From Eubacterium sp. (GTDB lineage: Bacteria > Bacillota > Clostridia > Lachnospirales > Lachnospiraceae), in assembly GCA_024681515.1 (NCBI GenBank), contig JAILAR010000129.1, forward strand, positions 1 to 59,609: 59,609 nucleotides of DNA. The letters run 5' to 3'. Positions 1-59,609 of the stretch are shown piece after piece. The position numbers and the translations under genes are program-made. Under the pieces are notes generated by a model. The model worked only from the letters and a program-made list of their open reading frames with translations, searched no databases and was not told the origin of the DNA. Position 1 is the stretch's first letter, and every line of letters begins with the position of its first letter.

Positions 1-288
1 CCGGTGCTGCTTTCCGTGGGCCCCGGCTTCTTCCATAAGGGGCAGCGTCTGCCGCTCTACCGAAGGACGCCGGAGGGAGCCTATGAACGGGCGAGCTCTA
101 TGCGGGATCATTACGTTACAGTGACAGGTGTGATGACGACGGAGGAGATGATGGCATCGGGGAATGGTGATATGCTCCGGATCTCTTCCTGGGGGCATGA
201 GTATTATATAAATTTCAGTGAGTATCTGGATCATGTTAAAAAATATGACAATTTTCTGTTTAGCAGTATCTTGTATATTCATGAATAG
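1..288 (+). CDS. C-terminal end of a protein, possibly papain/C39-like
   Basis: The reading frame is open from the first base of the window and stops at 286-288, so this is the last ~95 residues of a gene that begins upstream. The GTG at base 4 is probably not the real start. The segment HYVTVTG followed by an ISSWGHEYYIN block resembles the catalytic-His region and following strand of papain-fold (C39-like) peptidase domains. The catalytic Cys would lie outside the window, so the assignment is a pattern-based guess. The next gene starts about 130 bases downstream and is probably separate. Confidence 0.5.
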   Translation, partial: PVLLSVGPGFFHKGQRLPLYRRTPEGAYERASSMRDHYVTVTGVMTTEEMMASGNGDMLRISSWGHEYYINFSEYLDHVKKYDNFLFSSILYIHE

Positions 289-418
289 GGACTAAGTGAT
301 CGTTGAAGTATTTGAATAGTTCTCTAGTTGGTATACTTGGTAGAGGAAAGAAGCCTAGAAAAAAAGAAAAGGACCTGAAAAAATGGGTTTTTCTTTGCGT
401 GGCAAGGAGGATAGTTTT

Positions 419-1564
419 ATGTATGGGGAGCTTCATATTTTGCTGATTCTGACAGGCGGAACCATCGGTACCATGGTTTGTGAAGATGGGAAACGAAGAC
501 TCCCCTCGTCCGGGGAGAGTGCGGAACCCGTGTTGCTGAACAGGCTTCGGGAACAGGAGCCTGAAATACGTTTTTTTGCGGAGATCCACACGCCTTACGA
601 GGTACTCAGCGAACATATGACTTTGGGACATCTGGAGAAACTGGCAAAGTGCCTTCGGAGTGAGGATCTGACAAAGTATGATGGGGTGTTTATCACTCAC
701 GGTTCGGATACGCTGGCATTCACAGCGGTTTTTCTGGGTGAACTGATGCGTGGATGTCCGGTGCCGGTGTTTTTGCTGGCGGCGCAGCGGCCGCTCGAGG
801 ATCCGGAGAGCAACGGTGTGGAGAATGCGCGGGCTGCGCTGCACCTTATGGAGACGTGGGAGGATTATATTCGAGTCCGTGAGGATGAATTCGCGTCTGG
901 TTTTATTAACGACATACAGGGGGGCGGAATTAAAGCCGGGAACGGCCTTCGAGACCCCGGACTCAGCCCCGTATATGTGCCGTACAGAAACAGCGATGGA
1001 ATGTATCTGCACCGAGCGGAGGAGCTTCGGCAGTGTCAGCCGGGGACGGATGACTTTTTCAGTGGCGGAATGCAGAGTCTGAAAAAATCTTCGGATGGAC
1101 GTTATGTCTGGCCGGGCGAGTGGAAGCGGCAAGAACTTGATGGGAAGAAGCAACAAAAATTGAATGAGGAGACGCGGTCGGGGTTGGATGAACAGTTGCC
1201 ACAGGAAGCAACGCGTGATGGAGACACCGTGCAGGGATCCTGGCTGGTTCCGGATATTTCCCTTGCTCCGGATGTTCTGCTCCTTCATCCGTATGTTGGG
1301 ATCCGTTATGACTGTATCTCTCTTGAAGGGATCCGGGCGGTTGTGCACACCATGTATCATTCGTCTACTGCTCCGAAGGAACTGGTGGGATTTCTGGACC
1401 GTTGTCGGGAGGCAGGTGTGCCCTGTTATATTCTTCCTTGCGATCCGGAGAATTTTCACTATGAGACCACGGCGGAGCTGCTGGAACATGGTGCGATCCC
1501 GATCGGCGGAATGTCTGTGGAGTCTGCGTACATGCGGCTTGTGATGAACCGACTGCCTGAGTAG
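419..1564 (+). CDS. L-asparaginase family protein
   Basis: About 381 aa. It should hydrolyse L-asparagine to aspartate and ammonia in the cytoplasm (no signal peptide). The N-terminal LILTGGTIG carries the first catalytic Thr (about residue 15), and THGSDTLAF near residue 100 is the second catalytic segment, usually HGTDT in the family. The start at 419 is chosen because AAGGAGG lies 8 bases upstream; an in-frame ATG at 383 has no such site. Roughly residues 215-285 form a charged, low-complexity insertion (KKSSDGR...EATRDGD) between the two domains, so substrate preference could differ from standard enzymes. The C-terminal GGMSVESAYMRLVM matches the usual family end, so the gene is complete. 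Confidence 0.85.
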   Translation: MYGELHILLILTGGTIGTMVCEDGKRRLPSSGESAEPVLLNRLREQEPEIRFFAEIHTPYEVLSEHMTLGHLEKLAKCLRSEDLTKYDGVFITHGSDTLAFTAVFLGELMRGCPVPVFLLAAQRPLEDPESNGVENARAALHLMETWEDYIRVREDEFASGFINDIQGGGIKAGNGLRDPGLSPVYVPYRNSDGMYLHRAEELRQCQPGTDDFFSGGMQSLKKSSDGRYVWPGEWKRQELDGKKQQKLNEETRSGLDEQLPQEATRDGDTVQGSWLVPDISLAPDVLLLHPYVGIRYDCISLEGIRAVVHTMYHSSTAPKELVGFLDRCREAGVPCYILPCDPENFHYETTAELLEHGAIPIGGMSVESAYMRLVMNRLPE

Positions 1565-1797
1565 AACCAGGAGGCGGGGCAGAGTGAACCGGACAGATAA
1601 CGAGAGTCTGTAGGCGGAGACGACATACAGAAAGGTGTCTCTCGATCAGATGTGTTGAGCGTGCTTTTCCTGTGTTGGCAGAGCATGGTTCACAGAACAT
1701 GATTTTGATAGAAAATGAGTCTAATTGATAGACATCGAAATCCGTTCAAAGGTATATTGGAGATAGAGTCTGGGACTTGTCAGGAGGTATATGTTAC

Positions 1798-4044
1798 ATG
1801 GATGTGGAAGCAATCGTAAAGAAAATGACACTGGAGGAGAAGGCAAGTGCTGTTGAGGGCAAGCTGTTCTGGTTCACCCAGGAGTATCCGGAGCTGGGGA
1901 TTCCGTCCGTACAGGTGAGCGACGGCCCTCACGGTCTTCGGAAAATGTACGGCCAGGGACTGACCATCACTTCGGTCTGCTTTCCTGCAGCCTGCGCTAC
2001 GGCCTGCAGTTTTGATACGGAGCTGATGGAGAACATGGGTCATACGCTGGGCAGGGAATGCCAGGCGGAGGATGTGGCCGTGATCCTCGGACCGGCGGTA
2101 AATATCAAGCGTTCCCCGCTCTGCGGACGGAATTTTGAGTATGTATCCGAGGATCCGTACGTAGCCGGCAAGATGTCTGCGGCTCTGATCCGTGGCGTGC
2201 AGGCCGAAAATGTCGGAACTTCAATCAAGCATTTTGCGGCAAATAATCAGGAGTTCGAGCGGATGTACGGCAGCTCCGAGGTGGATGAACGGACGCTCCG
2301 TGAGATCTATTTCCCGGCGTTTGAGATCGCAGTGAAGGAAGCGCAGCCCTGGACGGTAATGTGCTCCTACAATCGGATCAACGGAACCTATTCATCGGAG
2401 AATCCCTGGCTGCTGAACGATGTTCTGCGGAAGGACTGGGGCTTTGACGGTCTGGTAATGTCTGACTGGGGCGCTGTGTCTGACCGGATCGCCGGGATCG
2501 CGGCGGGGCTGGATCTGGATATGCCGGGTTCCCAGGGGGTGAATAACGAATCCATCGTAAAGGCAGTGCAGGAGGGACGGCTTTCCGAGGAAGCACTGGA
2601 TACGGCGGTTTTGAACATCCTGAAAATGGTAGATAAATATGTGTCCCATCGAAGCGCCGCAGAGATTCCTGCCTTCGATCTGGCGGCAGATTCTGCACAG
2701 GCTGCGGATGTGGCACGGGAGTGCATCGTTCTTCTGAAAAATGAGGATAAGGTCCTGCCCCTTGCAAAGGAAGAAAAGGTGGCACTGATCGGTGGATTTG
2801 CAGAGAAGCCGCGTTATCAGGGCGGCGGCAGTTCTCATATCGAAAGTTTCAAGGTGGTATCGGCACTGTCGGTGGCGCAGCGGTATGGCGCATTCAGCTT
2901 TAACCGTGGATTTTCCGAGAAAGAGGATATTTACGAGAAGGATCTGCAGCAGGAGGCTCTTGCGGCAGCGGCGGAGGCAGATAAGATCGTGGTATTTGCA
3001 GGACTTCCGGATCTCTTCGAGTCCGAGGGTTATGACCGCGAGCATATGCAGCTTCCGGCATGCCAGAACCGTCTGATCGCGGATCTGGTAAAGACAGGAA
3101 AACCGGTGATCGTGGTACTGCACAACGGTTCTCCGGTGGAAATGCCCTGGGCAGACGACGTGGCCGGTATCGTGGAAGCCTACCTCGGCGGCGACGGTGT
3201 CGGCGAGGCCGTGATGGATGTGCTGTATGGCAGGGTAAATCCCTCCGGCAGACTGGCAGAAAGCTTCCCGATGAAGCTCTCCGACAATCCGTCTTATCTG
3301 AACTTCCCGGGAACGGGGCACAAGGTGAACTATGCCGAGGGCGTCTTCGTAGGCTACCGGTATTATGATACAAAGCAGATGCCGGTTCGGTTCCCGTTTG
3401 GCTATGGTCTCTCCTATACGGATTTCCGATATGCAAATCTTCGTGTCAGCCGCGATTCCTTCACGGCGGCGGAAGGCGTGACGGTTTCTGTGGATGTGAC
3501 AAATATCGGTGACCGTGCAGGTAAGGAAGTGGTTCAGCTTTACGTTTCGGATAAGACCGGAAGTACGATCCGGCCGGTGCACGAGCTGAAGGGCTTCTGC
3601 AAGCTGGCGCTGGAACCGGGAGAGACGAAGACGGCGACATTTACGTTGGACAAGCGTGCATTTGCCTGGTACGACGTGGAGCAGGGAGACTGGTATGCGG
3701 CCAACGGAACCTATGTGATCGAGGTGGGACGTTCTTCGCGTCAGATCGAGTACACCGCAGAGGTGCATATCATCGGCAGCAAGGAGAAGCCGCCGGTCAT
3801 CACTCCGGATGTGCAGGTGGGAGAGCTGCTGAAGAGTCCGTTCACCCGCGAATTCACGCAGGAACGGCTGAAGAAGTATACGGATGTGTTTAAGGGTCTC
3901 GGAAATGAGACCGATGAGATGGTGGAAGCGGTCGTTCGCTTCATGCCGCTTCGGGCGCTTCGGAGTTTTCTCGGTGTTTCAAATGAGGAGGTCGATGCGA
4001 TCTGCGAAGAACTGAAGGCACATATCGCGGAGCAGATGAAATAA
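1798..4044 (+). CDS. Glycoside hydrolase family 3 beta-glucosidase
   Basis: About 748 aa, cytoplasmic (no signal peptide), releasing terminal beta-linked glucose or a related sugar from oligosaccharides. The GH3 N-terminal barrel shows DGPHGLRKM, KHFAANNQE and VMSDWGAV, whose Asp (about residue 222) is the expected nucleophile. The GH3 C-terminal domain follows, then a fibronectin-III-like domain (VTNIGDRAGKEVVQLYVSD) and a ~90-residue tail. The start at 1798 sits 10 bases after AGGAGG; an in-frame TTG at 1777 precedes that site and is rejected. The gene converges on rsmG with adjoining stop codons at 4044/4045. Exact sugar specificity cannot be read from the sequence. Confidence 0.92.
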   Translation: MDVEAIVKKMTLEEKASAVEGKLFWFTQEYPELGIPSVQVSDGPHGLRKMYGQGLTITSVCFPAACATACSFDTELMENMGHTLGRECQAEDVAVILGPAVNIKRSPLCGRNFEYVSEDPYVAGKMSAALIRGVQAENVGTSIKHFAANNQEFERMYGSSEVDERTLREIYFPAFEIAVKEAQPWTVMCSYNRINGTYSSENPWLLNDVLRKDWGFDGLVMSDWGAVSDRIAGIAAGLDLDMPGSQGVNNESIVKAVQEGRLSEEALDTAVLNILKMVDKYVSHRSAAEIPAFDLAADSAQAADVARECIVLLKNEDKVLPLAKEEKVALIGGFAEKPRYQGGGSSHIESFKVVSALSVAQRYGAFSFNRGFSEKEDIYEKDLQQEALAAAAEADKIVVFAGLPDLFESEGYDREHMQLPACQNRLIADLVKTGKPVIVVLHNGSPVEMPWADDVAGIVEAYLGGDGVGEAVMDVLYGRVNPSGRLAESFPMKLSDNPSYLNFPGTGHKVNYAEGVFVGYRYYDTKQMPVRFPFGYGLSYTDFRYANLRVSRDSFTAAEGVTVSVDVTNIGDRAGKEVVQLYVSDKTGSTIRPVHELKGFCKLALEPGETKTATFTLDKRAFAWYDVEQGDWYAANGTYVIEVGRSSRQIEYTAEVHIIGSKEKPPVITPDVQVGELLKSPFTREFTQERLKKYTDVFKGLGNETDEMVEAVVRFMPLRALRSFLGVSNEEVDAICEELKAHIAEQMK

Positions 4045-4758
4045 TCACAGGGGATTTTTCTTCGCAGTCCCGGCTTTTCGGGGATAGGCCTTCGGTGTGT
4101 TTTTTTCTTTTCGGATCGGGATTAAAGCTCTCTGAATATCCGTATCCGGCAAGGTTATGTAAACCGGATCTTCGTAATGTCCTCCGACAGTACGGATCGC
4201 ATGTCCGGCGGCTTTCAGTTCTTCTGCCACATCTCCGGATTTATAGGCAAGAAAAGTACCGCCTACCTTTACAAAAGGAAGATCGTATTCCGCCAGCATG
4301 GAGAGATTTGCCACGGCGCGGGAAACGGCCAGGTCATATTTCTCCCGGAAGGCCGGATCCTGTCCGCCTTCTTCCGCGCGCATATGGACGGCTGTGATGT
4401 CCGTGAGCCCAAGGGCGCTGATGACTTCCTGCAGGAAACCGACCCTTTTCTGCAGGGAGTCCAGCAGGGTGACGGACAGATCCGGGCAGAGGATCTTCAT
4501 AGGGATCCCCGGGAAACCCGCTCCGGTGCCGACATCGATGAGGCGGCAGGGGAACAGCTTTCGGAGCTCCGGGACTGCCAGCGGTGCCAGACTGTCGATC
4601 AGATGCTTCTCTATAAATTCATTTCTTTCGGTGATGGCTGTCAGGTTCATCACCTTGTTTTTTTCTATGACCAGCTGATAATAGGTCTCCAGCTGCGATA
4701 ACTGCCCGTCCGTGACGGGGAGGCCGGCAGCGGCCAGCCAGGTTCGGATCCGTTCCAT
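4045..4758 (-). CDS. rsmG: 16S rRNA (guanine527-N7)-methyltransferase RsmG
   Basis: 237 aa. An SAM-dependent methyltransferase that modifies G527 of 16S rRNA. The SAM-binding motif DVGTGAGFPGIPMKI and the N-terminal NLTAITERNEFIEKHLIDS are typical of GidB/RsmG. The upstream AGAGGAAAAAAT provides the ribosome site. The C-terminus ends in a short basic tail (KAYPRKAGTAKKNPL). In many Firmicutes rsmG follows mnmG near the origin; here it stands alone, convergent with the GH3 gene, so the ancestral order has been broken. Confidence 0.95.
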   Translation of the reverse strand: MERIRTWLAAAGLPVTDGQLSQLETYYQLVIEKNKVMNLTAITERNEFIEKHLIDSLAPLAVPELRKLFPCRLIDVGTGAGFPGIPMKILCPDLSVTLLDSLQKRVGFLQEVISALGLTDITAVHMRAEEGGQDPAFREKYDLAVSRAVANLSMLAEYDLPFVKVGGTFLAYKSGDVAEELKAAGHAIRTVGGHYEDPVYITLPDTDIQRALIPIRKEKNTPKAYPRKAGTAKKNPL

Positions 4759-5123
4759 ATTTTTTCCTCTTTTGGGTAAACTCTTTTTGAATTCATTTGC
4801 GGGTCAAGACGTCACAAACTGTCGTGCAAGCACGACGTTTGTGACCCTTTGCCCCTGTTATCATCATATTCTACGTAAGCGAACAATTCAAGAAAAATCG
4901 TGGAAGTCCATATTCGGAGTTTTTCGATTTGACCATTCGACGAGGCACTATATAAGAAAGGGCGCCATGCCTTTCGAGGGTCGCGCTTCCGTTGGTTGAT
5001 TCGGTGCATAACATATTCAGTTGAGTCAAAACTGTGTAGTTTTAAAAAAAACAGTAGGAAAGCTTGACAAGGTGTGGTAGAATAACAGCTTAGAATGTCA
5101 ACTTAGAACAAATGAGGTGTGAT
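4759..5123. other. Intergenic region with a long inverted repeat
   Basis: No supportable gene. The divergent rsmG and LCP promoters must lie here. The notable content is the hairpin at 4801-4857, listed separately, followed by an AT-rich stretch. TTGACA lies at about 5065 and an extended -10-like TGGTAGAAT at about 5079, but their spacing is too short for them to form one promoter. Confidence 0.5.
4801..4857. repeat. Inverted repeat, GGGTC...GACCC hairpin family
   Basis: Outer GGGTC/GACCC flanks enclose GTCACAAAC and GTTTGTGAC, which in turn enclose TCGTGC and GCACGA. This gives a long stem with one small mismatch. The outer layout resembles the first hairpin of the duplicated element at 41161 and 41661, suggesting one dispersed family. 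Confidence 0.6.
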
Positions 5124-6665
5124 ATGGCCACAGGCAATACAAAGAACCATAAGAAGAAAGCAAAGCTCAGCAAGCTGAAGATCGCCGGCTGTGTGCTGGC
5201 CGGGATCGAGTTCATTATATCGGTTCTCTTCATTTATTTTGCAATCTCGACGAAGGTCGTTCCGATGAAATATGCGCTGCTGGCGGGTGTGGTACTCGGC
5301 ATCTTCCCGATCCTTGTGGTGCTCATGCAGATGAATAAGAAAACCGGCGTTGTAGGCATCGTTCTGGCGGTGATCATCAGTGCGGTTGTCGGATACGGAA
5401 TCTACCTGGTACGTCATGCAGACAAGGCGCTGGACAAGGTGACCGGAAAGACTACCGAGATCACGGTGATGAATGTCTACATTAAAAAAGACGATCCCGT
5501 GAACTCCATAAATGATGCACTGGCCCAGAATTATCTGTTCGGAATCCTTCGGGAGAAGGACAGAGATAAGGCGGACGAGACCATCAAGCAGATCGAGTCT
5601 TCCGTCAGCGGTACGGTTCAGACGAAGGAATATGAGACGATCTTTGACGTGGCGAAAGCAATGAACGATTCGGAGATCCAGGGATTTATTGCCAGCTCGG
5701 CATTCGTATCGGCGCTGGACGGCTCTGAGGAATATCAGCATTTCTCTGACGGCCTGAAGATCATTCTGGAGAAGCAGATCGAGACGGTGGTTGAGAAGAA
5801 GGCGGAGGATAATCCGGAGAAGGAAGAGACTCCGAAGGCAGCGGGCTGCTTTGCGGTTTATCTCAGCGGTATCGATACCTTTGGTTCGGTATCAACAAAG
5901 AGCCGGAGTGATGTAAATATCATAGCTATCGTGAACCGGAACACACGTCAGATCATGCTGATCACCACACCGCGTGATTTCCACGTACCGCTTTCCATTT
6001 CCGACGGACATAAGGATAAGCTGACCCACGCAGGTATCTACGGTATCGAAGTTTCCATGGATACGTTGGAAATGATCTATGACGTAAACCTTGATTACTA
6101 TGTGCGCCTGAATTTTTCGGGATTTATCAACATCATCGACGCGCTCGGCGGTATCGATGTTTATTCCCAGTACTCCTTCGGAACCCCGATGGAGACGGAT
6201 TATTTCACCTATGAAAAGGGTATGAATCACCTGTACGGCAAGGCTGCACTGGCATTTGCCCGCGAGCGGCATTCCTTCGGCGACGGAGATTTCCAGCGCG
6301 GACGGAACCAGATGGAGGTTATCAAGGGCGTGATCAACGCACTGGAGTCCTCTCAGCTGCTGTATAATTTCAGCGAGGTTATGGAAGAACTGTCCAATAC
6401 CTTTGAGACCAACATGACCAAGGATGAGGTCGGAGAGCTGGTTCAGGAAATGATCGAGTCCGACAAGAGCTGGAACGTTCTCAGCTACGAGGTCATGGGT
6501 TATCCGGATTGGGGCGTATGCTACACCGGCGGTGGTGAGGCCTCTGTGGTTACTCCGGAGTGGAGATGTGTGGATTATGCAAATGAACTTATCCGCCGGA
6601 CACTGGATGGGGAGACCATGACGCAGGACGAAGTGAAGGAAAACGCTCCGAAGGGGAACTTCTAA
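5124..6665 (+). CDS. LytR-CpsA-Psr (LCP) family cell-wall polymer ligase
   Basis: 513 aa from ATG 5124. LCP proteins transfer undecaprenyl-linked glycopolymers onto peptidoglycan at the outer face of the membrane. Three hydrophobic segments lie near residues 17-100, followed by an ~80-residue spacer. The LCP catalytic domain then shows SRSDVNIIAIVNRNT, LITTPRDFHV, DALGGIDVYS and FARERHSFGDGDFQRG, with the conserved Arg and Asp residues present. The start is uncertain: ATG 5112 is in frame but lacks an upstream site, while GAGGTG lies just before 5124. It is the first of a likely run with the nucleotidyltransferase downstream. Confidence 0.9.
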   Translation: MATGNTKNHKKKAKLSKLKIAGCVLAGIEFIISVLFIYFAISTKVVPMKYALLAGVVLGIFPILVVLMQMNKKTGVVGIVLAVIISAVVGYGIYLVRHADKALDKVTGKTTEITVMNVYIKKDDPVNSINDALAQNYLFGILREKDRDKADETIKQIESSVSGTVQTKEYETIFDVAKAMNDSEIQGFIASSAFVSALDGSEEYQHFSDGLKIILEKQIETVVEKKAEDNPEKEETPKAAGCFAVYLSGIDTFGSVSTKSRSDVNIIAIVNRNTRQIMLITTPRDFHVPLSISDGHKDKLTHAGIYGIEVSMDTLEMIYDVNLDYYVRLNFSGFINIIDALGGIDVYSQYSFGTPMETDYFTYEKGMNHLYGKAALAFARERHSFGDGDFQRGRNQMEVIKGVINALESSQLLYNFSEVMEELSNTFETNMTKDEVGELVQEMIESDKSWNVLSYEVMGYPDWGVCYTGGGEASVVTPEWRCVDYANELIRRTLDGETMTQDEVKENAPKGNF

Positions 6666-6730
6666 AACGAAGTGCGCGAGACTGAAAACCAGGTGTAAGG
6701 CGTATAACTGACAGTGTGAGCGCATAATTA

Positions 6731-6766
6731 ACGGAGCGCCGGAAGGCGCGAAGTATTGGATAGGAG
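6731..6766 (+). repeat. Dispersed repeat A, copy 1, carrying a ribosome site
   Basis: The pattern ACGGAGCGCC-GGAA-GGCGCG then AAGTATTGGATAGGAG forms a short hairpin whose 3' end is the Shine-Dalgarno sequence of the nucleotidyltransferase at 6773. Related copies lie at 7741, 16095-16187 (three in tandem), 18741 and 48738, each directly before a start codon. Confidence 0.8.
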
Positions 6767-6772
6767 AAAAAA

Positions 6773-7693
6773 ATGAAAAAAGAACCGGTCCTGGTAGTTA
6801 TGGCGGCAGGTATGGGAAGCCGTTTTGGGGGATTGAAGCAGGTGGCGTCCGTGGATACCATGGGACATGCACTGATGGATTATGCCATCTATGATGCATA
6901 TCGCGGAGGATTCCGTGAGGTACTGTTCATCATCCGGCATGATTTTGAAAATGAATTTAAGATGAAGATCGGAAGCCGTGTGGAGCGGAAGATGAAGGTG
7001 GAGTATGTCTGCCAGGAGCTGAACATGCTGCCGGAGGGTGTGACGGTCCCGGAAGGACGCGAGAAGCCCTGGGGAACGACCCATGCTCTTTTCTGCTGCA
7101 GGGAAGCGCTGGCAGGACGTCCGTTCCTTACTATCAATGCGGATGACTATTACGGAGTGGATTCCTTTAAGCTGGCTTATGACTTCCTGACAAAGGAAGA
7201 TGCAAAGGATACGGAACACGCCATTATCGGTTATGACGCGGTAAGAACACTTTCCGAAAACGGTACGGTTTCCCGTGGCATTTGCAAATGTGATGAGGAG
7301 AACCGGCTGCTCCGGATCGATGAGCGTAAGGAGATCGCACTGGAAGAAGGCGTCGGATATTTTACGCTGGATGGCGGTGAGAACTGGGAGGAGATTCCGG
7401 CAGGTTCCCTTGCATCCATGAATCTCTGGGCATTTCAGCCGGGCTTTATCAAGGATATATCCGAATCCTTCCCGGAACGGCTTCGGGCCGGCGTTCAGTC
7501 TAATCCGCTGAAATTCGAGGAGACGATATCCGAGGCGGTTCAGAACATGATGGAACGGGGAAAGGCGTCGGTGGTTGTACTTCCGACGAATGCTACCTGG
7601 TTCGGTATGACCTATCAGGAGGATATCCCGTCAGTCGTTGAGGCACTGCGTGTACTGACGGATGCGGGCGTATACCCCGATACAGTGTGGTAG
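6773..7693 (+). CDS. Sugar-phosphate nucleotidyltransferase family protein
   Basis: 306 aa. The N-terminal VVMAAGMGSRFGGLKQV is the nucleotide-binding loop of the NTP-transferase fold, and TINADDYYG supplies the metal-binding Asp region. Such enzymes join a sugar or polyol phosphate to an NTP. The substrate is not evident, and the protein lacks the usual GalU/RmlA C-terminal signatures. Its ribosome site comes from repeat A. It lies 108 bases after the LCP gene on the same strand and is closed by a strong terminator, so the two may be one unit. Confidence 0.75.
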   Translation: MKKEPVLVVMAAGMGSRFGGLKQVASVDTMGHALMDYAIYDAYRGGFREVLFIIRHDFENEFKMKIGSRVERKMKVEYVCQELNMLPEGVTVPEGREKPWGTTHALFCCREALAGRPFLTINADDYYGVDSFKLAYDFLTKEDAKDTEHAIIGYDAVRTLSENGTVSRGICKCDEENRLLRIDERKEIALEEGVGYFTLDGGENWEEIPAGSLASMNLWAFQPGFIKDISESFPERLRAGVQSNPLKFEETISEAVQNMMERGKASVVVLPTNATWFGMTYQEDIPSVVEALRVLTDAGVYPDTVW

Positions 7694-7700
7694 AATTTTA

Positions 7701-7738
7701 GAAGCCCGTGGCGTCAGGATTGCGCCGCGGGCTTTTTT
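7701..7738 (+). terminator. Rho-independent terminator after the nucleotidyltransferase
   Basis: GAAGCCCGTGGCG pairs with GCGCCGCGGGCTT and is followed by a T run. It lies 7 bases after the stop codon. Confidence 0.85.
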
Positions 7739-7740
7739 AA

Positions 7741-7790
7741 ACGGAGTGCCTTTGGCACGAAGTATGTAAGGCGCGAAGTATGGAATAGAG
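7741..7790 (+). repeat. Dispersed repeat A, copy 2, with a doubled 3' half
   Basis: ACGGAGTGCC-TTT-GGCACGAAGTATG is followed by a second 3' half, GGCGCGAAGTATGGAAT, then AGAGG, which is the ribosome site of the gene at 7797. The doubled half suggests unequal recombination between copies. Confidence 0.75.
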
Positions 7791-7796
7791 GTCAAA

Positions 7797-8417
7797 ATGG
7801 CAAGACAAAAGGAAATGAAGAACATACCGTTCTATGAGCGACCGTCTGCGGATCTTCTGTGCAAGGCGGCAGGACTACTGGCGGGTGCTTTCATGCTGGC
7901 TGCTCCTTTTCTTCGCTGGAGGTCCGTACACGTGAAAGCAGACGTACGGGTGAGCGAGGGCTTCTCGATGTTTGATGTGGTGAAGCGTGTCTTTTCTTCG
8001 GATTTCGCAGGTGAAAACGGCCAGCGAATGAAGATATCCCTCCTTCTGCTTTTGATGGCTGTATCGGCGGTGTGGGTGCTGTTCTTTGCATTCCGGGATC
8101 AGATCTGTCCCGAGAAACTGCGGAAGGTCGATAGTTTCGGGGAGCGGATGTTTGGAAGGTTTCGCCTGATCAGTCATCTTATGCCGATCGTGCTGGGAAT
8201 ATTAGCCGTGGTGCTGTTGGAACGGACTCTGGCGTACTCATTTCTCAGGGAAAGGCTGGAAATGACCTATATCGGCTGGCAGGGACTGATGATCAAGGGA
8301 TATCATGATTGGAAGCTTCCCGGGCTGGGGTGCTGGTTCTTTTATCTGGGAATCACGCTCTACCTTTTCGCGGAGGGCTTCCGGTATCTGATCGAGACAT
8401 TAAATGAGGACGACTGA
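7797..8417 (+). CDS. Membrane protein of unknown function
   Basis: 206 aa with four predicted membrane segments, near residues 25-42, 78-101, 121-141 and 175-197. No enzymatic motif or family is recognised. The GAGG 8-11 bases before the ATG comes from repeat A copy 2. It stands between a terminator and the convergent aroA, so it is probably a single-gene transcript. Confidence 0.7.
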   Translation: MARQKEMKNIPFYERPSADLLCKAAGLLAGAFMLAAPFLRWRSVHVKADVRVSEGFSMFDVVKRVFSSDFAGENGQRMKISLLLLLMAVSAVWVLFFAFRDQICPEKLRKVDSFGERMFGRFRLISHLMPIVLGILAVVLLERTLAYSFLRERLEMTYIGWQGLMIKGYHDWKLPGLGCWFFYLGITLYLFAEGFRYLIETLNEDD

Positions 8418-8479
8418 TCGAAGATGAATCGGTCATGGATGGCAGGCGTGGCCGTGGACAGGCAGACGGACTGCTCCTG

Positions 8480-10018
8480 TCATTCTTCCAGGATCAGATT
8501 CAGATCCTCGTAGAATCCGGGATAGGATTTCTGAACGGCCATGGGTTCCTTGATAACGACCGGTCCTGAGGTGCGCAGGGATGCTATGGCAGTTGCCATG
8601 GCGATCCGGTGGTCATTATGGGAAGATACCATTCCGCCGGGGAGTGTGCGCTTACCGGTGATCAGAAGGTATTCGCCGGAATCCGTCAAAACTTTGGCCT
8701 CTGCACCGAGGTTGGACAGCATTTCCAGAATCGTAGCTACGCGGTCGCTTTCCTTGATCCGCAGGCGTCCGATGTTCCGAATGGTGGTCGTTCCCTCCGC
8801 AAATGCGGCTATGACCGACAGGATCGGTACCAGATCCGGGATATCCGCGGCATCGATGTCGATTCCGTGCAATGTACCGCCGCAGACGGTGATATCGGAG
8901 AGACCTGAAGATGCGTCAACGTTCTCATCGGTGAATGTATCGACAAGGTCATGGGAGGGCTCTGTATGAACGCTTGCTCCGAAGCGCTGCAGCAGATCAA
9001 GGATCGCTTTATCTCCCTGTGCGGAGTTAAGATTGCACCCGGTTACCGTGACCGGGTTTTCGAGCAGTGCGCCGGCGGTCAGGAAGAATGCGGCATTCGA
9101 CCAGTCTCCTTCCACAAGGCAGGTGGTGATGTCGAGGTTGGGTTCGTCCGGTCTGTCAGACGGATCACAGTTCGTGCTTTGAGGGGTCGTTTTTTGCGTA
9201 ATCCCACTTCGGTGAAATGTCTGTCCTCCAGGAATATCGAAGAGAAGTGTGGCGTTGGGTACTGTATCCGGGGATGGCTCCGTACTGTGTACCGTGATCC
9301 CGAATTCCCGCAGCACCTGCAAAGTGATATCCACATAAGGCCGGGATTCGAGTTTTCCCGTGATCACCAGCCGGGAATCCTCTGAAAGAAGCGGGAGCGC
9401 GAAAAGCAGTCCCGTAATGTACTGGGAGGATACACCTCCGTCGATGGTGTAGGTCCCTGCGGTCAGCTGTCCGCCGATCAGGAGAGGGTTATCTCCCTGC
9501 GGAGACAGGATGGCGCCGTGGCGGCGCATTTCCTCATAAAGGGGAGACAGCGGACGCTGGGAGAGTCGGCCCTGCATGTGCAGAGATGCGTTCATTCCCA
9601 AAGCACCGAGTACCGGAAGAAGAAATCGCAGCGTGGAGCCGCTTTCTCCTACATTTAAAGAAACTGTTTTTGGCGCATTTTCTGTTGCACCTGCGCCCTT
9701 GGAATCCGAAGCGTGCGCATTGGACTGAGTTTTGCGGCTGCCTGCAAAGATACCCCGGCACAGAAACCCGTCCGCGGTCCTTGTGATCTCCGCGCCCATG
9801 GCCCGGAGGCAGTCCGCAGTGGCTTCAATGTCCTTTGAAGTCGTCGGGCAGATCAGCCGCACAGGCGCATCGGACAGCGCCGCAGCGATCAGAAGTCGGT
9901 GTGCATGGGACTTGGAAGGGATCGCAGCAACCGTTCCGCCGGGAATGTCCGCGGGATGTGTGATGAGGATCGTATTTCCTGCGAAGTCTATGTAGTTTGG
10001 AATGGGTGTAAGTTCCAT
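8480..10018 (-). CDS. aroA: 3-phosphoshikimate 1-carboxyvinyltransferase (EPSP synthase)
   Basis: 512 aa, far longer than the usual 420-440. It catalyses shikimate-3-phosphate + PEP to EPSP in aromatic amino-acid synthesis. Family motifs are present in order: IPSKSHAHRLLIAAAL, GESGSTLRFLLPVLGAL, GGVSSQYITGLLFALP, RIKESDRVATILEML and HNDHRIAMATAIASL. The extra length lies in three polar linkers (after FAGSRK, around FHRSGITQ, and around SHDLVDTFTD) between intact core blocks. It follows tyrA with a 5-base gap, so the two are co-transcribed. The upstream ribosome site GGGAAAT is weak, suggesting translational coupling. Confidence 0.92.
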   Translation of the reverse strand: MELTPIPNYIDFAGNTILITHPADIPGGTVAAIPSKSHAHRLLIAAALSDAPVRLICPTTSKDIEATADCLRAMGAEITRTADGFLCRGIFAGSRKTQSNAHASDSKGAGATENAPKTVSLNVGESGSTLRFLLPVLGALGMNASLHMQGRLSQRPLSPLYEEMRRHGAILSPQGDNPLLIGGQLTAGTYTIDGGVSSQYITGLLFALPLLSEDSRLVITGKLESRPYVDITLQVLREFGITVHSTEPSPDTVPNATLLFDIPGGQTFHRSGITQKTTPQSTNCDPSDRPDEPNLDITTCLVEGDWSNAAFFLTAGALLENPVTVTGCNLNSAQGDKAILDLLQRFGASVHTEPSHDLVDTFTDENVDASSGLSDITVCGGTLHGIDIDAADIPDLVPILSVIAAFAEGTTTIRNIGRLRIKESDRVATILEMLSNLGAEAKVLTDSGEYLLITGKRTLPGGMVSSHNDHRIAMATAIASLRTSGPVVIKEPMAVQKSYPGFYEDLNLILEE

Positions 10019-10023
10019 ATATT

Positions 10024-10890
10024 CTATTTCCCGTCTACGGCTTCCTTGGCCATCTTTCCGTCATGGAGCAGATTCCATAACCTGTCCCGGTCTTCTTCCT
10101 TCAGCGCGTCCCGGTATTCTCCCAAAGCCTGGATGAAAGCATCCAGCTCCTTGATCAGGTTGTCCCGGTTATCCATGAAGATCTCGGTCCACATGGTCTC
10201 ATTCAGCCAGGCAACGCGTGTCATGTCCTTGTAACTGCCGGCGGAGAAGCCACGGTGACTCAGAGCGGTGGGGCTCTTCATGTAGGCGTTGGAAACGATA
10301 TGCGCCAGCTCCGAGGTGAAAGCGATCATTTCATCATGCTTTTCTGCAGAGCAGATCGTGATCCTGCCGAAACCGCAGGGTGCGAAAACGGCTTTCGCCG
10401 TAGCCAGGGTATCGAATTCCGTAACGTCATCCGGAACCAGGATCATGGAAGCTCCCTTAAAGAGATTTCCGGTGCTGTGCTTATAGCCGGAGGTCTTCTT
10501 GCCGGCCATGGGATGACCGCCGATAAATGTAAATCCGTGATCGGCCGCAACCGGGAACAGCGCCTTGCAGACATTTCTCTTGAGGCCGCCGGTGTCGATC
10601 ACGTAGGCCTCCGGGCGGATACGGTCAGCGACGGACTTTATATAGTCAATGATGGCTTCCGGATAGAGAGCGACCAGAATAAGATCGCATTCCGGGATCT
10701 TTTCATCGGTCAGTTCTCCGTCCAGCGTGCCGTCCTCTATGGCAGCGGCCAGAGCATCAGGATCCTTGTCCGTACCGTAGATAACGCAGTTGGTATTCTC
10801 CCGATAGGCTTTTGCATAGGAACCGCCGATCAGGCCGAGGCCGACAACGCCGATGGTGTTTACATTTGCAAGAGAAAAATCAAGTTCCAT
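10024..10890 (-). CDS. tyrA: Prephenate dehydrogenase
   Basis: 288 aa. Oxidises prephenate to 4-hydroxyphenylpyruvate with NAD(P) in tyrosine synthesis. The N-terminal IGVVGLGLIGGSYAKAY is the dinucleotide-binding loop. IDTGGLKRNVC and FIGGHPMAGKKTSGY are typical of the TyrA catalytic domain, and HRGFSAGSYKDMTRVA lies in the C-terminal helical part. There is no ACT or chorismate mutase domain, so it is the simple monofunctional type. It is the first gene of a tyrA-aroA unit reading leftward. Confidence 0.93.
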   Translation of the reverse strand: MELDFSLANVNTIGVVGLGLIGGSYAKAYRENTNCVIYGTDKDPDALAAAIEDGTLDGELTDEKIPECDLILVALYPEAIIDYIKSVADRIRPEAYVIDTGGLKRNVCKALFPVAADHGFTFIGGHPMAGKKTSGYKHSTGNLFKGASMILVPDDVTEFDTLATAKAVFAPCGFGRITICSAEKHDEMIAFTSELAHIVSNAYMKSPTALSHRGFSAGSYKDMTRVAWLNETMWTEIFMDNRDNLIKELDAFIQALGEYRDALKEEDRDRLWNLLHDGKMAKEAVDGK

Positions 10891-10958
10891 AATGATATCC
10901 GATCCTTGTATTCTTGGTGTCGGGCAGGAGCGGTGTATACCTGCCGTCAGCTGGCTGG

Positions 10959-10986
10959 TACTTTTTCACGTTAAAGTGAAAAAGTA
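10959..10986. promoter_or_regulatory. Perfect inverted repeat in the tyrA / DMT divergent region
   Basis: TACTTTTTCAC and GTGAAAAAGTA are perfect 11-base arms around a 6-base loop. The site lies 69 bases upstream of tyrA and 80 upstream of the DMT permease. Its position between two divergent genes suits an operator. It could also terminate stray transcripts, but no U-run follows. Confidence 0.45.
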
Positions 10987-11065
10987 TATGACCTAATATA
11001 GCATATCATCTCTGAAAATACAAGATGTCGTTGCAAATTGCATTTTTCCGTGATAAGGTTGTCGC

Positions 11066-12040
11066 ATGAGTCAAAGTGAGCGAAAATTTCATATCCGTCG
11101 TCCTTCCGATCACAGCATAGGGATCATGTGTGTGATCATCGCAGCCTTCGGGTTCTCGCTGATGACATTCTTTGTGCGGCAGTCGGGGGACCTTCCGACG
11201 CTGCAAAAAGCTTTCTTTCGAAATGCGTTCGCGGCGTTGATCGCCGTCATATCGTTGGTGGCTTCCCATGTTCGGGAGAAGCGGGAGCTGACGATGGCCG
11301 CAGCCGCAGATCCGGGACATTTTGTGCCAGTGGCCACAGGCCGGCGGCGGTTCATCACTCCCGGGTGTGGAAGAGATATCTTCTTTCGGTGTTTGTTCGG
11401 AACCTCCGGCATGATCGCGAATTTCTACGCGATTGACCGGCTGGGGATCGCGGATGCAAATATGCTGAATAAGCTCTCACCCTTCTTTGCGATACTCCTG
11501 TCTATTCCTATATTAAGGGAGAAGCCTTCCAAAGTGGACTGGGCCAGCGTGCTGATCGCTTTTCTGGGGGCACTTCTGATCATCCGTCCCGGAACGAACC
11601 TTGCTCTGATCCCGGCACTGCTGGGAGTTTACGGCGGTTTCGGAGCGGGAACTGCATACGTTTTTGTACGTTCTCTGGGGCGAAAGGGGGAGCGTACCAC
11701 GGTGATCGTTCTCTGCTTCTCGCTCTTTTCCTGTCTGGTATCGGCGCCGCAGCTGATCTTTGCGTTTCATCCGATGACAGGGCAGCAGTGGCTGTGCCTC
11801 TGTATGGCCGGGGTTTCGGCTGCCATCGGACAGTTCGGGATCACAACGGCTTACAAGTTTGCTCCGGCGAAGGACATTTCCGTGTTTGATTATACGCAGG
11901 TGGTCTTTGCGGCGATCCTGGGAATGCTGTTCCTCGGAGAGACGCCGGTCCCTCTCAGTATTCTCGGTTACTTCATTATAATAGGGACGGCATTCTTCCG
12001 GTGGCATCTGGCCAGGCGGAGGCATACGGCGGCGACATGA
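11066..12040 (+). CDS. DMT/EamA family membrane transporter
   Basis: 324 aa with about ten membrane segments arranged as two EamA halves. The first half begins SIGIMCVIIAAFGFSLMTFF and the second near LIPALLGVYGGFGAGTAYVF. These carriers export or import small metabolites; the substrate cannot be told. A ~40-residue hydrophilic loop (REKRELTMAAAADPG...RDI) interrupts helices 2 and 3, where the family normally has a short turn. AAGG precedes the ATG. It is divergent from tyrA-aroA. Confidence 0.8.
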   Translation: MSQSERKFHIRRPSDHSIGIMCVIIAAFGFSLMTFFVRQSGDLPTLQKAFFRNAFAALIAVISLVASHVREKRELTMAAAADPGHFVPVATGRRRFITPGCGRDIFFRCLFGTSGMIANFYAIDRLGIADANMLNKLSPFFAILLSIPILREKPSKVDWASVLIAFLGALLIIRPGTNLALIPALLGVYGGFGAGTAYVFVRSLGRKGERTTVIVLCFSLFSCLVSAPQLIFAFHPMTGQQWLCLCMAGVSAAIGQFGITTAYKFAPAKDISVFDYTQVVFAAILGMLFLGETPVPLSILGYFIIIGTAFFRWHLARRRHTAAT

Positions 12041-12207
12041 GTCAATCTGCCGAACAAAGCAACAGGTTGTTTCGGCATCCCCTGAAATGGGCTACTATAT
12101 CTTGTGGTTTCGGGAAATGCGAAACCAAGTCCAATCATGGATTCTGTTACACAAAAACGGTTTCCGGGCACAAGGATTGTGCATACTGACAAAATAACGA
12201 AAATGTG

Positions 12208-12236
12208 TTGCGCTTTTTAGACAATAGTGATAAACT
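12208..12236 (+). promoter_or_regulatory. Possible promoter of the cell-wall-binding protein
   Basis: TTGCGC and TAAACT are separated by 17 bases and lie about 60 bases before the start codon. The match to sigma-A consensus is modest. Confidence 0.3.
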
Positions 12237-12295
12237 GTTGAAAGTCGCAAATAAGGCCCATATTTTCAGGGGGTAAATTCAAGGAGGATTATGAA

Positions 12296-13477
12296 ATGAA
12301 GAAGCAATTCAAGTTTGTTGCACTTGCAGCTGCTCTTGTAGCTACTTCCGTAGTTCCGGCTTTCGGCGCTGATGCAGCTGTAAGCGGAAAGTGGAAAAAG
12401 GATAAGAAGGGCTCCTGGTATCAGTTCGCAGACGGCACCTATGCTCAGAAGGAGTGGGTCGGTGGTTACTGGCTGAGAGCTAACGGCTACTGGGATGGTG
12501 TAACAACCAAGGCTAAGTGGACCAAGGACGGCAAGGGCTGGTGGTATGGCTACAAGGGATGGTTTGCTAAGAAGAAATGGCAGAAGATCGATGGTGAGTG
12601 GTACTACTTCGATGAGGAAGGCTATGCACTGACCGATCAGTACGCATCCGGCTACAAGTTCAACAGCGATGGCGTTATGGTTGATGAGGGCTATGGCTGG
12701 CATCTTGTCTCCAAGGGAGAGAACGAAGGCAAGTGGTGGTATGGTAAGAGCGGTAAGAAGGGCGAGTATGTAGCAGACGGCTGGTACATGATCGGCCACA
12801 AGACATACCATTTCGATGAGACAGGATATCTTGATACATGGACCATCAAGGAGATCGATGGCACGATCTATGCATTCGACTCCAATGGTAATGCGAAGCC
12901 GCAGACAGTTGTTACTCCGGCTGAGACCATCGAAGGAAGCATCGAGTTCTATGTAACAGATAAGAACCGTGAGGACGCTGCAATCGATATGGACCTGTTC
13001 CTGACCATGGCTACCGAGCCGGGTTCCGAGAAGGTTATGTATGTTGACGGCGTGAAGAAGACCATCAAGCATGTGGCTGGTGAAGAAGACTACATCGCAA
13101 TCGATGATGAGCCGCTGATTGATTACGTTAAGAGATCCACAACCAAGAAGGTTGTTGTTACAGGCGCAGGTACTACCTCGAAGCTGTTCGATGCACTGGC
13201 TGTATCCGGACTGGCAGATGGTCAGAACTACAACTACAAGGTAGTGATCGGTGGAACAACATTCAGCAAGTTTGCAGTTTCAGACAACAAAATGACCTTT
13301 ACAGCTGACAAGGCTGGTTACAAGGCTCTGATCGATCTGGATGAGAACCTTTGCTACTTCCACAATAATGTAACAACCAAGGGCTTCTATGTAGATCTGG
13401 CTGAAGCAGGCGTGATCGATGATGAGAAGACCGAAGTTAAGACAGTTGAGTTCCCGGAGCGCGATGCTGTAGAATAA
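12296..13477 (+). CDS. Secreted cell-wall-binding repeat protein
   Basis: 393 aa. A clear signal peptide (MKKQFKFVALAAALVATS, cleavage near AFGADA) is followed by about six aromatic repeats of the CW_binding (choline-binding-like) type, for example GKGWWYGYKGWFAKKKWQKI and GEWYYFDEEGYAL, up to about residue 200. The remaining C-terminal half has no recognised fold. Such repeats dock proteins on surface polymers, often on phosphocholine. AAGGAGG lies upstream of the start. Codon use is skewed toward frequent codons (GGC, AAG, CTG), hinting at high expression. A terminator-like hairpin follows. A phosphocholine-type cluster lies 7 kb downstream. Confidence 0.85.
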   Translation: MKKQFKFVALAAALVATSVVPAFGADAAVSGKWKKDKKGSWYQFADGTYAQKEWVGGYWLRANGYWDGVTTKAKWTKDGKGWWYGYKGWFAKKKWQKIDGEWYYFDEEGYALTDQYASGYKFNSDGVMVDEGYGWHLVSKGENEGKWWYGKSGKKGEYVADGWYMIGHKTYHFDETGYLDTWTIKEIDGTIYAFDSNGNAKPQTVVTPAETIEGSIEFYVTDKNREDAAIDMDLFLTMATEPGSEKVMYVDGVKKTIKHVAGEEDYIAIDDEPLIDYVKRSTTKKVVVTGAGTTSKLFDALAVSGLADGQNYNYKVVIGGTTFSKFAVSDNKMTFTADKAGYKALIDLDENLCYFHNNVTTKGFYVDLAEAGVIDDEKTEVKTVEFPERDAVE

Positions 13478-13539
13478 TTAAAAATTATTCAGAATCAACA
13501 GTATCGTAATCAGAAGAATTAAAGAGTAATCAATGGATT

Positions 13540-13577
13540 AAGCTGTTAGGCGGGCACGCTTAACAGCTTAATTCTCT
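13540..13577 (+). terminator. Terminator-like hairpin
   Basis: TTAAGCTGTTA and TAACAGCTTAA pair around a ten-base loop about 65 bases after the stop codon. The tail (TTCTCTGTT) is only moderately U-rich. A doubled AGAAAAATAAGATC follows. Confidence 0.55.
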
Positions 13578-13646
13578 GTTACAGAAAAATAAGATCAGAA
13601 AAATAAGATCAGAAAAAAAACGGAAGTGTAAAACAGGGACGGGCAG

Positions 13647-15359
13647 ATGCAGCAACAGCGGAGAATTACAGGACGGATCAAACATATATGGGTCGGATTA
13701 GTGCTTCTGGTAGTCGGTGTTTTAGCCCTTTCATCTCATACCGTCTGGGCCGGAGATATCAATGACGCCGAGGCCGGTGTCATCTCGGCGGCCAGCGGAA
13801 CCTTTGAATATGAAGGAAAGACCTATCGGGCCTATTCCAGTTATATCAATGATCTGTATGCCTATCTGTCGAGGGATGGTGTGAACCTTTCCCCCGGACA
13901 GGCAAAGAAGGCGATCAACTACATTTACAGTCACGTATCAACCGGTCTGAAGCGTGGGTACATCTATGAAGTTGGCGGGAAAAATGATCCGAATGCAACA
14001 ACGGAGAAAAAGACCGGCGACACGCAGCGTACCGAGACAACCCAGACCACACAGTCTACCGAAGGCATGTCACAATCCGGAACGGATGCGACGGAAGGAA
14101 CGGAAGCCACGGAGACAGCAGAATCTGCATCCGAGACAGAACAAAACACGGAAGGATCTTCTTCCGGACGGTCCTCGGAGAGAAACTCCGGGACATCGGA
14201 GGAAGGCTCTACAAAATCGGAAGAGGAAGAGGATTCTGAGGTCGAGGAGATCTTTTCGAAGATCGAAGGGAATCAGGCAGACAAAGAGGCCATCAACCAG
14301 CGCGTGAAACCGGAAGATGCTGACGTAAAGGCAGAGATCCGTGAAGAATCCATCGTGATCGACACGGGGGACGGAGACCCCATCGAGCTGGACAGCAACA
14401 AACAGATCGTTCCGCCGGCATGGCCGCGGATCCTGGTGATCGTTGCGGCTGTTACACTGGCAGTAACAGTGCTCATGTGTCTGATCCTCATCTTTAAGAA
14501 GTGTATGCGCTTCGGCAAATCCGACCGGAAGAAGCCGATGCACGGACACAGAAAGAGAAGAAGGATCCGTAAGATCTGTCGTAGGATCCTCACGGTTACC
14601 ACAGCCGTGAGTGTTGCCGGAGTATTCCTGCTGTTGTCGTTGTTCGTGATCGTCTTTAACAACAACCGTATCCTGCAGAGTGTACAGAGCAGTGGTTATT
14701 ATCGCCACGCCTATATTGAGTATCTGGCGGATCAAGGCAGAGGAGAAGACGGTAAAGTGACCGAGGCTCCTGCCGGAGAATCCGCAGAGTCAACAGAAAC
14801 ACTGAATGCTGAGACTCAGACTGAGACTCAGACTGAGTCTCAGAAAGAAGAAACAGGAAATGATGTACAGGGTTCGTCATCTAATTCGAAGATCCTGTCG
14901 TATGATGATTTTGTTATCCGTGAGAAGCAGGCCACAGAGCAGCTGCTCCAGGGTAACCGGGATGTGACATATCAGCAGAGCAATGTGGCTCCGTATGTCC
15001 TTCGTCTTAAGGAAGACCTGCAGTTTGCCATGATCCTCGGCATGATCCTGTTCGGACTCAGCATGGTCCTGGGCTGCATCTTTACGATCTTCATGGATCT
15101 CCGGCGTGATCGGGGTATCCGGATGATCGCGGTTTCAGAACTGATCGGAACTGCATTTGCCGGAATTCTGACCATCCTTTTGCTGGTTTGGAACCCTGCA
15201 AAGCATCTGTTTATTGAACCGGATTATCTGTATGTATTCTTTAAGAATCATGTTGACTGGATGATCCGTGTACTTTCCGTTATCACTGTCTTCGGGCTTG
15301 TGATCGGAATGTCGCTGATCGGACTGTATTTTAGCAAGAGAAAAGAGAAGATAAACTGA
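13647..15359 (+). CDS. Membrane protein of unknown function heading the cps operon
   Basis: 570 aa; no known family recognised. An N-terminal signal/anchor (LVLLVVGVLALSSHTVWA) is followed by a ~90-residue extracytoplasmic segment with FEYEGKTYRAYSSYINDLYAY. A long Thr/Ser/Glu-rich linker (about 115-210) contains many TET-type repeats. Two membrane helices come next (near 260 and 315), then another Thr/Gln/Glu loop with a TETQTETQTESQ repeat, and three C-terminal helices. The stop is one base before the ATG of cpsB, so the genes are co-transcribed and probably coupled. It could be a surface accessory of polysaccharide export, but this is inferred only from position. Confidence 0.75.
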   Translation: MQQQRRITGRIKHIWVGLVLLVVGVLALSSHTVWAGDINDAEAGVISAASGTFEYEGKTYRAYSSYINDLYAYLSRDGVNLSPGQAKKAINYIYSHVSTGLKRGYIYEVGGKNDPNATTEKKTGDTQRTETTQTTQSTEGMSQSGTDATEGTEATETAESASETEQNTEGSSSGRSSERNSGTSEEGSTKSEEEEDSEVEEIFSKIEGNQADKEAINQRVKPEDADVKAEIREESIVIDTGDGDPIELDSNKQIVPPAWPRILVIVAAVTLAVTVLMCLILIFKKCMRFGKSDRKKPMHGHRKRRRIRKICRRILTVTTAVSVAGVFLLLSLFVIVFNNNRILQSVQSSGYYRHAYIEYLADQGRGEDGKVTEAPAGESAESTETLNAETQTETQTESQKEETGNDVQGSSSNSKILSYDDFVIREKQATEQLLQGNRDVTYQQSNVAPYVLRLKEDLQFAMILGMILFGLSMVLGCIFTIFMDLRRDRGIRMIAVSELIGTAFAGILTILLLVWNPAKHLFIEPDYLYVFFKNHVDWMIRVLSVITVFGLVIGMSLIGLYFSKRKEKIN

Positions 15360-15360
15360 T

Positions 15361-16089
15361 ATGGAACTTTTCGACATGCATTGCCATTTGCTTCCCGGCG
15401 TGGATGACGGCTCGAAGAATATGGAAATGACGCTCGATATGCTCCAGATCGCATATGAGGAGGGGACGAGGAAAATACTTTTTACGCCCCACTATATGAT
15501 CGGACGGAACCATTACCGGAAGGCAGAGGAACTGGATGCCCGCTTCGAAGAAGTGAAGGCGGTTGCCGGGGAACGTTATCCCGACATGGAGTTTTATCTC
15601 GGAAATGAGATCCTTTACGAGGAGGGCGTGGTCGATCTTCTGAAGAGCGGTGAGATCCATACCATGAACAATACCCGATATGTTCTGGTGGAGTTCAACG
15701 TACGTACTCCTTTCCGTCAGATCAGAGAAGCGATCCGGCTCATTTCAGAGGCCAGATACCGGCCTATCATAGCGCACGTGGAGCGTTATATCAGCCTGGT
15801 AAAGCGGATAGAACGGATCGAGGAATTGCTGGATATGAAAGCACTTCTTCAGATGAACATCTCCAGTGTGGAAGGTGGCTTCCTGAATGAGAGCAAGCGA
15901 TGGTGCAGAAAGCTTGTTAAGGAAGGCTACATTACATTTTTTGCTACGGATGCTCACAATGTAGACAGCCGTGCCCCCTATACTCAGGATTTTATTCCCT
16001 GGATTCGGAAACATTGCGGGGATGAAGATGCTGCATTCATGCTGCACGGTGCCGCAGAACAGATGGTGCAGGGCAAATATATTGATTGA
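15361..16089 (+). CDS. cpsB: Tyrosine-protein phosphatase, CpsB/CapC (PHP) family
   Basis: 242 aa. A manganese-dependent phosphotyrosine phosphatase that removes phosphate from the BY-kinase tail. The PHP signature MHCHLLPGVDDGS lies at the N-terminus, with LFTPHY, GNEILY, PIIAHVERY and FATDAHN supplying further metal ligands. Length is typical. It sits directly upstream of the CpsC- and CpsD-like genes, the standard phospho-regulatory trio of capsule and exopolysaccharide loci. Confidence 0.92.
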   Translation: MELFDMHCHLLPGVDDGSKNMEMTLDMLQIAYEEGTRKILFTPHYMIGRNHYRKAEELDARFEEVKAVAGERYPDMEFYLGNEILYEEGVVDLLKSGEIHTMNNTRYVLVEFNVRTPFRQIREAIRLISEARYRPIIAHVERYISLVKRIERIEELLDMKALLQMNISSVEGGFLNESKRWCRKLVKEGYITFFATDAHNVDSRAPYTQDFIPWIRKHCGDEDAAFMLHGAAEQMVQGKYID

Positions 16090-16094
16090 GACCA

Positions 16095-16187
16095 CACGGA
16101 GTGCGTGAGCACGAAGTGTGGAACTCCACGGAGTGCGATAGCACGAAGTGTGGAATCCACGGAGCGCGAAAGCGCGAAGTGTGCAAT
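16095..16187 (+). repeat. Dispersed repeat A, three tandem copies
   Basis: Copies at 16095-16125, 16127-16156 and 16158-16187 each read (C)CACGGAGYGCG-nnn-GCRCGAAGTGTG. The last is followed by AGAGGAG, the ribosome site of cpsC. The short palindromes GTGC/GCAC and GCGC/GCGC co-vary between copies, which argues that the hairpin is maintained. Confidence 0.85.
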
Positions 16188-16200
16188 AAGAGGAGAAACC

Positions 16201-16953
16201 ATGGAAGAAAGATACGAAGAAACAGAGATTGACCTCGTCGAGGTCTTCCACGCGTTATTGTCCAAGATCTGGCTCATTATACTGCTTGTTGCATTGGGCC
16301 TTGGACTTATGGTAGGCTATACCATGTTGTTCGTGAAGCCGACCTACAGCAGTTCGTCTACCATTTATATTCTGTCAAAGAGCACCAGCATCACAAGCCT
16401 GGCAGATTTCCAGATCGGAACTCAGCTGACGCAGGACTATAAGGTTATCATCACCAGCCGTCCGGTTTTGGAGGAGGTAGTCCAGAATCTCGGGCTGAAT
16501 ATGACCTATGAAGGTCTGAAGAGTAAGATTTCCGTTAATAATCCGGACAACACCCGGTTCCTGGAGATCACTGTCAAGGATAATGATGCGTATCTTGCAA
16601 AGAAGATCGTTGATGAATTGACGGATGTATCCGTAGCGAAGACGGCCGAGGTTATGGAGACGGATCCGCCGAACATCATGGATTATGGCCAGCTGCCGGA
16701 CAAGCCGATCGCTCCGAGCATGAAGAAGAACGGCATTATCGGTGCGCTTTTAGGCTTTGTACTTGCCTGTGCGATCATCATCATTCAGTACATGATGAAT
16801 GATTCCATCAAGAACGGTGAGGATGTTGAGAAGTACCTGGGTCTGAATGTCCTTGGTATGATCCCGCTGGAAGAGGGTGTTTCCAAGCGTAAGACACACG
16901 GACGTGACCAGTCCGGGAGGAACAAAACAAAAGGAAGAAAAGGAGTGGCATAG
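16201..16953 (+). CDS. cpsC: CpsC/Wzz-type chain-length and kinase-modulator protein
   Basis: 250 aa from ATG 16201, with GAGGAG upstream. The reading frame is open further upstream through the tandem repeats, but that part is not protein-like. Two membrane helices (about residues 20-42 and 175-198) flank an extracytoplasmic Wzz-like loop, and PDKPIAPSMKKN before helix 2 is the Pro-rich signature. The cytoplasmic tail would activate the CpsD kinase and influence polymer length. It lies between cpsB and cpsD. Confidence 0.9.
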   Translation: MEERYEETEIDLVEVFHALLSKIWLIILLVALGLGLMVGYTMLFVKPTYSSSSTIYILSKSTSITSLADFQIGTQLTQDYKVIITSRPVLEEVVQNLGLNMTYEGLKSKISVNNPDNTRFLEITVKDNDAYLAKKIVDELTDVSVAKTAEVMETDPPNIMDYGQLPDKPIAPSMKKNGIIGALLGFVLACAIIIIQYMMNDSIKNGEDVEKYLGLNVLGMIPLEEGVSKRKTHGRDQSGRNKTKGRKGVA

Positions 16954-17016
16954 TCCATCCGGTTCCTGAACGCACGAAGAACAAATCAAATCTATTATCA
17001 GACAAGGAGAATTCCC

Positions 17017-17805
17017 TTGGAACAACAGATTATTTTCGAAAATAAGAAAGAACTGGACTTCAAAACAAATGAAGCCTATAAGCGCGTTCGTACGAATATC
17101 ACCTTTTCAGGCGAGGATATCCGCGTGATCGCAGTCACCAGTTCCATTCCGAATGAAGGAAAATCAGAGGTGTCATTCCGCCTTGCTGAGTCTTTTGCAG
17201 AGGACGGCAAAAAGGTGCTGTTTATCGATGCGGATATTCGTAAATCCGTTACGGTAGCGCGGTATGGCGTCGATAAGGAGACAAAGGGTCTGTCCCACTA
17301 TCTCTCCGGACAGACAAAGGAACTGGCCGATATCATTTATGAGACGAACATTTCCAACCTGTCCATCATCTTTACCGGAGCGAAAGCACCGAACCCGGCA
17401 GAGTTGCTGGGTCGTCCGAGATTTGCAAAGATGATCGAGACCCTCAGGGAGCAGTATGACATGGTCGTGATCGACTGCCCGCCGCTTGGATCTGTCATTG
17501 ATGCGGTTCTGGTTGCAAAGAACTGTGACGGAACGATCCTTGTAATTGAGTCGGATGCGATCAGTTATAAACTGGCTCAGAGCGTTAAAAAGCAGCTGGA
17601 TCAGAGTGACTGCAAGATCCTCGGTGTCATTCTGAACAAAGTTCAGACCAGCGGCAAGGGTTACTATGGTTATTATAAGGGCTATTATGGCTATTATGAT
17701 GACTATGGGTATGGCGACGAAGCCGGCGGTAAAAAAGGTAAAAAGGGTAAGGAATCCGATAAGAAATCCGATAAGAAATCCGATAAGAAATCTGATCAGA
17801 AATAG
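17017..17805 (+). CDS. cpsD: BY-family tyrosine kinase, CpsD/CapB type
   Basis: 262 aa starting at TTG 17017, chosen because AAGGAG lies 7 bases upstream and no ATG is nearby. Autokinase that controls capsule assembly. Walker A SSIPNEGKSEVS, Walker A' FIDADIRKS and Walker B MVVIDCPP are intact. The tail holds a tyrosine cluster (KGYYGYYKGYYGYYDDYGYG), the autophosphorylation target. It ends in an unusual Lys/Ser/Asp repeat (DKKS four times) encoded by a 12-base tandem repeat, so tail length may vary between strains. Confidence 0.93.
   Translation: MEQQIIFENKKELDFKTNEAYKRVRTNITFSGEDIRVIAVTSSIPNEGKSEVSFRLAESFAEDGKKVLFIDADIRKSVTVARYGVDKETKGLSHYLSGQTKELADIIYETNISNLSIIFTGAKAPNPAELLGRPRFAKMIETLREQYDMVVIDCPPLGSVIDAVLVAKNCDGTILVIESDAISYKLAQSVKKQLDQSDCKILGVILNKVQTSGKGYYGYYKGYYGYYDDYGYGDEAGGKKGKKGKESDKKSDKKSDKKSDQK
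17752..17799 (+). repeat. 12-bp tandem repeat in the cpsD 3' end
   Basis: The unit AAATCCGATAAG occurs about four times, the last diverged, and encodes SDKK repeats. Because the unit is a multiple of three, slippage would change tail length without a frameshift. Confidence 0.8.
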
Positions 17806-17836
17806 TTACTCTTTTTAATATCGTATTTGCGACTGC

Positions 17837-17880
17837 GAGGGAAGGGTCAGTTAGAACGGCTGATTCCTTCCCTTGTTTCA
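17837..17880 (+). terminator. Terminator after cpsD
   Basis: GAGGGAAGG with TCAG pairs with CTGA and CCTTCCCTTG around a short loop, followed by TTTC. Confidence 0.65.
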
Positions 17881-17911
17881 AATATGAAAGCGTAATATAG
17901 GGGGCACCTAG

Positions 17912-18625
17912 ATGAGTAATATAGCACTAATTATTGCAGGCGGATCGGGAAACCGTATGCATCAGGACATTCCGAAACAGTTTTTGACAGTTAACGAAAA
18001 ACCGGTGATCGTCTATACGCTGGAAGCATTTCAGAGCCATCCGGAGATCGACGCCATAGCGGTTGTCTGTATCGCAGGCTGGGAACAGGTACTCCGGGCT
18101 TATGCGAAGCAGTTTAATATCACGAAGCTGCAGCATGTGATCCCCGGCGGGGAGAACGGACAGGGTTCCATTCGGAACGGGGTATATGCGCTTGAAGAAT
18201 TGTACGATCCCGATGATCTGGTTCTGATCCATGACGCGATCCGTCCCATGGTATCGGCAGAGATCATTTCCGATAATATCCGTGTGGCACGGGAAGAAGG
18301 AAATGCCATTACAGTTATCCCATGTGCGGAGGCCATGATGCAGACTGAGGACGGGCATGTATCGGTCGGCAGCTATCCCCGTGACCGCCTGAAAAGGACG
18401 CAGACGCCTCAGGCATTCCGGATCGGAGAACTGGCAGAGCTGCACCGGAAGGCACTGGAAGCCGGGATCACGAATTCCGTGGCTTCCTGCACACTGATGA
18501 TCGAAATGGGAAAGCAGGTGTATTTCTCTGCGGGGTCGGAGAAGAACATTAAACTGACGACCGTGGAGGATCTGGATATCTTCAAGGCGCTTCTGGCGGC
18601 AAAACGCGCGGATTGGTTGAAATAG
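17912..18625 (+). CDS. IspD/TarI-family cytidylyltransferase
   Basis: 237 aa. A CTP-dependent cytidylyltransferase with ALIIAGGSGNRM, IPKQFLTVNEKPVI, HDAIRPMVS and RTQTPQAFRI, all typical of the IspD/TarI fold. It could make CDP-methylerythritol (isoprenoids) or CDP-ribitol/related alditol for surface polymers. The setting between capsule control genes and a sugar epimerase favours the polymer role, and no TarJ or IspF partner is adjacent to decide. AGGGGGC precedes the ATG. Confidence is high for the family and low for the substrate. Confidence 0.85.
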   Translation: MSNIALIIAGGSGNRMHQDIPKQFLTVNEKPVIVYTLEAFQSHPEIDAIAVVCIAGWEQVLRAYAKQFNITKLQHVIPGGENGQGSIRNGVYALEELYDPDDLVLIHDAIRPMVSAEIISDNIRVAREEGNAITVIPCAEAMMQTEDGHVSVGSYPRDRLKRTQTPQAFRIGELAELHRKALEAGITNSVASCTLMIEMGKQVYFSAGSEKNIKLTTVEDLDIFKALLAAKRADWLK

Positions 18626-18628
18626 TGA

Positions 18629-18659
18629 TTATGAGCCGGCTTCCCTGGCCGGCTCATAA
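18629..18659. terminator. Hairpin after the cytidylyltransferase
   Basis: TTATGAGCCGGC and GCCGGCTCATAA are perfect 12-base arms around a 7-base loop, 4 bases after the stop. No U-run follows, so it may protect mRNA ends or act as a weak terminator. Confidence 0.5.
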
Positions 18660-18740
18660 GGCAGACAAATCAGAGCGGAGCACGGACTCGAACGAAGGAT
18701 AATGGCATATCTGTGATAGATACGTGCGAAGTGATGATTT

Positions 18741-18775
18741 CACGGAGCGCGTAAGCGCGAAGTGTGGAATAGGAG
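18741..18775 (+). repeat. Dispersed repeat A, copy before the epimerase
   Basis: CACGGAGCGCG-TAA-GCGCGAAGTGTGGAAT runs directly into AGGAG, the ribosome site of the gene at 18782. Confidence 0.8.
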
Positions 18776-18781
18776 CATATT

Positions 18782-19837
18782 ATGATCTACAGCAGTACAC
18801 GTTGGTTTAAGGATATCGATCTGGTAACGGAGCGAGCCCTTCCCTTCCTCGGAGAACTGGCAGGGAAGTCGGTCATGATCACCGGCGCGGCCGGCCTGGT
18901 GCTCTCTCCGGTGGTGGACATTCTGATCCGTTACAACGAGACCCATGACACTCCCATCCGCATCCTTGCGGCGGGGCGGTGGCTGAAGGAGATGACCGAC
19001 CGTTTCGGAGACTACTGTGAGAAACCGTATTTTCAGTTTGTGGTCTATGATGCATCCCGTACGGACAACGATATCAGGGAACATGCGGATTACATCATTC
19101 ACGGTGCAAGCAATGCATCTCCCGACATGATCGTGAAGGAACCCGTGGAAACCATGATGAGCAACTTTACAGGCATGAAATACCTGCTGGACGTGGCGAA
19201 GACCTCCGGCACGAAGCGCCTGCTTTATATCAGCTCCAGTGAGGTCTATGGTAAAAAGGAAGGGGATCAGCCTTACCGCGAAGGAGAGTACGGGTATATC
19301 GACCTTCTCTCACCGAGAAATTCTTACTCCGTCGGGAAACGCGCGGCGGAGACCCTCTGCGCGTCCTATGCGGACGAATACGGCGTGGAATCCGTGATCG
19401 TAAGACCGGGACACATTTACGGTCCCACCGCATCTCCCGTGGACAAACGTGTGGCTTCTGCCTGGGCTTATGCCGTGGCACGGGGCGAGGATATTGTAAT
19501 GAAGAGCGACGGCGCACAGATCCGGAGCTACTGTCATTGTCTGGACTGCGCAACTGCTATTCTGACGGTTCTCCTGCGTGGGGAAAACATCCACGCTTAC
19601 AACATCTCCAATCCGGATGCCATTGTCAGCATCCGTGAGATGGCGGAGCTTCTCACAAAATCAGCGGGGGTCACGCTTCGGATGGAGCTTCCCACGGAGG
19701 AAGAGAGAAAGGGTTTTAACCCCATGGCCAATTCCTCCCTGGACAGTACCGGCCTGGAAGGACTGGGCTGGAAGGGGTGCTTCGATGCTCCCACAGGCTT
19801 CGCGGAAACGGTGGAGGTTCTGCGGGAAATCCTGTGA
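18782..19837 (+). CDS. NAD-dependent sugar epimerase/dehydratase (SDR)
   Basis: 351 aa. An extended short-chain dehydrogenase acting on a nucleotide sugar. SVMITGAAGLVLSPVVD is the NAD-binding loop (GxxGxxx form), LLYISSSEVYG holds the catalytic Ser and YSVGKRAAETL the YxxxK pair. RPGHIYGP and RSYCHCLDCATAIL are typical later blocks. The N-terminal 30 residues before the loop are longer than usual. The product may be an epimerised or decarboxylated sugar. It could feed the polymer made with the flanking cytidylyltransferase and lic-type genes. Confidence 0.85.
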   Translation: MIYSSTRWFKDIDLVTERALPFLGELAGKSVMITGAAGLVLSPVVDILIRYNETHDTPIRILAAGRWLKEMTDRFGDYCEKPYFQFVVYDASRTDNDIREHADYIIHGASNASPDMIVKEPVETMMSNFTGMKYLLDVAKTSGTKRLLYISSSEVYGKKEGDQPYREGEYGYIDLLSPRNSYSVGKRAAETLCASYADEYGVESVIVRPGHIYGPTASPVDKRVASAWAYAVARGEDIVMKSDGAQIRSYCHCLDCATAILTVLLRGENIHAYNISNPDAIVSIREMAELLTKSAGVTLRMELPTEEERKGFNPMANSSLDSTGLEGLGWKGCFDAPTGFAETVEVLREIL

Positions 19838-19902
19838 AATGACGGAAGAGCAATACGCAAATGGAGTATTGTGCAATCCTTATATAAGACATATATAAGA
19901 AT

Positions 19903-19946
19903 AGAAAGATCCGCTCATGAGTTACATGGGCGGATCTTTCTTGTTC
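19903..19946 (+). terminator. Terminator after the epimerase
   Basis: AGAAAGATCCGC and GCGGATCTTTCT pair perfectly and are followed by TGTT. It separates the epimerase from the lic-type operon. Confidence 0.8.
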
Positions 19947-20008
19947 ACGAAAATAATTCTTGACAATTATGTGAACAAGAGTATAATACGAACTGACTGT
20001 TCACGAAA
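19941..20008 (+). promoter_or_regulatory. Operator-like TGTTCAC sites around the lic promoter
   Basis: TTGTTCAC (19941-19948) and GTGAACAA (19971-19978) form an inverted repeat spanning the -35 and spacer. A third TGTTCACGAAA (19998-20008) repeats the first in direct orientation between the -10 and the gene. The layout is that of a repressor site. The encoded protein begins with a winged-helix domain, so autoregulation is a natural hypothesis. Confidence 0.6.
19960..19987 (+). promoter_or_regulatory. Sigma-A promoter of the lic-type operon
   Basis: Perfect TTGACA and TATAAT hexamers are separated by 16 bases, about 40 bases before the ATG at 20027. Confidence 0.85.
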
Positions 20009-20026
20009 GGGAGAGTTCTATTTTTA

Positions 20027-21871
20027 ATGAACAAACAGGAAGCGGACATCTTAATACTGCTGGCAGAAACGCCTTTCGAGAACCAGCGCGTGTTGTCGGA
20101 GCGTTCCGGCAGGTCACTGGGGTCGATCAATAAGTCCCTGAAAACCTTGAAGGAAGCAGGCTATCTTACGGAAGATTACAGACTGACAGAGCAGGCGGAG
20201 CAGGAATTTGCGGCAAAACGGCCGAGACGGGCTGTGATCCTGGCGGCAGGCTTCGGCATGCGTATGGTGCCGATCAATCTGACCAGTCCCAAGGCCCTGC
20301 TCACGGTACGGGGACAGCGGCTGATCGAGCGGCTCATCAGTCAGCTTCAGGAGACCGGGATCACGGACATTACCGTGGTGGTAGGTTTTATGAAGGACCA
20401 GTTTGAGTATCTGATCGATACCTATGGCGTGAAGCTTCTTGTGAATTCCGAATACAGTACGAAGAATAACCTCCATTCCATGGCGCTTGTGGCAAAGGCT
20501 GCAAAGCGGCTGTTTCGTCCGTCAGGGAAGACGGTGCAAAGCGGTGATGCGGCAGTGAAGGACGGCAACCTCTACATCGTCCCCTGCGACCTCTGGTGTG
20601 AGGAAAATCCTTTCCGAAAAAACGAACTGTACTCCTGGTATATGATGGCTGAGGAGGAAGATCCGGACAGTGGAATGCGGATCAATCGCAAAGAAGAAGT
20701 GGTTCGCTGCAAAGCAGATGAGGCCGGCCAGAGGATGGTCGGGATCAGCTACCTTACAAAGGAAGATTGGGATGGCCTGAAAGAAAAGCTGCTGGCGATG
20801 GACGGAAATCACCGCTATGATGACCTCTTCTGGGAGGAAGCCTTCTTTACAGAACAGGATCGGATGAGAGTAGCAGCCCGCAGTGTCTCGGGAAAAGGAC
20901 TTGTCGAGATCAACACCTACGAGCAGCTTCGGGATCTGGATGCAGGCTCCGGTCATTTAGCTTCGGAAGCGATCCGCGTGATCGCGGCGCATTTCCAGGT
21001 GCCGGAGTGGCAGATCACGGACATTTCCATGCTGAAGAAGGGAATGACCAATCGTTCCTTCCTCTTCAGCATCGGCGAGAAGAAATATATCATGCGTATC
21101 CCCGGCGAGGGAACAGAGCTTCTGATCAACCGCGAGGAAGAGGCGGAGGTGTTCCGGGCGATCAGTGGAAGAGGCTTCTGTGATGATCCGGAACTGATCC
21201 TTCCGGAGCGGGGATATAAGATCACGCGGTATCTGGACGGTGTCCGGACCTGTGATCCGGAGAATGAAGAGGAGCTTCGGAAATGCATGACGCTGCTGCA
21301 CAGACTGCATGACATGCATCTGACGGTGGATCATAGCTTTGATATTTATGCACAGATGGAATTCTACGAAAGTCTGTGGGAAGGCGAACCTTCCATTTAC
21401 GCGGACTACACGGAAACGAAGAAAAAGGTATTGGAGCTGAAGGATTACATCGACAGCCAGCCGAAAAATCTGTGCCTGACCCATATCGATGCCAACTGCG
21501 ATAATTTCCTCTTTTATGAGAAAGACGGGATGGAGCGGCTGCAGCTGACAGACTGGGAATACGCCGGGATGCAGGATCCGCATGTGGACATTGCAATGTT
21601 CGGCATCTACTCCCTCTACGAAAAGGACGCCATGGACCGGCTGATCGATATCTATTTCGCGACGGATACGGATGGCGTGGAAGATAAAAACATCCCATCG
21701 GCGATCCGGGCAAAGATCTACTGCTACGTTGCGGCCTGCGGACTGCTCTGGAGCAACTGGTGTGAATATAAACGCAGGTTCGGCGTGGAATTCGGAGAAT
21801 ACAGTCTCAGGCAGTACCGGTACGCAAAAGAGTATTACCGGTACGCGAAGGAGATCATCGATCATGAGTAA
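20027..21871 (+). CDS. Winged-helix / NTP-transferase / choline-kinase-type fusion (LicC-LicA-like)
   Basis: 614 aa with three parts. Residues 1-64 form a winged helix (QEADILILLAETPFENQRVL, then SLGSINKSLKTLKEAGYL). Residues ~66-310 form an NTP-transferase domain with RRAVILAAGFGMRMVPI and ALLTVRGQRLIERL, as in CTP:phosphocholine cytidylyltransferase LicC. Residues ~320-614 form an aminoglycoside/choline-kinase fold with the Brenner motif HIDANCDN (about 486-493) and LTDWEYAG. It could phosphorylate choline (or a similar alcohol) and activate it as the CDP form. The promoter carries TGTTCAC sites. GGGAGAG precedes the ATG with a long spacer. The stop overlaps the next start by 8 bases. Confidence 0.85.
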   Translation: MNKQEADILILLAETPFENQRVLSERSGRSLGSINKSLKTLKEAGYLTEDYRLTEQAEQEFAAKRPRRAVILAAGFGMRMVPINLTSPKALLTVRGQRLIERLISQLQETGITDITVVVGFMKDQFEYLIDTYGVKLLVNSEYSTKNNLHSMALVAKAAKRLFRPSGKTVQSGDAAVKDGNLYIVPCDLWCEENPFRKNELYSWYMMAEEEDPDSGMRINRKEEVVRCKADEAGQRMVGISYLTKEDWDGLKEKLLAMDGNHRYDDLFWEEAFFTEQDRMRVAARSVSGKGLVEINTYEQLRDLDAGSGHLASEAIRVIAAHFQVPEWQITDISMLKKGMTNRSFLFSIGEKKYIMRIPGEGTELLINREEEAEVFRAISGRGFCDDPELILPERGYKITRYLDGVRTCDPENEEELRKCMTLLHRLHDMHLTVDHSFDIYAQMEFYESLWEGEPSIYADYTETKKKVLELKDYIDSQPKNLCLTHIDANCDNFLFYEKDGMERLQLTDWEYAGMQDPHVDIAMFGIYSLYEKDAMDRLIDIYFATDTDGVEDKNIPSAIRAKIYCYVAACGLLWSNWCEYKRRFGVEFGEYSLRQYRYAKEYYRYAKEIIDHE

Positions 21872-22601
21872 CACAGAGGAAATAATCAAAGAAGCGCCGC
21901 ACGTTGTGAAACGGGCGATCATCATGGCGGCGGGCCGGGGAGAGCGGATGCATCCCGTTACGCTGACAACGCCGAAGCCGCTGGTCCGGGTAAACGGATA
22001 TCGGATGATCGATACCGTGATCGAGGCGCTGCATAAGAACGGGATCTATGAGATCTACGTGGTCGTCGGATATAAGCAGGAACAGTTCCTGTCTTTGCCG
22101 CAGGAGTACGAGGGACTGGTTTTGATCCACAATCCCTACTATGACACGTGCAACAACATTTCCTCCTTGTATATGGCGAGGGAGCACCTGGAAGACTGTA
22201 TCATCCTGGACGGGGACCAGATCATTTACAATCCTGAGATTCTGACACCGGAGTTTGAACGGTCCGGCTACAACGCCGTCTGGACCGAGGAACCGACGAA
22301 GGAATGGCTGATGACCGTAAATGAGGACGGCATCGTGACCGACTGTTCCAGAACCGGCGGGACGCATGGCTGGCAGCTTTACAGCATCAGCCGATGGACG
22401 GCAGAGGACGGGGCACGGCTTCGAAAACATCTGGAAACGGAATTCGAAGAGCGGGAAAACCGTCAGATCTACTGGGACGATGTGGCCATGTTCTGTCATC
22501 GGGAGGAGTACAGTCTCGGGATCAGGGAAATGCACCGCGGGGACATCATCGAGATCGACGATATGGAAGAGCTGATCGCGATGGATCCGACTTATGCGTA
22601 A
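21864..22601 (+). CDS. NTP-transferase, LicC-like (CTP:phosphocholine cytidylyltransferase type)
   Basis: 245 aa from ATG 21864, overlapping the previous gene by 8 bases with AAGGAG upstream. RAIIMAAGRGERMHPVTL and TPKPLVRVNGYRMIDT are the nucleotide-binding and conserved Lys regions; DGDQIIYN holds the metal-binding Asp. It is the second such domain in the operon, so either the fused copy is specialised (regulatory or different alcohol) or the two activate different head groups. Confidence 0.82.
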   Translation: MSNTEEIIKEAPHVVKRAIIMAAGRGERMHPVTLTTPKPLVRVNGYRMIDTVIEALHKNGIYEIYVVVGYKQEQFLSLPQEYEGLVLIHNPYYDTCNNISSLYMAREHLEDCIILDGDQIIYNPEILTPEFERSGYNAVWTEEPTKEWLMTVNEDGIVTDCSRTGGTHGWQLYSISRWTAEDGARLRKHLETEFEERENRQIYWDDVAMFCHREEYSLGIREMHRGDIIEIDDMEELIAMDPTYA

Positions 22602-22696
22602 GGGGGACATATTATCATGAAGCACGGACTCGAATAAAAAGGGAAATTAATCCGTGCGGCATGACGTAATAGAGTTTAGAAAGGGGCAACAAGAAA

Positions 22697-24292
22697 GTGA
22701 GCAACAAGAGTAATCCAAAACAGACAAACAGTGCACCGGCGGAGGGTAAGCTGGGCAGCACCATGACAGCGAAGGGCGGTCTGAAGCGGATCGATCCGTG
22801 GACCACGGTCGTCCCGTTCATAGCCATCGCGGTGCTATGTATCTTCTTTTTCACAAAGCCGGAGGGATCAACGGAAGTTATCGATAAGATCCGCGGATTT
22901 CTCGGAGATTCCTTTGGATCCTACTATCTGATCATCGGTCTCGGTGTTCTGATCGTATCGCTCTGGATCTCCTATTCCCGGATCGGCAAGATCCGTCTGG
23001 GCGGACAGGATGCAAAGCCGAAATTCAAGTTCTGGAAATGGGGCGCCATGGTATTCACCTGCGGCCTGGCTGCGGATATCCTGTTCTATTCCTTCTGTGA
23101 ATGGATCTACTACTCTCAGGAATCTCACGTACAGGATCTGGGTACGACCCAGGAATGGGCACAGACCTTTACTCTGTTTCACTGGGGACCGATCCCCTGG
23201 GCATTCTACGCGGTTCTGGCAGCGGCATTTGGTTTCATGCTGCATGTCCGTGGTAAGAAGAAACAGAAATATTCGGAGGCATGCCGCCCGATCCTCGGAA
23301 AATGGACAGACAAAGCTCCCGGCAAGCTGATCGATGTGCTTGCAGTCGTTGCGCTGATCGCAGGATGTGCCACCACATTTTCCGTAGCTACCCCGCTTCT
23401 GTCTGAGGCGCTGTCCGATCTCTTTGGGATCGAGAGCTCCAAATATATCACCATCGGCATTCTGCTGCTGACCTGCTGCCTGTACACCATCTCCGTTATG
23501 AGAGGTCTGAAGGGTATCTCCATGTCGGCGCAGATCTGCATGATCCTGTTCATCGCGCTGCTGGCGTACGTCTTCTTCTTCGGCGGACAGACCCGCTACA
23601 TCGTGGAGACCGGCGTGCAGTCACTGGGTAACATGGTACAGAATTTCTTCGGACTTTCCACGTATACCGATGCCCTCAGGGAGAACAACTTCCCACAAAA
23701 CTGGACGATCTTCTACTGGGCTTACTGGATGGTATGGTGCGTGGCTTCTCCGTTCTTCATGGGAAGCATCAGCAAGGGCCGTACGGTCAAGCAGGTTATC
23801 ATGGGAACCTATATCTTCGGTCTGCTGAGTACCTTTGTATCCTTCATTATCCTCGGAAACTTCGGTATGGGACAGCAGCTGACAGGCAAATTCGATGCCA
23901 TCGGCCTTTACACGACCTGCGAGAACCTGTATCAGACCGTTGTAGCGATCATCCATACACTGCCGGTACCGCAGCTGGTACTCATCGTGCTGATCATTTC
24001 CATGATCGCATTCTACTCCACCAGCTTCGACAGTATCACTCTGGTAGCTTCGCAGTACAGCTACAAGGAATTTGAGGGGGACGAGGAACCCAGCAAGAAG
24101 GCCCGTCTGTTCTGGGCACTGCTGCTGATCCTGCTCCCCATCGGACTGATCTTCAGCGACAGCTCCATGGCGAACATGCAGTCCGTAAGTATCATAGCGG
24201 CGTTCCCCATCGCGCTGGTCATCGTACTCATCATCGCGGCCTTCATCAAGGATGCGAAAATGTATGCGAATGAGATCCATCTGCCCGAGTAA
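22697..24292 (+). CDS. BCCT-family choline/betaine-type transporter
   Basis: 531 aa starting at GTG 22697, with AAGGGG about 10 bases upstream. About twelve membrane helices; LFHWGPIPWAFYAVLAAAFG and FYWAYWMVWCVASPFFMGSI carry the Trp-rich substrate-site helices of the BCCT family, and FYSTSFDSITLVASQYSY is also characteristic. It imports a quaternary ammonium compound across the membrane. Its place after the LicC/LicA-like genes makes it the probable choline importer of the cluster, replacing LicB. Confidence 0.9.
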   Translation: MSNKSNPKQTNSAPAEGKLGSTMTAKGGLKRIDPWTTVVPFIAIAVLCIFFFTKPEGSTEVIDKIRGFLGDSFGSYYLIIGLGVLIVSLWISYSRIGKIRLGGQDAKPKFKFWKWGAMVFTCGLAADILFYSFCEWIYYSQESHVQDLGTTQEWAQTFTLFHWGPIPWAFYAVLAAAFGFMLHVRGKKKQKYSEACRPILGKWTDKAPGKLIDVLAVVALIAGCATTFSVATPLLSEALSDLFGIESSKYITIGILLLTCCLYTISVMRGLKGISMSAQICMILFIALLAYVFFFGGQTRYIVETGVQSLGNMVQNFFGLSTYTDALRENNFPQNWTIFYWAYWMVWCVASPFFMGSISKGRTVKQVIMGTYIFGLLSTFVSFIILGNFGMGQQLTGKFDAIGLYTTCENLYQTVVAIIHTLPVPQLVLIVLIISMIAFYSTSFDSITLVASQYSYKEFEGDEEPSKKARLFWALLLILLPIGLIFSDSSMANMQSVSIIAAFPIALVIVLIIAAFIKDAKMYANEIHLPE

Positions 24293-24341
24293 GTGTGGGT
24301 GTCAAAGTTAATGACATTTAGAAAATCGGATAAGAGAAAAG

Positions 24342-24387
24342 AAGTACGGTGTGCCCTGGAAGTTGTCAGGCTACACCGTACTTTTTA
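24342..24387. terminator. Bidirectional terminator between BCCT and MATE genes
   Basis: AAGTACGGTGT pairs with ACACCGTACTT, with a T run on the plus strand and an A-rich left flank giving a U run for the leftward MATE transcript. Confidence 0.8.
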
Positions 24388-24442
24388 ATTGAATAAAATA
24401 ACAACTGCATATGGATCGTACAGGAATTATATGATGACAGGG

Positions 24443-25870
24443 CTACTGTCTTACCGCTGCGCTTGGGATCGGAAAGGGACGTCCGTGCGCAGCCTGTTCC
24501 ATCCGCGGTGCATGCCTGTGCATGATCCGGAAGTAAGTGATCATATTCATCAGCATGGCACCGGACCAGGCAGCAACCTCTGCCCATGCGGTGGTCTGGA
24601 AACCGACGGTCTTTATGAATGCGGCGATGACGAAGATGCGGAGGACCATTTCCAGGATTCCCGAGCACATGGGGAGAAGCGGGAAGCCCATTCCCTGGCA
24701 GGCGCTGCGGAATACAAAGAGGAAATCCACGAAGATGAGCGCGACGCCGGTCAGCGGAAGGTAGTTCTCTACCAGTGCGATGGCTTCCTCGCCGTCCAGC
24801 AGGAACGTTGCCAGCTGGTGAGAGAAGAAGATCATCAGACTGCCCAGAAGCAGGTAGGCAACCAGTGCCACCCGAAGGCAGACGCGGAGCCCTTCCCGGA
24901 TCCGGCCGTATTCCTTTGCACCGAAGTTCTGGCTGGCATAGGCGCTCATGGCGTTGCCCACCGTGAAAGCCGGGTTCATAAACAGGTTGTTGTATTTGCT
25001 GCAGACGGAATACGCGCTGGTGTAGACCACGCCGTAGCCGTTTACGAAGAACTGAACCACCATGCAGCCGATGGCTGTGATGGAGTTCATAAATGCCATG
25101 GGCAGACCGTTCTTCAAAAGACCGGTATACAGGGAACGTTCATTTCGAAAGTCCTCTCTTTTCAGACGGATCATTTCGATCTTACGGAGCTGCCGGACAC
25201 AGATCAGTGTGGAAACGACCTGGGAGATCACGGTTGCAAGGGCTGCCCCCTCCACGCCGGTATGCAGTATGAAAATGAAGAAGGAATCCAGTCCCAGATT
25301 CAGGACCGAGGAGACCAGGATCGCTTTCAGCGGTGTTTTGCTGTCTCCCAGAGACCGCAGCATGCCGGAGGAAATGTTATAGGCGATGGCCGAGAACAGT
25401 CCGGCAAAGATCACGCGGCCGTATCTCAGGCTGTCATCCATGATCACCTCATCCGTCTGCAGCAGCCGAAGTGCGGAGGGAAGCAGTAACATACTGAGGA
25501 CGGTCAAAAGTACCGTCAGTGCCAGAGCCAGCTGGATCGTGGCTGCGATGTTCCGGCGGAGCCGGTCATACTGCTTCGCGCCGAAGCTCTGGGCGATCAT
25601 GATGCCGAATCCGTTGGAGAGTCCCAGAGAAAATCCGATGATCAGGAAGAAGAGGGAACCCATATTTCCTACGGCAGCAAGCGCGTTGTCGCCGAGGCCG
25701 TTCCCTACGATCAGTGTATCCACAAAATTATAGAGCTGCTGCAGCATGCTGGTCATGAGCAGCGGCCAGAAGAATCCCATGATGAGCCGGGCCGGACTGC
25801 CTTTTGTGAAGTCAGAGACCAGGCTTTTCTTTTTTGTCTTTTTCATAGAATTTTCAATAGAATTATCCAT
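24443..25870 (-). CDS. MATE family efflux transporter
   Basis: 475 aa from the ATG at 25870, preceded by AAAGGGG five bases upstream; an open frame continues further but lacks protein character. Two six-helix halves: FFWPLLMTSMLQQLYNFVDT with GLGDNALAAVGNMGSLFFL opens the first, and GLLKNGLPMAFMNSITAIGC the second. It exports cationic compounds in exchange for Na+ or H+. It is divergent from an AraC-family regulator, which may control it. Confidence 0.9.
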   Translation of the reverse strand: MDNSIENSMKKTKKKSLVSDFTKGSPARLIMGFFWPLLMTSMLQQLYNFVDTLIVGNGLGDNALAAVGNMGSLFFLIIGFSLGLSNGFGIMIAQSFGAKQYDRLRRNIAATIQLALALTVLLTVLSMLLLPSALRLLQTDEVIMDDSLRYGRVIFAGLFSAIAYNISSGMLRSLGDSKTPLKAILVSSVLNLGLDSFFIFILHTGVEGAALATVISQVVSTLICVRQLRKIEMIRLKREDFRNERSLYTGLLKNGLPMAFMNSITAIGCMVVQFFVNGYGVVYTSAYSVCSKYNNLFMNPAFTVGNAMSAYASQNFGAKEYGRIREGLRVCLRVALVAYLLLGSLMIFFSHQLATFLLDGEEAIALVENYLPLTGVALIFVDFLFVFRSACQGMGFPLLPMCSGILEMVLRIFVIAAFIKTVGFQTTAWAEVAAWSGAMLMNMITYFRIMHRHAPRMEQAAHGRPFPIPSAAVRQ

Positions 25871-26159
25871 AAAAGCCCCTTTATTATAATCATCATAATT
25901 GTTTTGATTCTGTCTGCAGGAATCGCGCAGCTTCAGCGATTCGCTGTGAAACGCATTATACTCCGTCCTAAATATTTGTTTTATAAATCCATACGTTCTT
26001 TTACAAAAATATGGCATGATGTTCGCATATGTGGTATGATGAAAATGCAGTATTTAAAAGCGTTTGTTTTTGTGTCAATCTTCTGTTATTTTCATGGGCT
26101 TCAGGCCTTCGGAGAACGTGATCGAAATCGATCGGAAGAGCAAAAAACAGGGGGATCAT
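25871..26159. other. Divergent control region of MATE and AraC genes
   Basis: No gene supported. The region contains GGAATCGCG...CGATTCGCTG, an imperfect inverted repeat, and an extended -10-like TGGTATGATG near 26031. These could serve the AraC-type gene. Confidence 0.35.
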
Positions 26160-26906
26160 ATGAACACGAATCGGGAACTGGATTATCGTTTATACCTCCA
26201 GCGGGATGAGGAGTTTGTCCGCACGGATGTCCGGAAGGAATTCTCCCGCTATGAGACCATTGTCAGCGGAAATGTGGAGCAGGTGAAGAAGAACTACGCG
26301 GAGGTACGCAAGGACTTTTTTGCCGGTAAGGGTGTGCTCTCGAAGAATCCCCTTCGGAACAGCATCTACCATCTGGTGGTGTCCGTAGGCGTGCTCGCGC
26401 GAATGTGCGTGGAGGCGGGACTTCCCCACTCGGAAGCCTACACCATCAGCGACATTTATATTCAGAAAGCCGACGAAACGAAGGATGTGGAGGCGGTGCT
26501 GGATCTCATCGGACAGGCACAGATCGATTTTGCGGAGCGGATGCGGAAGCTCCGGAAGACTGTCGGCAAGTATTCCCTCTACGTGCGCCATGCCATCGAT
26601 TATATCTACGACCATTTGCATGAGCCTTTGAAAATGGAAGACCTTGCGAAGGTAGAAGGACTCAGTCCCGGCTATTTCTCCAAGCTTTTTGCAAAGGAGG
26701 TCGGTACTACGGTGAAGGCCTATATCCTGCAGGTCAAGGTGCGCACGGGCGCGAATATGCTGGGGAATCTCGATTATTCCATTTCCGACATCGCATATTC
26801 CCTAGGGTTCTCCTCCCAGAGTGCGTTCACCACGGCCTTCAAACAGCTGATGGGAAAGACGCCTGCGGCTTATCGAAGTGAGATGGACTATATCCGGATG
26901 GGATAG
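26160..26906 (+). CDS. AraC-family transcriptional regulator
   Basis: 248 aa from ATG 26160, with a G-rich AGGGGG upstream. The C-terminal ~100 residues hold two helix-turn-helix motifs: PLKMEDLAKVEGLSPGYFSK and YSISDIAYSLGFSSQSAFTT, followed by FKQLMGKTPAAYR. The N-terminal ~145 residues are helical and have no recognised sensor fold. It is divergent from the MATE pump, which is its likely target. Confidence 0.9.
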   Translation: MNTNRELDYRLYLQRDEEFVRTDVRKEFSRYETIVSGNVEQVKKNYAEVRKDFFAGKGVLSKNPLRNSIYHLVVSVGVLARMCVEAGLPHSEAYTISDIYIQKADETKDVEAVLDLIGQAQIDFAERMRKLRKTVGKYSLYVRHAIDYIYDHLHEPLKMEDLAKVEGLSPGYFSKLFAKEVGTTVKAYILQVKVRTGANMLGNLDYSISDIAYSLGFSSQSAFTTAFKQLMGKTPAAYRSEMDYIRMG

Positions 26907-27000
26907 ACAGGCTTCGAATCCCGCCCGGTCTTGACACGGAATGATCGATAACGTAGAATGAAATCTGATCTTGAACAAAGCATAGACAGGCGGAACAACT

Positions 27001-27408
27001 ATGAAGAATATCGCGGCGATCGTGATAATCCTGGCTCTCTGTGTGGAACTCTACTTTGCCACCGCAGGAAGCAGGCATAAAAGAAAAAAATTGCTGAAGG
27101 GATGGAATCCGGCGAAGGGCACCATTCGCAGCATCGAAAAGGTACAGGATAACGTCGGAGCCAGCCGGAAATCGTATCTGGAACTCACCATTGAAGCCGA
27201 GAGCGGCCATACCGTTTACGAACGGATCCCGCCGGGAATGTGCCTTTACGAGGTGGGCGAAGAAGTGGATCTGATGGAGAAGGACGGCTATCATAAGTTC
27301 CGCGGAAATGACCGCGTGGATGCCCGGGGAAAGAAGGAGCTGTTTTGGGGGACGGTGCCTATGCTGGTGCTGGTGGCTGCCATCGCGGCGCTGAGTTTTT
27401 TCTTTTGA
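27001..27408 (+). CDS. Small membrane protein, DUF3592-like
   Basis: 135 aa with one N-terminal helix (IAAIVIILALCVELYFAT), an ~85-residue polar domain and one C-terminal helix (LVLVAAIAALSFFF). The middle part (KGTIRSIEKVQ...YERIPPGMCLYEVGEEVDL) resembles the beta-rich DUF3592 layout, so the assignment is tentative. Function unknown. It is probably a single-gene unit. Confidence 0.6.
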   Translation: MKNIAAIVIILALCVELYFATAGSRHKRKKLLKGWNPAKGTIRSIEKVQDNVGASRKSYLELTIEAESGHTVYERIPPGMCLYEVGEEVDLMEKDGYHKFRGNDRVDARGKKELFWGTVPMLVLVAAIAALSFFF

Positions 27409-27606
27409 TAAACCGATATATGGAACTACGGGATTGATCGATACGGAGCAACGAAGGTGTTGCTGAAAGTGCTGAAAGCGCTGAAAGAAACGTTAATCCA
27501 CATAACAATGAATGAAGTGAGGCGTTAATTGCCGGTCAGTGATCATGACGAAAAAACGTCACGTGAACGAACATCTGCGGGAAACTTTACAGAGAGGGAG
27601 AATATT

Positions 27607-28002
27607 ATGGCGAAGAAGGTAAAAAAAGCAAAGAACGAAGTGACAGAAGTTACGGAGCAGCCGGCTATCGCTGCATCGAAAGGGGCTGAAGAAACTTCGA
27701 CGGATACGGCGGAGAATGCAGCAAAGACTGTATCAGAAGCAGCGGCCGAGGAAGAAAAGAAGGAACCGGAGAAGAACAAAGTGGTCCGGGCAAAGAAGGT
27801 GAAGGGATTAAAGAAAGCCAAGAAACCGAAGCCGCCGAAACAGAAGAAGGAGACACGCTCCGCAAAGAAGCAGCGGATCGCATATGAGAAAGCACTGAAG
27901 AAGACCAGTGCGGAGAGGACATTGTCACTGATCGCCATCGGACTGGCGTTGGTCAGCGCCATATTATCAGCAATCAGCGAAGGCAGTGGGAAAGAGGACT
28001 GA
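27607..28002 (+). CDS. Lysine-rich single-helix membrane protein, unknown
   Basis: 131 aa from ATG 27607 with GAGAGGGAG upstream; an upstream in-frame extension lacks a ribosome site. The first ~100 residues are low-complexity Lys/Ala/Glu/Thr, with several basic patches (KKAKKPKPPKQKK). The end is one membrane helix (TLSLIAIGLALVSAILSAI). The shape suggests a tail-anchored protein with a basic cytoplasmic part. No family recognised. A terminator follows. Confidence 0.6.
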   Translation: MAKKVKKAKNEVTEVTEQPAIAASKGAEETSTDTAENAAKTVSEAAAEEEKKEPEKNKVVRAKKVKGLKKAKKPKPPKQKKETRSAKKQRIAYEKALKKTSAERTLSLIAIGLALVSAILSAISEGSGKED

Positions 28003-28045
28003 TCTCTGCCCTGGCTTACGACGTGGATCATTAATTGATAAGATA

Positions 28046-28107
28046 AGAGGGACAGAGGCTTCCGGACACAGGATACGTGTCACGGAGCCTCTGTCCCTTC
28101 TGTTTTC
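28046..28107 (+). terminator. Terminator before ptb
   Basis: AGAGGGACAGAGGCTTCCG pairs with CGGAGCCTCTGTCCCTTCT around an inner GACAC/GTGTC stem, followed by TGTTTTCTC. Confidence 0.85.
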
Positions 28108-28109
28108 TC

Positions 28110-28138
28110 TTGCATATACAGGAGGATAATGCTAAAAT
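28110..28138 (+). promoter_or_regulatory. Candidate promoter of ptb-buk
   Basis: TTGCAT and TAAAAT are 17 bases apart, immediately after the terminator and about 60 bases before ptb. Confidence 0.6.
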
Positions 28139-28203
28139 ACAACTATCTATGGGCTTTTGCATTTAAGGAAGGCCTGAGAATAAGAAAGGACAAGAAAAAA
28201 TGA
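28129..28203 (+). CDS. Possible 24-aa upstream ORF overlapping the ptb start
   Basis: ATG 28129 has a perfect AGGAGG with a short 4-base spacer. The frame runs 24 codons and stops at 28201-28203, overlapping the ptb start as ATGA. That geometry favours translational coupling. Against it, the candidate -10 box overlaps the start, so the ORF would be read only from a transcript beginning further upstream. The peptide (MLKYNYLWAFAFKEG...) shows no recognised signal. Confidence 0.3.
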   Translation: MLKYNYLWAFAFKEGLRIRKDKKK

Positions 28204-29123
28204 GCAAGAGTTTTGATGATCTGTTAGCTATGGTGAAGCAGTGCCCGAAGAAGAAGGTTTCCGTGGCAGTTGCGCAGGACAATGAGGTGCTTCTGGCAGT
28301 GAAGGCTGCAAAGGAGCAGGGGATCGCAGACAGCATCCTGGTGGGTGATGCGGACAAGATCGCTCCTATCGCTGCCGAGCTGGGCATGGACCTGGCAGAC
28401 TATGAAGTGATCGATGTGAAGGATCCCATCGAAGCAGCACGTACCGCGGTTCAGCAGGTGCATGACGGCAAGGCGGATATGTATATGAAGGGTCTCATCG
28501 ACACCAAGGATTTCCTCCGCAGCGTACTGGACAAGGAAGTCGGTCTTCGTACCGGCCGTCCGCTGTCTCATGTGTGCGTATTCGAGATCGAGGGCGTGGA
28601 TCATCTGCTCTTCCTGACGGACGTTGCATTTGTACCGTATCCGACACTGGAGGATAAGGCAAATATCATCCGAAACACCGTAGAGATCTGCAATGCCTGC
28701 GGTATCGAGAACCCGAAGGTGGCTCCGCTGGCAGCAGTAGAAGTCGTAAATCCGAAGATGCCGGCTACCGTAGAGGCAGATCAGCTGACCAAGATGAACG
28801 AGGCCGGCGAGATCACAGGCTGCATCGTGGACGGCCCGCTGTCCATGGATCTGGCTACCTGCCCGGAGGCTGCACAGCATAAGGGTGCATCCGGACGGAA
28901 GATCGTCGGCGACGCAGACGTACTGCTCTTCCCGGATATCCATGCAGGAAATATCCTTTACAAGGGACTGGTACATTTCTCAAAGAGCAAGAACGGAAAC
29001 CTGATCACAGGTACCGCAGCACCGGTCATCCTGACCTCCAGATCCGATTCCTTTGAGGTTAAGGTGAATTCGCTGGCGCTTGGTGCACTGGTGGCTGATT
29101 CACTGAAAAAGAATGCACAGTAA
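28200..29123 (+). CDS. ptb: Phosphate butyryltransferase
   Basis: 307 aa. Converts butyryl-CoA and phosphate to butyryl-phosphate, the step before ATP formation in butyrate fermentation. It belongs to the phosphotransacetylase family. KADMYMKGLIDTKDFLR, GRPLSHVCVFE and LLFPDIHAGNILYKGL are characteristic, and length matches Ptb rather than the longer Pta. GAAAGGA lies upstream. It is followed after 110 bases by butyrate kinase, which fixes the butyrate over the acetate assignment. Confidence 0.93.
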   Translation: MSKSFDDLLAMVKQCPKKKVSVAVAQDNEVLLAVKAAKEQGIADSILVGDADKIAPIAAELGMDLADYEVIDVKDPIEAARTAVQQVHDGKADMYMKGLIDTKDFLRSVLDKEVGLRTGRPLSHVCVFEIEGVDHLLFLTDVAFVPYPTLEDKANIIRNTVEICNACGIENPKVAPLAAVEVVNPKMPATVEADQLTKMNEAGEITGCIVDGPLSMDLATCPEAAQHKGASGRKIVGDADVLLFPDIHAGNILYKGLVHFSKSKNGNLITGTAAPVILTSRSDSFEVKVNSLALGALVADSLKKNAQ

Positions 29124-29130
29124 TAAAGCC

Positions 29131-29209
29131 TGTCATTCTGAGGGCGTAAGCCCGAAGAATCCTGATGACAGTGACGGGATTCTTCGGCACTCCGTGCCTC
29201 AGAATGACA
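29131..29209. repeat. TGTCATTCTGAG repeat pair forming a ptb-buk intercistronic hairpin
   Basis: TGTCATTCTGAG-GGC...GCCCGAAGAATCC faces GGATTCTTCGG...CCTCAGAATGACA, so the two halves fold back on each other. The same TGTCATTCTGAG...GAAGAATCC word recurs singly at 38579. It lies wholly between ptb and buk and may set differential mRNA stability. Confidence 0.75.
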
Positions 29210-29233
29210 CGTAGGATAGAAAGGACAAATAAT

Positions 29234-30298
29234 ATGGCAATCAAATCACTTATTATCAACCCGGGTTCCACATCCACCAAACTTGGTATCTTTGAGGACG
29301 AGACCCTGCTGTTTGAAGAGACTCTGCGCCATACCACAGAGGAGATCGCGCAGTTTGACAAGATCGTAGACCAGAAGGATTTCCGGAAGAAAATGATCCT
29401 GGACTTCCTGGCTGCAAAGGATGTAGATGTAAAGAGCTTTGACGTGATCGTAGGCCGCGGCGGCCTTCTGAAGCCGATCCCCAGCGGAACCTATGCAGTG
29501 ACCGATGCACTGGTGCATGACCTGGAGATCGCGCTGGGCGGTGAGCATGCTTCCAATCTGGGCGGTATTCTGGCCCGTGAGATCGCGGATGAGATCGGTG
29601 TTCCGTCTTATATTGTTGACCCGGTTGTCGTTGACGAGCTGATGGACATCGCACGGGTTTCCGGTGTTCCGGAGCTGCCGAGAGTCAGCATCTTCCACGC
29701 GCTGAACCAGAAGGCAGTTGCAAAGCGCTATGCGAAGGAAGTCGGCAAGCCGTATGCGGATCTGAACCTGATCGTGGTTCATATGGGCGGCGGTGTCTCT
29801 GTCGGAGCACATACCGGCGGCAAGGTTGTGGACGTATTTAACGCACTGTCCGGTGACGGTGCATTTTCACCGGAGCGCGCAGGCGCGGTTCCTCCGGGAG
29901 CACTGGTAGATCTTTGCTTCTCCGGTAAGTATGAGAAGAAAGAAATCATGAAGATGCTCATCGGCAACGGTGGTTTCAACGCATATCTCCACACAAATGA
30001 TGCGCGTGAGGTGGCCAAGATGGCTGAGTCCGATGCGTATGCAAAGACTGTGTTCGATGCATTTATCCTGCAGGTAGCCAAGGACATCGGCTCCATGGGC
30101 GCTGTACTGTCCGGCAAAGTTGATCAGATCATTCTGACCGGTGGTATCGCATACGGTAAGTATGTGACCGAAGAGATCGCAAACCGCGTGAAGTTCATCG
30201 CACCGGTTACCATTTATCCGGGTGAGGACGAGCTGCTGGCTCTGGCACAGGGCGCACTCCGCGTGATGAACGGTGAAGAAAGCGCGATGGAATACTAA
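29234..30298 (+). CDS. buk: Butyrate kinase
   Basis: 354 aa from ATG 29234 with AAAGGA upstream; the longer open frame reads into the intergenic repeat. It transfers phosphate from butyryl-phosphate to [19 protein letters not shown] is the ASKHA phosphate-1 loop, [14 protein letters not shown] the phosphate-2 loop, and [13 protein letters not shown] the adenosine motif. With ptb it forms the classic butyrate-forming pair of Clostridia. Confidence 0.95.
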
Positions 30299-30477
30299 GA
30301 AATTGCGCGAGCAATGAACCATGCATAGCCGCGAGATTTGCTGTGTGGGAGCTTGCTCCCGTACACAGCAAAATCGAAGCGGATATATACGGCGAATGCC
30401 GCGACATCGACGGATTCGAAGAATCCGGAGAGGGCGGCATGGTTCATATGATAAGAATATAAACAGGAGGTGAATGT
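30299..30477. repeat. Nested inverted-repeat element between buk and the NPYGGQ gene
   Basis: Outer arms ATGAACCATGC (30314-30324) and GCATGGTTCAT (30437-30447) enclose three further hairpins: GATTTGCTGTGT with ACACAGCAAAATC, GGGAGC with GCTCCC, and GGATTC with GAATCC. The left edge (GCGCGAGCAATGAACCATGCA) recurs near 48614, and the CGCGACATCGACGG word recurs near 49863. A dispersed, transcribable structured element is likely. Confidence 0.65.
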
Positions 30478-32424
30478 ATGGACGAGAACAACATGAATCC
30501 ATATGGCGATCAGCCGACGAACGGTGCCGCACAGGGAACTCCGTTTTCACAGGGCAACCCGTATGGAGGACAGCCGCAGCAGAATCCCTACGGCGGTCAG
30601 CCGCAAGGTAACCCCTACGGCGGTCAGCCCCAGCAGAATCCGTATGGCGGCCAGCCCCAGGCAAACCCCTACGGCGGACAGTCGCAAGGTAACCCATATG
30701 GCGGCCAGCCACAAGGTAACCCATATGGCGGACAGCCGCAGCAGAATCCCTATGGTGGTCAGCCCCAGGCGAACCCCTACGGCGGACAGTCGCAGGGCGG
30801 TGCATCACCGTATGCCCAGCCCGGAACAAATCCGTATGCGGCAGCGTCAGCACCCTACGGAACCGGCGCGACACCGACACCTCCGAAGGCACCAAAAAAG
30901 AAAATGCCCGGCTGGGCAAAGGCTCTGATCTTCGGTGGGATCGGTGCGGCAATATTGGGCGTGGGATTGTATTTCCTGCTCACACTGGTGGTCTTCCCTG
31001 CGAAGAAGACGCTGGATGCCGCTTATGATAATTCCTTCAAGGTTGAAGAAATGGCTTCAACGCCGCTGGTGAAAGAACTCGGCGTAAAGTCTCTGTCTGA
31101 GAACATAAAACAATCCGGCGGATATTTCTCTTTTGAAGTGGGTCTGGGTAGTCTTGGCGGAGAGAAGACCAAGGGCTCGTCCATGAAGGGTGAAGGCCTG
31201 ATCGACAAGGGTGCGAAGCAGCTGTCTGCAGAGGGCTATCTTCTGCAGGATGGCAAGAGTATCGTCGAGGCGGACTTTTATGCAGATGCAGACCAGACCT
31301 ATATAACCATCCAGGATCTGATGAATGGTTATCTGGCATTCAGCAATAAGAATATCATTTCCGGTATTAAGAATTCTCCGCTTTTGGATGATAAGACCAA
31401 ACAGGCACTTGCCGTACTTCCGGACATCAGTCTGGATTACTTCGGTGACGGTCCGCTCATCTCCGGGCTGACCGGTATCACCGGCGGTTCGGACGGAAAT
31501 TCGATCCTGAGCGAGCTTTGGGAACAATCCAAGGTCAGCCGTGCCGGAAGCGAAGATATTTATATCGGGACAGATACCATCAATGCAAAGAAATTTGAGG
31601 TAACGATCCCGAAGGAAGCGATTCAGGATGCCATCGGAAAGCTGATGGACCAGGCAGTAGCTTCGCTCGGTGACGGGGCATACGATGAGTATCTGCAGCA
31701 GGCTGGGATCACTTCATCGCAGCTGAAGCAGTATGTGGATCAGTATCGCTCCATTATTAAGAGCATGATCACCGAGGACTTCAAGTATTACTCCTATGTT
31801 TATGACGAGAAGGTGGTTTCCATCAAGTCGGAAGGCACCCTGAAGCTCTCCGGTGTTGCGATCAATTATGATTTTGGCCTGATCACCTATTCGGATGATG
31901 AAAAGACGGTTCTTTCTCTGAAAGCATCTCTGAATGTGATGGGACAGAAGATCGAGTTGTCCGGAAGTGTCAATTCCAAGAAGACCGGCGAGGGTTATGT
32001 GACGGATATTGAAGGCAGTCTTACTTTGGCAGGAACGAACTATATGGGTCTTTCCTACAGCCAGACATACAATCCGTCCACGAAGAAGATTACGGGCTCC
32101 GGTTCTCTGCAGGTGGAAGGATCGACCGCTCTTACGGTATCCATCGAAGGCGAAGTGACTGAGCTGACACAGGGCAAATCCATTTCCCTGGATCTGTCGA
32201 AGATCAAGGTCCGTTCAGACAGAGCGGAGTTTGAAACTTCCCTGAAGGCAACCATCAGTACGCTGGATGCGTCCGGCAAGTCTGTTAAGCCGTTGGATTC
32301 CTCCAAAAAGGTCGTAAATGTCATGACAGCCTCCAAGGATGAGATCAAGACCGTGATCGACGAGGACAGCGAAGAGTACAAGAAGTTTATGGATACTTTG
32401 GATGAATTCCTGAAGAGTCATTGA
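30478..32424 (+). CDS. Membrane-anchored protein with NPYGGQPQ repeats, function unknown
   Basis: 648 aa with AGGAGGTG upstream. The cytoplasmic N-terminus holds nine 9-residue repeats NPYGGQPQ(Q/G/A) (about residues 27-107), then a Pro/Ala stretch and one membrane helix (ALIFGGIGAAILGVGLYFLL). A ~470-residue extracytoplasmic region rich in beta-type residues follows, with VSIKSEGTLKLSGVAINYDF and LSLKASLNVMGQKIELSGSV. A resemblance to uncharacterised Lachnospiraceae surface proteins is possible, but no function is recognised. Confidence 0.75.
   Translation: MDENNMNPYGDQPTNGAAQGTPFSQGNPYGGQPQQNPYGGQPQGNPYGGQPQQNPYGGQPQANPYGGQSQGNPYGGQPQGNPYGGQPQQNPYGGQPQANPYGGQSQGGASPYAQPGTNPYAAASAPYGTGATPTPPKAPKKKMPGWAKALIFGGIGAAILGVGLYFLLTLVVFPAKKTLDAAYDNSFKVEEMASTPLVKELGVKSLSENIKQSGGYFSFEVGLGSLGGEKTKGSSMKGEGLIDKGAKQLSAEGYLLQDGKSIVEADFYADADQTYITIQDLMNGYLAFSNKNIISGIKNSPLLDDKTKQALAVLPDISLDYFGDGPLISGLTGITGGSDGNSILSELWEQSKVSRAGSEDIYIGTDTINAKKFEVTIPKEAIQDAIGKLMDQAVASLGDGAYDEYLQQAGITSSQLKQYVDQYRSIIKSMITEDFKYYSYVYDEKVVSIKSEGTLKLSGVAINYDFGLITYSDDEKTVLSLKASLNVMGQKIELSGSVNSKKTGEGYVTDIEGSLTLAGTNYMGLSYSQTYNPSTKKITGSGSLQVEGSTALTVSIEGEVTELTQGKSISLDLSKIKVRSDRAEFETSLKATISTLDASGKSVKPLDSSKKVVNVMTASKDEIKTVIDEDSEEYKKFMDTLDEFLKSH
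30556..30798 (+). repeat. 27-bp coding tandem repeat (NPYGGQPQx, nine copies)
   Basis: Nine in-frame copies; copies 3-5 and 7-9 share the same order of variants (..QQ, ..QA, SQG), indicating a block duplication. Synonymous differences between copies mean it is not very recent. Confidence 0.85.
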
Positions 32425-32486
32425 TCGAATTGAAGGGGACATGAATAGTTACCCTGTCGCATGTTCCTATAACAATAAAAATCCAT

Positions 32487-32515
32487 GTGACAAGTAAAAC
32501 CACCTGTGGTATCAT
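32487..32515 (+). promoter_or_regulatory. Candidate aroD promoter inside an inverted repeat
   Basis: GTGACA and TATCAT are 17 bases apart. The spacer and -10 include AAAACCACCTG...GTATCA, which is repeated inverted at 32582-32602 (TGATAC..AGGTGGTTTT) and includes the aroD ribosome site AGGTGG. ACCACCTGTGGT is itself a short palindrome. Confidence 0.5.
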
Positions 32516-32605
32516 AAAATCGGAAGGTTAAAGCCTGGTATTTGCCGTAAGGGCGGTGAATCAGGCGGAATCATTGGTATTGTGATACAGGCAGGTGGTT
32601 TTTGT

Positions 32606-33406
32606 ATGGGAAAAATCACAGTTAAAAATATGGTTTTCGGGGATGGCATTCCGAAGATCTGCGTTCCGATCATAGGGCGGACGGATGCGGAGGTGCTGGA
32701 ACAGTCCATGGCCATCGCGAAGGAGGCGGAGCGCCTGGCAGAGGCGGGTGTCCGTTCGGCTCCCTGCGTTGACATCGTGGAGTTTCGTGCGGACTACTAT
32801 GATAATGTCTGCAATCAGACTCTTCTCACGGATATGCTGAAAACCTTGAAGGAGCAGCATAAAGACAGGCTCCTGCTCTTTACCTTCCGGACGGAGGAGG
32901 AGGGCGGAGAACTTCGCCATGACCGTGCAGGAAGCATGCTGGAGGATATTTATTCCTGGGCCATGGTCAGTGGGTATATCGACCTTTTGGATGTGGAGCT
33001 GCTGTCGGGAAATTATCGTGTGGTGCGTACCGCAACGAAGGCGAGAGATCTCGGGATTGGCGTGGTGCTTTCCTATCATAATTTTGAAGAGACGCCGCAT
33101 ACGAAGGATTTGGAGGAGTATCTCTGGGCCATGGAGCAGTTGGGCGGCGATATATTGAAGATCGCGGTAACCCCGAAAACGCAGTTTGACGCAGATCGAG
33201 TCCTGGAACTGACAGAGCATATACAGAAGGGAACGGCGCATCAGCCCATCACGAAGCCGGCGGTTCTGATCTCCATGACGAAGCTGGGAGTAAAGAGCAG
33301 GACCGAGGGTGCAAAACTGGGAAGCGCATTTACCTTTGGAGTTGTGGGAGGCGCTTCCGCGCCGGGACAGATTCCGTTGGAAGAGCTGGCGAAAGCATTG
33401 CGGTAA
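32606..33406 (+). CDS. aroD: Type I 3-dehydroquinate dehydratase
   Basis: 266 aa from ATG 32606, with AGGTGG 9 bases upstream. Dehydrates 3-dehydroquinate to 3-dehydroshikimate through a Schiff base. DIVEFRADYYDN is the N-terminal signature, SYHNFEETP holds the catalytic His and DILKIAVTPK the Schiff-base Lys. It belongs to the same pathway as aroA and tyrA, 22 kb away and not in one operon. A strong terminator follows. Confidence 0.95.
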   Translation: MGKITVKNMVFGDGIPKICVPIIGRTDAEVLEQSMAIAKEAERLAEAGVRSAPCVDIVEFRADYYDNVCNQTLLTDMLKTLKEQHKDRLLLFTFRTEEEGGELRHDRAGSMLEDIYSWAMVSGYIDLLDVELLSGNYRVVRTATKARDLGIGVVLSYHNFEETPHTKDLEEYLWAMEQLGGDILKIAVTPKTQFDADRVLELTEHIQKGTAHQPITKPAVLISMTKLGVKSRTEGAKLGSAFTFGVVGGASAPGQIPLEELAKALR

Positions 33407-33418
33407 GTTGAACGAAAC

Positions 33419-33461
33419 AAAGGATCCTGTCGCTTGTATGAGCAACAGGATCCTTTATTTT
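33419..33461. terminator. Bidirectional terminator after aroD
   Basis: AAAGGATCCTGT and ACAGGATCCTTT pair perfectly, followed by TATTTT. It also lies at the end of the leftward oxidoreductase gene. An AT-rich TTGAATAAA tandem repeat follows (33460-33495). Confidence 0.85.
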
Positions 33462-33518
33462 GAATAAATTGAATAAATTGAATAATTTGAATATTTTAAT
33501 CAGTTCGATCGGAATGAT

Positions 33519-34586
33519 TTATTCCGTCTTCGGATCATCCTTTTTCGGTTGTGCAGGTCCACCTGCCTGGGGATTCTCCTGATTAGGATCCTTCGGCTGT
33601 GGTTCCTCCGGCAGGGGGTAACTGATCTTCCAGGTGGCCCGCAGCTGATCCATGAACTGCAGTGTTCGAAGTGTCTCAACATGTGTGATTTCGGCAGGCT
33701 CGACCTTCTCCATGATGATGGCGTTTCTTGCAGCGATGAATTCGTATTCATAACCGCTGATCTGATTCTCCGGAGGCATGGTCTCTTCGAGGATCTCTCC
33801 GTTCTCACCATAGACACGAAGTCTGGTCGGAAGGTTCGTTCCTTCAATCTCGATCCGTCCGCGGGTTCCGTAGAATACCGCACGGTTGTCCAGTTCATAC
33901 ATCATGGATGTGAATGCCGTCGCCATCTGGCCCTGCGGGAAGTTCATCTGGATCGTATCGATGGCATCCACATTACTGTTCAGGCGGGTTGTGGAGGATG
34001 CACATGCAACCGGGAAATCACCCATGGCCAGGAAGATCAGGGACAACGGATAGATACCGATGTCCAATAGCGCACCGCCGGCCAGCTCCGGACGCAGCAG
34101 ACGAACCTTGTCCGTCAGCTTGTACCCGAGAGTTGCGGTTGCATAGCGGATATCACCGATCACTTTCTTGCCGATCAGCTCCTTGAAATGCTGTGTCAGA
34201 GGCATGTAACGTGTCCACATTGCTTCTCCGCAGAACAGCTTCTGCTGCCGGGCAAAGGCCATGACGGTCTGGGCTGTCTTGGCGTTGTAGGACAGCGGCT
34301 TCTCGATCAGGACCGGCTTGCCGGCCTTCAGAGCTTCGATCGCCATAAAAGGATGTGCTGCATGTACGGTTGCGATGTAGACCAGTTCGATATCCGGATC
34401 GGCAAGAAGATCCGCATAATGTCCGTATGCCTTCTCTATGCCGTATTTTGCGGCAAACTCATCCGCCCGCGCCTGATCCTTGGAGCCGATGGCACCGATC
34501 TTGAAGCCGTCCAGCTTCTCGATGGTCTCCGCAATCTTGCCGGCAATATGTCCGGCACCCAAAATTCCTATATTAAAATCGATCAT
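33519..34586 (-). CDS. Gfo/Idh/MocA family oxidoreductase
   Basis: 355 aa. NAD(P)-dependent oxidoreductase, probably acting on a sugar or inositol-like substrate. FNIGILGAGHIAGKIAETI is the Rossmann loop and GKPVLIEKPLSYNAKTA the EKP motif with the catalytic Lys. The C-terminal ~30 residues (EEPQPKDPNQENPQAGG...) form a Pro/Gln/Asp-rich tail that the family normally lacks. AAAGGAG lies 7 bases before the start. It is a single-gene unit flanked by a terminator. Confidence 0.9.
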   Translation of the reverse strand: MIDFNIGILGAGHIAGKIAETIEKLDGFKIGAIGSKDQARADEFAAKYGIEKAYGHYADLLADPDIELVYIATVHAAHPFMAIEALKAGKPVLIEKPLSYNAKTAQTVMAFARQQKLFCGEAMWTRYMPLTQHFKELIGKKVIGDIRYATATLGYKLTDKVRLLRPELAGGALLDIGIYPLSLIFLAMGDFPVACASSTTRLNSNVDAIDTIQMNFPQGQMATAFTSMMYELDNRAVFYGTRGRIEIEGTNLPTRLRVYGENGEILEETMPPENQISGYEYEFIAARNAIIMEKVEPAEITHVETLRTLQFMDQLRATWKISYPLPEEPQPKDPNQENPQAGGPAQPKKDDPKTE

Positions 34587-34684
34587 GTGGTTTCTCCTTT
34601 ATACAATCTGTCTTAAAATGACATGTTTGATTATACGTGACTTTCCATTGTTTGTAAACCCTGACGGCGGGAACGAAAAATAAC

Positions 34685-34713
34685 TTGCGAACATGCCCTG
34701 CAAAGGGTATCAT
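34685..34713 (+). promoter_or_regulatory. Candidate promoter of the ABC exporter operon
   Basis: TTGCGA and TATCAT are 17 bases apart, about 80 bases before the first exporter gene. CATGC and GCATG arms follow (about 34748-34763). Confidence 0.5.
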
Positions 34714-34792
34714 GGAAATTGGTGTATTATGCGCCGGTGATGTGTCATGCAGTGTGGCATGGTTTTAAATCCTGAGATTGAGGTTTTACCAA

Positions 34793-36553
34793 ATGATCAA
34801 ACGACTAAGTAAAGAAGTTGGCGAATTCAAGAAAGACTCACTCTTAACTCCGTTCTTTATGATCCTGGAGGTCATCTTCGATGTCCTGATCCCGCTGTTC
34901 ATGGGGAAGCTCATCGATCTGTCGGAGGGCGAAGACGTGGACATGGGGCGGATCCTGATGTACGGAGGCATCATGCTTCTGATGGCAGGCGGTGCGCTTT
35001 GGACCGGTATCATGGGCGGAAAATACGGCGCCCGTGCCTCAGCCGGTTTCGCGAGAAATCTGCGGCGGTCCATGTATCGCAACATTCAGACCTATTCCTT
35101 CGCAAATATCGATAAGTTCTCCACTTCCAGTCTGGTGACGCGTCTCACCACGGATGTGACGAACGTGCAGAATGCATATCAGATGTTGCTTCGTATGGCG
35201 ACCCGCGCGCCGTCCAATCTGATCATCAGCATGACAGTTGCTTTCACCATCAGTGCGAAGGTGGCTTTTGTCTACCTGGGTGCGGTGGTATTCCTGATCC
35301 TTATGGCATGCATCATCATTCCGAAGGTGACGAAGATCTTCAGCGAAGCATTTCCGAAGTACGATAAAATGAATGAGAGCGTACAGGAGAACATCACCGG
35401 CATCCGCGTGGTGAAGGGCTTTGTACGTGAAGAGCATGAGAAGAAAAAATTCGGCATCGCCAGCGGCATGATCTACAAGATCTTCTGCCGTGCAGAGAAG
35501 CTGATGGCAACCATCGCGCCGCTGATGCAGGGAACTGTGTATTTCAGTATCCTGATGGTAAGCTGGGTGGGCGCGAAGATCATCGTGAACAGCAACCAGA
35601 CGGAACTCACCACCGGAAACCTTACACAGCTGCTGACCTACTGCATGCAGATCCTCATGAGCCTTATGATGCTTTCCATGGTCGTGGTCATGATCACCAT
35701 GTCCGTACCCAGCGCGAAGCGTATTTATGAGGTCCTGAAAGAAGAAAGTGCACTGAAAAATCCCGAGGAACCGCTTATGGAGGTTCCGGACGGCAGCATC
35801 CGTTTTGATGATGTGGATTTCCGTTACAATGATACGTCGGAAGCGCCTGTGCTCCAGGATATAACTCTGGAGATTAAATCCGGCGAGACCATCGGCATCA
35901 TCGGCGGTACCGGAAGTTCCAAGACCAGTCTGGTGAACCTGATCAGCCGTCTCTATGATGTCAGTCAGGGGAAGGTTTACGTGGGCGGAAATGATGTCCG
36001 TTCCTACGATCTGAAGACGCTCCGCGACCAGGTGGCCGTGGTGCTTCAAAAAAATGTCCTTTTCTCCGGCACCATTTTGGAGAATCTACGCTGGGGCAAT
36101 CCCAACGCAACGTTGGAGGAGTGTCAGGAAGCCTGCAGGCTGGCCTGTGCGGATGAGTTCATCGAGAATTTTCCGCAGAAATACGATCTGATGCTGGAGC
36201 AGGGTGCGACCAACCTCTCCGGTGGACAGAAGCAGCGGCTCTGCATCGCCCGGGCATTGCTGAAGAAACCGAAGGTGCTGATCCTGGACGACAGTACCAG
36301 CGCCGTGGATACCACCACCGATGCAAAGATCCGGAAGGGTTTCCGGGAATTTATCCCCGAGACCACGAAGCTGATCATCGCACAGCGGATCTCCAGTGTT
36401 ATGGATGCGGACCGCATTCTGGTTCTGGAGAACGGCCGTGTCAGCGGCTTCGGAACCCATGAGGAACTGCTGGAGAATAATGCGATCTACCGCGATGTCT
36501 ACGAATCCCAGCAGGGTGGCAGTAAGGACTTTGACGAGGGAGGTGCGTTATGA
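34793..36553 (+). CDS. ABC exporter half-transporter, degenerate-site subunit
   Basis: 586 aa from ATG 34793, GAGG 9 bases upstream; an in-frame TTG at 34778 is rejected. Six membrane helices, then an ATPase domain with Walker A GGTGSSKTS (about 368-377) and LSGGQKQRL (about 473). Walker B reads LILDDSTS, with Asp in place of catalytic Glu, and the switch region reads IIAQRISS, with Gln in place of His. Both changes mark the non-hydrolysing side of heterodimeric exporters such as TM287. Its partner is the next gene, 87 bases downstream. Confidence 0.92.
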   Translation: MIKRLSKEVGEFKKDSLLTPFFMILEVIFDVLIPLFMGKLIDLSEGEDVDMGRILMYGGIMLLMAGGALWTGIMGGKYGARASAGFARNLRRSMYRNIQTYSFANIDKFSTSSLVTRLTTDVTNVQNAYQMLLRMATRAPSNLIISMTVAFTISAKVAFVYLGAVVFLILMACIIIPKVTKIFSEAFPKYDKMNESVQENITGIRVVKGFVREEHEKKKFGIASGMIYKIFCRAEKLMATIAPLMQGTVYFSILMVSWVGAKIIVNSNQTELTTGNLTQLLTYCMQILMSLMMLSMVVVMITMSVPSAKRIYEVLKEESALKNPEEPLMEVPDGSIRFDDVDFRYNDTSEAPVLQDITLEIKSGETIGIIGGTGSSKTSLVNLISRLYDVSQGKVYVGGNDVRSYDLKTLRDQVAVVLQKNVLFSGTILENLRWGNPNATLEECQEACRLACADEFIENFPQKYDLMLEQGATNLSGGQKQRLCIARALLKKPKVLILDDSTSAVDTTTDAKIRKGFREFIPETTKLIIAQRISSVMDADRILVLENGRVSGFGTHEELLENNAIYRDVYESQQGGSKDFDEGGAL

Positions 36554-36640
36554 CGAAGTCATATATTGAATCGCACCGACCGACGCGCCGCCGAGCGACA
36601 GCGAGGGGGCATTACATTGATTGTTGGGAGGTGAAGGCTG

Positions 36641-38572
36641 ATGGCAGGACCGGGAAGTAAAGTACCACGCGGCATGAAGCCCACCGTTCAGAATCCGGGC
36701 AAGATCCTGAAACGTCTGATGGGCTACGTCTTCCGTTTTTATAAAGTTCATATGATCGTAGTGTTTGTCTGCATTATCGCCGGCGTTTTGGCGAATCTGC
36801 AGGGAACCATGTTTATGCAGGAGCTGATCGACGGGTATATCGTCCCCATGCTGGAGGACGGCAGCCAGAATTTTGATCCGCTCATGTGGGCGATCCTCCG
36901 CACCGCAGGCTTTTATGCGGCGGGTATCGCCTGTGTCTATGTGCAGAACCGCATCATGGTGTATGTCACCCAGGGCACGCTGCGGCGCCTTCGCGATGAC
37001 ATGTTCAATCACATGGAATCTTTGCCCATCGGGTATTTCGATTCCAACACCCGCGGGGATATCATGTCCATGTACACCAACGATATCGATACCCTGCGCC
37101 AGATGATCAGCCAGAGTATCCCGCAGTTCTTCGATGCGTCCATCACCATCGTGGGAGTCATCGTGTGCATGATCATTTTAAATATACCGCTGACCGTTGT
37201 TACTTTCATCATGCTGGGCTTCATGCTCTTCTGTACCAAGGGGATCACGAAGAAGAGCGGCAGCTATTTCATGGCGCAGCAGAAGGATGTGGGTGCACTG
37301 AACGGTTATATTGAGGAGCGGATGACCGGCCAGAAGGTGGTAAAAGTCTTCAATCATGAGCAGGAGTGCATCGAGGAGTTTGACAAACTGAATGACCAGC
37401 TCTTTGACAGTGCCTACAATGCAAATCAATATGCGAACATCCTGATGCCTGCCATGGCGCAGATCGGAAACCTGAGCTATGTACTCTGTGCGGTGATCGG
37501 AGCGATCCTGATCATGACCGGATTCGGGATCGAGGGTGCTGCATTTGAAGGCATCGCTCCCCTGACCATCGGCGGACTTTTCTCCTTCCTGCAGTTCAAC
37601 AAGCGGTTCAATATGCCGATCAATCAGGTCAGCATGCAGCTGAACTCCATCATCATGGCCATGGCCGGCGCGGACCGTGTCTTCAAGCTCCTGGATCAGA
37701 AGCCGGAGACGGACGACGGCTATGTTATGCTTGTAAATGCGAAGGAGCTTCCGGACGGGACTCTCACCGAGAGTGAGGAGCGTACGGGGCTTTGGGCATG
37801 GAAGCACCGGCACCAGGAGAGCGGCGAGATCGAGTACAAGCGGCTGGAGGGTGCCATCGTTCTGGACGATGTGGACTTCGGTTATGTTCCGGAGAAAATG
37901 GTATTGCACAACGTTTCCCTCTACGCGAAGCCGGGTCAGAAGATCGCCTTTGTCGGCTCTACCGGTGCGGGCAAGACCACTATCACGAACCTCATCAATC
38001 GTTTCTATGATATTCAGGACGGCAAGATCCGGTTTGACGGTATCAATGTAAATAAGATCAAGAAAGGGGATCTCAGGCGGTCTCTGGGCCTTGTACTGCA
38101 GGATACCCACCTCTTTACCGCAACCGTAATGGAGAACATCCGGTACGGGCGGCTGGATGCCACCGATGAAGAATGCATCGAGGCGGCGAAGCTGGCAAAT
38201 GCAGACATTTTCATCCGCCAGCTGCCGGAGGGTTACGACACCGTGCTCACCGGAGACGGCGGAAATCTCTCTCAGGGGCAGCGGCAGCTGCTGGCCATCG
38301 CCAGAGCGGCTGTGGCGGATCCGCCGGCGCTGATCCTGGACGAGGCGACTTCCTCCATCGATACACGTACCGAGAAGATCGTACAGGAGGGCATGGACCG
38401 GCTGATGGCGGGAAGAACTACATTTGTCATAGCTCACAGGCTTTCTACCGTACGGAACAGCGACTGTATCCTGGTACTGGAGAAGGGCTGTGTGGTCGAA
38501 CGTGGTAACCATGAAGAACTCCTGGCTGAAAAGGGACGGTACTATAACCTCTACACGGGCATGACGGCATGA
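36641..38572 (+). CDS. ABC exporter half-transporter, catalytic subunit
   Basis: 643 aa, with GGAGGTGAAGG upstream. Six membrane helices and an ATPase domain: GSTGAGKTT, LSQGQRQLLAIARA, LILDEATSSID with the catalytic Glu, and VIAHRLST with the switch His. These residues complement the degenerate partner. The N-terminal ~25 residues before helix 1 are an extension (GPGSKVPRGMKPTVQNPGK). Likely exports drugs, lipids or peptides; the substrate is unknown. Confidence 0.93.
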   Translation: MAGPGSKVPRGMKPTVQNPGKILKRLMGYVFRFYKVHMIVVFVCIIAGVLANLQGTMFMQELIDGYIVPMLEDGSQNFDPLMWAILRTAGFYAAGIACVYVQNRIMVYVTQGTLRRLRDDMFNHMESLPIGYFDSNTRGDIMSMYTNDIDTLRQMISQSIPQFFDASITIVGVIVCMIILNIPLTVVTFIMLGFMLFCTKGITKKSGSYFMAQQKDVGALNGYIEERMTGQKVVKVFNHEQECIEEFDKLNDQLFDSAYNANQYANILMPAMAQIGNLSYVLCAVIGAILIMTGFGIEGAAFEGIAPLTIGGLFSFLQFNKRFNMPINQVSMQLNSIIMAMAGADRVFKLLDQKPETDDGYVMLVNAKELPDGTLTESEERTGLWAWKHRHQESGEIEYKRLEGAIVLDDVDFGYVPEKMVLHNVSLYAKPGQKIAFVGSTGAGKTTITNLINRFYDIQDGKIRFDGINVNKIKKGDLRRSLGLVLQDTHLFTATVMENIRYGRLDATDEECIEAAKLANADIFIRQLPEGYDTVLTGDGGNLSQGQRQLLAIARAAVADPPALILDEATSSIDTRTEKIVQEGMDRLMAGRTTFVIAHRLSTVRNSDCILVLEKGCVVERGNHEELLAEKGRYYNLYTGMTA

Positions 38573-38578
38573 GGTGTC

Positions 38579-38609
38579 TGTCATTCTGAGCACGCAGTGC
38601 GAAGAATCC
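38579..38609 (+). repeat. TGTCATTCTGAG repeat, single copy
   Basis: TGTCATTCTGAG-CAC-GCA-GTGC-GAAGAATCCC follows the exporter stop by 6 bases and precedes the double-HTH gene. The same family as the intercistronic pair at 29131. Confidence 0.7.
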
Positions 38610-38646
38610 CATGAATCGAACAAGAGATTCTCTAAGGAGATGAATG

Positions 38647-40410
38647 ATGAAATTCTCGGAACAACTCCAACTATATATGTCTGAACTTGGTGTCAGCAGC
38701 CGGGAACTTGCCAGAGAAGCAGGCATTTCCGAGAGTGCTCTCAGCCGCTATCGCAGCGGGGACAGGACGCCCTCCTCAGACGAAGAAAAACTGCATACCC
38801 TTGCGGAGGCACTGGTGCGTACGGCTACGGTGGAGGAAGTCCCTTACACCGCAGAAGAGATCTACCGCACCTTTTATGAGATACTCGGCAGCGGACTTAC
38901 CGTTCCCTACGAAACCTATCTCTCCAATCTGCATCAGCTGATGGAGATCATGGGGATCCGCAGCAATGAACTGGCGAGGGAGCTGTCCTTTGATCCGTCC
39001 TATATCTCCCGGATCCTGGCCGGAAAAAGACGGCCTGCGGAGATCCGTGGCTTCAATGCCCAGGTTGTGGCGATGGTATGCAAAAAGGCGGAAGAACGAA
39101 GCAGGGAGGACACCCTGTCTACTTTGCTGGGGATTCCGCTGGAGATACTGAAAAATCCGCAGCACAGAGAAGAGGCGTTGCTGAGCTGGCTCGGAAGCAA
39201 TTCGGAGAAGGTGGCAACCCATCCCGTCCGCCGGTTTCTGCAGGAGTTTGACGGATTTGATTTGGACGAATATATGAAATCGGCGCATCTGGACGATGTA
39301 AAACGCCCGGTCCCGCCGCCTGTCAGCCTTCCCAAAAGAAAAGTGTATATCGGTCATTCCGCGATCATGGAAGCAGAGCTGGATTTTATCCGGCTGACGG
39401 CCCTGAACCGATCCTCGGATCCGGTCTTTTTTTACAGTGATTTTCCGTTGACGGTTGCTTCAAAGGATGAGGAGTTCCTGGAAAAATGGATCTTCGGTAT
39501 GGCAACCCTGATCCGACGGGGGCTCTGTCTTCGTATCATTCATGATGTTCACCGTCCCATGTCGGAAATGCTCCTTGCCCTGGAGAATTATCTTCCTCTT
39601 TACATGACCGGTCAGATCGAATCCCATTATCTGAATCGCCACCAGGGAGAGCTGTTCTCTCACCTTCTCTGGGTGTCCGGCGGGCTTGCGCTGATGGGCG
39701 AGGCTGTGTCAGGGTATCCGACGGAAGGAATGCATACGCTGACGAATCACGCGGCAGAGCTGAGATACGCGAAAAAACGTGCAAAGAGACTTCTGGAACG
39801 CTCCAATCCGCTTGTCCAGATCTACAGGGATGCGGAACGGATGCAGATTCTGCTGGATCACAGAGATCTGTTTCAGCAGGGAGACAGGAGGATCCTTTGC
39901 AGTTATCTGCCGGTCGCAATGCTTTCCGATGAGGAAATGGACCGGTATCTGGAGAGGGCAGGTCTGGATGCGGCGCATCGAAAAAATATGATCCGGCAGG
40001 TGGATCGCAGGAAGAAATTCATGACGAGTCTTCTTCAGAACTACCGTATCCGTCTGGATATACCGGATGTTACGGAGGAGGAATTCCGTAAAAAACCGGT
40101 GAGTCTTACATTTGCGGATGTCGGAAGGGACATTTGCGTGGAGTACTCCTATGAGGAATACCGGGCGCATTTGGAACGCGTCAAAGAGTTTGCGGAAAAT
40201 TATGAGAATCTGAAGCTGGTGATGATCCCCGTAAATGCGCTTCGCAATGTCAATATTCAGCTGATCCACGGGCAGGCGGTGATCCTGACAAAGAACCGCG
40301 CTCCGCTGATCTGTTTTGTCATGCGGCAGCCGAATCTGGTTCGGACCTTTGAGGAATTTGCCGTAAGTCTCGCCGGTGAAGAGTGGGGGACGGCAGCCAC
40401 GGAAGATTGA
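38647..40410 (+). CDS. Large regulator-like protein with two XRE HTH domains, unknown
   Basis: 587 aa. Residues ~3-60 form a Cro/CI-type HTH (SSRELAREAGISESALSRYR), and residues ~85-140 a second one (RSNELARELSFDPSYISRIL). The remaining ~440 residues form an alpha/beta region without a recognised fold, with PVFFYSDFPLTVAS and LCLRIIHDVHRPMSEMLLAL. AAGGAG lies 7 bases before ATG 38647 (ATG 38644 is also possible). It resembles a one-component regulator whose C-terminal part senses something, but no ligand motif is visible. Position after the exporter suggests, without proof, a link. Confidence 0.75.
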   Translation: MKFSEQLQLYMSELGVSSRELAREAGISESALSRYRSGDRTPSSDEEKLHTLAEALVRTATVEEVPYTAEEIYRTFYEILGSGLTVPYETYLSNLHQLMEIMGIRSNELARELSFDPSYISRILAGKRRPAEIRGFNAQVVAMVCKKAEERSREDTLSTLLGIPLEILKNPQHREEALLSWLGSNSEKVATHPVRRFLQEFDGFDLDEYMKSAHLDDVKRPVPPPVSLPKRKVYIGHSAIMEAELDFIRLTALNRSSDPVFFYSDFPLTVASKDEEFLEKWIFGMATLIRRGLCLRIIHDVHRPMSEMLLALENYLPLYMTGQIESHYLNRHQGELFSHLLWVSGGLALMGEAVSGYPTEGMHTLTNHAAELRYAKKRAKRLLERSNPLVQIYRDAERMQILLDHRDLFQQGDRRILCSYLPVAMLSDEEMDRYLERAGLDAAHRKNMIRQVDRRKKFMTSLLQNYRIRLDIPDVTEEEFRKKPVSLTFADVGRDICVEYSYEEYRAHLERVKEFAENYENLKLVMIPVNALRNVNIQLIHGQAVILTKNRAPLICFVMRQPNLVRTFEEFAVSLAGEEWGTAATED

Positions 40411-40506
40411 TCAGATGACGGAATATGGTTCGACGCGGTTAAAGGAATATAGATTAAATAATATGGATTGAATTCCATTCGTATAGAGCGGATGAAAGGA
40501 AATACA

Positions 40507-41154
40507 ATGAGACACACCATCATATTTGACCTGGACGGCACACTTCTCTACACTCTGGAGGATCTGAAGGATGCCGTAAACTACGCTCTCCGCACCAGAG
40601 GATATGCGGAGCATAAACTGGAGGAGATGCGCCGGTTCTTCGGAAATGGGATCCGCTTTGCGCTGCAGCAGGCAGAGCCGACGCTGCCGGATGCGGAGAT
40701 CGATGAACTGATCGTGCTCTTCAAGGAATACTATGGAAAGCATTCCATGGATAATACCATGCCTTATGACGGGGTGCTTCCTCTTATGCAGACTCTGTCA
40801 GAGCAGGGCTGTCGGATGGCCATCGTCTCCAACAAGGTGGATGAAGCGGTGAAAGACCTGGCAGCGCATTTCTTCGGGGACTATGTTAGGGTGGCCATCG
40901 GGAACCGCGCGGATATCCGCCGAAAACCGGCGCCGGATACGGTATTTGCGGCGCTGGAGGAGCTGGGAGCTTCGAAGGACGATGCAGTCTATATCGGGGA
41001 CTCCGAGGTGGATCTTGCCACGGCCCGGGCAGCCGGGCTGCCCTGTATCACCGTTCTCTGGGGCTTTCGGGAGAAGGATTTTCTGATCGAACAGGGTGCG
41101 GACTGTTTCGCCGAGCGTCCGGAGGAGATTCCGGAGATCCTGGAAAATCTGTGA
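40507..41154 (+). CDS. HAD-family phosphatase, phosphoglycolate-phosphatase-like
   Basis: 215 aa from ATG 40507 with AAAGGAA upstream. FDLDGTLLYT contains the nucleophile Asp, IVSNK the motif II Ser region, RKPAPDT motif III Lys and YIGDSEVDLATARAAG motif IV Asp pair. The four-helix cap between motifs I and II places it with Gph/PGP-type subfamily IA enzymes. The physiological substrate cannot be assigned. Confidence 0.88.
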   Translation: MRHTIIFDLDGTLLYTLEDLKDAVNYALRTRGYAEHKLEEMRRFFGNGIRFALQQAEPTLPDAEIDELIVLFKEYYGKHSMDNTMPYDGVLPLMQTLSEQGCRMAIVSNKVDEAVKDLAAHFFGDYVRVAIGNRADIRRKPAPDTVFAALEELGASKDDAVYIGDSEVDLATARAAGLPCITVLWGFREKDFLIEQGADCFAERPEEIPEILENL

Positions 41155-41160
41155 TCGAAA

Positions 41161-41366
41161 ATATGATGATAGGGTCAAAAGGTCCAAGCGATGCGCTTGC
41201 GCGGTCGCTTGAGACCTTTTGACCCGCAAAACACTCACGGCTCTCGTCATTTTGCACAGCAAAATGACGAGAGCCGTGAGTGTTTTAGCAGCACATTGCA
41301 CACGTAGTGTGCGTGCTGCGAATCATCAGCTGGGGGCAAAATACCTTTTGTCCCCAGCATCATTAA
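41161..41366. repeat. 206-bp structured direct repeat, copy 1
   Basis: Four successive hairpins. GGGTCAAAAGGT pairs with ACCTTTTGACCC. Then a perfect 23-bp stem around ACA has a GCTCTCGTCATTTTGC arm. GCAGCAC pairs with GTGCTGC, and CTGGGG pairs with CCCCAG. The copy at 41661 is collinear. Confidence 0.85.
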
Positions 41367-41428
41367 TATTCATTTGGGCATTGTACTCTTTATGGATCAC
41401 TCTTTTGTATTTTATATGTTTTTCTGTA

Positions 41429-41444
41429 TGTTTCACGTGAAACA
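41429..41444. other. parS site 1
   Basis: TGTTTCACGTGAAACA matches the Bacillus/Clostridia Spo0J (ParB) binding consensus TGTTNCACGTGAAACA exactly. The palindrome extends one base each side. Confidence 0.85.
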
Positions 41445-41583
41445 TTATTTTGAATTCAAAAAGTAGATGTTTTTTCTTTTGGTATGTTCCTGGACGCTAT
41501 AAATCAGGTACATATATATTTATTAGTGTTCAATTTACTTATAAGTGGAGTTTTGTGAGAGTTTGATCTGCCATATGTTTTGA

Positions 41584-41599
41584 TGTTTCACGTGAAACA
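41584..41599. other. parS site 2
   Basis: A second exact TGTTTCACGTGAAACA, extended to a 24-bp palindrome by TTGA/TCAA flanks (41580-41603). Confidence 0.85.
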
Positions 41600-41660
41600 T
41601 CAATTACTTAGAAGAAAAGGTGTTTACGTTTATTTAATATGAATAAAACTCGTTTTGATT

Positions 41661-41866
41661 ATATGATGATAGGGTCAAAAGGTCCAAGCGATGTGCTTGC
41701 GCGGTCGCTTGAGACCTTAATTGACCCGCAAAACACGAACGGCGTAGTCATTTTGCTGTGCAAAATGACAATAGCCGTGAGTGTTTTAGCAGCACATTGC
41801 ACACGTAGTGTGCGTGCTGCGAATCATCAGCTGGGGGCAAAACACCTTTTGACCCCAGCATCATTA
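41661..41866. repeat. 206-bp structured direct repeat, copy 2
   Basis: Starts exactly 500 bases after copy 1 and is nearly identical at both ends. The second hairpin has diverged on its left arm, so the 23-bp stem is broken here while the TCATTTTGC/GCAAAATGA core is kept. Confidence 0.85.
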
Positions 41867-42074
41867 TATAAAGAAATAATATTGTGTAATTTCTTCTATT
41901 TTTCTGGTGTATCAGTCTAAATTAAAGAACAAATTGATCAGAATTATAAATATTATTTATGGATCGGATTATAAAAACTTTCATGAAGGGATATGATAAG
42001 AATTATCAGATTATTCTGAACGAATGATTGATAGCTCTTTCAGATGTAGAGATGTAGATATAACATTTGACTAT

Positions 42075-42122
42075 TGTGGATAATTCTGTGGATTTAGTCG
42101 GTTTTCCACATAGTTATCCACT
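42075..42122. other. Symmetric DnaA-box cluster
   Basis: TGTGGATAA (42075-42083, exact), TGTGGATTT (42087-42095), TTTTCCACA (42102-42110) and TTATCCACT (42114-42122). Two boxes point each way, with 3-base gaps inside each pair and 6 between pairs, forming a dyad. It could act in initiation or in DnaA titration. Confidence 0.65.
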
Positions 42123-42126
42123 TTAT

Positions 42127-42168
42127 AAACAAAAAAGCATGTTTCACGTGAAACATGCTTTTTTGTTT
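42127..42168. terminator. parS site 3 inside a 42-bp perfect palindrome / terminator
   Basis: TGTTTCACGTGAAACA (42140-42155) is flanked by GC and A6/T6 so that 42 bases form one perfect palindrome. It ends 3 bases after the cbiL stop. Read leftward the transcript folds and ends in U6, so it can serve as both terminator and ParB site. Confidence 0.75.
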
Positions 42169-42171
42169 GTA

Positions 42172-42900
42172 TTAAACGTTTTTTGATATTATCGTTGTAA
42201 AGTAGTTATCCGGCTTTTCTTTTTGGAGCTCTTCCAGGGAACGATATAGTATTTCGCCTTCAAGGCAGCAGTTTGTTGCACCGAATATGTTAAGTGGATT
42301 CTTTTTTGCCTCTTTAGATAGTTTTGAAAGAAGAGAGGGGATTTCTTTTCCCTGTTTCATATAGATACAGGTTGAATTGTTTGATGTTGAACTTTCTTCG
42401 CTCAAAACAAAATTGTTATCAGTCGGATCTGAAACGGGATTTATGATAAGGGATTCTGAGTGATATACAAGTGTTTGATCACAGGCTGCAGCAACTGCAA
42501 GAAAAGAAGGAATCCCGTTTATGATTTTAGTTTTATAACCACGATCATGAAGCAGTTTCTGAATTGGAGTAAAGCTGGAGTAGATGGTTGGATCGCCGAT
42601 TGTGAGATATGCTGTCATTTTGTTTGTATCGAGTTGAGCAGAAATTATGTCAACCAATCCTGAATATTCCGATTCTATATTTATAGAATCTTTAACCATT
42701 GATATATGAACTTCCATCAGTTTCTTCTGCAATAGTTTTTCCTCTGATAATATTCCCTGAAGAATGGACAGTGCTCTGGCACCGTCCGGATAGAAGAGAA
42801 CTTCACATTCCTGAAGCAGGTGATAAGCCTTGAGAGTGATCAATTCAGGATCTCCGGGACCCAGACCGATTCCATATAGACATTTTTCGTTATTGTTCAT
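42172..42900 (-). CDS. cbiL: Precorrin-2 / cobalt-precorrin-2 C20-methyltransferase
   Basis: 242 aa from the ATG at 42900; a TTG six codons upstream is possible. SAM-dependent tetrapyrrole methylase of cobalamin synthesis: YGIGLGPGDPELITLKA and YLTIGDPTIYSSF are characteristic of the C20 enzymes. Codon use is distinctly AT-rich compared with its neighbours. No other cobalamin gene is in the window, so it is an orphan here. The ribosome site is weak (GAAAGAG). The stop abuts the parS-containing palindrome. Confidence 0.85.
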   Translation of the reverse strand: MNNNEKCLYGIGLGPGDPELITLKAYHLLQECEVLFYPDGARALSILQGILSEEKLLQKKLMEVHISMVKDSINIESEYSGLVDIISAQLDTNKMTAYLTIGDPTIYSSFTPIQKLLHDRGYKTKIINGIPSFLAVAAACDQTLVYHSESLIINPVSDPTDNNFVLSEESSTSNNSTCIYMKQGKEIPSLLSKLSKEAKKNPLNIFGATNCCLEGEILYRSLEELQKEKPDNYFTTIISKNV

Positions 42901-43002
42901 TTTTACTGTCTCTTTCAATAATTTCTATAGAGAATGCGGGATTCCGAAGTTGTTGCTCTACGGGATCCCGCTTTCTTTGATTATTATTCTGATTTTGATT
43001 CT

Positions 43003-43188
43003 GCGTCGCCATAGTTCTGTATCGTTATGGTTTTGCGTCGTTATGGTTTTGCAAGTCATGGATCTGCATCGTTATGGATCTGCATTGTCATGGTCTGCAT
43101 TGTTATGGTCTGCATTGTTATGGATCTGCAAGTCATGGTTCTGTATCGTTATAATTCTGTATCCGTCTGGCTCCGCATCTTTCTGGTT
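43003..43188. repeat. Degenerate 15-16-bp tandem repeat after argS
   Basis: About eleven copies of a unit like GCATCGTTATGGATCT run up to the argS stop codon. Variants swap CGTT/AGTC/TTGT and TGGTCT/TGGATCT. An open frame on the plus strand crosses it, but the repeat has mixed 15/16-base units and no ribosome site, so it is not coding. Confidence 0.75.
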
Positions 43189-44889
43189 CTACATCTGCTC
43201 CACGCAGGTGATACCCAGCAGATCCAGTGCATCGCGGAGAACGCGGCGGGTGATATCCAGAAGGAGAACACGTGCATTTCGCTCTGCAGGATCTTCCACG
43301 TTGATCCGGTTCACGGTGTAATAGTGGTTGAAGGCCTGTGCCACGGCGATGGCAAATCTTGCAACCACCGAAGGCTCGTAGCGATTTGCCGCTTCCTTTA
43401 CGACTGCGGTGAAGCGGGAGAGCTCCTTCAGAAGTCCCATGGAGGCTTCATCCGTCAGGAAGCTTACATCCACATCCGCATTGGGATCATAGTCGGAAAC
43501 CTTGCGCAGGATGCTGGAGCAGCGTGCGTAGGTGTACTGAACGTAGGGACCGGTCTCGCCTTCGAAGTTAAGCAGGTGTTCCCAACGGAAGGATACGTCC
43601 TTGATCCGCTGATTGTACAGGTCGTTGAAGATCACGGCACCGACACCCACATGCTTTGCAACCTCGTCTTTGTCCTCCAGATCCGGATTCTTCTGTTCGA
43701 TGATCTCGCGGATCTTGGATACTGCTTCCAGAAGGATGTCCTCGGCAAAAATAACATTTCCGTCACGGGAGGAGAGCTTCTCACCACCCAGACTGACAAG
43801 TCCGTAGGGAATGTGGACCAGACCGTCCTTTGCCCATTCATTTCCCATAAGTTCGACGACCTTGAATACCTGACGGAAATGCAGCCGTTGTTCCTGGCCT
43901 GTGACGTAGAGGCATTTATCGAAATTGTAGTTTTCCTTGCGGTAGAAGATGGCTGCCAGATCACGGGTCGCGTAAATGGAGCTTCCGTCGTTCTTCAGGA
44001 TGAGACAGGGAGCCATGTCATATTCGGACAGATCCACGATCTTTGCCCCTTCGCTTTCGGAGAGAAGGCCGGCCTCTGTCACACGGCGGACAACATCGTC
44101 GGTCTTATCACGGTAGAAGCTTTCACCGGTGTAGTGATCGAACTCCATGCCCAGTAGCTTATAAGTGCGCTTAAATTCTTCCAGACTGATCTCCACGAAC
44201 CACTGCCAGATGGAAAGCGCTTCCTCATTTCCGCGTTCCATTTCCGCAAACCAGAAACGCGCTTCGTCCTCCAGCGCGGGATCCTTGTCGGCTTCCTGAT
44301 GGAAGAGTACGTAGAGCCGCATCAGCTCCTCGATACCCTTTGACTTAACGTCTTCTTCGGAGCCCCATTTCTTATAGGCCACGATCAGTTTGCCGAACTG
44401 TGTTCCCCAGTCGCCCAGGTGATTGATCCGCTCTACATGGTAACCCAGCTTGCTGTAGATCTTGTACAGCGAATTTCCGATGATGGTGGTACGGAGATGT
44501 CCCACGTGGAAGTTCTTTGCCACGTTGGGAGAGGAGTAGTCGATACAAATGGTGTGCCCCACGCCTTCCTCAGAGCTGCCAAGTTTTTCGTCCCGAACCT
44601 GCGAGAGGAGCGCCTCGGCAAAAACTTCTTTCTTAATAAAGAAGTTCAGATACGCGCCTGCCACGCGGACCTCCTGGATATACTCCGGAATGCCTGCACT
44701 TTCAATGGCGCCCTTGATCTCTGCTGCGATCATAGGCGGAGCTTTTCGCAGGGTCTTCGCCAGGCGGAAGCAGGGAAATGCATAGTCTCCCATATCCGGG
44801 GTGGGCGGGATCTCGATCAGTTCCGAGATCTCCTGCGCGGTGAGAGAGGGGAGATTGTCAGCAAGCAGGTTGATGATCTGTTCTTTCAT
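43189..44889 (-). CDS. argS: Arginyl-tRNA synthetase
   Basis: 566 aa. Charges tRNA-Arg. Class I synthetase: HVGHLRTTIIGNSLYK is the HIGH region and KLSSRDGN replaces the KMSKS loop, as is common in ArgRS. An N-terminal Add-1 domain and a C-terminal DALR-type anticodon-binding domain (FTAVVKEAANRYEPSVVARF) are present. Length is normal. The gene lies between a kinase-like gene and the tandem repeat. Confidence 0.96.
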   Translation of the reverse strand: MKEQIINLLADNLPSLTAQEISELIEIPPTPDMGDYAFPCFRLAKTLRKAPPMIAAEIKGAIESAGIPEYIQEVRVAGAYLNFFIKKEVFAEALLSQVRDEKLGSSEEGVGHTICIDYSSPNVAKNFHVGHLRTTIIGNSLYKIYSKLGYHVERINHLGDWGTQFGKLIVAYKKWGSEEDVKSKGIEELMRLYVLFHQEADKDPALEDEARFWFAEMERGNEEALSIWQWFVEISLEEFKRTYKLLGMEFDHYTGESFYRDKTDDVVRRVTEAGLLSESEGAKIVDLSEYDMAPCLILKNDGSSIYATRDLAAIFYRKENYNFDKCLYVTGQEQRLHFRQVFKVVELMGNEWAKDGLVHIPYGLVSLGGEKLSSRDGNVIFAEDILLEAVSKIREIIEQKNPDLEDKDEVAKHVGVGAVIFNDLYNQRIKDVSFRWEHLLNFEGETGPYVQYTYARCSSILRKVSDYDPNADVDVSFLTDEASMGLLKELSRFTAVVKEAANRYEPSVVARFAIAVAQAFNHYYTVNRINVEDPAERNARVLLLDITRRVLRDALDLLGITCVEQM

Positions 44890-44944
44890 GATTGAATGCC
44901 TTTCATTTCTTGATTTGTCTGTTTATAATGATGCCGGCTCTGCA

Positions 44945-46063
44945 CTATACCGGCAGCGTGAATCGCATCGTAGTACCGTGATCCTTGGATCCGGTGAGTT
45001 GCATACGGCCGCCCAACAGGAAGAGTGTTTCCTCTGCGCGGTGCAGACTGCTGTACCAGGGAGCGGCCTGCATCACATTTCCCGGAATGCCGATACCGTT
45101 GTCACTGATGAAGACATCGGCTACGGAACCGTTCACCTGCACGCGGAAGCGGATCTGATTGGCGTCCGAGTGTCGGACGATATTATCAAAGGCCGCTTCA
45201 ATGATGCGGATCAGTGTGAGCGTTCGGATGTAAGGGATCACCTGGGATTCATTCCGAACCTGAACGGAAGATTCCAGAACATATTCCGGGTGTTGATCGC
45301 GGAATCGCATGATCCAGGTGTCCAGGATGGAGCCGATGGGCTGTTTTTCATCGAAGCCGGGTTCGATCCGGGTGAGCTGTGCCTGAAGCGTGGACAGGAT
45401 CTGCTCATTTTGTGTTTCGAATTCATCCAGCATGAGTTGTGCCTGACGGGGATCCGTGGTAAGGAATTTCCTCAGAGTCTGCAGACGGTGCGTCTGGCTG
45501 GAAAGGGGAATCCGGACACGTTTGTCCAGAACGGTTGCCAGATAAGTTTTATCAAATGCGTCCAGCAGAAGGATCTGTTCTCCGTGTTTGCTGAGATCCT
45601 CCGGCGGCGTCTCGTCCGTTTCCAGAAATTCAAAGCCTTCATCGTCGGAATCATCTTCCTGAAATGCAGGATCGTGACTCAACTGGGCAGCAGACAGCTG
45701 GGCAATGTGGAGATTTTTCAGATGGTTTTCCGTCTCGCGGATCAGGGCCTCGGCTTCTGCTTTCCTCTGTTCCAGCGCTTCTTTCCGGGTGGTGAGAGCA
45801 TTGATCTTCTCCTCCAGCTCGGTTTCCTTTCGGGTAGCCGGATCGTCAGCGGGAATCGGACTGAACACATTTTTCTTGTGGTTCCGGTTCATGGCATACA
45901 GGTTTTTGGTCCGAAGGCATTCATCCAGACGGATGTTTAACTCGAAGAGTTCCGTCTTTACTTCCTGAAGTTGGGACATTGCGTCAGCATGTACCCGATT
46001 GAAATGCTTTCGGATCTCACCGGTGGATTTCATGATCGCAGACAGTTGTTCCTTCTTGTCCAT
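44945..46063 (-). CDS. Soluble histidine-kinase-like ATPase
   Basis: 372 aa from ATG 46063, with AAGGAAG 5 bases upstream. No membrane helix. The first ~140 residues look coiled-coil (ELEEKINALTTRKEALEQRK), followed by an acidic linker. The C-terminal ~110 residues form an HATPase_c domain: IIEAAFDNIVRHSDANQIRF (N box), ISDNGIGIPG (G1) and HGTTMRF. No clear phospho-acceptor H-box is visible and no response regulator is adjacent. It may be a DegS-like kinase with a divergent acceptor or a non-kinase ATPase. Confidence 0.7.
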   Translation of the reverse strand: MDKKEQLSAIMKSTGEIRKHFNRVHADAMSQLQEVKTELFELNIRLDECLRTKNLYAMNRNHKKNVFSPIPADDPATRKETELEEKINALTTRKEALEQRKAEAEALIRETENHLKNLHIAQLSAAQLSHDPAFQEDDSDDEGFEFLETDETPPEDLSKHGEQILLLDAFDKTYLATVLDKRVRIPLSSQTHRLQTLRKFLTTDPRQAQLMLDEFETQNEQILSTLQAQLTRIEPGFDEKQPIGSILDTWIMRFRDQHPEYVLESSVQVRNESQVIPYIRTLTLIRIIEAAFDNIVRHSDANQIRFRVQVNGSVADVFISDNGIGIPGNVMQAAPWYSSLHRAEETLFLLGGRMQLTGSKDHGTTMRFTLPV

Positions 46064-46217
46064 GGTTGCTTCCTTTCCCATTCCCGGCATGGGGGTGAGG
46101 TGTTATACGCGACAGGCGTGTCAGTTGGCTTCGTTGATCGGTATGAGGCGGAGCCGGTTACTATGTCTTGCAGGTTGCCCTTGATTGATCTCCGGTTGTC
46201 ATTAACTGACCGCCGGA

Positions 46218-48038
46218 TCAGCCTTCATCGATCACATCGTCAATCCCGTTATCGGCAGGTTTCTTTGTGTTTCGAGGGGCGGTCCGATTTACGGAGCTGC
46301 CGGAGCTTTTCTCTGCCGACTTTTTGGGACTGCGCTCCCCGGTGTCTTCGAGCTCATCGATGGTCATTTCCGAAATCGGTTTTGCGTCCGGTTTTACAGT
46401 GGATCTCTCGGAAGCTTCTGCCGGCTTCCTGGGAGTACGTTCCCCTGTGTCTTCGATGCCGTCATCGGTAGGAGGCTTCTCCCTGGGGACCTTCGGTCGG
46501 GGCATCCCCTCACCGGAGTCCTCCAGCTGCCGGAGGGCTTCTCTGGCTTTCTTCCTCTCCTCGGCCTCTCTTACAGCCTCGGGATCGATAGCGGGAACCG
46601 GTCCGTCACCGAAATAACGGCTGATATTCGCGCGCCGTGTTTTCTTCATGTGAGCAGCCAGTATTACTAGAATGCAAACGGCCATTGCGACGCCGATACA
46701 GATCAGGAGCCGTGGGACGGAGTCCTCGATCACGGATTGCAGGATCTCGGAGCGTGTGGCTGGGAGTTCTGCTTTGCCGTCTGTGCGGAGGCGTTCCTCC
46801 GGGCCAAGTGCCGCCAGATCTGCCAGGTCTGCGTCCATTTCCGTCCGGTCGATGCGGATCGGGATGGAGGCAAGTGTCCGGTTTTGAAATGAGAGCCGGA
46901 GCTCACCGGCAGTCATTTTGTATTTGTCATATTGGAAGGATATCTGTTTTTGGATATCGTCTGTGGATACGGAGCTTCGGGTATAAAGCGAGAGGGAAGT
47001 GTCCACACTGTATTCCGGAAGCGCGTGGGTCAGCCGGGCGTAATAGTTTTCCAGGACCACGTCACCGAGGCCGCCTTTGGAATCTGTTTGATCGGAACCG
47101 TTTTCATCGTATTCTTCCAAATTAAATCCCTCTAACGGATGGATCCTGTGATATTCTTCAAAGCAGAACTCCAGCAGATTTTTGGAATCCGTAAACCGGT
47201 CATACTGGCCGGGGCAGTGGAAGACGACGGATACCAGCCGGCGTCCGTATTTCTCCGCAAATGCCACCATGCAATTTCCCGCCTCTTCGGTGTAACCGGT
47301 CTTTCCGCCGGTACAGTATTCGTAGTAAACGTCCGTCACATCATACAGCAGATAGTTTGTGGTCCAAAGCTCGCGTTCCTCAGCCATGTTCGTGGCCGGG
47401 ATCCAGTAAGCCGGCGTGCCGAGGATATCGCGGATGCGGGAGCGGCCGTAAGCTGCGCGGGCGATCAGTGCCATGTCGTAAGCAGTGGTATAATGCTGCG
47501 GATCCGGAAGACCGTTGGCATTTACAAAATGCGTATCCTTGCAGCCCAGAGCCTTTGCGGTCTCGTTCATCTTAGTTGCAAAGTTCGGGATAGTGCCGGC
47601 TACGGCCATGGCGAGGACGTTGGCGGCGTCATTTGCCGAGGGTAGCAGCAGAGCGTAGAGCAGATCACTGACGGGCATGGTCTCTCCCGGAGAGAGCCAG
47701 ATCCGGACGGCATCATAAGAGATTCCTTCCAGCGCACCGTCCTTTACGGTGATCACATCGGAAGGATTCAGATTGTCCACTGCCAGGATCGCGGTCAGCA
47801 GCTTTGTGGTGCTGGCCGGCTCTGCCCGTTTGTGGCAGTCCTTTTCATACAGGATATCCCCGGTATCCATGTCCATGACGATGGCTGTGGTACCCGTGAT
47901 CTCGGGTGCGTCCGACGGAACGAAGGAGCCGCCGAGGACGGATTCATTTCCGGGGATCGTATCCGGCTCTGCTGCCTGTACCGGAAACGGCACCAGGAGC
48001 AGAATGCATAGCATCAGAATTAAAAAACGACGTTTCAC
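46218..48038 (-). CDS. D-alanyl-D-alanine carboxypeptidase (S11) with a long cytoplasmic tail
   Basis: 606 aa starting at GTG 48038, with GGAG upstream. A signal peptide (FLILMLCILLLVPFPVQA) exports the catalytic domain, with ASTTK (Ser 76), PSAND (134-136 SAN) and GGKTG (246-248). It trims terminal D-Ala from peptidoglycan stems. Instead of the usual amphipathic anchor it has a membrane helix (LLICIGVAMAVCILVILAAH) and a ~140-residue polar tail. The tail has two EDTGER-(T/S)P-(R/K)K repeats and ends in DNGIDDVIDEG. The tail would face the cytoplasm and is unlike standard DacA. Confidence 0.88.
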   Translation of the reverse strand: MKRRFLILMLCILLLVPFPVQAAEPDTIPGNESVLGGSFVPSDAPEITGTTAIVMDMDTGDILYEKDCHKRAEPASTTKLLTAILAVDNLNPSDVITVKDGALEGISYDAVRIWLSPGETMPVSDLLYALLLPSANDAANVLAMAVAGTIPNFATKMNETAKALGCKDTHFVNANGLPDPQHYTTAYDMALIARAAYGRSRIRDILGTPAYWIPATNMAEERELWTTNYLLYDVTDVYYEYCTGGKTGYTEEAGNCMVAFAEKYGRRLVSVVFHCPGQYDRFTDSKNLLEFCFEEYHRIHPLEGFNLEEYDENGSDQTDSKGGLGDVVLENYYARLTHALPEYSVDTSLSLYTRSSVSTDDIQKQISFQYDKYKMTAGELRLSFQNRTLASIPIRIDRTEMDADLADLAALGPEERLRTDGKAELPATRSEILQSVIEDSVPRLLICIGVAMAVCILVILAAHMKKTRRANISRYFGDGPVPAIDPEAVREAEERKKAREALRQLEDSGEGMPRPKVPREKPPTDDGIEDTGERTPRKPAEASERSTVKPDAKPISEMTIDELEDTGERSPKKSAEKSSGSSVNRTAPRNTKKPADNGIDDVIDEG

Positions 48039-48216
48039 TTTTATCTCCAGACCGGCGAAACATACGCTCTGCCGGCTCCTAATATTTGAATCCGAAAAAG
48101 CTTCTGCATTAAATCAGTTCATAAATCAGTTCATGGTGTCAGCCATGTAGACACACTTCTCTATATTTTGCCATAAAAATAAGGAAAAGACAAGTGCGCC
48201 CTGCTGTTTTCACGAT

Positions 48217-48510
48217 ATGCCGAATATGTTATTGACGGGAACATATGGTATAGAATACAATAAATTCAGATATGAGCGGATTTTAGATGAATACTCCACA
48301 GTGGAATGGGTACGTAACAGCAAAGGCTATTACCTTGATGAAAAAGGCGTTTATGACGAGTCTGCGCAGGTATCCTGGCATAAGACAAAAGACGGCAGGT
48401 GGTGGTACGGCAATTCCAAGTGGTATGCGAAGGGTCAGAGTTACACGATCGATGGCAAGTGGTATAACTTCGATGAGGGCGGTTATATGATCGAGTACGA
48501 CGAGGACTAA
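48217..48510 (+). pseudogene. Cell-wall-binding repeat fragment
   Basis: 97 aa or less, with no signal peptide and no good ribosome site. The second half is one CW_binding repeat block: WHKTKDGRWWYGNSKWYAKG and DGKWYNFDEGGYM. The first half is also Tyr-rich but degraded. It resembles the C-terminal or middle part of the protein at 12296, so it is best read as a gene remnant. A terminator follows, as if the original 3' end survives. Confidence 0.6.
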
Positions 48511-48517
48511 AATGTAT

Positions 48518-48549
48518 AAAGAGTCGTTCACTCGAACGGCTCTTTTCAT
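48518..48549 (+). terminator. Terminator after the cell-wall-binding fragment
   Basis: AAAGAGTCGTT pairs with AACGGCTCTTTT around CACTCG, followed by CATTT. Confidence 0.75.
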
Positions 48550-48613
48550 TTGCGCGATATGGCCGGCAAATGCGCGAAGGTTGCTTTTTTCGGGGGACTG
48601 GCGTATACTATGC

Positions 48614-48645
48614 GCGAGTAATGAGCCATGCACGCATGGCTCAAA
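48614..48645. repeat. GCGCGAGYAATGARCCATGC hairpin
   Basis: GAGCCATGC and GCATGGCTC pair around two bases. The left side matches the start of the nested element at 30301, so it is a short member of that family. Confidence 0.6.
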
Positions 48646-48737
48646 TTAAACGAAGTATGGAAAAAGAATCATAGAGCGCGGACTAAAATCGGAATAATAA
48701 AGTGTGAAAACAATGATTACGCGCGAAATGATTCGCA

Positions 48738-48773
48738 ACGGAGCGCCGAAAGGCGCGAAGTATGGAATCGAGG
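48738..48773 (+). repeat. Dispersed repeat A, copy before trmB
   Basis: ACGGAGCGCC-GAAA-GGCGCGAAGTATGGAATC is followed by GAGG, the trmB ribosome site, with a 4-base spacer to ATG. Confidence 0.8.
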
Positions 48774-48777
48774 CAAT

Positions 48778-49431
48778 ATGCGTCTTAGAAATATACCCGG
48801 ATCACGGGAAGTGATTGCTGAAAATGAATATGTGGTCCATGACGAGCAGAGTTACAAGGGTCACTGGAATGAGGTCTTCGGAAATGATCATCCGCTTCAT
48901 GTGGAGATCGGAATGGGAAAGGGCAGTTTTCTTATGGAAATGGCCCGGCTGCATCCGGAGATCAACTATCTTGGGATCGAGAAATATTCCAGCGTTCTGC
49001 TGCGTGCCATTGAGAAGCGGGAGGAAGCACCGGAGCTGACAAACCTTCGGTTTATCCGCATGGATGCAGAGGAGATCGAGGAGGTTTTCGCACCGGGAGA
49101 GATCGGATACATCTATCTCAATTTTTCCGACCCGTGGCCGAAGGCCCGGCACGCAAAGCACCGTCTGACCTCCGACCGGTTTCTGGAGCGTTATGCACGG
49201 CTCCTGGCCCCGGAGGGAGGCGTGACCTTTAAGACGGATAATGTGGATCTCTTTGATTTTTCCGTGGAATCCGCAGAGGCCTGTGGCTGGGAGCAGATCG
49301 CTGTCAGTCGGGATCTGCACAAGAGTCCCTATGCAGAGGGAAATGTGATGACCGAGTACGAGCGAAAGTTCGCAGGTCTTGGGAATAAGATCTGTATGAT
49401 GCAGATCCGGCCGCCCCAAAAAGAGCAGTAA
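48778..49431 (+). CDS. trmB: tRNA (guanine46-N7)-methyltransferase
   Basis: 217 aa from ATG 48778; the longer open frame reads through repeat A. SAM-dependent enzyme methylating G46 in the variable loop of tRNAs. VEIGMGKGSFLMEMA is the SAM loop, and NFSDPWPKARHAKHRLT is the TrmB signature, with TDNVDLFDFS and VMTEYERKF following. A tRNA-Lys gene lies 175 bases downstream. Confidence 0.95.
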   Translation: MRLRNIPGSREVIAENEYVVHDEQSYKGHWNEVFGNDHPLHVEIGMGKGSFLMEMARLHPEINYLGIEKYSSVLLRAIEKREEAPELTNLRFIRMDAEEIEEVFAPGEIGYIYLNFSDPWPKARHAKHRLTSDRFLERYARLLAPEGGVTFKTDNVDLFDFSVESAEACGWEQIAVSRDLHKSPYAEGNVMTEYERKFAGLGNKICMMQIRPPQKEQ

Positions 49432-49526
49432 AATACTTAAAAGATGTGAACAATCTGTAAATAATGTATAATTTTTTGCTCAATTTTGTGCAACCTTCCA
49501 AAAATGGCAAACAAGTCAAAAATGGG

Positions 49527-49555
49527 TTGAAAATCGAAAATCATTGTAATATAAT
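49527..49555 (+). promoter_or_regulatory. Promoter of the tRNA-Lys gene
   Basis: TTGAAA and TATAAT are 17 bases apart, about 50 bases before the tRNA. Confidence 0.8.
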
Positions 49556-49605
49556 CAGTGAGTATCTTGAAGGGGACATCCTGAGAGATGCACTGAAATA
49601 TATAC

Positions 49606-49678
49606 GGGCTGCTAGCTCATTTGGTAGAGCACCTGACTCTTAATCAGGGTGTGCGGGGTTCGAGCCCCCGGCGGCCCA
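49606..49678 (+). tRNA. tRNA-Lys (anticodon CTT)
   Basis: 73 bases. Acceptor stem GGGCTGC/GCGGCCC, D arm GCTC...GAGC, anticodon stem CCTGA/TCAGG with loop CTCTTAA giving anticodon CTT, and T arm around GGTTCGAGC. CCA is not encoded. It reads AAG codons. Confidence 0.95.
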
Positions 49679-49683
49679 CACAG

Positions 49684-49727
49684 GAGGGCTGAGGACTTAG
49701 CTTATGCTAGGCCTTTGGCTCTTTTTA
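49684..49727 (+). terminator. Probable terminator after tRNA-Lys
   Basis: GAGGGCTGAGG...CTTAGC pairs imperfectly with GCTAGGCCT...GGCTC, followed by TTTTT. Confidence 0.6.
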
Positions 49728-49736
49728 CGTGTTCCC

Positions 49737-49965
49737 CCCGAGGCATGCACATGCGTTGCATGTGCGGAATAATACAAAAGGACACCTTCGTGCTCGCACG
49801 AAAAGGTGTCCTTTTGTATTATTCGCTCATGTGCCGGAGGCACATGTATATGCCGAGTGGCGCGATATCGACGGGCGCTGCACGCCGGTGGCGTGCGTTA
49901 AGCGCCGAGTCGACCAAGCCGGCAGGCGCGACCGCGAAGCATCCGGAGATACGCGTAAAGCCCTA
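49737..49965. repeat. Complex inverted-repeat element before the peroxidase gene
   Basis: GCACATGC/GCATGTGC hairpin, then a 22-bp perfect stem (GAATAATACAAAAGGACACC arm) around a CGTGCTCGCACG loop, then CATGTGCC/GGCACATG, then CGGGCGCTGCACGCC/GGCGTGCGTTAAGCGCC. The GCGCGATATCGACGG word links it to 30301-30477. The stretch holds an open frame, but composition and pairing show it is not coding. Confidence 0.7.
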
Positions 49966-49974
49966 AAATCCATC

Positions 49975-50003
49975 TTGACAAAATACATTGCGTGCAATAT
50001 AAT
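49975..50003 (+). promoter_or_regulatory. Promoter of the glutathione peroxidase gene with a central inverted repeat
   Basis: TTGACA and TATAAT are 17 bases apart. ATTGC-GT-GCAAT (49987-49998) fills the spacer, a position suited to repressor control. Confidence 0.8.
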
Positions 50004-50058
50004 CTTATCAAAGATAACTCGACCCCCACCACCCATTTCAGAAAAGGAGAACAGGCGT

Positions 50059-50604
50059 ATGAAAACAGTTTATGATTTTACGGTAAAAGACAGACAGGGA
50101 CAGGACGTGAGCCTGTCACAGTATCAGGGAAAGCTTCTGCTGATCGTGAATACGGCTACCGGCTGTGGCTTTACGCCGCAATATGATCCGTTGGAGTCTA
50201 TGTACAGGGACTTCCGCGAGAAGGGTTTTGAGATCCTGGATTTCCCCTGCAATCAGTTTGCGGATCAGGCCCCCGGCGATGATGCCCAGATTCATGAATT
50301 CTGTACCATGAAATTCGGAACAGAGTTTCCTCGTTTTGCGAAGATCGATGTAAACGGTGAGACGGCAGATCCGCTCTTTGCCTTTCTTGCAACGGAGAAG
50401 CCTTTTGAGGGCTTCGGCAAGGGACTGAAGAATGCGGCGCTGAAGAAATTCTCAAACATGAACAACAGGAAATTCGGTGACAAGGCCTATATCAAGTGGA
50501 ATTTCACCAAGTTCCTGATCGACCGGGAGGGAAAGGTCATCGCACGGTTTGAACCAACGATGCCTGTGAACGAGGTTTGGGAGATCGTAGCGGCGAATCT
50601 GTGA
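50059..50604 (+). CDS. Glutathione peroxidase family (Cys type)
   Basis: 181 aa from ATG 50059 with AAAGGAG upstream. Reduces peroxides; in anaerobes the Cys form usually uses thioredoxin. VNTATGCGFTPQY holds the peroxidatic Cys 36, DFPCNQF the active-site Gln region, FCTMKFG the likely resolving Cys 82 and IKWNFTKFLID the active-site Trp-Asn. All catalytic positions are intact. A strong promoter with a palindrome lies just upstream. Confidence 0.93.
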   Translation: MKTVYDFTVKDRQGQDVSLSQYQGKLLLIVNTATGCGFTPQYDPLESMYRDFREKGFEILDFPCNQFADQAPGDDAQIHEFCTMKFGTEFPRFAKIDVNGETADPLFAFLATEKPFEGFGKGLKNAALKKFSNMNNRKFGDKAYIKWNFTKFLIDREGKVIARFEPTMPVNEVWEIVAANL

Positions 50605-50614
50605 CATTATTTCC

Positions 50615-50644
50615 TTGTTACACTTCCTTCGAATATGGTATCAT
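50615..50644 (+). promoter_or_regulatory. Candidate promoter of the sensor/cyclase gene
   Basis: TTGTTA and TATCAT are 18 bases apart. An ATCAC/GTGAT hairpin lies in the presumed leader before the start at 50704. Confidence 0.5.
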
Positions 50645-50703
50645 AAAGCCATGGTATGCGTAGCGTGCGCTATCACAGAACACTACGTGATCGGAGAGAA
50701 GGT

Positions 50704-53700
50704 ATGGGGAAAACTGAAAAGATAAAGAAGCCGGCGTGGACGGATCGGGTGCTTTTTCGCCCGACGATCCAGAACCTGCTTCTCATGATCCTTATGATGG
50801 GAGTCAATGTCGGAGGACATTATCTGGCGCTGGCTCTGACTTTGCCACTTTGGCTGGATACCGTCGGTGTGATGGTTGTGGCCATTCTGCTTGGACCGCT
50901 TGCCGGCGCCATCGTCGGCGGGCTGTCCGTCTTTCTGATGGGGCTGATCGACGGCTCTTCCTCCATTTACATCGTTATCGGTGTGATCGTCGGTCTGATG
51001 GTCGGATTCTTTTATCCTCGAAATAAGAAAAATGAGACGGGAAATGAATCCGGCAGCGGCAGCCGCCTTCTGGAGATCGTATCTCTGGCGATCCTTGTGG
51101 CGCTCTGTTCCACACTCTTCTGCATTCCCCTCAATATCAAATTATATGACGGCTATACCGGAAATGTCTGGGGCGATGCGCTTTACGACATGCTGTCCCG
51201 GTATCTGGATTCTCCGAAGCTGAACGCCTTTGCGGCGGAAGCTTTTCTTGATATTCCCGATCGTGTGATCTCCATGGGACTGTCCGTGCTCATCGTTTCT
51301 TTGCTGATGCATCTCAAATGGTTCCGGGGGACGCCGCATTCCCGTAATAAAAAATCCGGGAAACCAAAATCAGGCTCCGCAGCTTCGGCGCTTCTCCTGC
51401 TCCTTCTGGCCGGCGGAGTTCTTCTCGTGCGTCCGCTTGCATCATTTGCAGCAGCGCCCGCATCATCCCCGTATCATACCCCCACTCTTTCCGCCAACAA
51501 CTCCAACATCAACACTGACTATGAGACCGACTACGAAACCGTCGTCTACAACAAGGAATCCGGCATGCTGGCTTCGGAAGTCAACGCCGTGGCCCAGACC
51601 AACGACGGCTATCTTTGGATCGGAACCTATTCCGGACTCTATATGTATGACGGCGTAAAATTCTCCGAGGTGCATCTGGAGGAGCATATCCGAAATGTCA
51701 TGAGCCTTTTTGTGGACTCCAAGGGCCGCCTGTGGATCGGAACCAATGACAGCGGAGCGGTCTGCTTTGATCAGACACTGGGCAAAGCCACGCGCTACAG
51801 TACGGAGAACGGTCTGGCAGCGGATTCCGTGCGCACTATCGGAGAGGATGACCGCGGCAATATCTACATCGGTTCCGTACAGTATGTCTCCGTGGTCAGC
51901 CCGGAGGGTGCGCTTACGACCTATGATTCCTGGGAGAATATCCTGTATGCCATTTCCTTCGTGGATCTGGGAGGCGGTCTGGTGGGCGGCGTGACCAACG
52001 GCGGAAGCATCTTCCTGACTCGGGACGGGGAACTGCTCCAAACCTTTGATTATGAGAAAAATGAAGACGTGCAGTACCGGAAGCTCTGCTATGCGGACGG
52101 TCTGGTGTTGGCCGGTACCTCCGCCAGCTCCTTAGAGATCTTTCGTCTGGAAGGAGATGCTCTGGTCTACGAACGCAGTGTGGACATCGGGACACTCGGC
52201 TATGTAAACGAACTTCGGTATTCGAAGCAGAGCCGCGGCGTTTATTTCTGCTGTGAAAACGGCATGGGCTTTTATTCCACGGAGACCGGTGAGGTAAGCG
52301 ACCTGACACGGCCGGATTTCCATGGTGCGGTCAGTGATGTCTGCATAGACGGTCAGGGAAATATCTGGTTTGCTTCCAACAAGTACGGCCTTCTGAAATA
52401 CTCCCGCAGTCTCTTCCATAATCTGTTCCACAAGGCAGGCTTTTCGGCAGGGATCGTCAATGCGCTCTATCTATCCGATACTAAGCTTTACATCGGTATG
52501 GATCAGGGGCTGAAGATCATTGACACGGAAACCGAACAGGCGGTGACCGAGGCTTGGCAGCAAAGTCTGGAGGGTGACCGGATCCGTCATATCACACAGG
52601 ATTCCGAGGGGAATCTCTGGATCAGCACCTTCGGCAAGAGCGGTCTGGTTCGCATCGGCAAGGACCGGAAGCTGACGGACATTGACGCGGAAAATGGCTT
52701 CTTCCTCGGCGGAAAGGGCCGGTCCGTTCTGGAACTGTCCGACGGGCGTATGCTGATCGCAGGGCGTATCGGACTCTTCCTGTATGAAGATGGGAAGGTG
52801 ACGAAAAAGATCGGTGAGGGGACCGGTTTGGAGAACCAGACCGTACTGTCCATGATCCGGACGGACAGCGGCAGTGTGCTGGCTGGAACCGATGGCGATG
52901 GTGTGTATGAGATCGAAAATGACACCGTTTCCCGCCACATCGACAAGGCAGACGGTCTCGGCAGCGGCGTGGTCATGCGGGTCGTACCCTGCAGAGAAGG
53001 CTTCCTCTATGTAACCAGCAACGCGCTCTATCACGACAACCGTCAGAGCGTACGGATCCTGAAGAATTTCCCATACAATAATAATTATGATGTGCAGATC
53101 ACGGAAGACGGGATCTGCTGGATCACATCCAGCGCCGGTCTTTATACCGTGTCGGAAAAGGTGCTTCTGGCAGACGAGAAGTACACATGTACGCTGCTCA
53201 ACAATAACTGGGGACTTACAACGTCATTTACGGCGAATTCCTGGAATGTACTGGATCAGACGACCCTGTATCTCTGCTGCACGGACGGTATCCGAACCTT
53301 CCGGACGGACGGTTATGACAAGCTGAGCTCCCGCTATCAGATGCATCTTCTGAAAGCGGTGTTCAATGACGAAGAATTCTTTGTGCAGGACAGCGTGTTA
53401 AACCTTCCGGCAAAGCATGGACGTATCCTGTTCCATATCGCCGTGAACAATTACACCCTGTCCGATCCGCTGGTACAGTACTATCTGGAGGGAACAGGGG
53501 ACATGGGCACCACCTGCTACCAGAGCGAGATCACACCGCTGTCCTATACGGACCTGCCCGGCGGTGAGTACTATCTGCATATTCGCATTCTGAACGAAGT
53601 GACGGGGGATGTGGAGAAGGAAACCGTGATCCCGGTGGAGAAGGAAGCCATGCGCTATGAGTATATCAGCTTCCGGATCTACCTCTTCGTGGTTACGGCG

Positions 53701-54696
53701 CTCTTTATCATGTATGTATTCTTCCTGTTCCGTGAGTTCGTCCGTCGGGCTGCCCGGATCAGCGGTCTGCAAAGGGAAATGTCCACGGATCCCATGACGG
53801 GACTGCTGAACAAGGCCGGCTCCCACAAGGCGCTGGAGAATTGCTGCGCGAATGATACCGGTATCCTCATGATGATCGATCTGGACAGCTTTAAGCTGGT
53901 CAATGACCTTTACGGACATGACATGGGAGACAAGATCCTCATTCGGTTTGCGGAGCTGATCCGCGAGGCGACCCATGAGGGAGATATCTGCGGACGGCTG
54001 GGCGGTGACGAGTTTGTTGCATTTATGAAGGATACCCTGGACCGGGATGAGGTGGAACGTGTCACCCGTTATCTGAACCGGGAGATCGTGAAGTCCGCGA
54101 AGGAATACATGGGCGACGACATGAATATCCCACTGGGCGCGTCCATCGGAGCCGTGCGCGTGCCGGACGAAGGACGGGAATTTGAGAAGGTCTTCAAGCT
54201 GGCGGATATGGAACTCTACATCGTAAAGAAAAACGGGAAACATGGTTTCTCTCTCTACGAGAAGAAGGAGAGAGATGCTGCAGAAGAGGAAGGACCTGTC
54301 GACAAAAATAATCTGGAACAAATCAAGAAGATCATCGGGGAGCGAAATGTGGGACAGGGCGCTTACCTGCTGAATTTCGAACGTCTGCAGGTGCTTTATA
54401 AATTCCTTGCCAGAAATGACCTTGAAAGCGGAACGAAGACTGTGTTCCTGCGCGTCATTCCGAGAAGCGGAGAAGTTCCTGTCTCCGACGAGCTTCGGGA
54501 TTCCCTGGAAGAAGCGCTGGTTACAGGGCTGAACAGAAATGACTCCGTCTGCCGTTACGCAGGCAGTTTCTTCCTGCTTCTGCTCGGGCGAAGCCGCGAG
54601 GAAGCGGAAAAGGACGTTCGGGCCCTCGTGGAGGCTTGGCAGAAGGACGGCGGACACACGGATCTGCAGGTGGATTACGAATTTGACAAGCAGTAG
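50704..54696 (+). CDS. Beta-propeller sensor with GGDEF (diguanylate cyclase) output
   Basis: 1330 aa from ATG 50704. Order: a five-helix membrane region (about 20-205, with TLPLWLDTVGVMVVAILLGP, ECF-S-like), then a second export helix (about 225-250). An external Reg_prop beta-propeller follows (WIGTYSGLYMYDG, LWIGTNDSGAV, LWISTFGKSGLVRI), then a Y_Y_Y-type beta domain (LPGGEYYLHIRIL) and a membrane helix near 1000. The GGDEF domain (LGGDEF near 1100) comes next. The I-site position reads HEGD, not RxxD, so product inhibition is unlikely. The last ~130 residues look like a second, decayed GGDEF domain with RYAGSFFLLLLG. It probably makes c-di-GMP in response to an external ligand. Confidence 0.9.
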   Translation: MGKTEKIKKPAWTDRVLFRPTIQNLLLMILMMGVNVGGHYLALALTLPLWLDTVGVMVVAILLGPLAGAIVGGLSVFLMGLIDGSSSIYIVIGVIVGLMVGFFYPRNKKNETGNESGSGSRLLEIVSLAILVALCSTLFCIPLNIKLYDGYTGNVWGDALYDMLSRYLDSPKLNAFAAEAFLDIPDRVISMGLSVLIVSLLMHLKWFRGTPHSRNKKSGKPKSGSAASALLLLLLAGGVLLVRPLASFAAAPASSPYHTPTLSANNSNINTDYETDYETVVYNKESGMLASEVNAVAQTNDGYLWIGTYSGLYMYDGVKFSEVHLEEHIRNVMSLFVDSKGRLWIGTNDSGAVCFDQTLGKATRYSTENGLAADSVRTIGEDDRGNIYIGSVQYVSVVSPEGALTTYDSWENILYAISFVDLGGGLVGGVTNGGSIFLTRDGELLQTFDYEKNEDVQYRKLCYADGLVLAGTSASSLEIFRLEGDALVYERSVDIGTLGYVNELRYSKQSRGVYFCCENGMGFYSTETGEVSDLTRPDFHGAVSDVCIDGQGNIWFASNKYGLLKYSRSLFHNLFHKAGFSAGIVNALYLSDTKLYIGMDQGLKIIDTETEQAVTEAWQQSLEGDRIRHITQDSEGNLWISTFGKSGLVRIGKDRKLTDIDAENGFFLGGKGRSVLELSDGRMLIAGRIGLFLYEDGKVTKKIGEGTGLENQTVLSMIRTDSGSVLAGTDGDGVYEIENDTVSRHIDKADGLGSGVVMRVVPCREGFLYVTSNALYHDNRQSVRILKNFPYNNNYDVQITEDGICWITSSAGLYTVSEKVLLADEKYTCTLLNNNWGLTTSFTANSWNVLDQTTLYLCCTDGIRTFRTDGYDKLSSRYQMHLLKAVFNDEEFFVQDSVLNLPAKHGRILFHIAVNNYTLSDPLVQYYLEGTGDMGTTCYQSEITPLSYTDLPGGEYYLHIRILNEVTGDVEKETVIPVEKEAMRYEYISFRIYLFVVTALFIMYVFFLFREFVRRAARISGLQREMSTDPMTGLLNKAGSHKALENCCANDTGILMMIDLDSFKLVNDLYGHDMGDKILIRFAELIREATHEGDICGRLGGDEFVAFMKDTLDRDEVERVTRYLNREIVKSAKEYMGDDMNIPLGASIGAVRVPDEGREFEKVFKLADMELYIVKKNGKHGFSLYEKKERDAAEEEGPVDKNNLEQIKKIIGERNVGQGAYLLNFERLQVLYKFLARNDLESGTKTVFLRVIPRSGEVPVSDELRDSLEEALVTGLNRNDSVCRYAGSFFLLLLGRSREEAEKDVRALVEAWQKDGGHTDLQVDYEFDKQ

Positions 54697-54735
54697 GATA
54701 CCCGGAAATGTGGAATCGGAAATGGGATCAGAACT

Positions 54736-54936
54736 ATGATTCTGGAGGGTGCGATGATGAAGGGGCTTCGGGAAGTCGGAGCGGAAGCGGTCATCATTAA
54801 GAAGCGGGATGAGATAGCTGTGGATACGACATTGCTGGACTGTGATTATTACCGCTTCGCAGAGCTGGATGCGGGAGCGGTCAACGCCTACGCGAATGAA
54901 TACATGAGCGATTATTGCTGCCCAGACAGACTATAA
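54736..54936 (+). pseudogene. C-terminal fragment of a response regulator with SARP/BTAD domain
   Basis: 66 aa. DCDYYRFAELDAGAVNAYANEYMSDY matches the pattern that ends many Clostridia response regulators carrying a bacterial activator domain (a CDYYRF...NAY.GEYM.QY pattern). The receiver and DNA-binding parts are absent, so this is a remnant. It sits just after the diguanylate cyclase gene, and composition changes to AT-rich soon after. Confidence 0.5.
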
Positions 54937-55320
54937 GAAAAAACCATGCTACAAAGAAGACCGCACGATCAACATCCTGAATGCTTATCATGCGGTCTAC
55001 ATTTAATTATAATCGTTGGTTATTAAGCTTTCGCCAATAGTCTTTTTTGAAATTGTGTGGTGAAGAGAAAAACTCTTCTGTTCATGTATAACGACGGAGA
55101 CGATGTAGTAGGGCGAATGAGAGTCGTATTTGCCGAAATCACCAGCTTCGTCGATGATGCAGCTGAGTATTCTTTCTGGCATTTGATTACCTCGTTGAAA
55201 TGCTTAAGAAAACAAAAATGGCGCGGGATCCCCACGCCGTTTCGGTGGACCAGGGTCTTTCGACCAGCCCCTATCGGTTTCCCGATATTGATATCATACT
55301 ATATCATGGAATGGGTTTTG
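54937..55320. other. Decayed region with no supportable intact gene
   Basis: An AGACCGCA...TGCGGTCT hairpin (about 54959-54999) is terminator-like. After it, 55057-55323 has protein-like sequence split over two frames: the first reads VVFAEITSFVDDAAE, and shifting frame near 55160 gives FLAFDYLVEMLKKTKMARDP. That suggests a frameshifted relic whose family is not recognised. Confidence 0.35.
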
Positions 55321-55534
55321 TCAAGTGTAAGTCGGTAGATGTCTCCGTCCTGTAACCATAATGTCGGTCGATGCCAAATAATACCAATTCCCATTATATA
55401 ATAACCAACCCGTGTGCATATATCCTGATGAATTAAAATAATACCATTTTTCATCAATCATTTTCTAACCTATAGCATATGTTCCATCACTATAGTAATA
55501 TCTCCATATCATATTGTTAGGGGCGAGCGAAACA
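55321..55534 (-). pseudogene. Broken cell-wall-binding repeat gene
   Basis: Read on the minus strand, NNMIWRYYYSDGTYAIG is followed by an in-frame TAG where Trp (TGG) would be expected, then KMIDEKWYYFNSSGYMHTGW and LLYNGNWYYLASTDIMVTG, stopping at 55321. These are clear CW_binding (choline-binding-like) repeats. The point change and lack of a proper start mark a pseudogene. Its AT-rich codons differ from the intact protein at 12296, so it is not a simple copy of that gene. Confidence 0.65.
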
Positions 55535-55765
55535 GCCATATCCTAAAGCTGGATTGAAACGGCCATAATTGGACGGAACAAAAGGAGTAACTATCAAAAC
55601 GACTCAAACAATTATCACATCTTCTATCTCCATCACAGCCTCTATCTCCTTGACATAGAACCACAAAGAACAAAATACTTTTCAACGTAATGGTATTTTA
55701 CGTTTTCAATATTCTTTTCATCCTTGCAACCTAATACTACCTGTTTCACTGCCTGTTTCATCAAA
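55535..55765. other. AT-rich spacer without a recognised gene
   Basis: No open frame of note on either strand. Composition is low G+C, like the agr region to the right. Confidence 0.4.
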
Positions 55766-55802
55766 AAAAGCAACCAGTCATGAGTGACCGTTGCTTTTTC
55801 GT
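55766..55802. terminator. Terminator of the XRE regulator gene
   Basis: AAAAAGCAAC...GTCA and TGAC...GTTGCTTTTT form a stem around TGAG, 15 bases beyond the leftward XRE gene stop. It has T/A runs on both sides. Confidence 0.75.
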
Positions 55803-55816
55803 GCGCAAGCGTTGAT

Positions 55817-56242
55817 TTATTCCTTTTTTCCTTTGTTCACATTGTCATAATACTCAATCAATGCGAAGACTGCGTTCTGCTGTTCCTTTGTGAGTTTTTT
55901 CATCTTTTCGGAGAATCCACTTGGTGTTCCGTCACTTAACCGCTGACCCTGTAACAACTCATTCAAGGAAATATCCAAAACCAGGCAAATGTGGTAGAGT
56001 ATCGTAATACCAGGATCTACAAGGCCTCTCTCAATCTCGCTGATATGTCCGTAGGATGATTCTATTTCATCCGCAAGATTCTGCTGTGTCATCCCTTTTT
56101 TATTTCGCTCCTGTTGTATCCTTGTTCCTATAAGTTTTTGTATCTCCCTCTTGCTGATTCCGATCCCGCCAATCACCTTATCATCGAACCGGCCTTTATC
56201 AGGTCGTACCACCCTGTTATTCCTTTTGCCGTCATTTTTCAT
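55817..56242 (-). CDS. XRE-family transcriptional regulator
   Basis: 141 aa, with GGAGG 7 bases before the ATG. Residues ~33-98 form a Cro/CI HTH (IGTRIQQERNKKGMTQQNLA, then SSYGHISEIERGLVDPGITI). A basic N-terminal arm precedes it, and a short helical C-terminus (EKMKKLTKEQQNAVFALIEY) suits dimerisation. It is divergent from the agr operon with two palindromes in between, so it probably controls itself, agr, or both. Confidence 0.88.
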   Translation of the reverse strand: MKNDGKRNNRVVRPDKGRFDDKVIGGIGISKREIQKLIGTRIQQERNKKGMTQQNLADEIESSYGHISEIERGLVDPGITILYHICLVLDISLNELLQGQRLSDGTPSGFSEKMKKLTKEQQNAVFALIEYYDNVNKGKKE

Positions 56243-56323
56243 ACTTTTTCCTCCGCGTCTCTTCCATAATCAGAAACAGCTAATGATTACTTTACTGAAC
56301 AAAGCGGAGCTTCTGAAGAGTCT

Positions 56324-56350
56324 ATAACACGTGTTATCGTGCTATAGCAC
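56324..56350. promoter_or_regulatory. Twin perfect palindromes between XRE and agrD
   Basis: ATAACACGTGTTAT (56324-56337) and GTGCTATAGCAC (56339-56350) are separated by one base, about 82 bases before the XRE gene and 200 before agrD. The centre spacing is about 14 bases, a layout suited to cooperative HTH dimers. Confidence 0.65.
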
Positions 56351-56549
56351 TATTTTTCAAAACTTTTTATCACGAATGGTCATTCTATGGCATGTTTTTT
56401 CGAGGCATTAAGTGTTGTTTTCTACATTTTTGTGCCACTTTGCACCACATGCGTCTAATCTGTTTACTTCACGAGTACTCTCTGCTATCTTTGTATTCAG
56501 GCAGAGGGATATCCACTGCAAATTCATTAGGAAGGAAGAGGAAAAAACA

Positions 56550-56702
56550 ATGAAAACAACATCGAAAGAGAACCTGGCAAAGAAAGTAGCCAATTGGCTG
56601 AAAAAAGACCTGCGTCTTAATGCCGGAGCCGCATCCAGCCCCCATTTCTACGAGCCGAAGGTCCCTGAAGAGTTAAAGATGTACCTGAAAAAAAATGATT
56701 AA
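56550..56702 (+). CDS. agrD: AgrD-like autoinducer peptide precursor (Ser-type ring)
   Basis: 50 aa from ATG 56550, GAAGGAAGAGG upstream. The N-terminal part is an amphipathic helix (KENLAKKVANWLKKDLRL), the middle holds the presumed signal (AASSPHFY), and the C-terminal EPKVPEELKMYL matches the conserved AgrB-recognition tail. By comparison with staphylococcal AgrD, the five-residue ring would be S-P-H-F-Y (residues 30-34), ending just before Glu 35. There is no cysteine in the whole peptide, so a serine lactone is predicted instead of a thiolactone. It overlaps agrB by 8 bases. Confidence 0.85.
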   Translation: MKTTSKENLAKKVANWLKKDLRLNAGAASSPHFYEPKVPEELKMYLKKND

Positions 56703-57264
56703 ACTTCTCTCATATAGAATTGCACACTGGCTGGAGAGGCATAATGCGATTTCATGTGAAGAAGAACCTCTGTATCGGTATGCGGCATTCAATGTCTTAT
56801 ATGCCGCTATACCGATCCTGATCATGTTGGTAATTGGCATGGTATTACATGTCATTTCCGGTACGATTCTCTTTATCGCCACATTCGTCGCTCTTAGGAA
56901 GTATTCCGGCGGTTTTCATGTTCAATCATTTAGGACATGCCTCTGCTTCAGTATACTGGTAGAGTTTATATTCATCCATCTTGCTTCTTATATAGACTAT
57001 GCTATAATTCTTATTCCACTCATCATGATTTCTTCGGTTTCACTGATTCGATTCAGTCCGATCCAGTCGGCAAGTCGTCCGTTATCCATTGATGATATAG
57101 TGTTTTGTAAAAGGCGAATTAAAATCATTCTTGTTTTCCTTTTGTTTTTTTGTTATCTTTTATGTATCACCGATCTGGAATCATTCGCCGCGTATCCGGT
57201 TTCAGCAACCGCCATGGTTGCCGTGTTTCAGTATCCTGCACTCATACATCATAGATGGAGATAG
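56695..57264 (+). CDS. agrB: AgrB-type peptide-processing membrane protease
   Basis: 189 aa. Cleaves and cyclises the AgrD precursor in the membrane. RKYSGGFHVQSFRTC carries the catalytic His 75 and Cys 82 with the same seven-residue offset as S. aureus His 77/Cys 84. About five to six membrane helices surround it. It starts inside the agrD stop (8-base overlap), giving coupled translation. Base composition is AT-rich compared with the rest of the window. Confidence 0.93.
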   Translation: MIKLLSYRIAHWLERHNAISCEEEPLYRYAAFNVLYAAIPILIMLVIGMVLHVISGTILFIATFVALRKYSGGFHVQSFRTCLCFSILVEFIFIHLASYIDYAIILIPLIMISSVSLIRFSPIQSASRPLSIDDIVFCKRRIKIILVFLLFFCYLLCITDLESFAAYPVSATAMVAVFQYPALIHHRWR

Positions 57265-57268
57265 TATT

Positions 57269-58594
57269 TTGACTTTTGCGTATATCCTAAACCATATACT
57301 CGAAGCGGTTGGAGTTTATGCATTCCTTTTTTTGCAATATCCGCATAAAAGAAAGGCATGGAAAGACTGGCTGATAATCCTTTCTTCCTATATCGTTCTA
57401 TATGGGATATACCAGTTTCAGAACCTGAACCTGAACATAGCCAGCATGCTGATTCTCTACGTCCCTCTATTTCATTATCTCACTTCCAACAGCTGGAGAG
57501 CTTCATTCAATGATGCTCTTATCATTTTCTCCATTATAGATCTGTCCGAACTAATAGTGGAGATATCATCCTATCTTTTCCAGAAAGATACTGCGTTTGA
57601 GTATGGCAGTTTCTCAGATTTTATTTTTGCATCACTAAAGGTGAAAGCGTTATTTGTACTTCTTTTGCTCTGTCTGATTCCCGTGATTAAGAACATCAGG
57701 AAAAAAACGCCCATGTTTCACGAATCGAATTTTATCACTGTATCGCTCTGTCTTTTAACCATGTCTTTGATAGCGATTCAGAATCTGGGATTCAGTACAA
57801 TACTGCAATCAAATCACCTTCCATGGATTTATGTTCTTCTCATGGCATTTGTCGTCTTCAGTGTAGTAGAGATTATACTGACCGTTCACTTACAAAAAGA
57901 ACATTCGCAGCTTATGGATGTACAGTCCGCTCTGCAGAGAAAAGAAGATGATAAGAACTACACTGCACTGGTTACTCAGTTAGACCAGGAACAGAAGGTT
58001 CTGATTCACGATTTCAAAAAGCATCTGCAAACAATCTCTTCCCTTGTGTCTAACCGATCATACAATGAAGCGCAGGCGCTTATTGAAGAACTGACAAGTA
58101 CACGCGCACTTTCCGCCGGTTCAGTTCTGACAAGGAACCGAACTCTAAGTGTTCTTCTGGCCCGTTACAAAGAGTTTTGTGGTGAACAGAATATAGATTT
58201 TGTAATCGATGTAAAAAACGCTAACCTGGCGTATCTTTCCCCGACTGATGTAACCTCTCTTTTTGCAAACCTGATCGATAATGCCATAGAAGCATGTAAA
58301 GCCTCAGACCGTGCTTATATTTCCCTTCAGGTTCATGCGGATCATTCCCGATCTTTAGACATCATTTCAATCATCAATACATGCGCGACCAATCCGACCT
58401 TTGACAGAAACGGATTTCTCTCAACCAACAAGGCAGACAAAGCCCGTCACGGATTTGGTATCAAGAGTATTCAACGTGTGATCGACCACTATCATGGAAC
58501 CATGGATCTTCAGTACACCGCAGAAGATTCTTTGTTTCAGATTACAATCTGTCTATATTCAGAGGTGCAAAATGATGAAAATAGTCATATGTGA
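57269..58594 (+). CDS. agrC: AgrC-type sensor histidine kinase (GHKL)
   Basis: 441 aa starting at TTG 57269, chosen because GGAG lies 8 bases upstream and only four bases separate it from agrB; an upstream ATG frame overlaps agrB and is rejected. Six to seven N-terminal helices form the peptide sensor. The kinase part has a coiled linker, LIHDFKKHLQTISSLV with the acceptor His (about 246), NLIDNAIEAC (N box) and GFGIKSIQRVIDHYHG (G box). It should sense the AgrD peptide and phosphorylate the downstream regulator. Confidence 0.9.
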   Translation: MTFAYILNHILEAVGVYAFLFLQYPHKRKAWKDWLIILSSYIVLYGIYQFQNLNLNIASMLILYVPLFHYLTSNSWRASFNDALIIFSIIDLSELIVEISSYLFQKDTAFEYGSFSDFIFASLKVKALFVLLLLCLIPVIKNIRKKTPMFHESNFITVSLCLLTMSLIAIQNLGFSTILQSNHLPWIYVLLMAFVVFSVVEIILTVHLQKEHSQLMDVQSALQRKEDDKNYTALVTQLDQEQKVLIHDFKKHLQTISSLVSNRSYNEAQALIEELTSTRALSAGSVLTRNRTLSVLLARYKEFCGEQNIDFVIDVKNANLAYLSPTDVTSLFANLIDNAIEACKASDRAYISLQVHADHSRSLDIISIINTCATNPTFDRNGFLSTNKADKARHGFGIKSIQRVIDHYHGTMDLQYTAEDSLFQITICLYSEVQNDENSHM

Positions 58595-59279
58595 TGACGA
58601 TAGCGACGTGATTAAAACCTTAGAGTTATCCATTCTTGCATACTTCAAGCGAAAAAAAATGGAGACACCGATTATCTCAACATTTACTTCTGCGGAATCA
58701 ATGATAGATGCCGGAGAATCATATGATCTTGCTTTTCTTGACGTGGAAATGCCTGGCCTCACCGGCATCAGTTCCATTCGAGAACTTCGAAATCACAATA
58801 AAAACCTTCTTGTTTTTATAGTCACAAGCCATGACACATCCTATCTTGATGAGGCATTGGAAGAAGGCATTTACCGCTATATGATGAAACCGGTAAATCC
58901 ACTACAGCTTCAGGTTAATCTTACAGCAGCCATCCGAAGGATGGGGACACAGAGCAGAAAGGTAACTGCTGAAACAAATCAGGGAATCATAACGCTTGAT
59001 ACCGATGAGATCATCATGGTATATACTGAGCGAAGAAAAACCTGGATCCGCACCACAGGTGAATCATATATATCCATACAGAATTTTCATTTCTGGGAGG
59101 AATCCCTTCCCGATTTTTCCTTTGCCGTTTCCCATAAAGGGATTTTGGTCCATTTAAAATATGTTCGAAAAATCGGTGAAAATCTGATCGATCTTACCGT
59201 TCCTGGGGAACCGGTCTATCTTTCAGTCCGAAACCGTGCCCTCTTCAAAAAAAAGTTTCTGCAGTACATGAATATCTGA
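58572..59279 (+). CDS. agrA: AgrA-type response regulator (LytTR DNA-binding)
   Basis: 235 aa from ATG 58572 (ATG 58575 equally possible), AGGTG upstream, overlapping agrC by 23 bases. The receiver domain has ICDDDSDV, the phospho-acceptor Asp 57 in LAFLDVEMPG, and the conserved Lys in MMKPVNPLQL. Residues ~130-235 are a LytTR domain (GIITLDTDEIIMVYTERRKT, then FAVSHKGILVHLKYVRKIGE). It should bind direct repeats upstream of agr-controlled promoters. A terminator follows. Confidence 0.93.
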   Translation: MMKIVICDDDSDVIKTLELSILAYFKRKKMETPIISTFTSAESMIDAGESYDLAFLDVEMPGLTGISSIRELRNHNKNLLVFIVTSHDTSYLDEALEEGIYRYMMKPVNPLQLQVNLTAAIRRMGTQSRKVTAETNQGIITLDTDEIIMVYTERRKTWIRTTGESYISIQNFHFWEESLPDFSFAVSHKGILVHLKYVRKIGENLIDLTVPGEPVYLSVRNRALFKKKFLQYMNI

Positions 59280-59318
59280 TCACGTCATTCAGTTTTTCGT
59301 CGATCCAGAGTGTGATTA

Positions 59319-59350
59319 ACGCATTCAATTTTGATTGGATGCGTTTTTAT
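59319..59350 (+). terminator. Terminator after agrA
   Basis: AACGCATTCAA pairs with TTGGATGCGTT (one wobble) and is followed by TTTAT. The group II intron starts directly behind it. Confidence 0.85.
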
Positions 59351-59351
59351 T

Positions 59352-59609
59352 GTGCGCCTGGCGGCGCACGTTTCTAACGGGTGAGAGTCCCGAGTCCGCC
59401 CGACAGTGGGAAGGACATAGCCGAACAGCAAGGGTGTCCATCGTGAGGTGGAATCTGAAGGAAGCTGTAGGCAAACCTCTGGTCTGACGAACAGAAATCA
59501 CATATAGGCTATGTGCTGGGGTAAGGTCGCAATACAGACTAAAGCCCGATAACTGTACGGAACTGTACATAGTAAATGTGGCAGATATGTGGAGGGAAAG
59601 AAATGTGTG
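59352..59609 (+). mobile_element. 5' end of a group II intron (truncated by window end)
   Basis: Begins with GTGCGCC, the consensus 5' end of bacterial group II introns. The domain I words CTAACGGGTGAGAGTCCCG, GGGTGTCCATCGTGAGGTGG and GGCAAACCTC follow and are typical of Clostridia introns. The maturase gene would lie beyond the window. Insertion immediately after a terminator stem is the habit of class C introns, but the subclass cannot be fixed from this part. Confidence 0.85.

Follow-up and report, generated by a model that had tools for sequence, protein, structure and literature searches.

An agr cassette in a Eubacterium genome with a Cys-less signal precursor and a predicted serine-lactone ring

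The window analysed here is a single stretch of 59,609 nucleotides from Eubacterium sp. (contig C148 of a 3.13 Mb genome assembled in 197 contigs). Positions 56550-59279 of its forward strand carry an agr cassette in the order agrD-agrB-agrC-agrA, with all four frames open. The first gene, agrD (56550..56702), encodes a signal precursor of 50 amino acids that scores 21.7 bits against TIGR04223 (cut-off 19). It is followed by agrB (56695..57264), encoding a membrane peptidase/cyclase with His75 and Cys82 (PF04647, 106 bits), agrC (57269..58594, with an assumed TTG start), encoding a sensor histidine kinase with a GHKL domain (PF14501, 82 bits), and agrA (58572..59279), encoding a response regulator with a LytTR DNA-binding domain (PF00072 and PF04397). 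The domain matches of AgrB, AgrC and AgrA also exceed their family cut-offs. The genes are tightly packed: agrD and agrB overlap by 8 nucleotides, agrB and agrC are separated by 4, and agrC and agrA overlap by 23. Both His75 and Cys82 are invariant among the six sequences of alignment A1. An earlier note on this DNA had described a complete, closely packed D-B-C-A cassette whose AgrB retains the His/Cys pair, and this description is borne out on each count. An AgrB with His and Cys, an adjacent AgrD, and a GHKL kinase and LytTR regulator in the same operon are the hallmarks of an agr system; judged by its sequence, the cassette is intact and its quorum-sensing genes look functional. A phmmer search for a solved AgrB structure gave one chance-level match (E 0.88).

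Divergent from agrD is a gene for an XRE-family (HTH_3) regulator (55817..56242, reverse strand; PF01381, 43 bits). The region between them includes two perfect palindromes, ATAACACGTGTTAT (56324..56337) and GTGCTATAGCAC (56339..56350), which are candidate operators; at least one was present in 188 and at least two in 8 of 2000 single-base shuffles, a test made after the palindromes had been spotted. Beyond the regulator is the relic of a choline-binding-repeat (cell-wall-binding) protein gene (55321..55473, reverse strand; PF19127), which has an internal stop. This broken gene beside the cassette is an observation that speaks against a live system. On the 3' side of agrA are a terminator-like hairpin (59318..59345, forward strand) and, shortly after, a group II intron match (59437..59608; Rfam RF02001, 149 bits); terminator-like sites in the region number 7, compared with 3.2 in shuffles. 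Sigma-70-like sites show no excess (11, compared with 12.9 in shuffles), AgrA-type direct repeats upstream of agrD are limited to weak pairs, and the interval 54700-59609 contains no RNAIII-like Rfam match.

The feature that sets this cassette apart is the precursor itself, which has no Cys. It reads ...NAGAASSPHFY|EPKVPEEL, as the earlier note had it, with S-P-H-F-Y (codons at 56637..56651, forward strand) occupying the five positions ahead of EPKVPEEL and a second serine, Ser29, just before them (in our numbering A27-A28 are followed by S29 and S30). Ser30 falls in the alignment column of the ring Cys of relatives and its codon, AGC, is one base away from the Cys codon TGC. The ring Cys of a classical thiolactone autoinducing peptide (AIP) is absent and the Ser-for-Cys replacement typical of the Ser-lactone AIP subgroup is present.

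Related loci were collected by scanning genome contigs with alignment A1 and the single pattern [LI]RK[YF][ST]GG[FY]H, keeping the best 80 of 100 stretches encoding relatives; the sample leans towards the AgrB of the window because it was selected by AgrB similarity and pattern, and some loci come from one genome. Among the loci referred to below, L047 (G002, strain AC2029), L048, L049 and L107 are from Lachnospiraceae, while L064 and L082 are from one Eubacterium sp. genome (G023). AgrD was first extracted with a regular expression that looked ahead of [EQ]P for C at position -6 or for any of C, S and T at -5, and loci overlooked in this way were read by eye, which placed the weak AgrD of L105 (Ser-5), L111 (Thr-5), L117 (Cys-6), and L114 and L119 (both Ser-6). 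Next, 60 AgrD of the -5 class were made into a profile whose ring column was masked, and all six frames were searched with it; this lessens the bias of the expression, the unmasked columns still deriving from the set that it had extracted. At E 1e-10 or better the masked profile matches 65 survey loci, and in all of them the residue at -5 is C, S or T; weaker matches include shifted rings with C or S at -6.

The tally for the 80 loci is Cys-5 in 45, Cys-6 in 6, Ser-5 in 16, Ser-6 in 2, Thr-5 in 6 and no adjacent AgrD in 5 (L113, L115, L116, L118 and L126). These five were left out of the counts, L113 having a weak AgrD candidate about 2 kb away. The ring residue in the 75 AgrD-bearing loci is thus Cys in 51, Ser in 18 and Thr in 6. 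The earlier note had proposed aligning AgrD homologues with the ring position marked, and in the loci surveyed Ser30 lies in a predominantly Cys column; the note's statement that Ser rings are a minority is true but too low an estimate for this AgrB family, where 24 of 75 loci have a hydroxyl residue. In L118 (Paenibacillus) a small frame adjoining AgrB carries Gly at -5, which argues against a universal C/S/T rule; it is uncounted and has no profile match at E 1. The Cys of the AgrB GGxH...C motif occurs in 80 of 80 survey loci, GGxH having been part of the scan pattern and the ORFs having been selected by the motif, none being without it. Ring Ser codons at 17 loci, including the window, are AGC/AGT in 12 and TCT/TCC in 5; the six Thr codons are ACN.

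Serine rings have several precedents. The AIP of Staphylococcus intermedius/pseudintermedius has a five-residue ring and its genes are ordered agrBDCA, and the ring of the Enterococcus faecalis signal GBAP begins with Ser-Pro, as in the window. Roseburia/Lachnospiraceae Cys-type agrDB operons (L101 and L058, for example) encode homologues of both proteins in which the distance from ring to tail, here QPKAP, is unchanged, but with Cys where the window has Ser; in L101 an XRE gene is again divergent from agr. In the accessible sections of three reviews, a ring Cys is the rule and the lactone exceptions named are S. pseudintermedius/intermedius and GBAP (PMC12312760, PMC10482373, PMC3673130). The staphylococcal precedent, in which Ser replaces the ring Cys and closes a lactone, had been cited in the earlier note and holds, but it is not the only one: the available text on Clostridium thermocellum describes a clostridial AgrD (Clo1313_2818) whose pentapeptide was confirmed as a Ser lactone by LC-MS/MS (PMC5322536). 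As far as the accessible descriptions go, these systems differ from that of the window in arrangement: the staphylococcal order is agrBDCA with RNAIII, compared with agrDBCA plus an XRE gene and another ring sequence; the C. thermocellum agrD lies outside any apparent agr operon; and GBAP, although likewise a Ser lactone cut and cyclised by an AgrB-like protein (FsrB), has a ring of nine residues, with fsrD inside fsrB in another frame. Since Ser-lactone signals are already known, the predicted Ser chemistry of the window system is not itself new. Less expected are the Thr-type precursors, the repeated switching and the linked XRE regulator. Among open-licence papers, judged by their titles and the opening of their abstracts, none surfaced that describes a Thr-ring signal, repeated switching of the ring residue, a tally of Ser/Thr AgrD across the family or XRE-agr linkage in Lachnospiraceae, which is weak evidence of absence.

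We consider a Ser-lactone signal, as the earlier note had predicted, to be the best prediction for the window AgrD, with a probability of about 0.82. The Ser30 column, the AgrB His/Cys pair and the pairing of the Cys-type agrD of this genome with other agrB all support it. AgrB (His75/Cys82) would cut AgrD after Tyr34 and bind the freed C-terminus to Cys82 as a thioester; this would be passed to the Ser30 hydroxyl, giving a five-residue S-P-H-F-Y lactone ring preceded by a short tail that may be AS-. Once exported and freed of its leader, the peptide would be recognised by AgrC, the kinase would phosphorylate AgrA, and AgrA would in turn switch on agrDBCA and further genes through LytTR. What the sequence shows directly is the set of genes and domains, the catalytic pair and the alignment column of Ser30; from these we infer the cleavage site, the thioester step, the ring size and lactone bond, export and signalling by analogy with the general agr pathway. 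What is reported, in the text available, of S. aureus AgrB1 and AgrB2, which are unable to process a Ser precursor, counts against a Ser lactone (PMC10482373).

Which serine closes the ring deserves attention. According to the accessible account, the confirmed C. thermocellum ring spans S25-F29 with Y30 outside it and so, measured from Tyr, is shifted by one residue towards the N-terminus (PMC5322536), and the same register in the window would give the ring Ser29-Ser30-Pro-His-Phe33, cut before Tyr34. Closure by Ser29 could alternatively produce a six-residue ring, a size named beside five-residue rings for clostridial/Listeria systems in the available part of one review (PMC12312760). Ser29 is kept in the window, L047, L048, L049 and L064. 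Cys relatives with the same spacing, however, have their Cys at the Ser30 position, most Cys precursors also have Ser at -6 (ANSAS-C), and Ala occupies that position in three hydroxyl types (L082, L107 and L088). Ser29 therefore looks like context rather than the nucleophile; the comparison favours Ser30, and we regard closure by Ser29 as unlikely. Equally improbable, in our view, is that the product is, or soon turns into, a head-to-tail (homodetic) cyclopeptide by an O-to-N acyl shift. For one Listeria signal, a lactone analogue lacking the tail underwent such a shift to 48% within 22 h (37 C, pH 7), as given in the accessible text (PMC11297923), but the route requires a ring without an N-terminal tail and Ala-Ser precedes Ser30.

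Searches of the genome of the window with PF04647 and TIGR04223 found four each of agrB and agrD, always as a pair in one place. Besides the window there are agrB at C183, C5 and C30; every one of them is accompanied by a separate Cys-type agrD, encoded on the opposite strand, with the motifs TCRNAWFQP, GCKKQWYQP and TCRNAWYQP. The agrD at C5 (13.3 bits) is below the cut-off and was accepted on motif and place, and two still weaker matches (C62 and C50) were treated as chance. The earlier note had raised the prospect of a Cys-containing agrD elsewhere serving the window AgrB. Genome-wide this is unsupported, the other three agrD pairing with their own agrB.

A tree of 86 AgrB was built from the 75 survey loci, the window and 10 loci of its own genome and genus. 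The 30 agrB places of the genus comprise the window, 6 duplicates of survey loci, the 10 in the tree and 13 left out because no AgrD was recognised or no AgrB ORF was picked, among them L136 with its Cys-type AgrD. The window groups with L047, L048 and L049 (support 100/99). The rings of these four are SPHFY, SGHAY, SGHLY and TPHYF, respectively, so that the ring residue is Ser in three and Thr in one while the ring His is kept in all, and AgrB identity to the window across the genomes of this Ser/Thr clade is 42-46%. Over the whole careful tree there are 12 changes between thiol and hydroxyl, an exact count that is soft because several rows have long branches, and at least 9 are forced by supported branches. 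A quick tree gives 13 changes, with 4 forced for the Cys group, and none of 200 bootstraps is a single-change tree. Shuffled labels average 21.9 changes compared with 12, showing that the thiol/hydroxyl label is also clustered. These sequence comparisons suggest that hydroxyl rings are frequent among relatives of the cassette and have several origins.

L047 and L048, two sister species and relatives of the window, could be aligned in register up to agrA. Their DNA identity is 0.95-0.98 over the first 800 bases (upstream region, agrD and the start of agrB), drops to 0.83-0.85 in the sensor part of AgrC and is 0.985-1.00 across the kinase part and agrA. At the protein level, identity in AgrC is 0.70-0.72 at residues 101-200 and 0.98-1.00 from residue 301 on; in AgrA it is 0.98. 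In agrD there are 4 synonymous changes per 29 sites and 4 non-synonymous per 121, which are small numbers. The corresponding values are 25.5/142.5 and 21.5/433.5 for agrB, and 1/159 and 5/546 for agrA. The two rings differ at one residue (Ala/Leu). Variation centred on the signal-receptor part is typical of agr specificity groups, and that seen in this one pair has the pattern expected of a live signal and receptor diverging together. AgrD-like Cys-less frames adjoin AgrB in other genomes too, and together with these substitution counts this indicates that the window agrD is not a chance frame. A degenerating cassette that lost its Cys and its function would suit the neighbouring relic and the group II intron, but is very improbable given four open frames, a family in which clear AgrD members replace C only by S or T, a Ser/Thr clade of such depth that retains its ring His, and the concentrated L047/L048 variation.

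A wider proposal is that in gut Clostridia the agr ring atom is an evolutionary switch: Ser/Thr lactones would arise repeatedly from Cys thiolactones, or revert to them, creating channels that are chemically private, and residues such as a Ser/Thr three positions after the catalytic His would tune AgrB. We hold this tentatively and consider it rather doubtful as a whole. If it is true, the window system represents one lineage of Cys/Ser/Thr switching, and signals closed as Thr lactones would add a new chemistry to this kind of signalling. In a specificity scan of AgrB (1073 column/group tests) the best result among those listed is the Ser78 position (Fisher p 1.2e-6), which is Ser/Thr in 23 of 25 hydroxyl types compared with 22 of 61 Cys types. 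Independent pairs on the AgrB tree give no significance for this association (median p 0.5), and the Ser78 position is therefore a lead only. Should Ser/Thr be used by roughly a third of this AgrB family, methods based on thiolactone trapping would miss those signals; the natural Cys/Ser/Thr swaps also provide pairs for learning how AgrB selects its nucleophile.

The earlier note had also described the cassette as AT-rich, which is correct, and had suggested transfer. The GC content of the four agr genes is 0.40-0.44, whereas 33 long ORFs of the window average 0.523 (sd 0.034), and GC3 is 0.41-0.42 for agrB, agrC and agrA, compared with 0.621 (sd 0.066), and 0.53 for agrD. The genus is represented by 61 genomes; relatives of the window AgrB at E 1e-17 or better occur in 5 (G000, G002, G036, G011 and G023), those at E 0.001 in 14 and any AgrB (PF04647) in 19. 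The flanks of agr differ among relatives, and the flanking gene at 50656-54696 has part-length homologues (33-57% identity, possibly paralogues) away from agr in G002, G011, G036 and G023. Atypical composition, patchy presence and differing flanks make horizontal transfer plausible. The compositional argument is weakened, however, because agr GC is below that of the flanks in L047, L048 and L049 too and low GC may belong to the cassette; agrA GC3 in L047 and L048 is ordinary (0.60-0.61). No mobility gene tied to the cassette was found. Plasmid records (5), a phage (1) and viral contigs (6 loci) contain AgrB matches of only 27-32% identity; the AgrD profile finds a Cys-type AgrD in the phage record and none over the six viral loci, and no transfer vehicle emerged from these records.

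At 6 of 30 genus loci, in two agr lineages, a choline-binding-repeat protein is encoded no more than about 1.5 kb from agr (L001, the relic; L003, L004, L130, L140 and L145); at 3 of 80 survey loci one is encoded within about 4 kb. Such neighbours hint at a cell-surface output of agr; abundance alone could explain the adjacency, because the genome of the window has 166 choline-binding-repeat matches.

An XRE profile was made from five regulators (window, L047, L064, L082 and L107), four of which belong to surveyed loci. By this profile, 37 of the 69 survey loci that have sufficient upstream sequence contain an XRE gene at most 1.6 kb ahead of agrB, on the opposite strand in 35. From this linkage, the probable target of the divergent regulator is the intergenic region that it shares with agrD, pointing to a second layer of control on a signalling system of gut Clostridia. 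The repeat ACAGAA-N3-TTCTGT, with up to one mismatch, occurs in 16 of 35 hand-picked XRE loci (0.025 expected from single-base shuffles) and in 3 of 37 others, an enrichment that is partly circular because the motif was derived from several of the same loci; L108, L111, L112 and L120, which have an XRE match, ended in the comparison set. It is present in L101 with one mismatch but absent among the palindromes of the window intergenic region. By ring type, 13 of the 20 Ser/Thr loci have the XRE gene, as do 24 of the remaining 49.

The agr cassette is preceded by a relic of a choline-binding-repeat protein (55321-55473, - strand). Longer proteins of this type adjoin agr both in two loci of the window's AgrB clade (L047 and L049) and in two from the window's own genome or genus (L003 and L004). 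One of those in L047 also carries a weak CHAT-like match (17.5 bits, below the cut-off of 24). Further upstream lies a match to the DUF3800-XI RNA family (55223-55271, - strand), followed by a short frame (region 55003-55271, - strand) similar to the N-terminal part of a DUF3800 protein. This frame is probably a relic; a Pfam search of 55006-55182 gave no match.

On the other side of the cassette, the contig terminates within a group II intron (Rfam RF02001; match at 59437-59608, region 59437-59609), a little downstream of the terminator-like hairpin that follows agrA (59318-59345, + strand). An agrB paralogue on another contig of this genome (C30) is split by a DDE_3 transposase (L004, 1984-3231; 87 bits). 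In addition, AgrB together with a Cys-type AgrD (SACAYIFHQPKMP) is found in an unannotated record named 'Bacteriophage sp.' (MT836121.1, locus L158). Another agr locus (L097), whose record is titled Alistipes (Bacteroidota), groups near Roseburia-like loci in the tree. This assignment is possibly a binning error.

In five related loci (L075, L080, L081, L085 and L089), AgrB and the downstream von Willebrand A (VWA) domain protein occupy a single open frame of 776-792 codons. These frames are AgrB-VWA fusions. Pfam, run on L075 only of the five, places AgrB at 8-184 and VWA at 229-397.

L047 and L048, from two related genomes, diverge between agrD and agrA mainly across agrB and the sensor portion of AgrC, and hardly differ in the kinase portion of AgrC or in AgrA. 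At the position of Ser78 in the window AgrB (catalytic His +3), Ser or Thr is present in 23 of the 25 cases with a hydroxyl-type AgrD (ring Ser or Thr) compared with 22 of 61 others, an enrichment that loses significance once ancestry is considered.

Elsewhere in the window, a GA-cis RNA (RF02987) was identified at 36535-36620 (+ strand, 64 bits). The lowest GC3 among the 33 long ORFs (0.33) is that of a TP_methylase gene, recognised by domain match (42175-42924, - strand).
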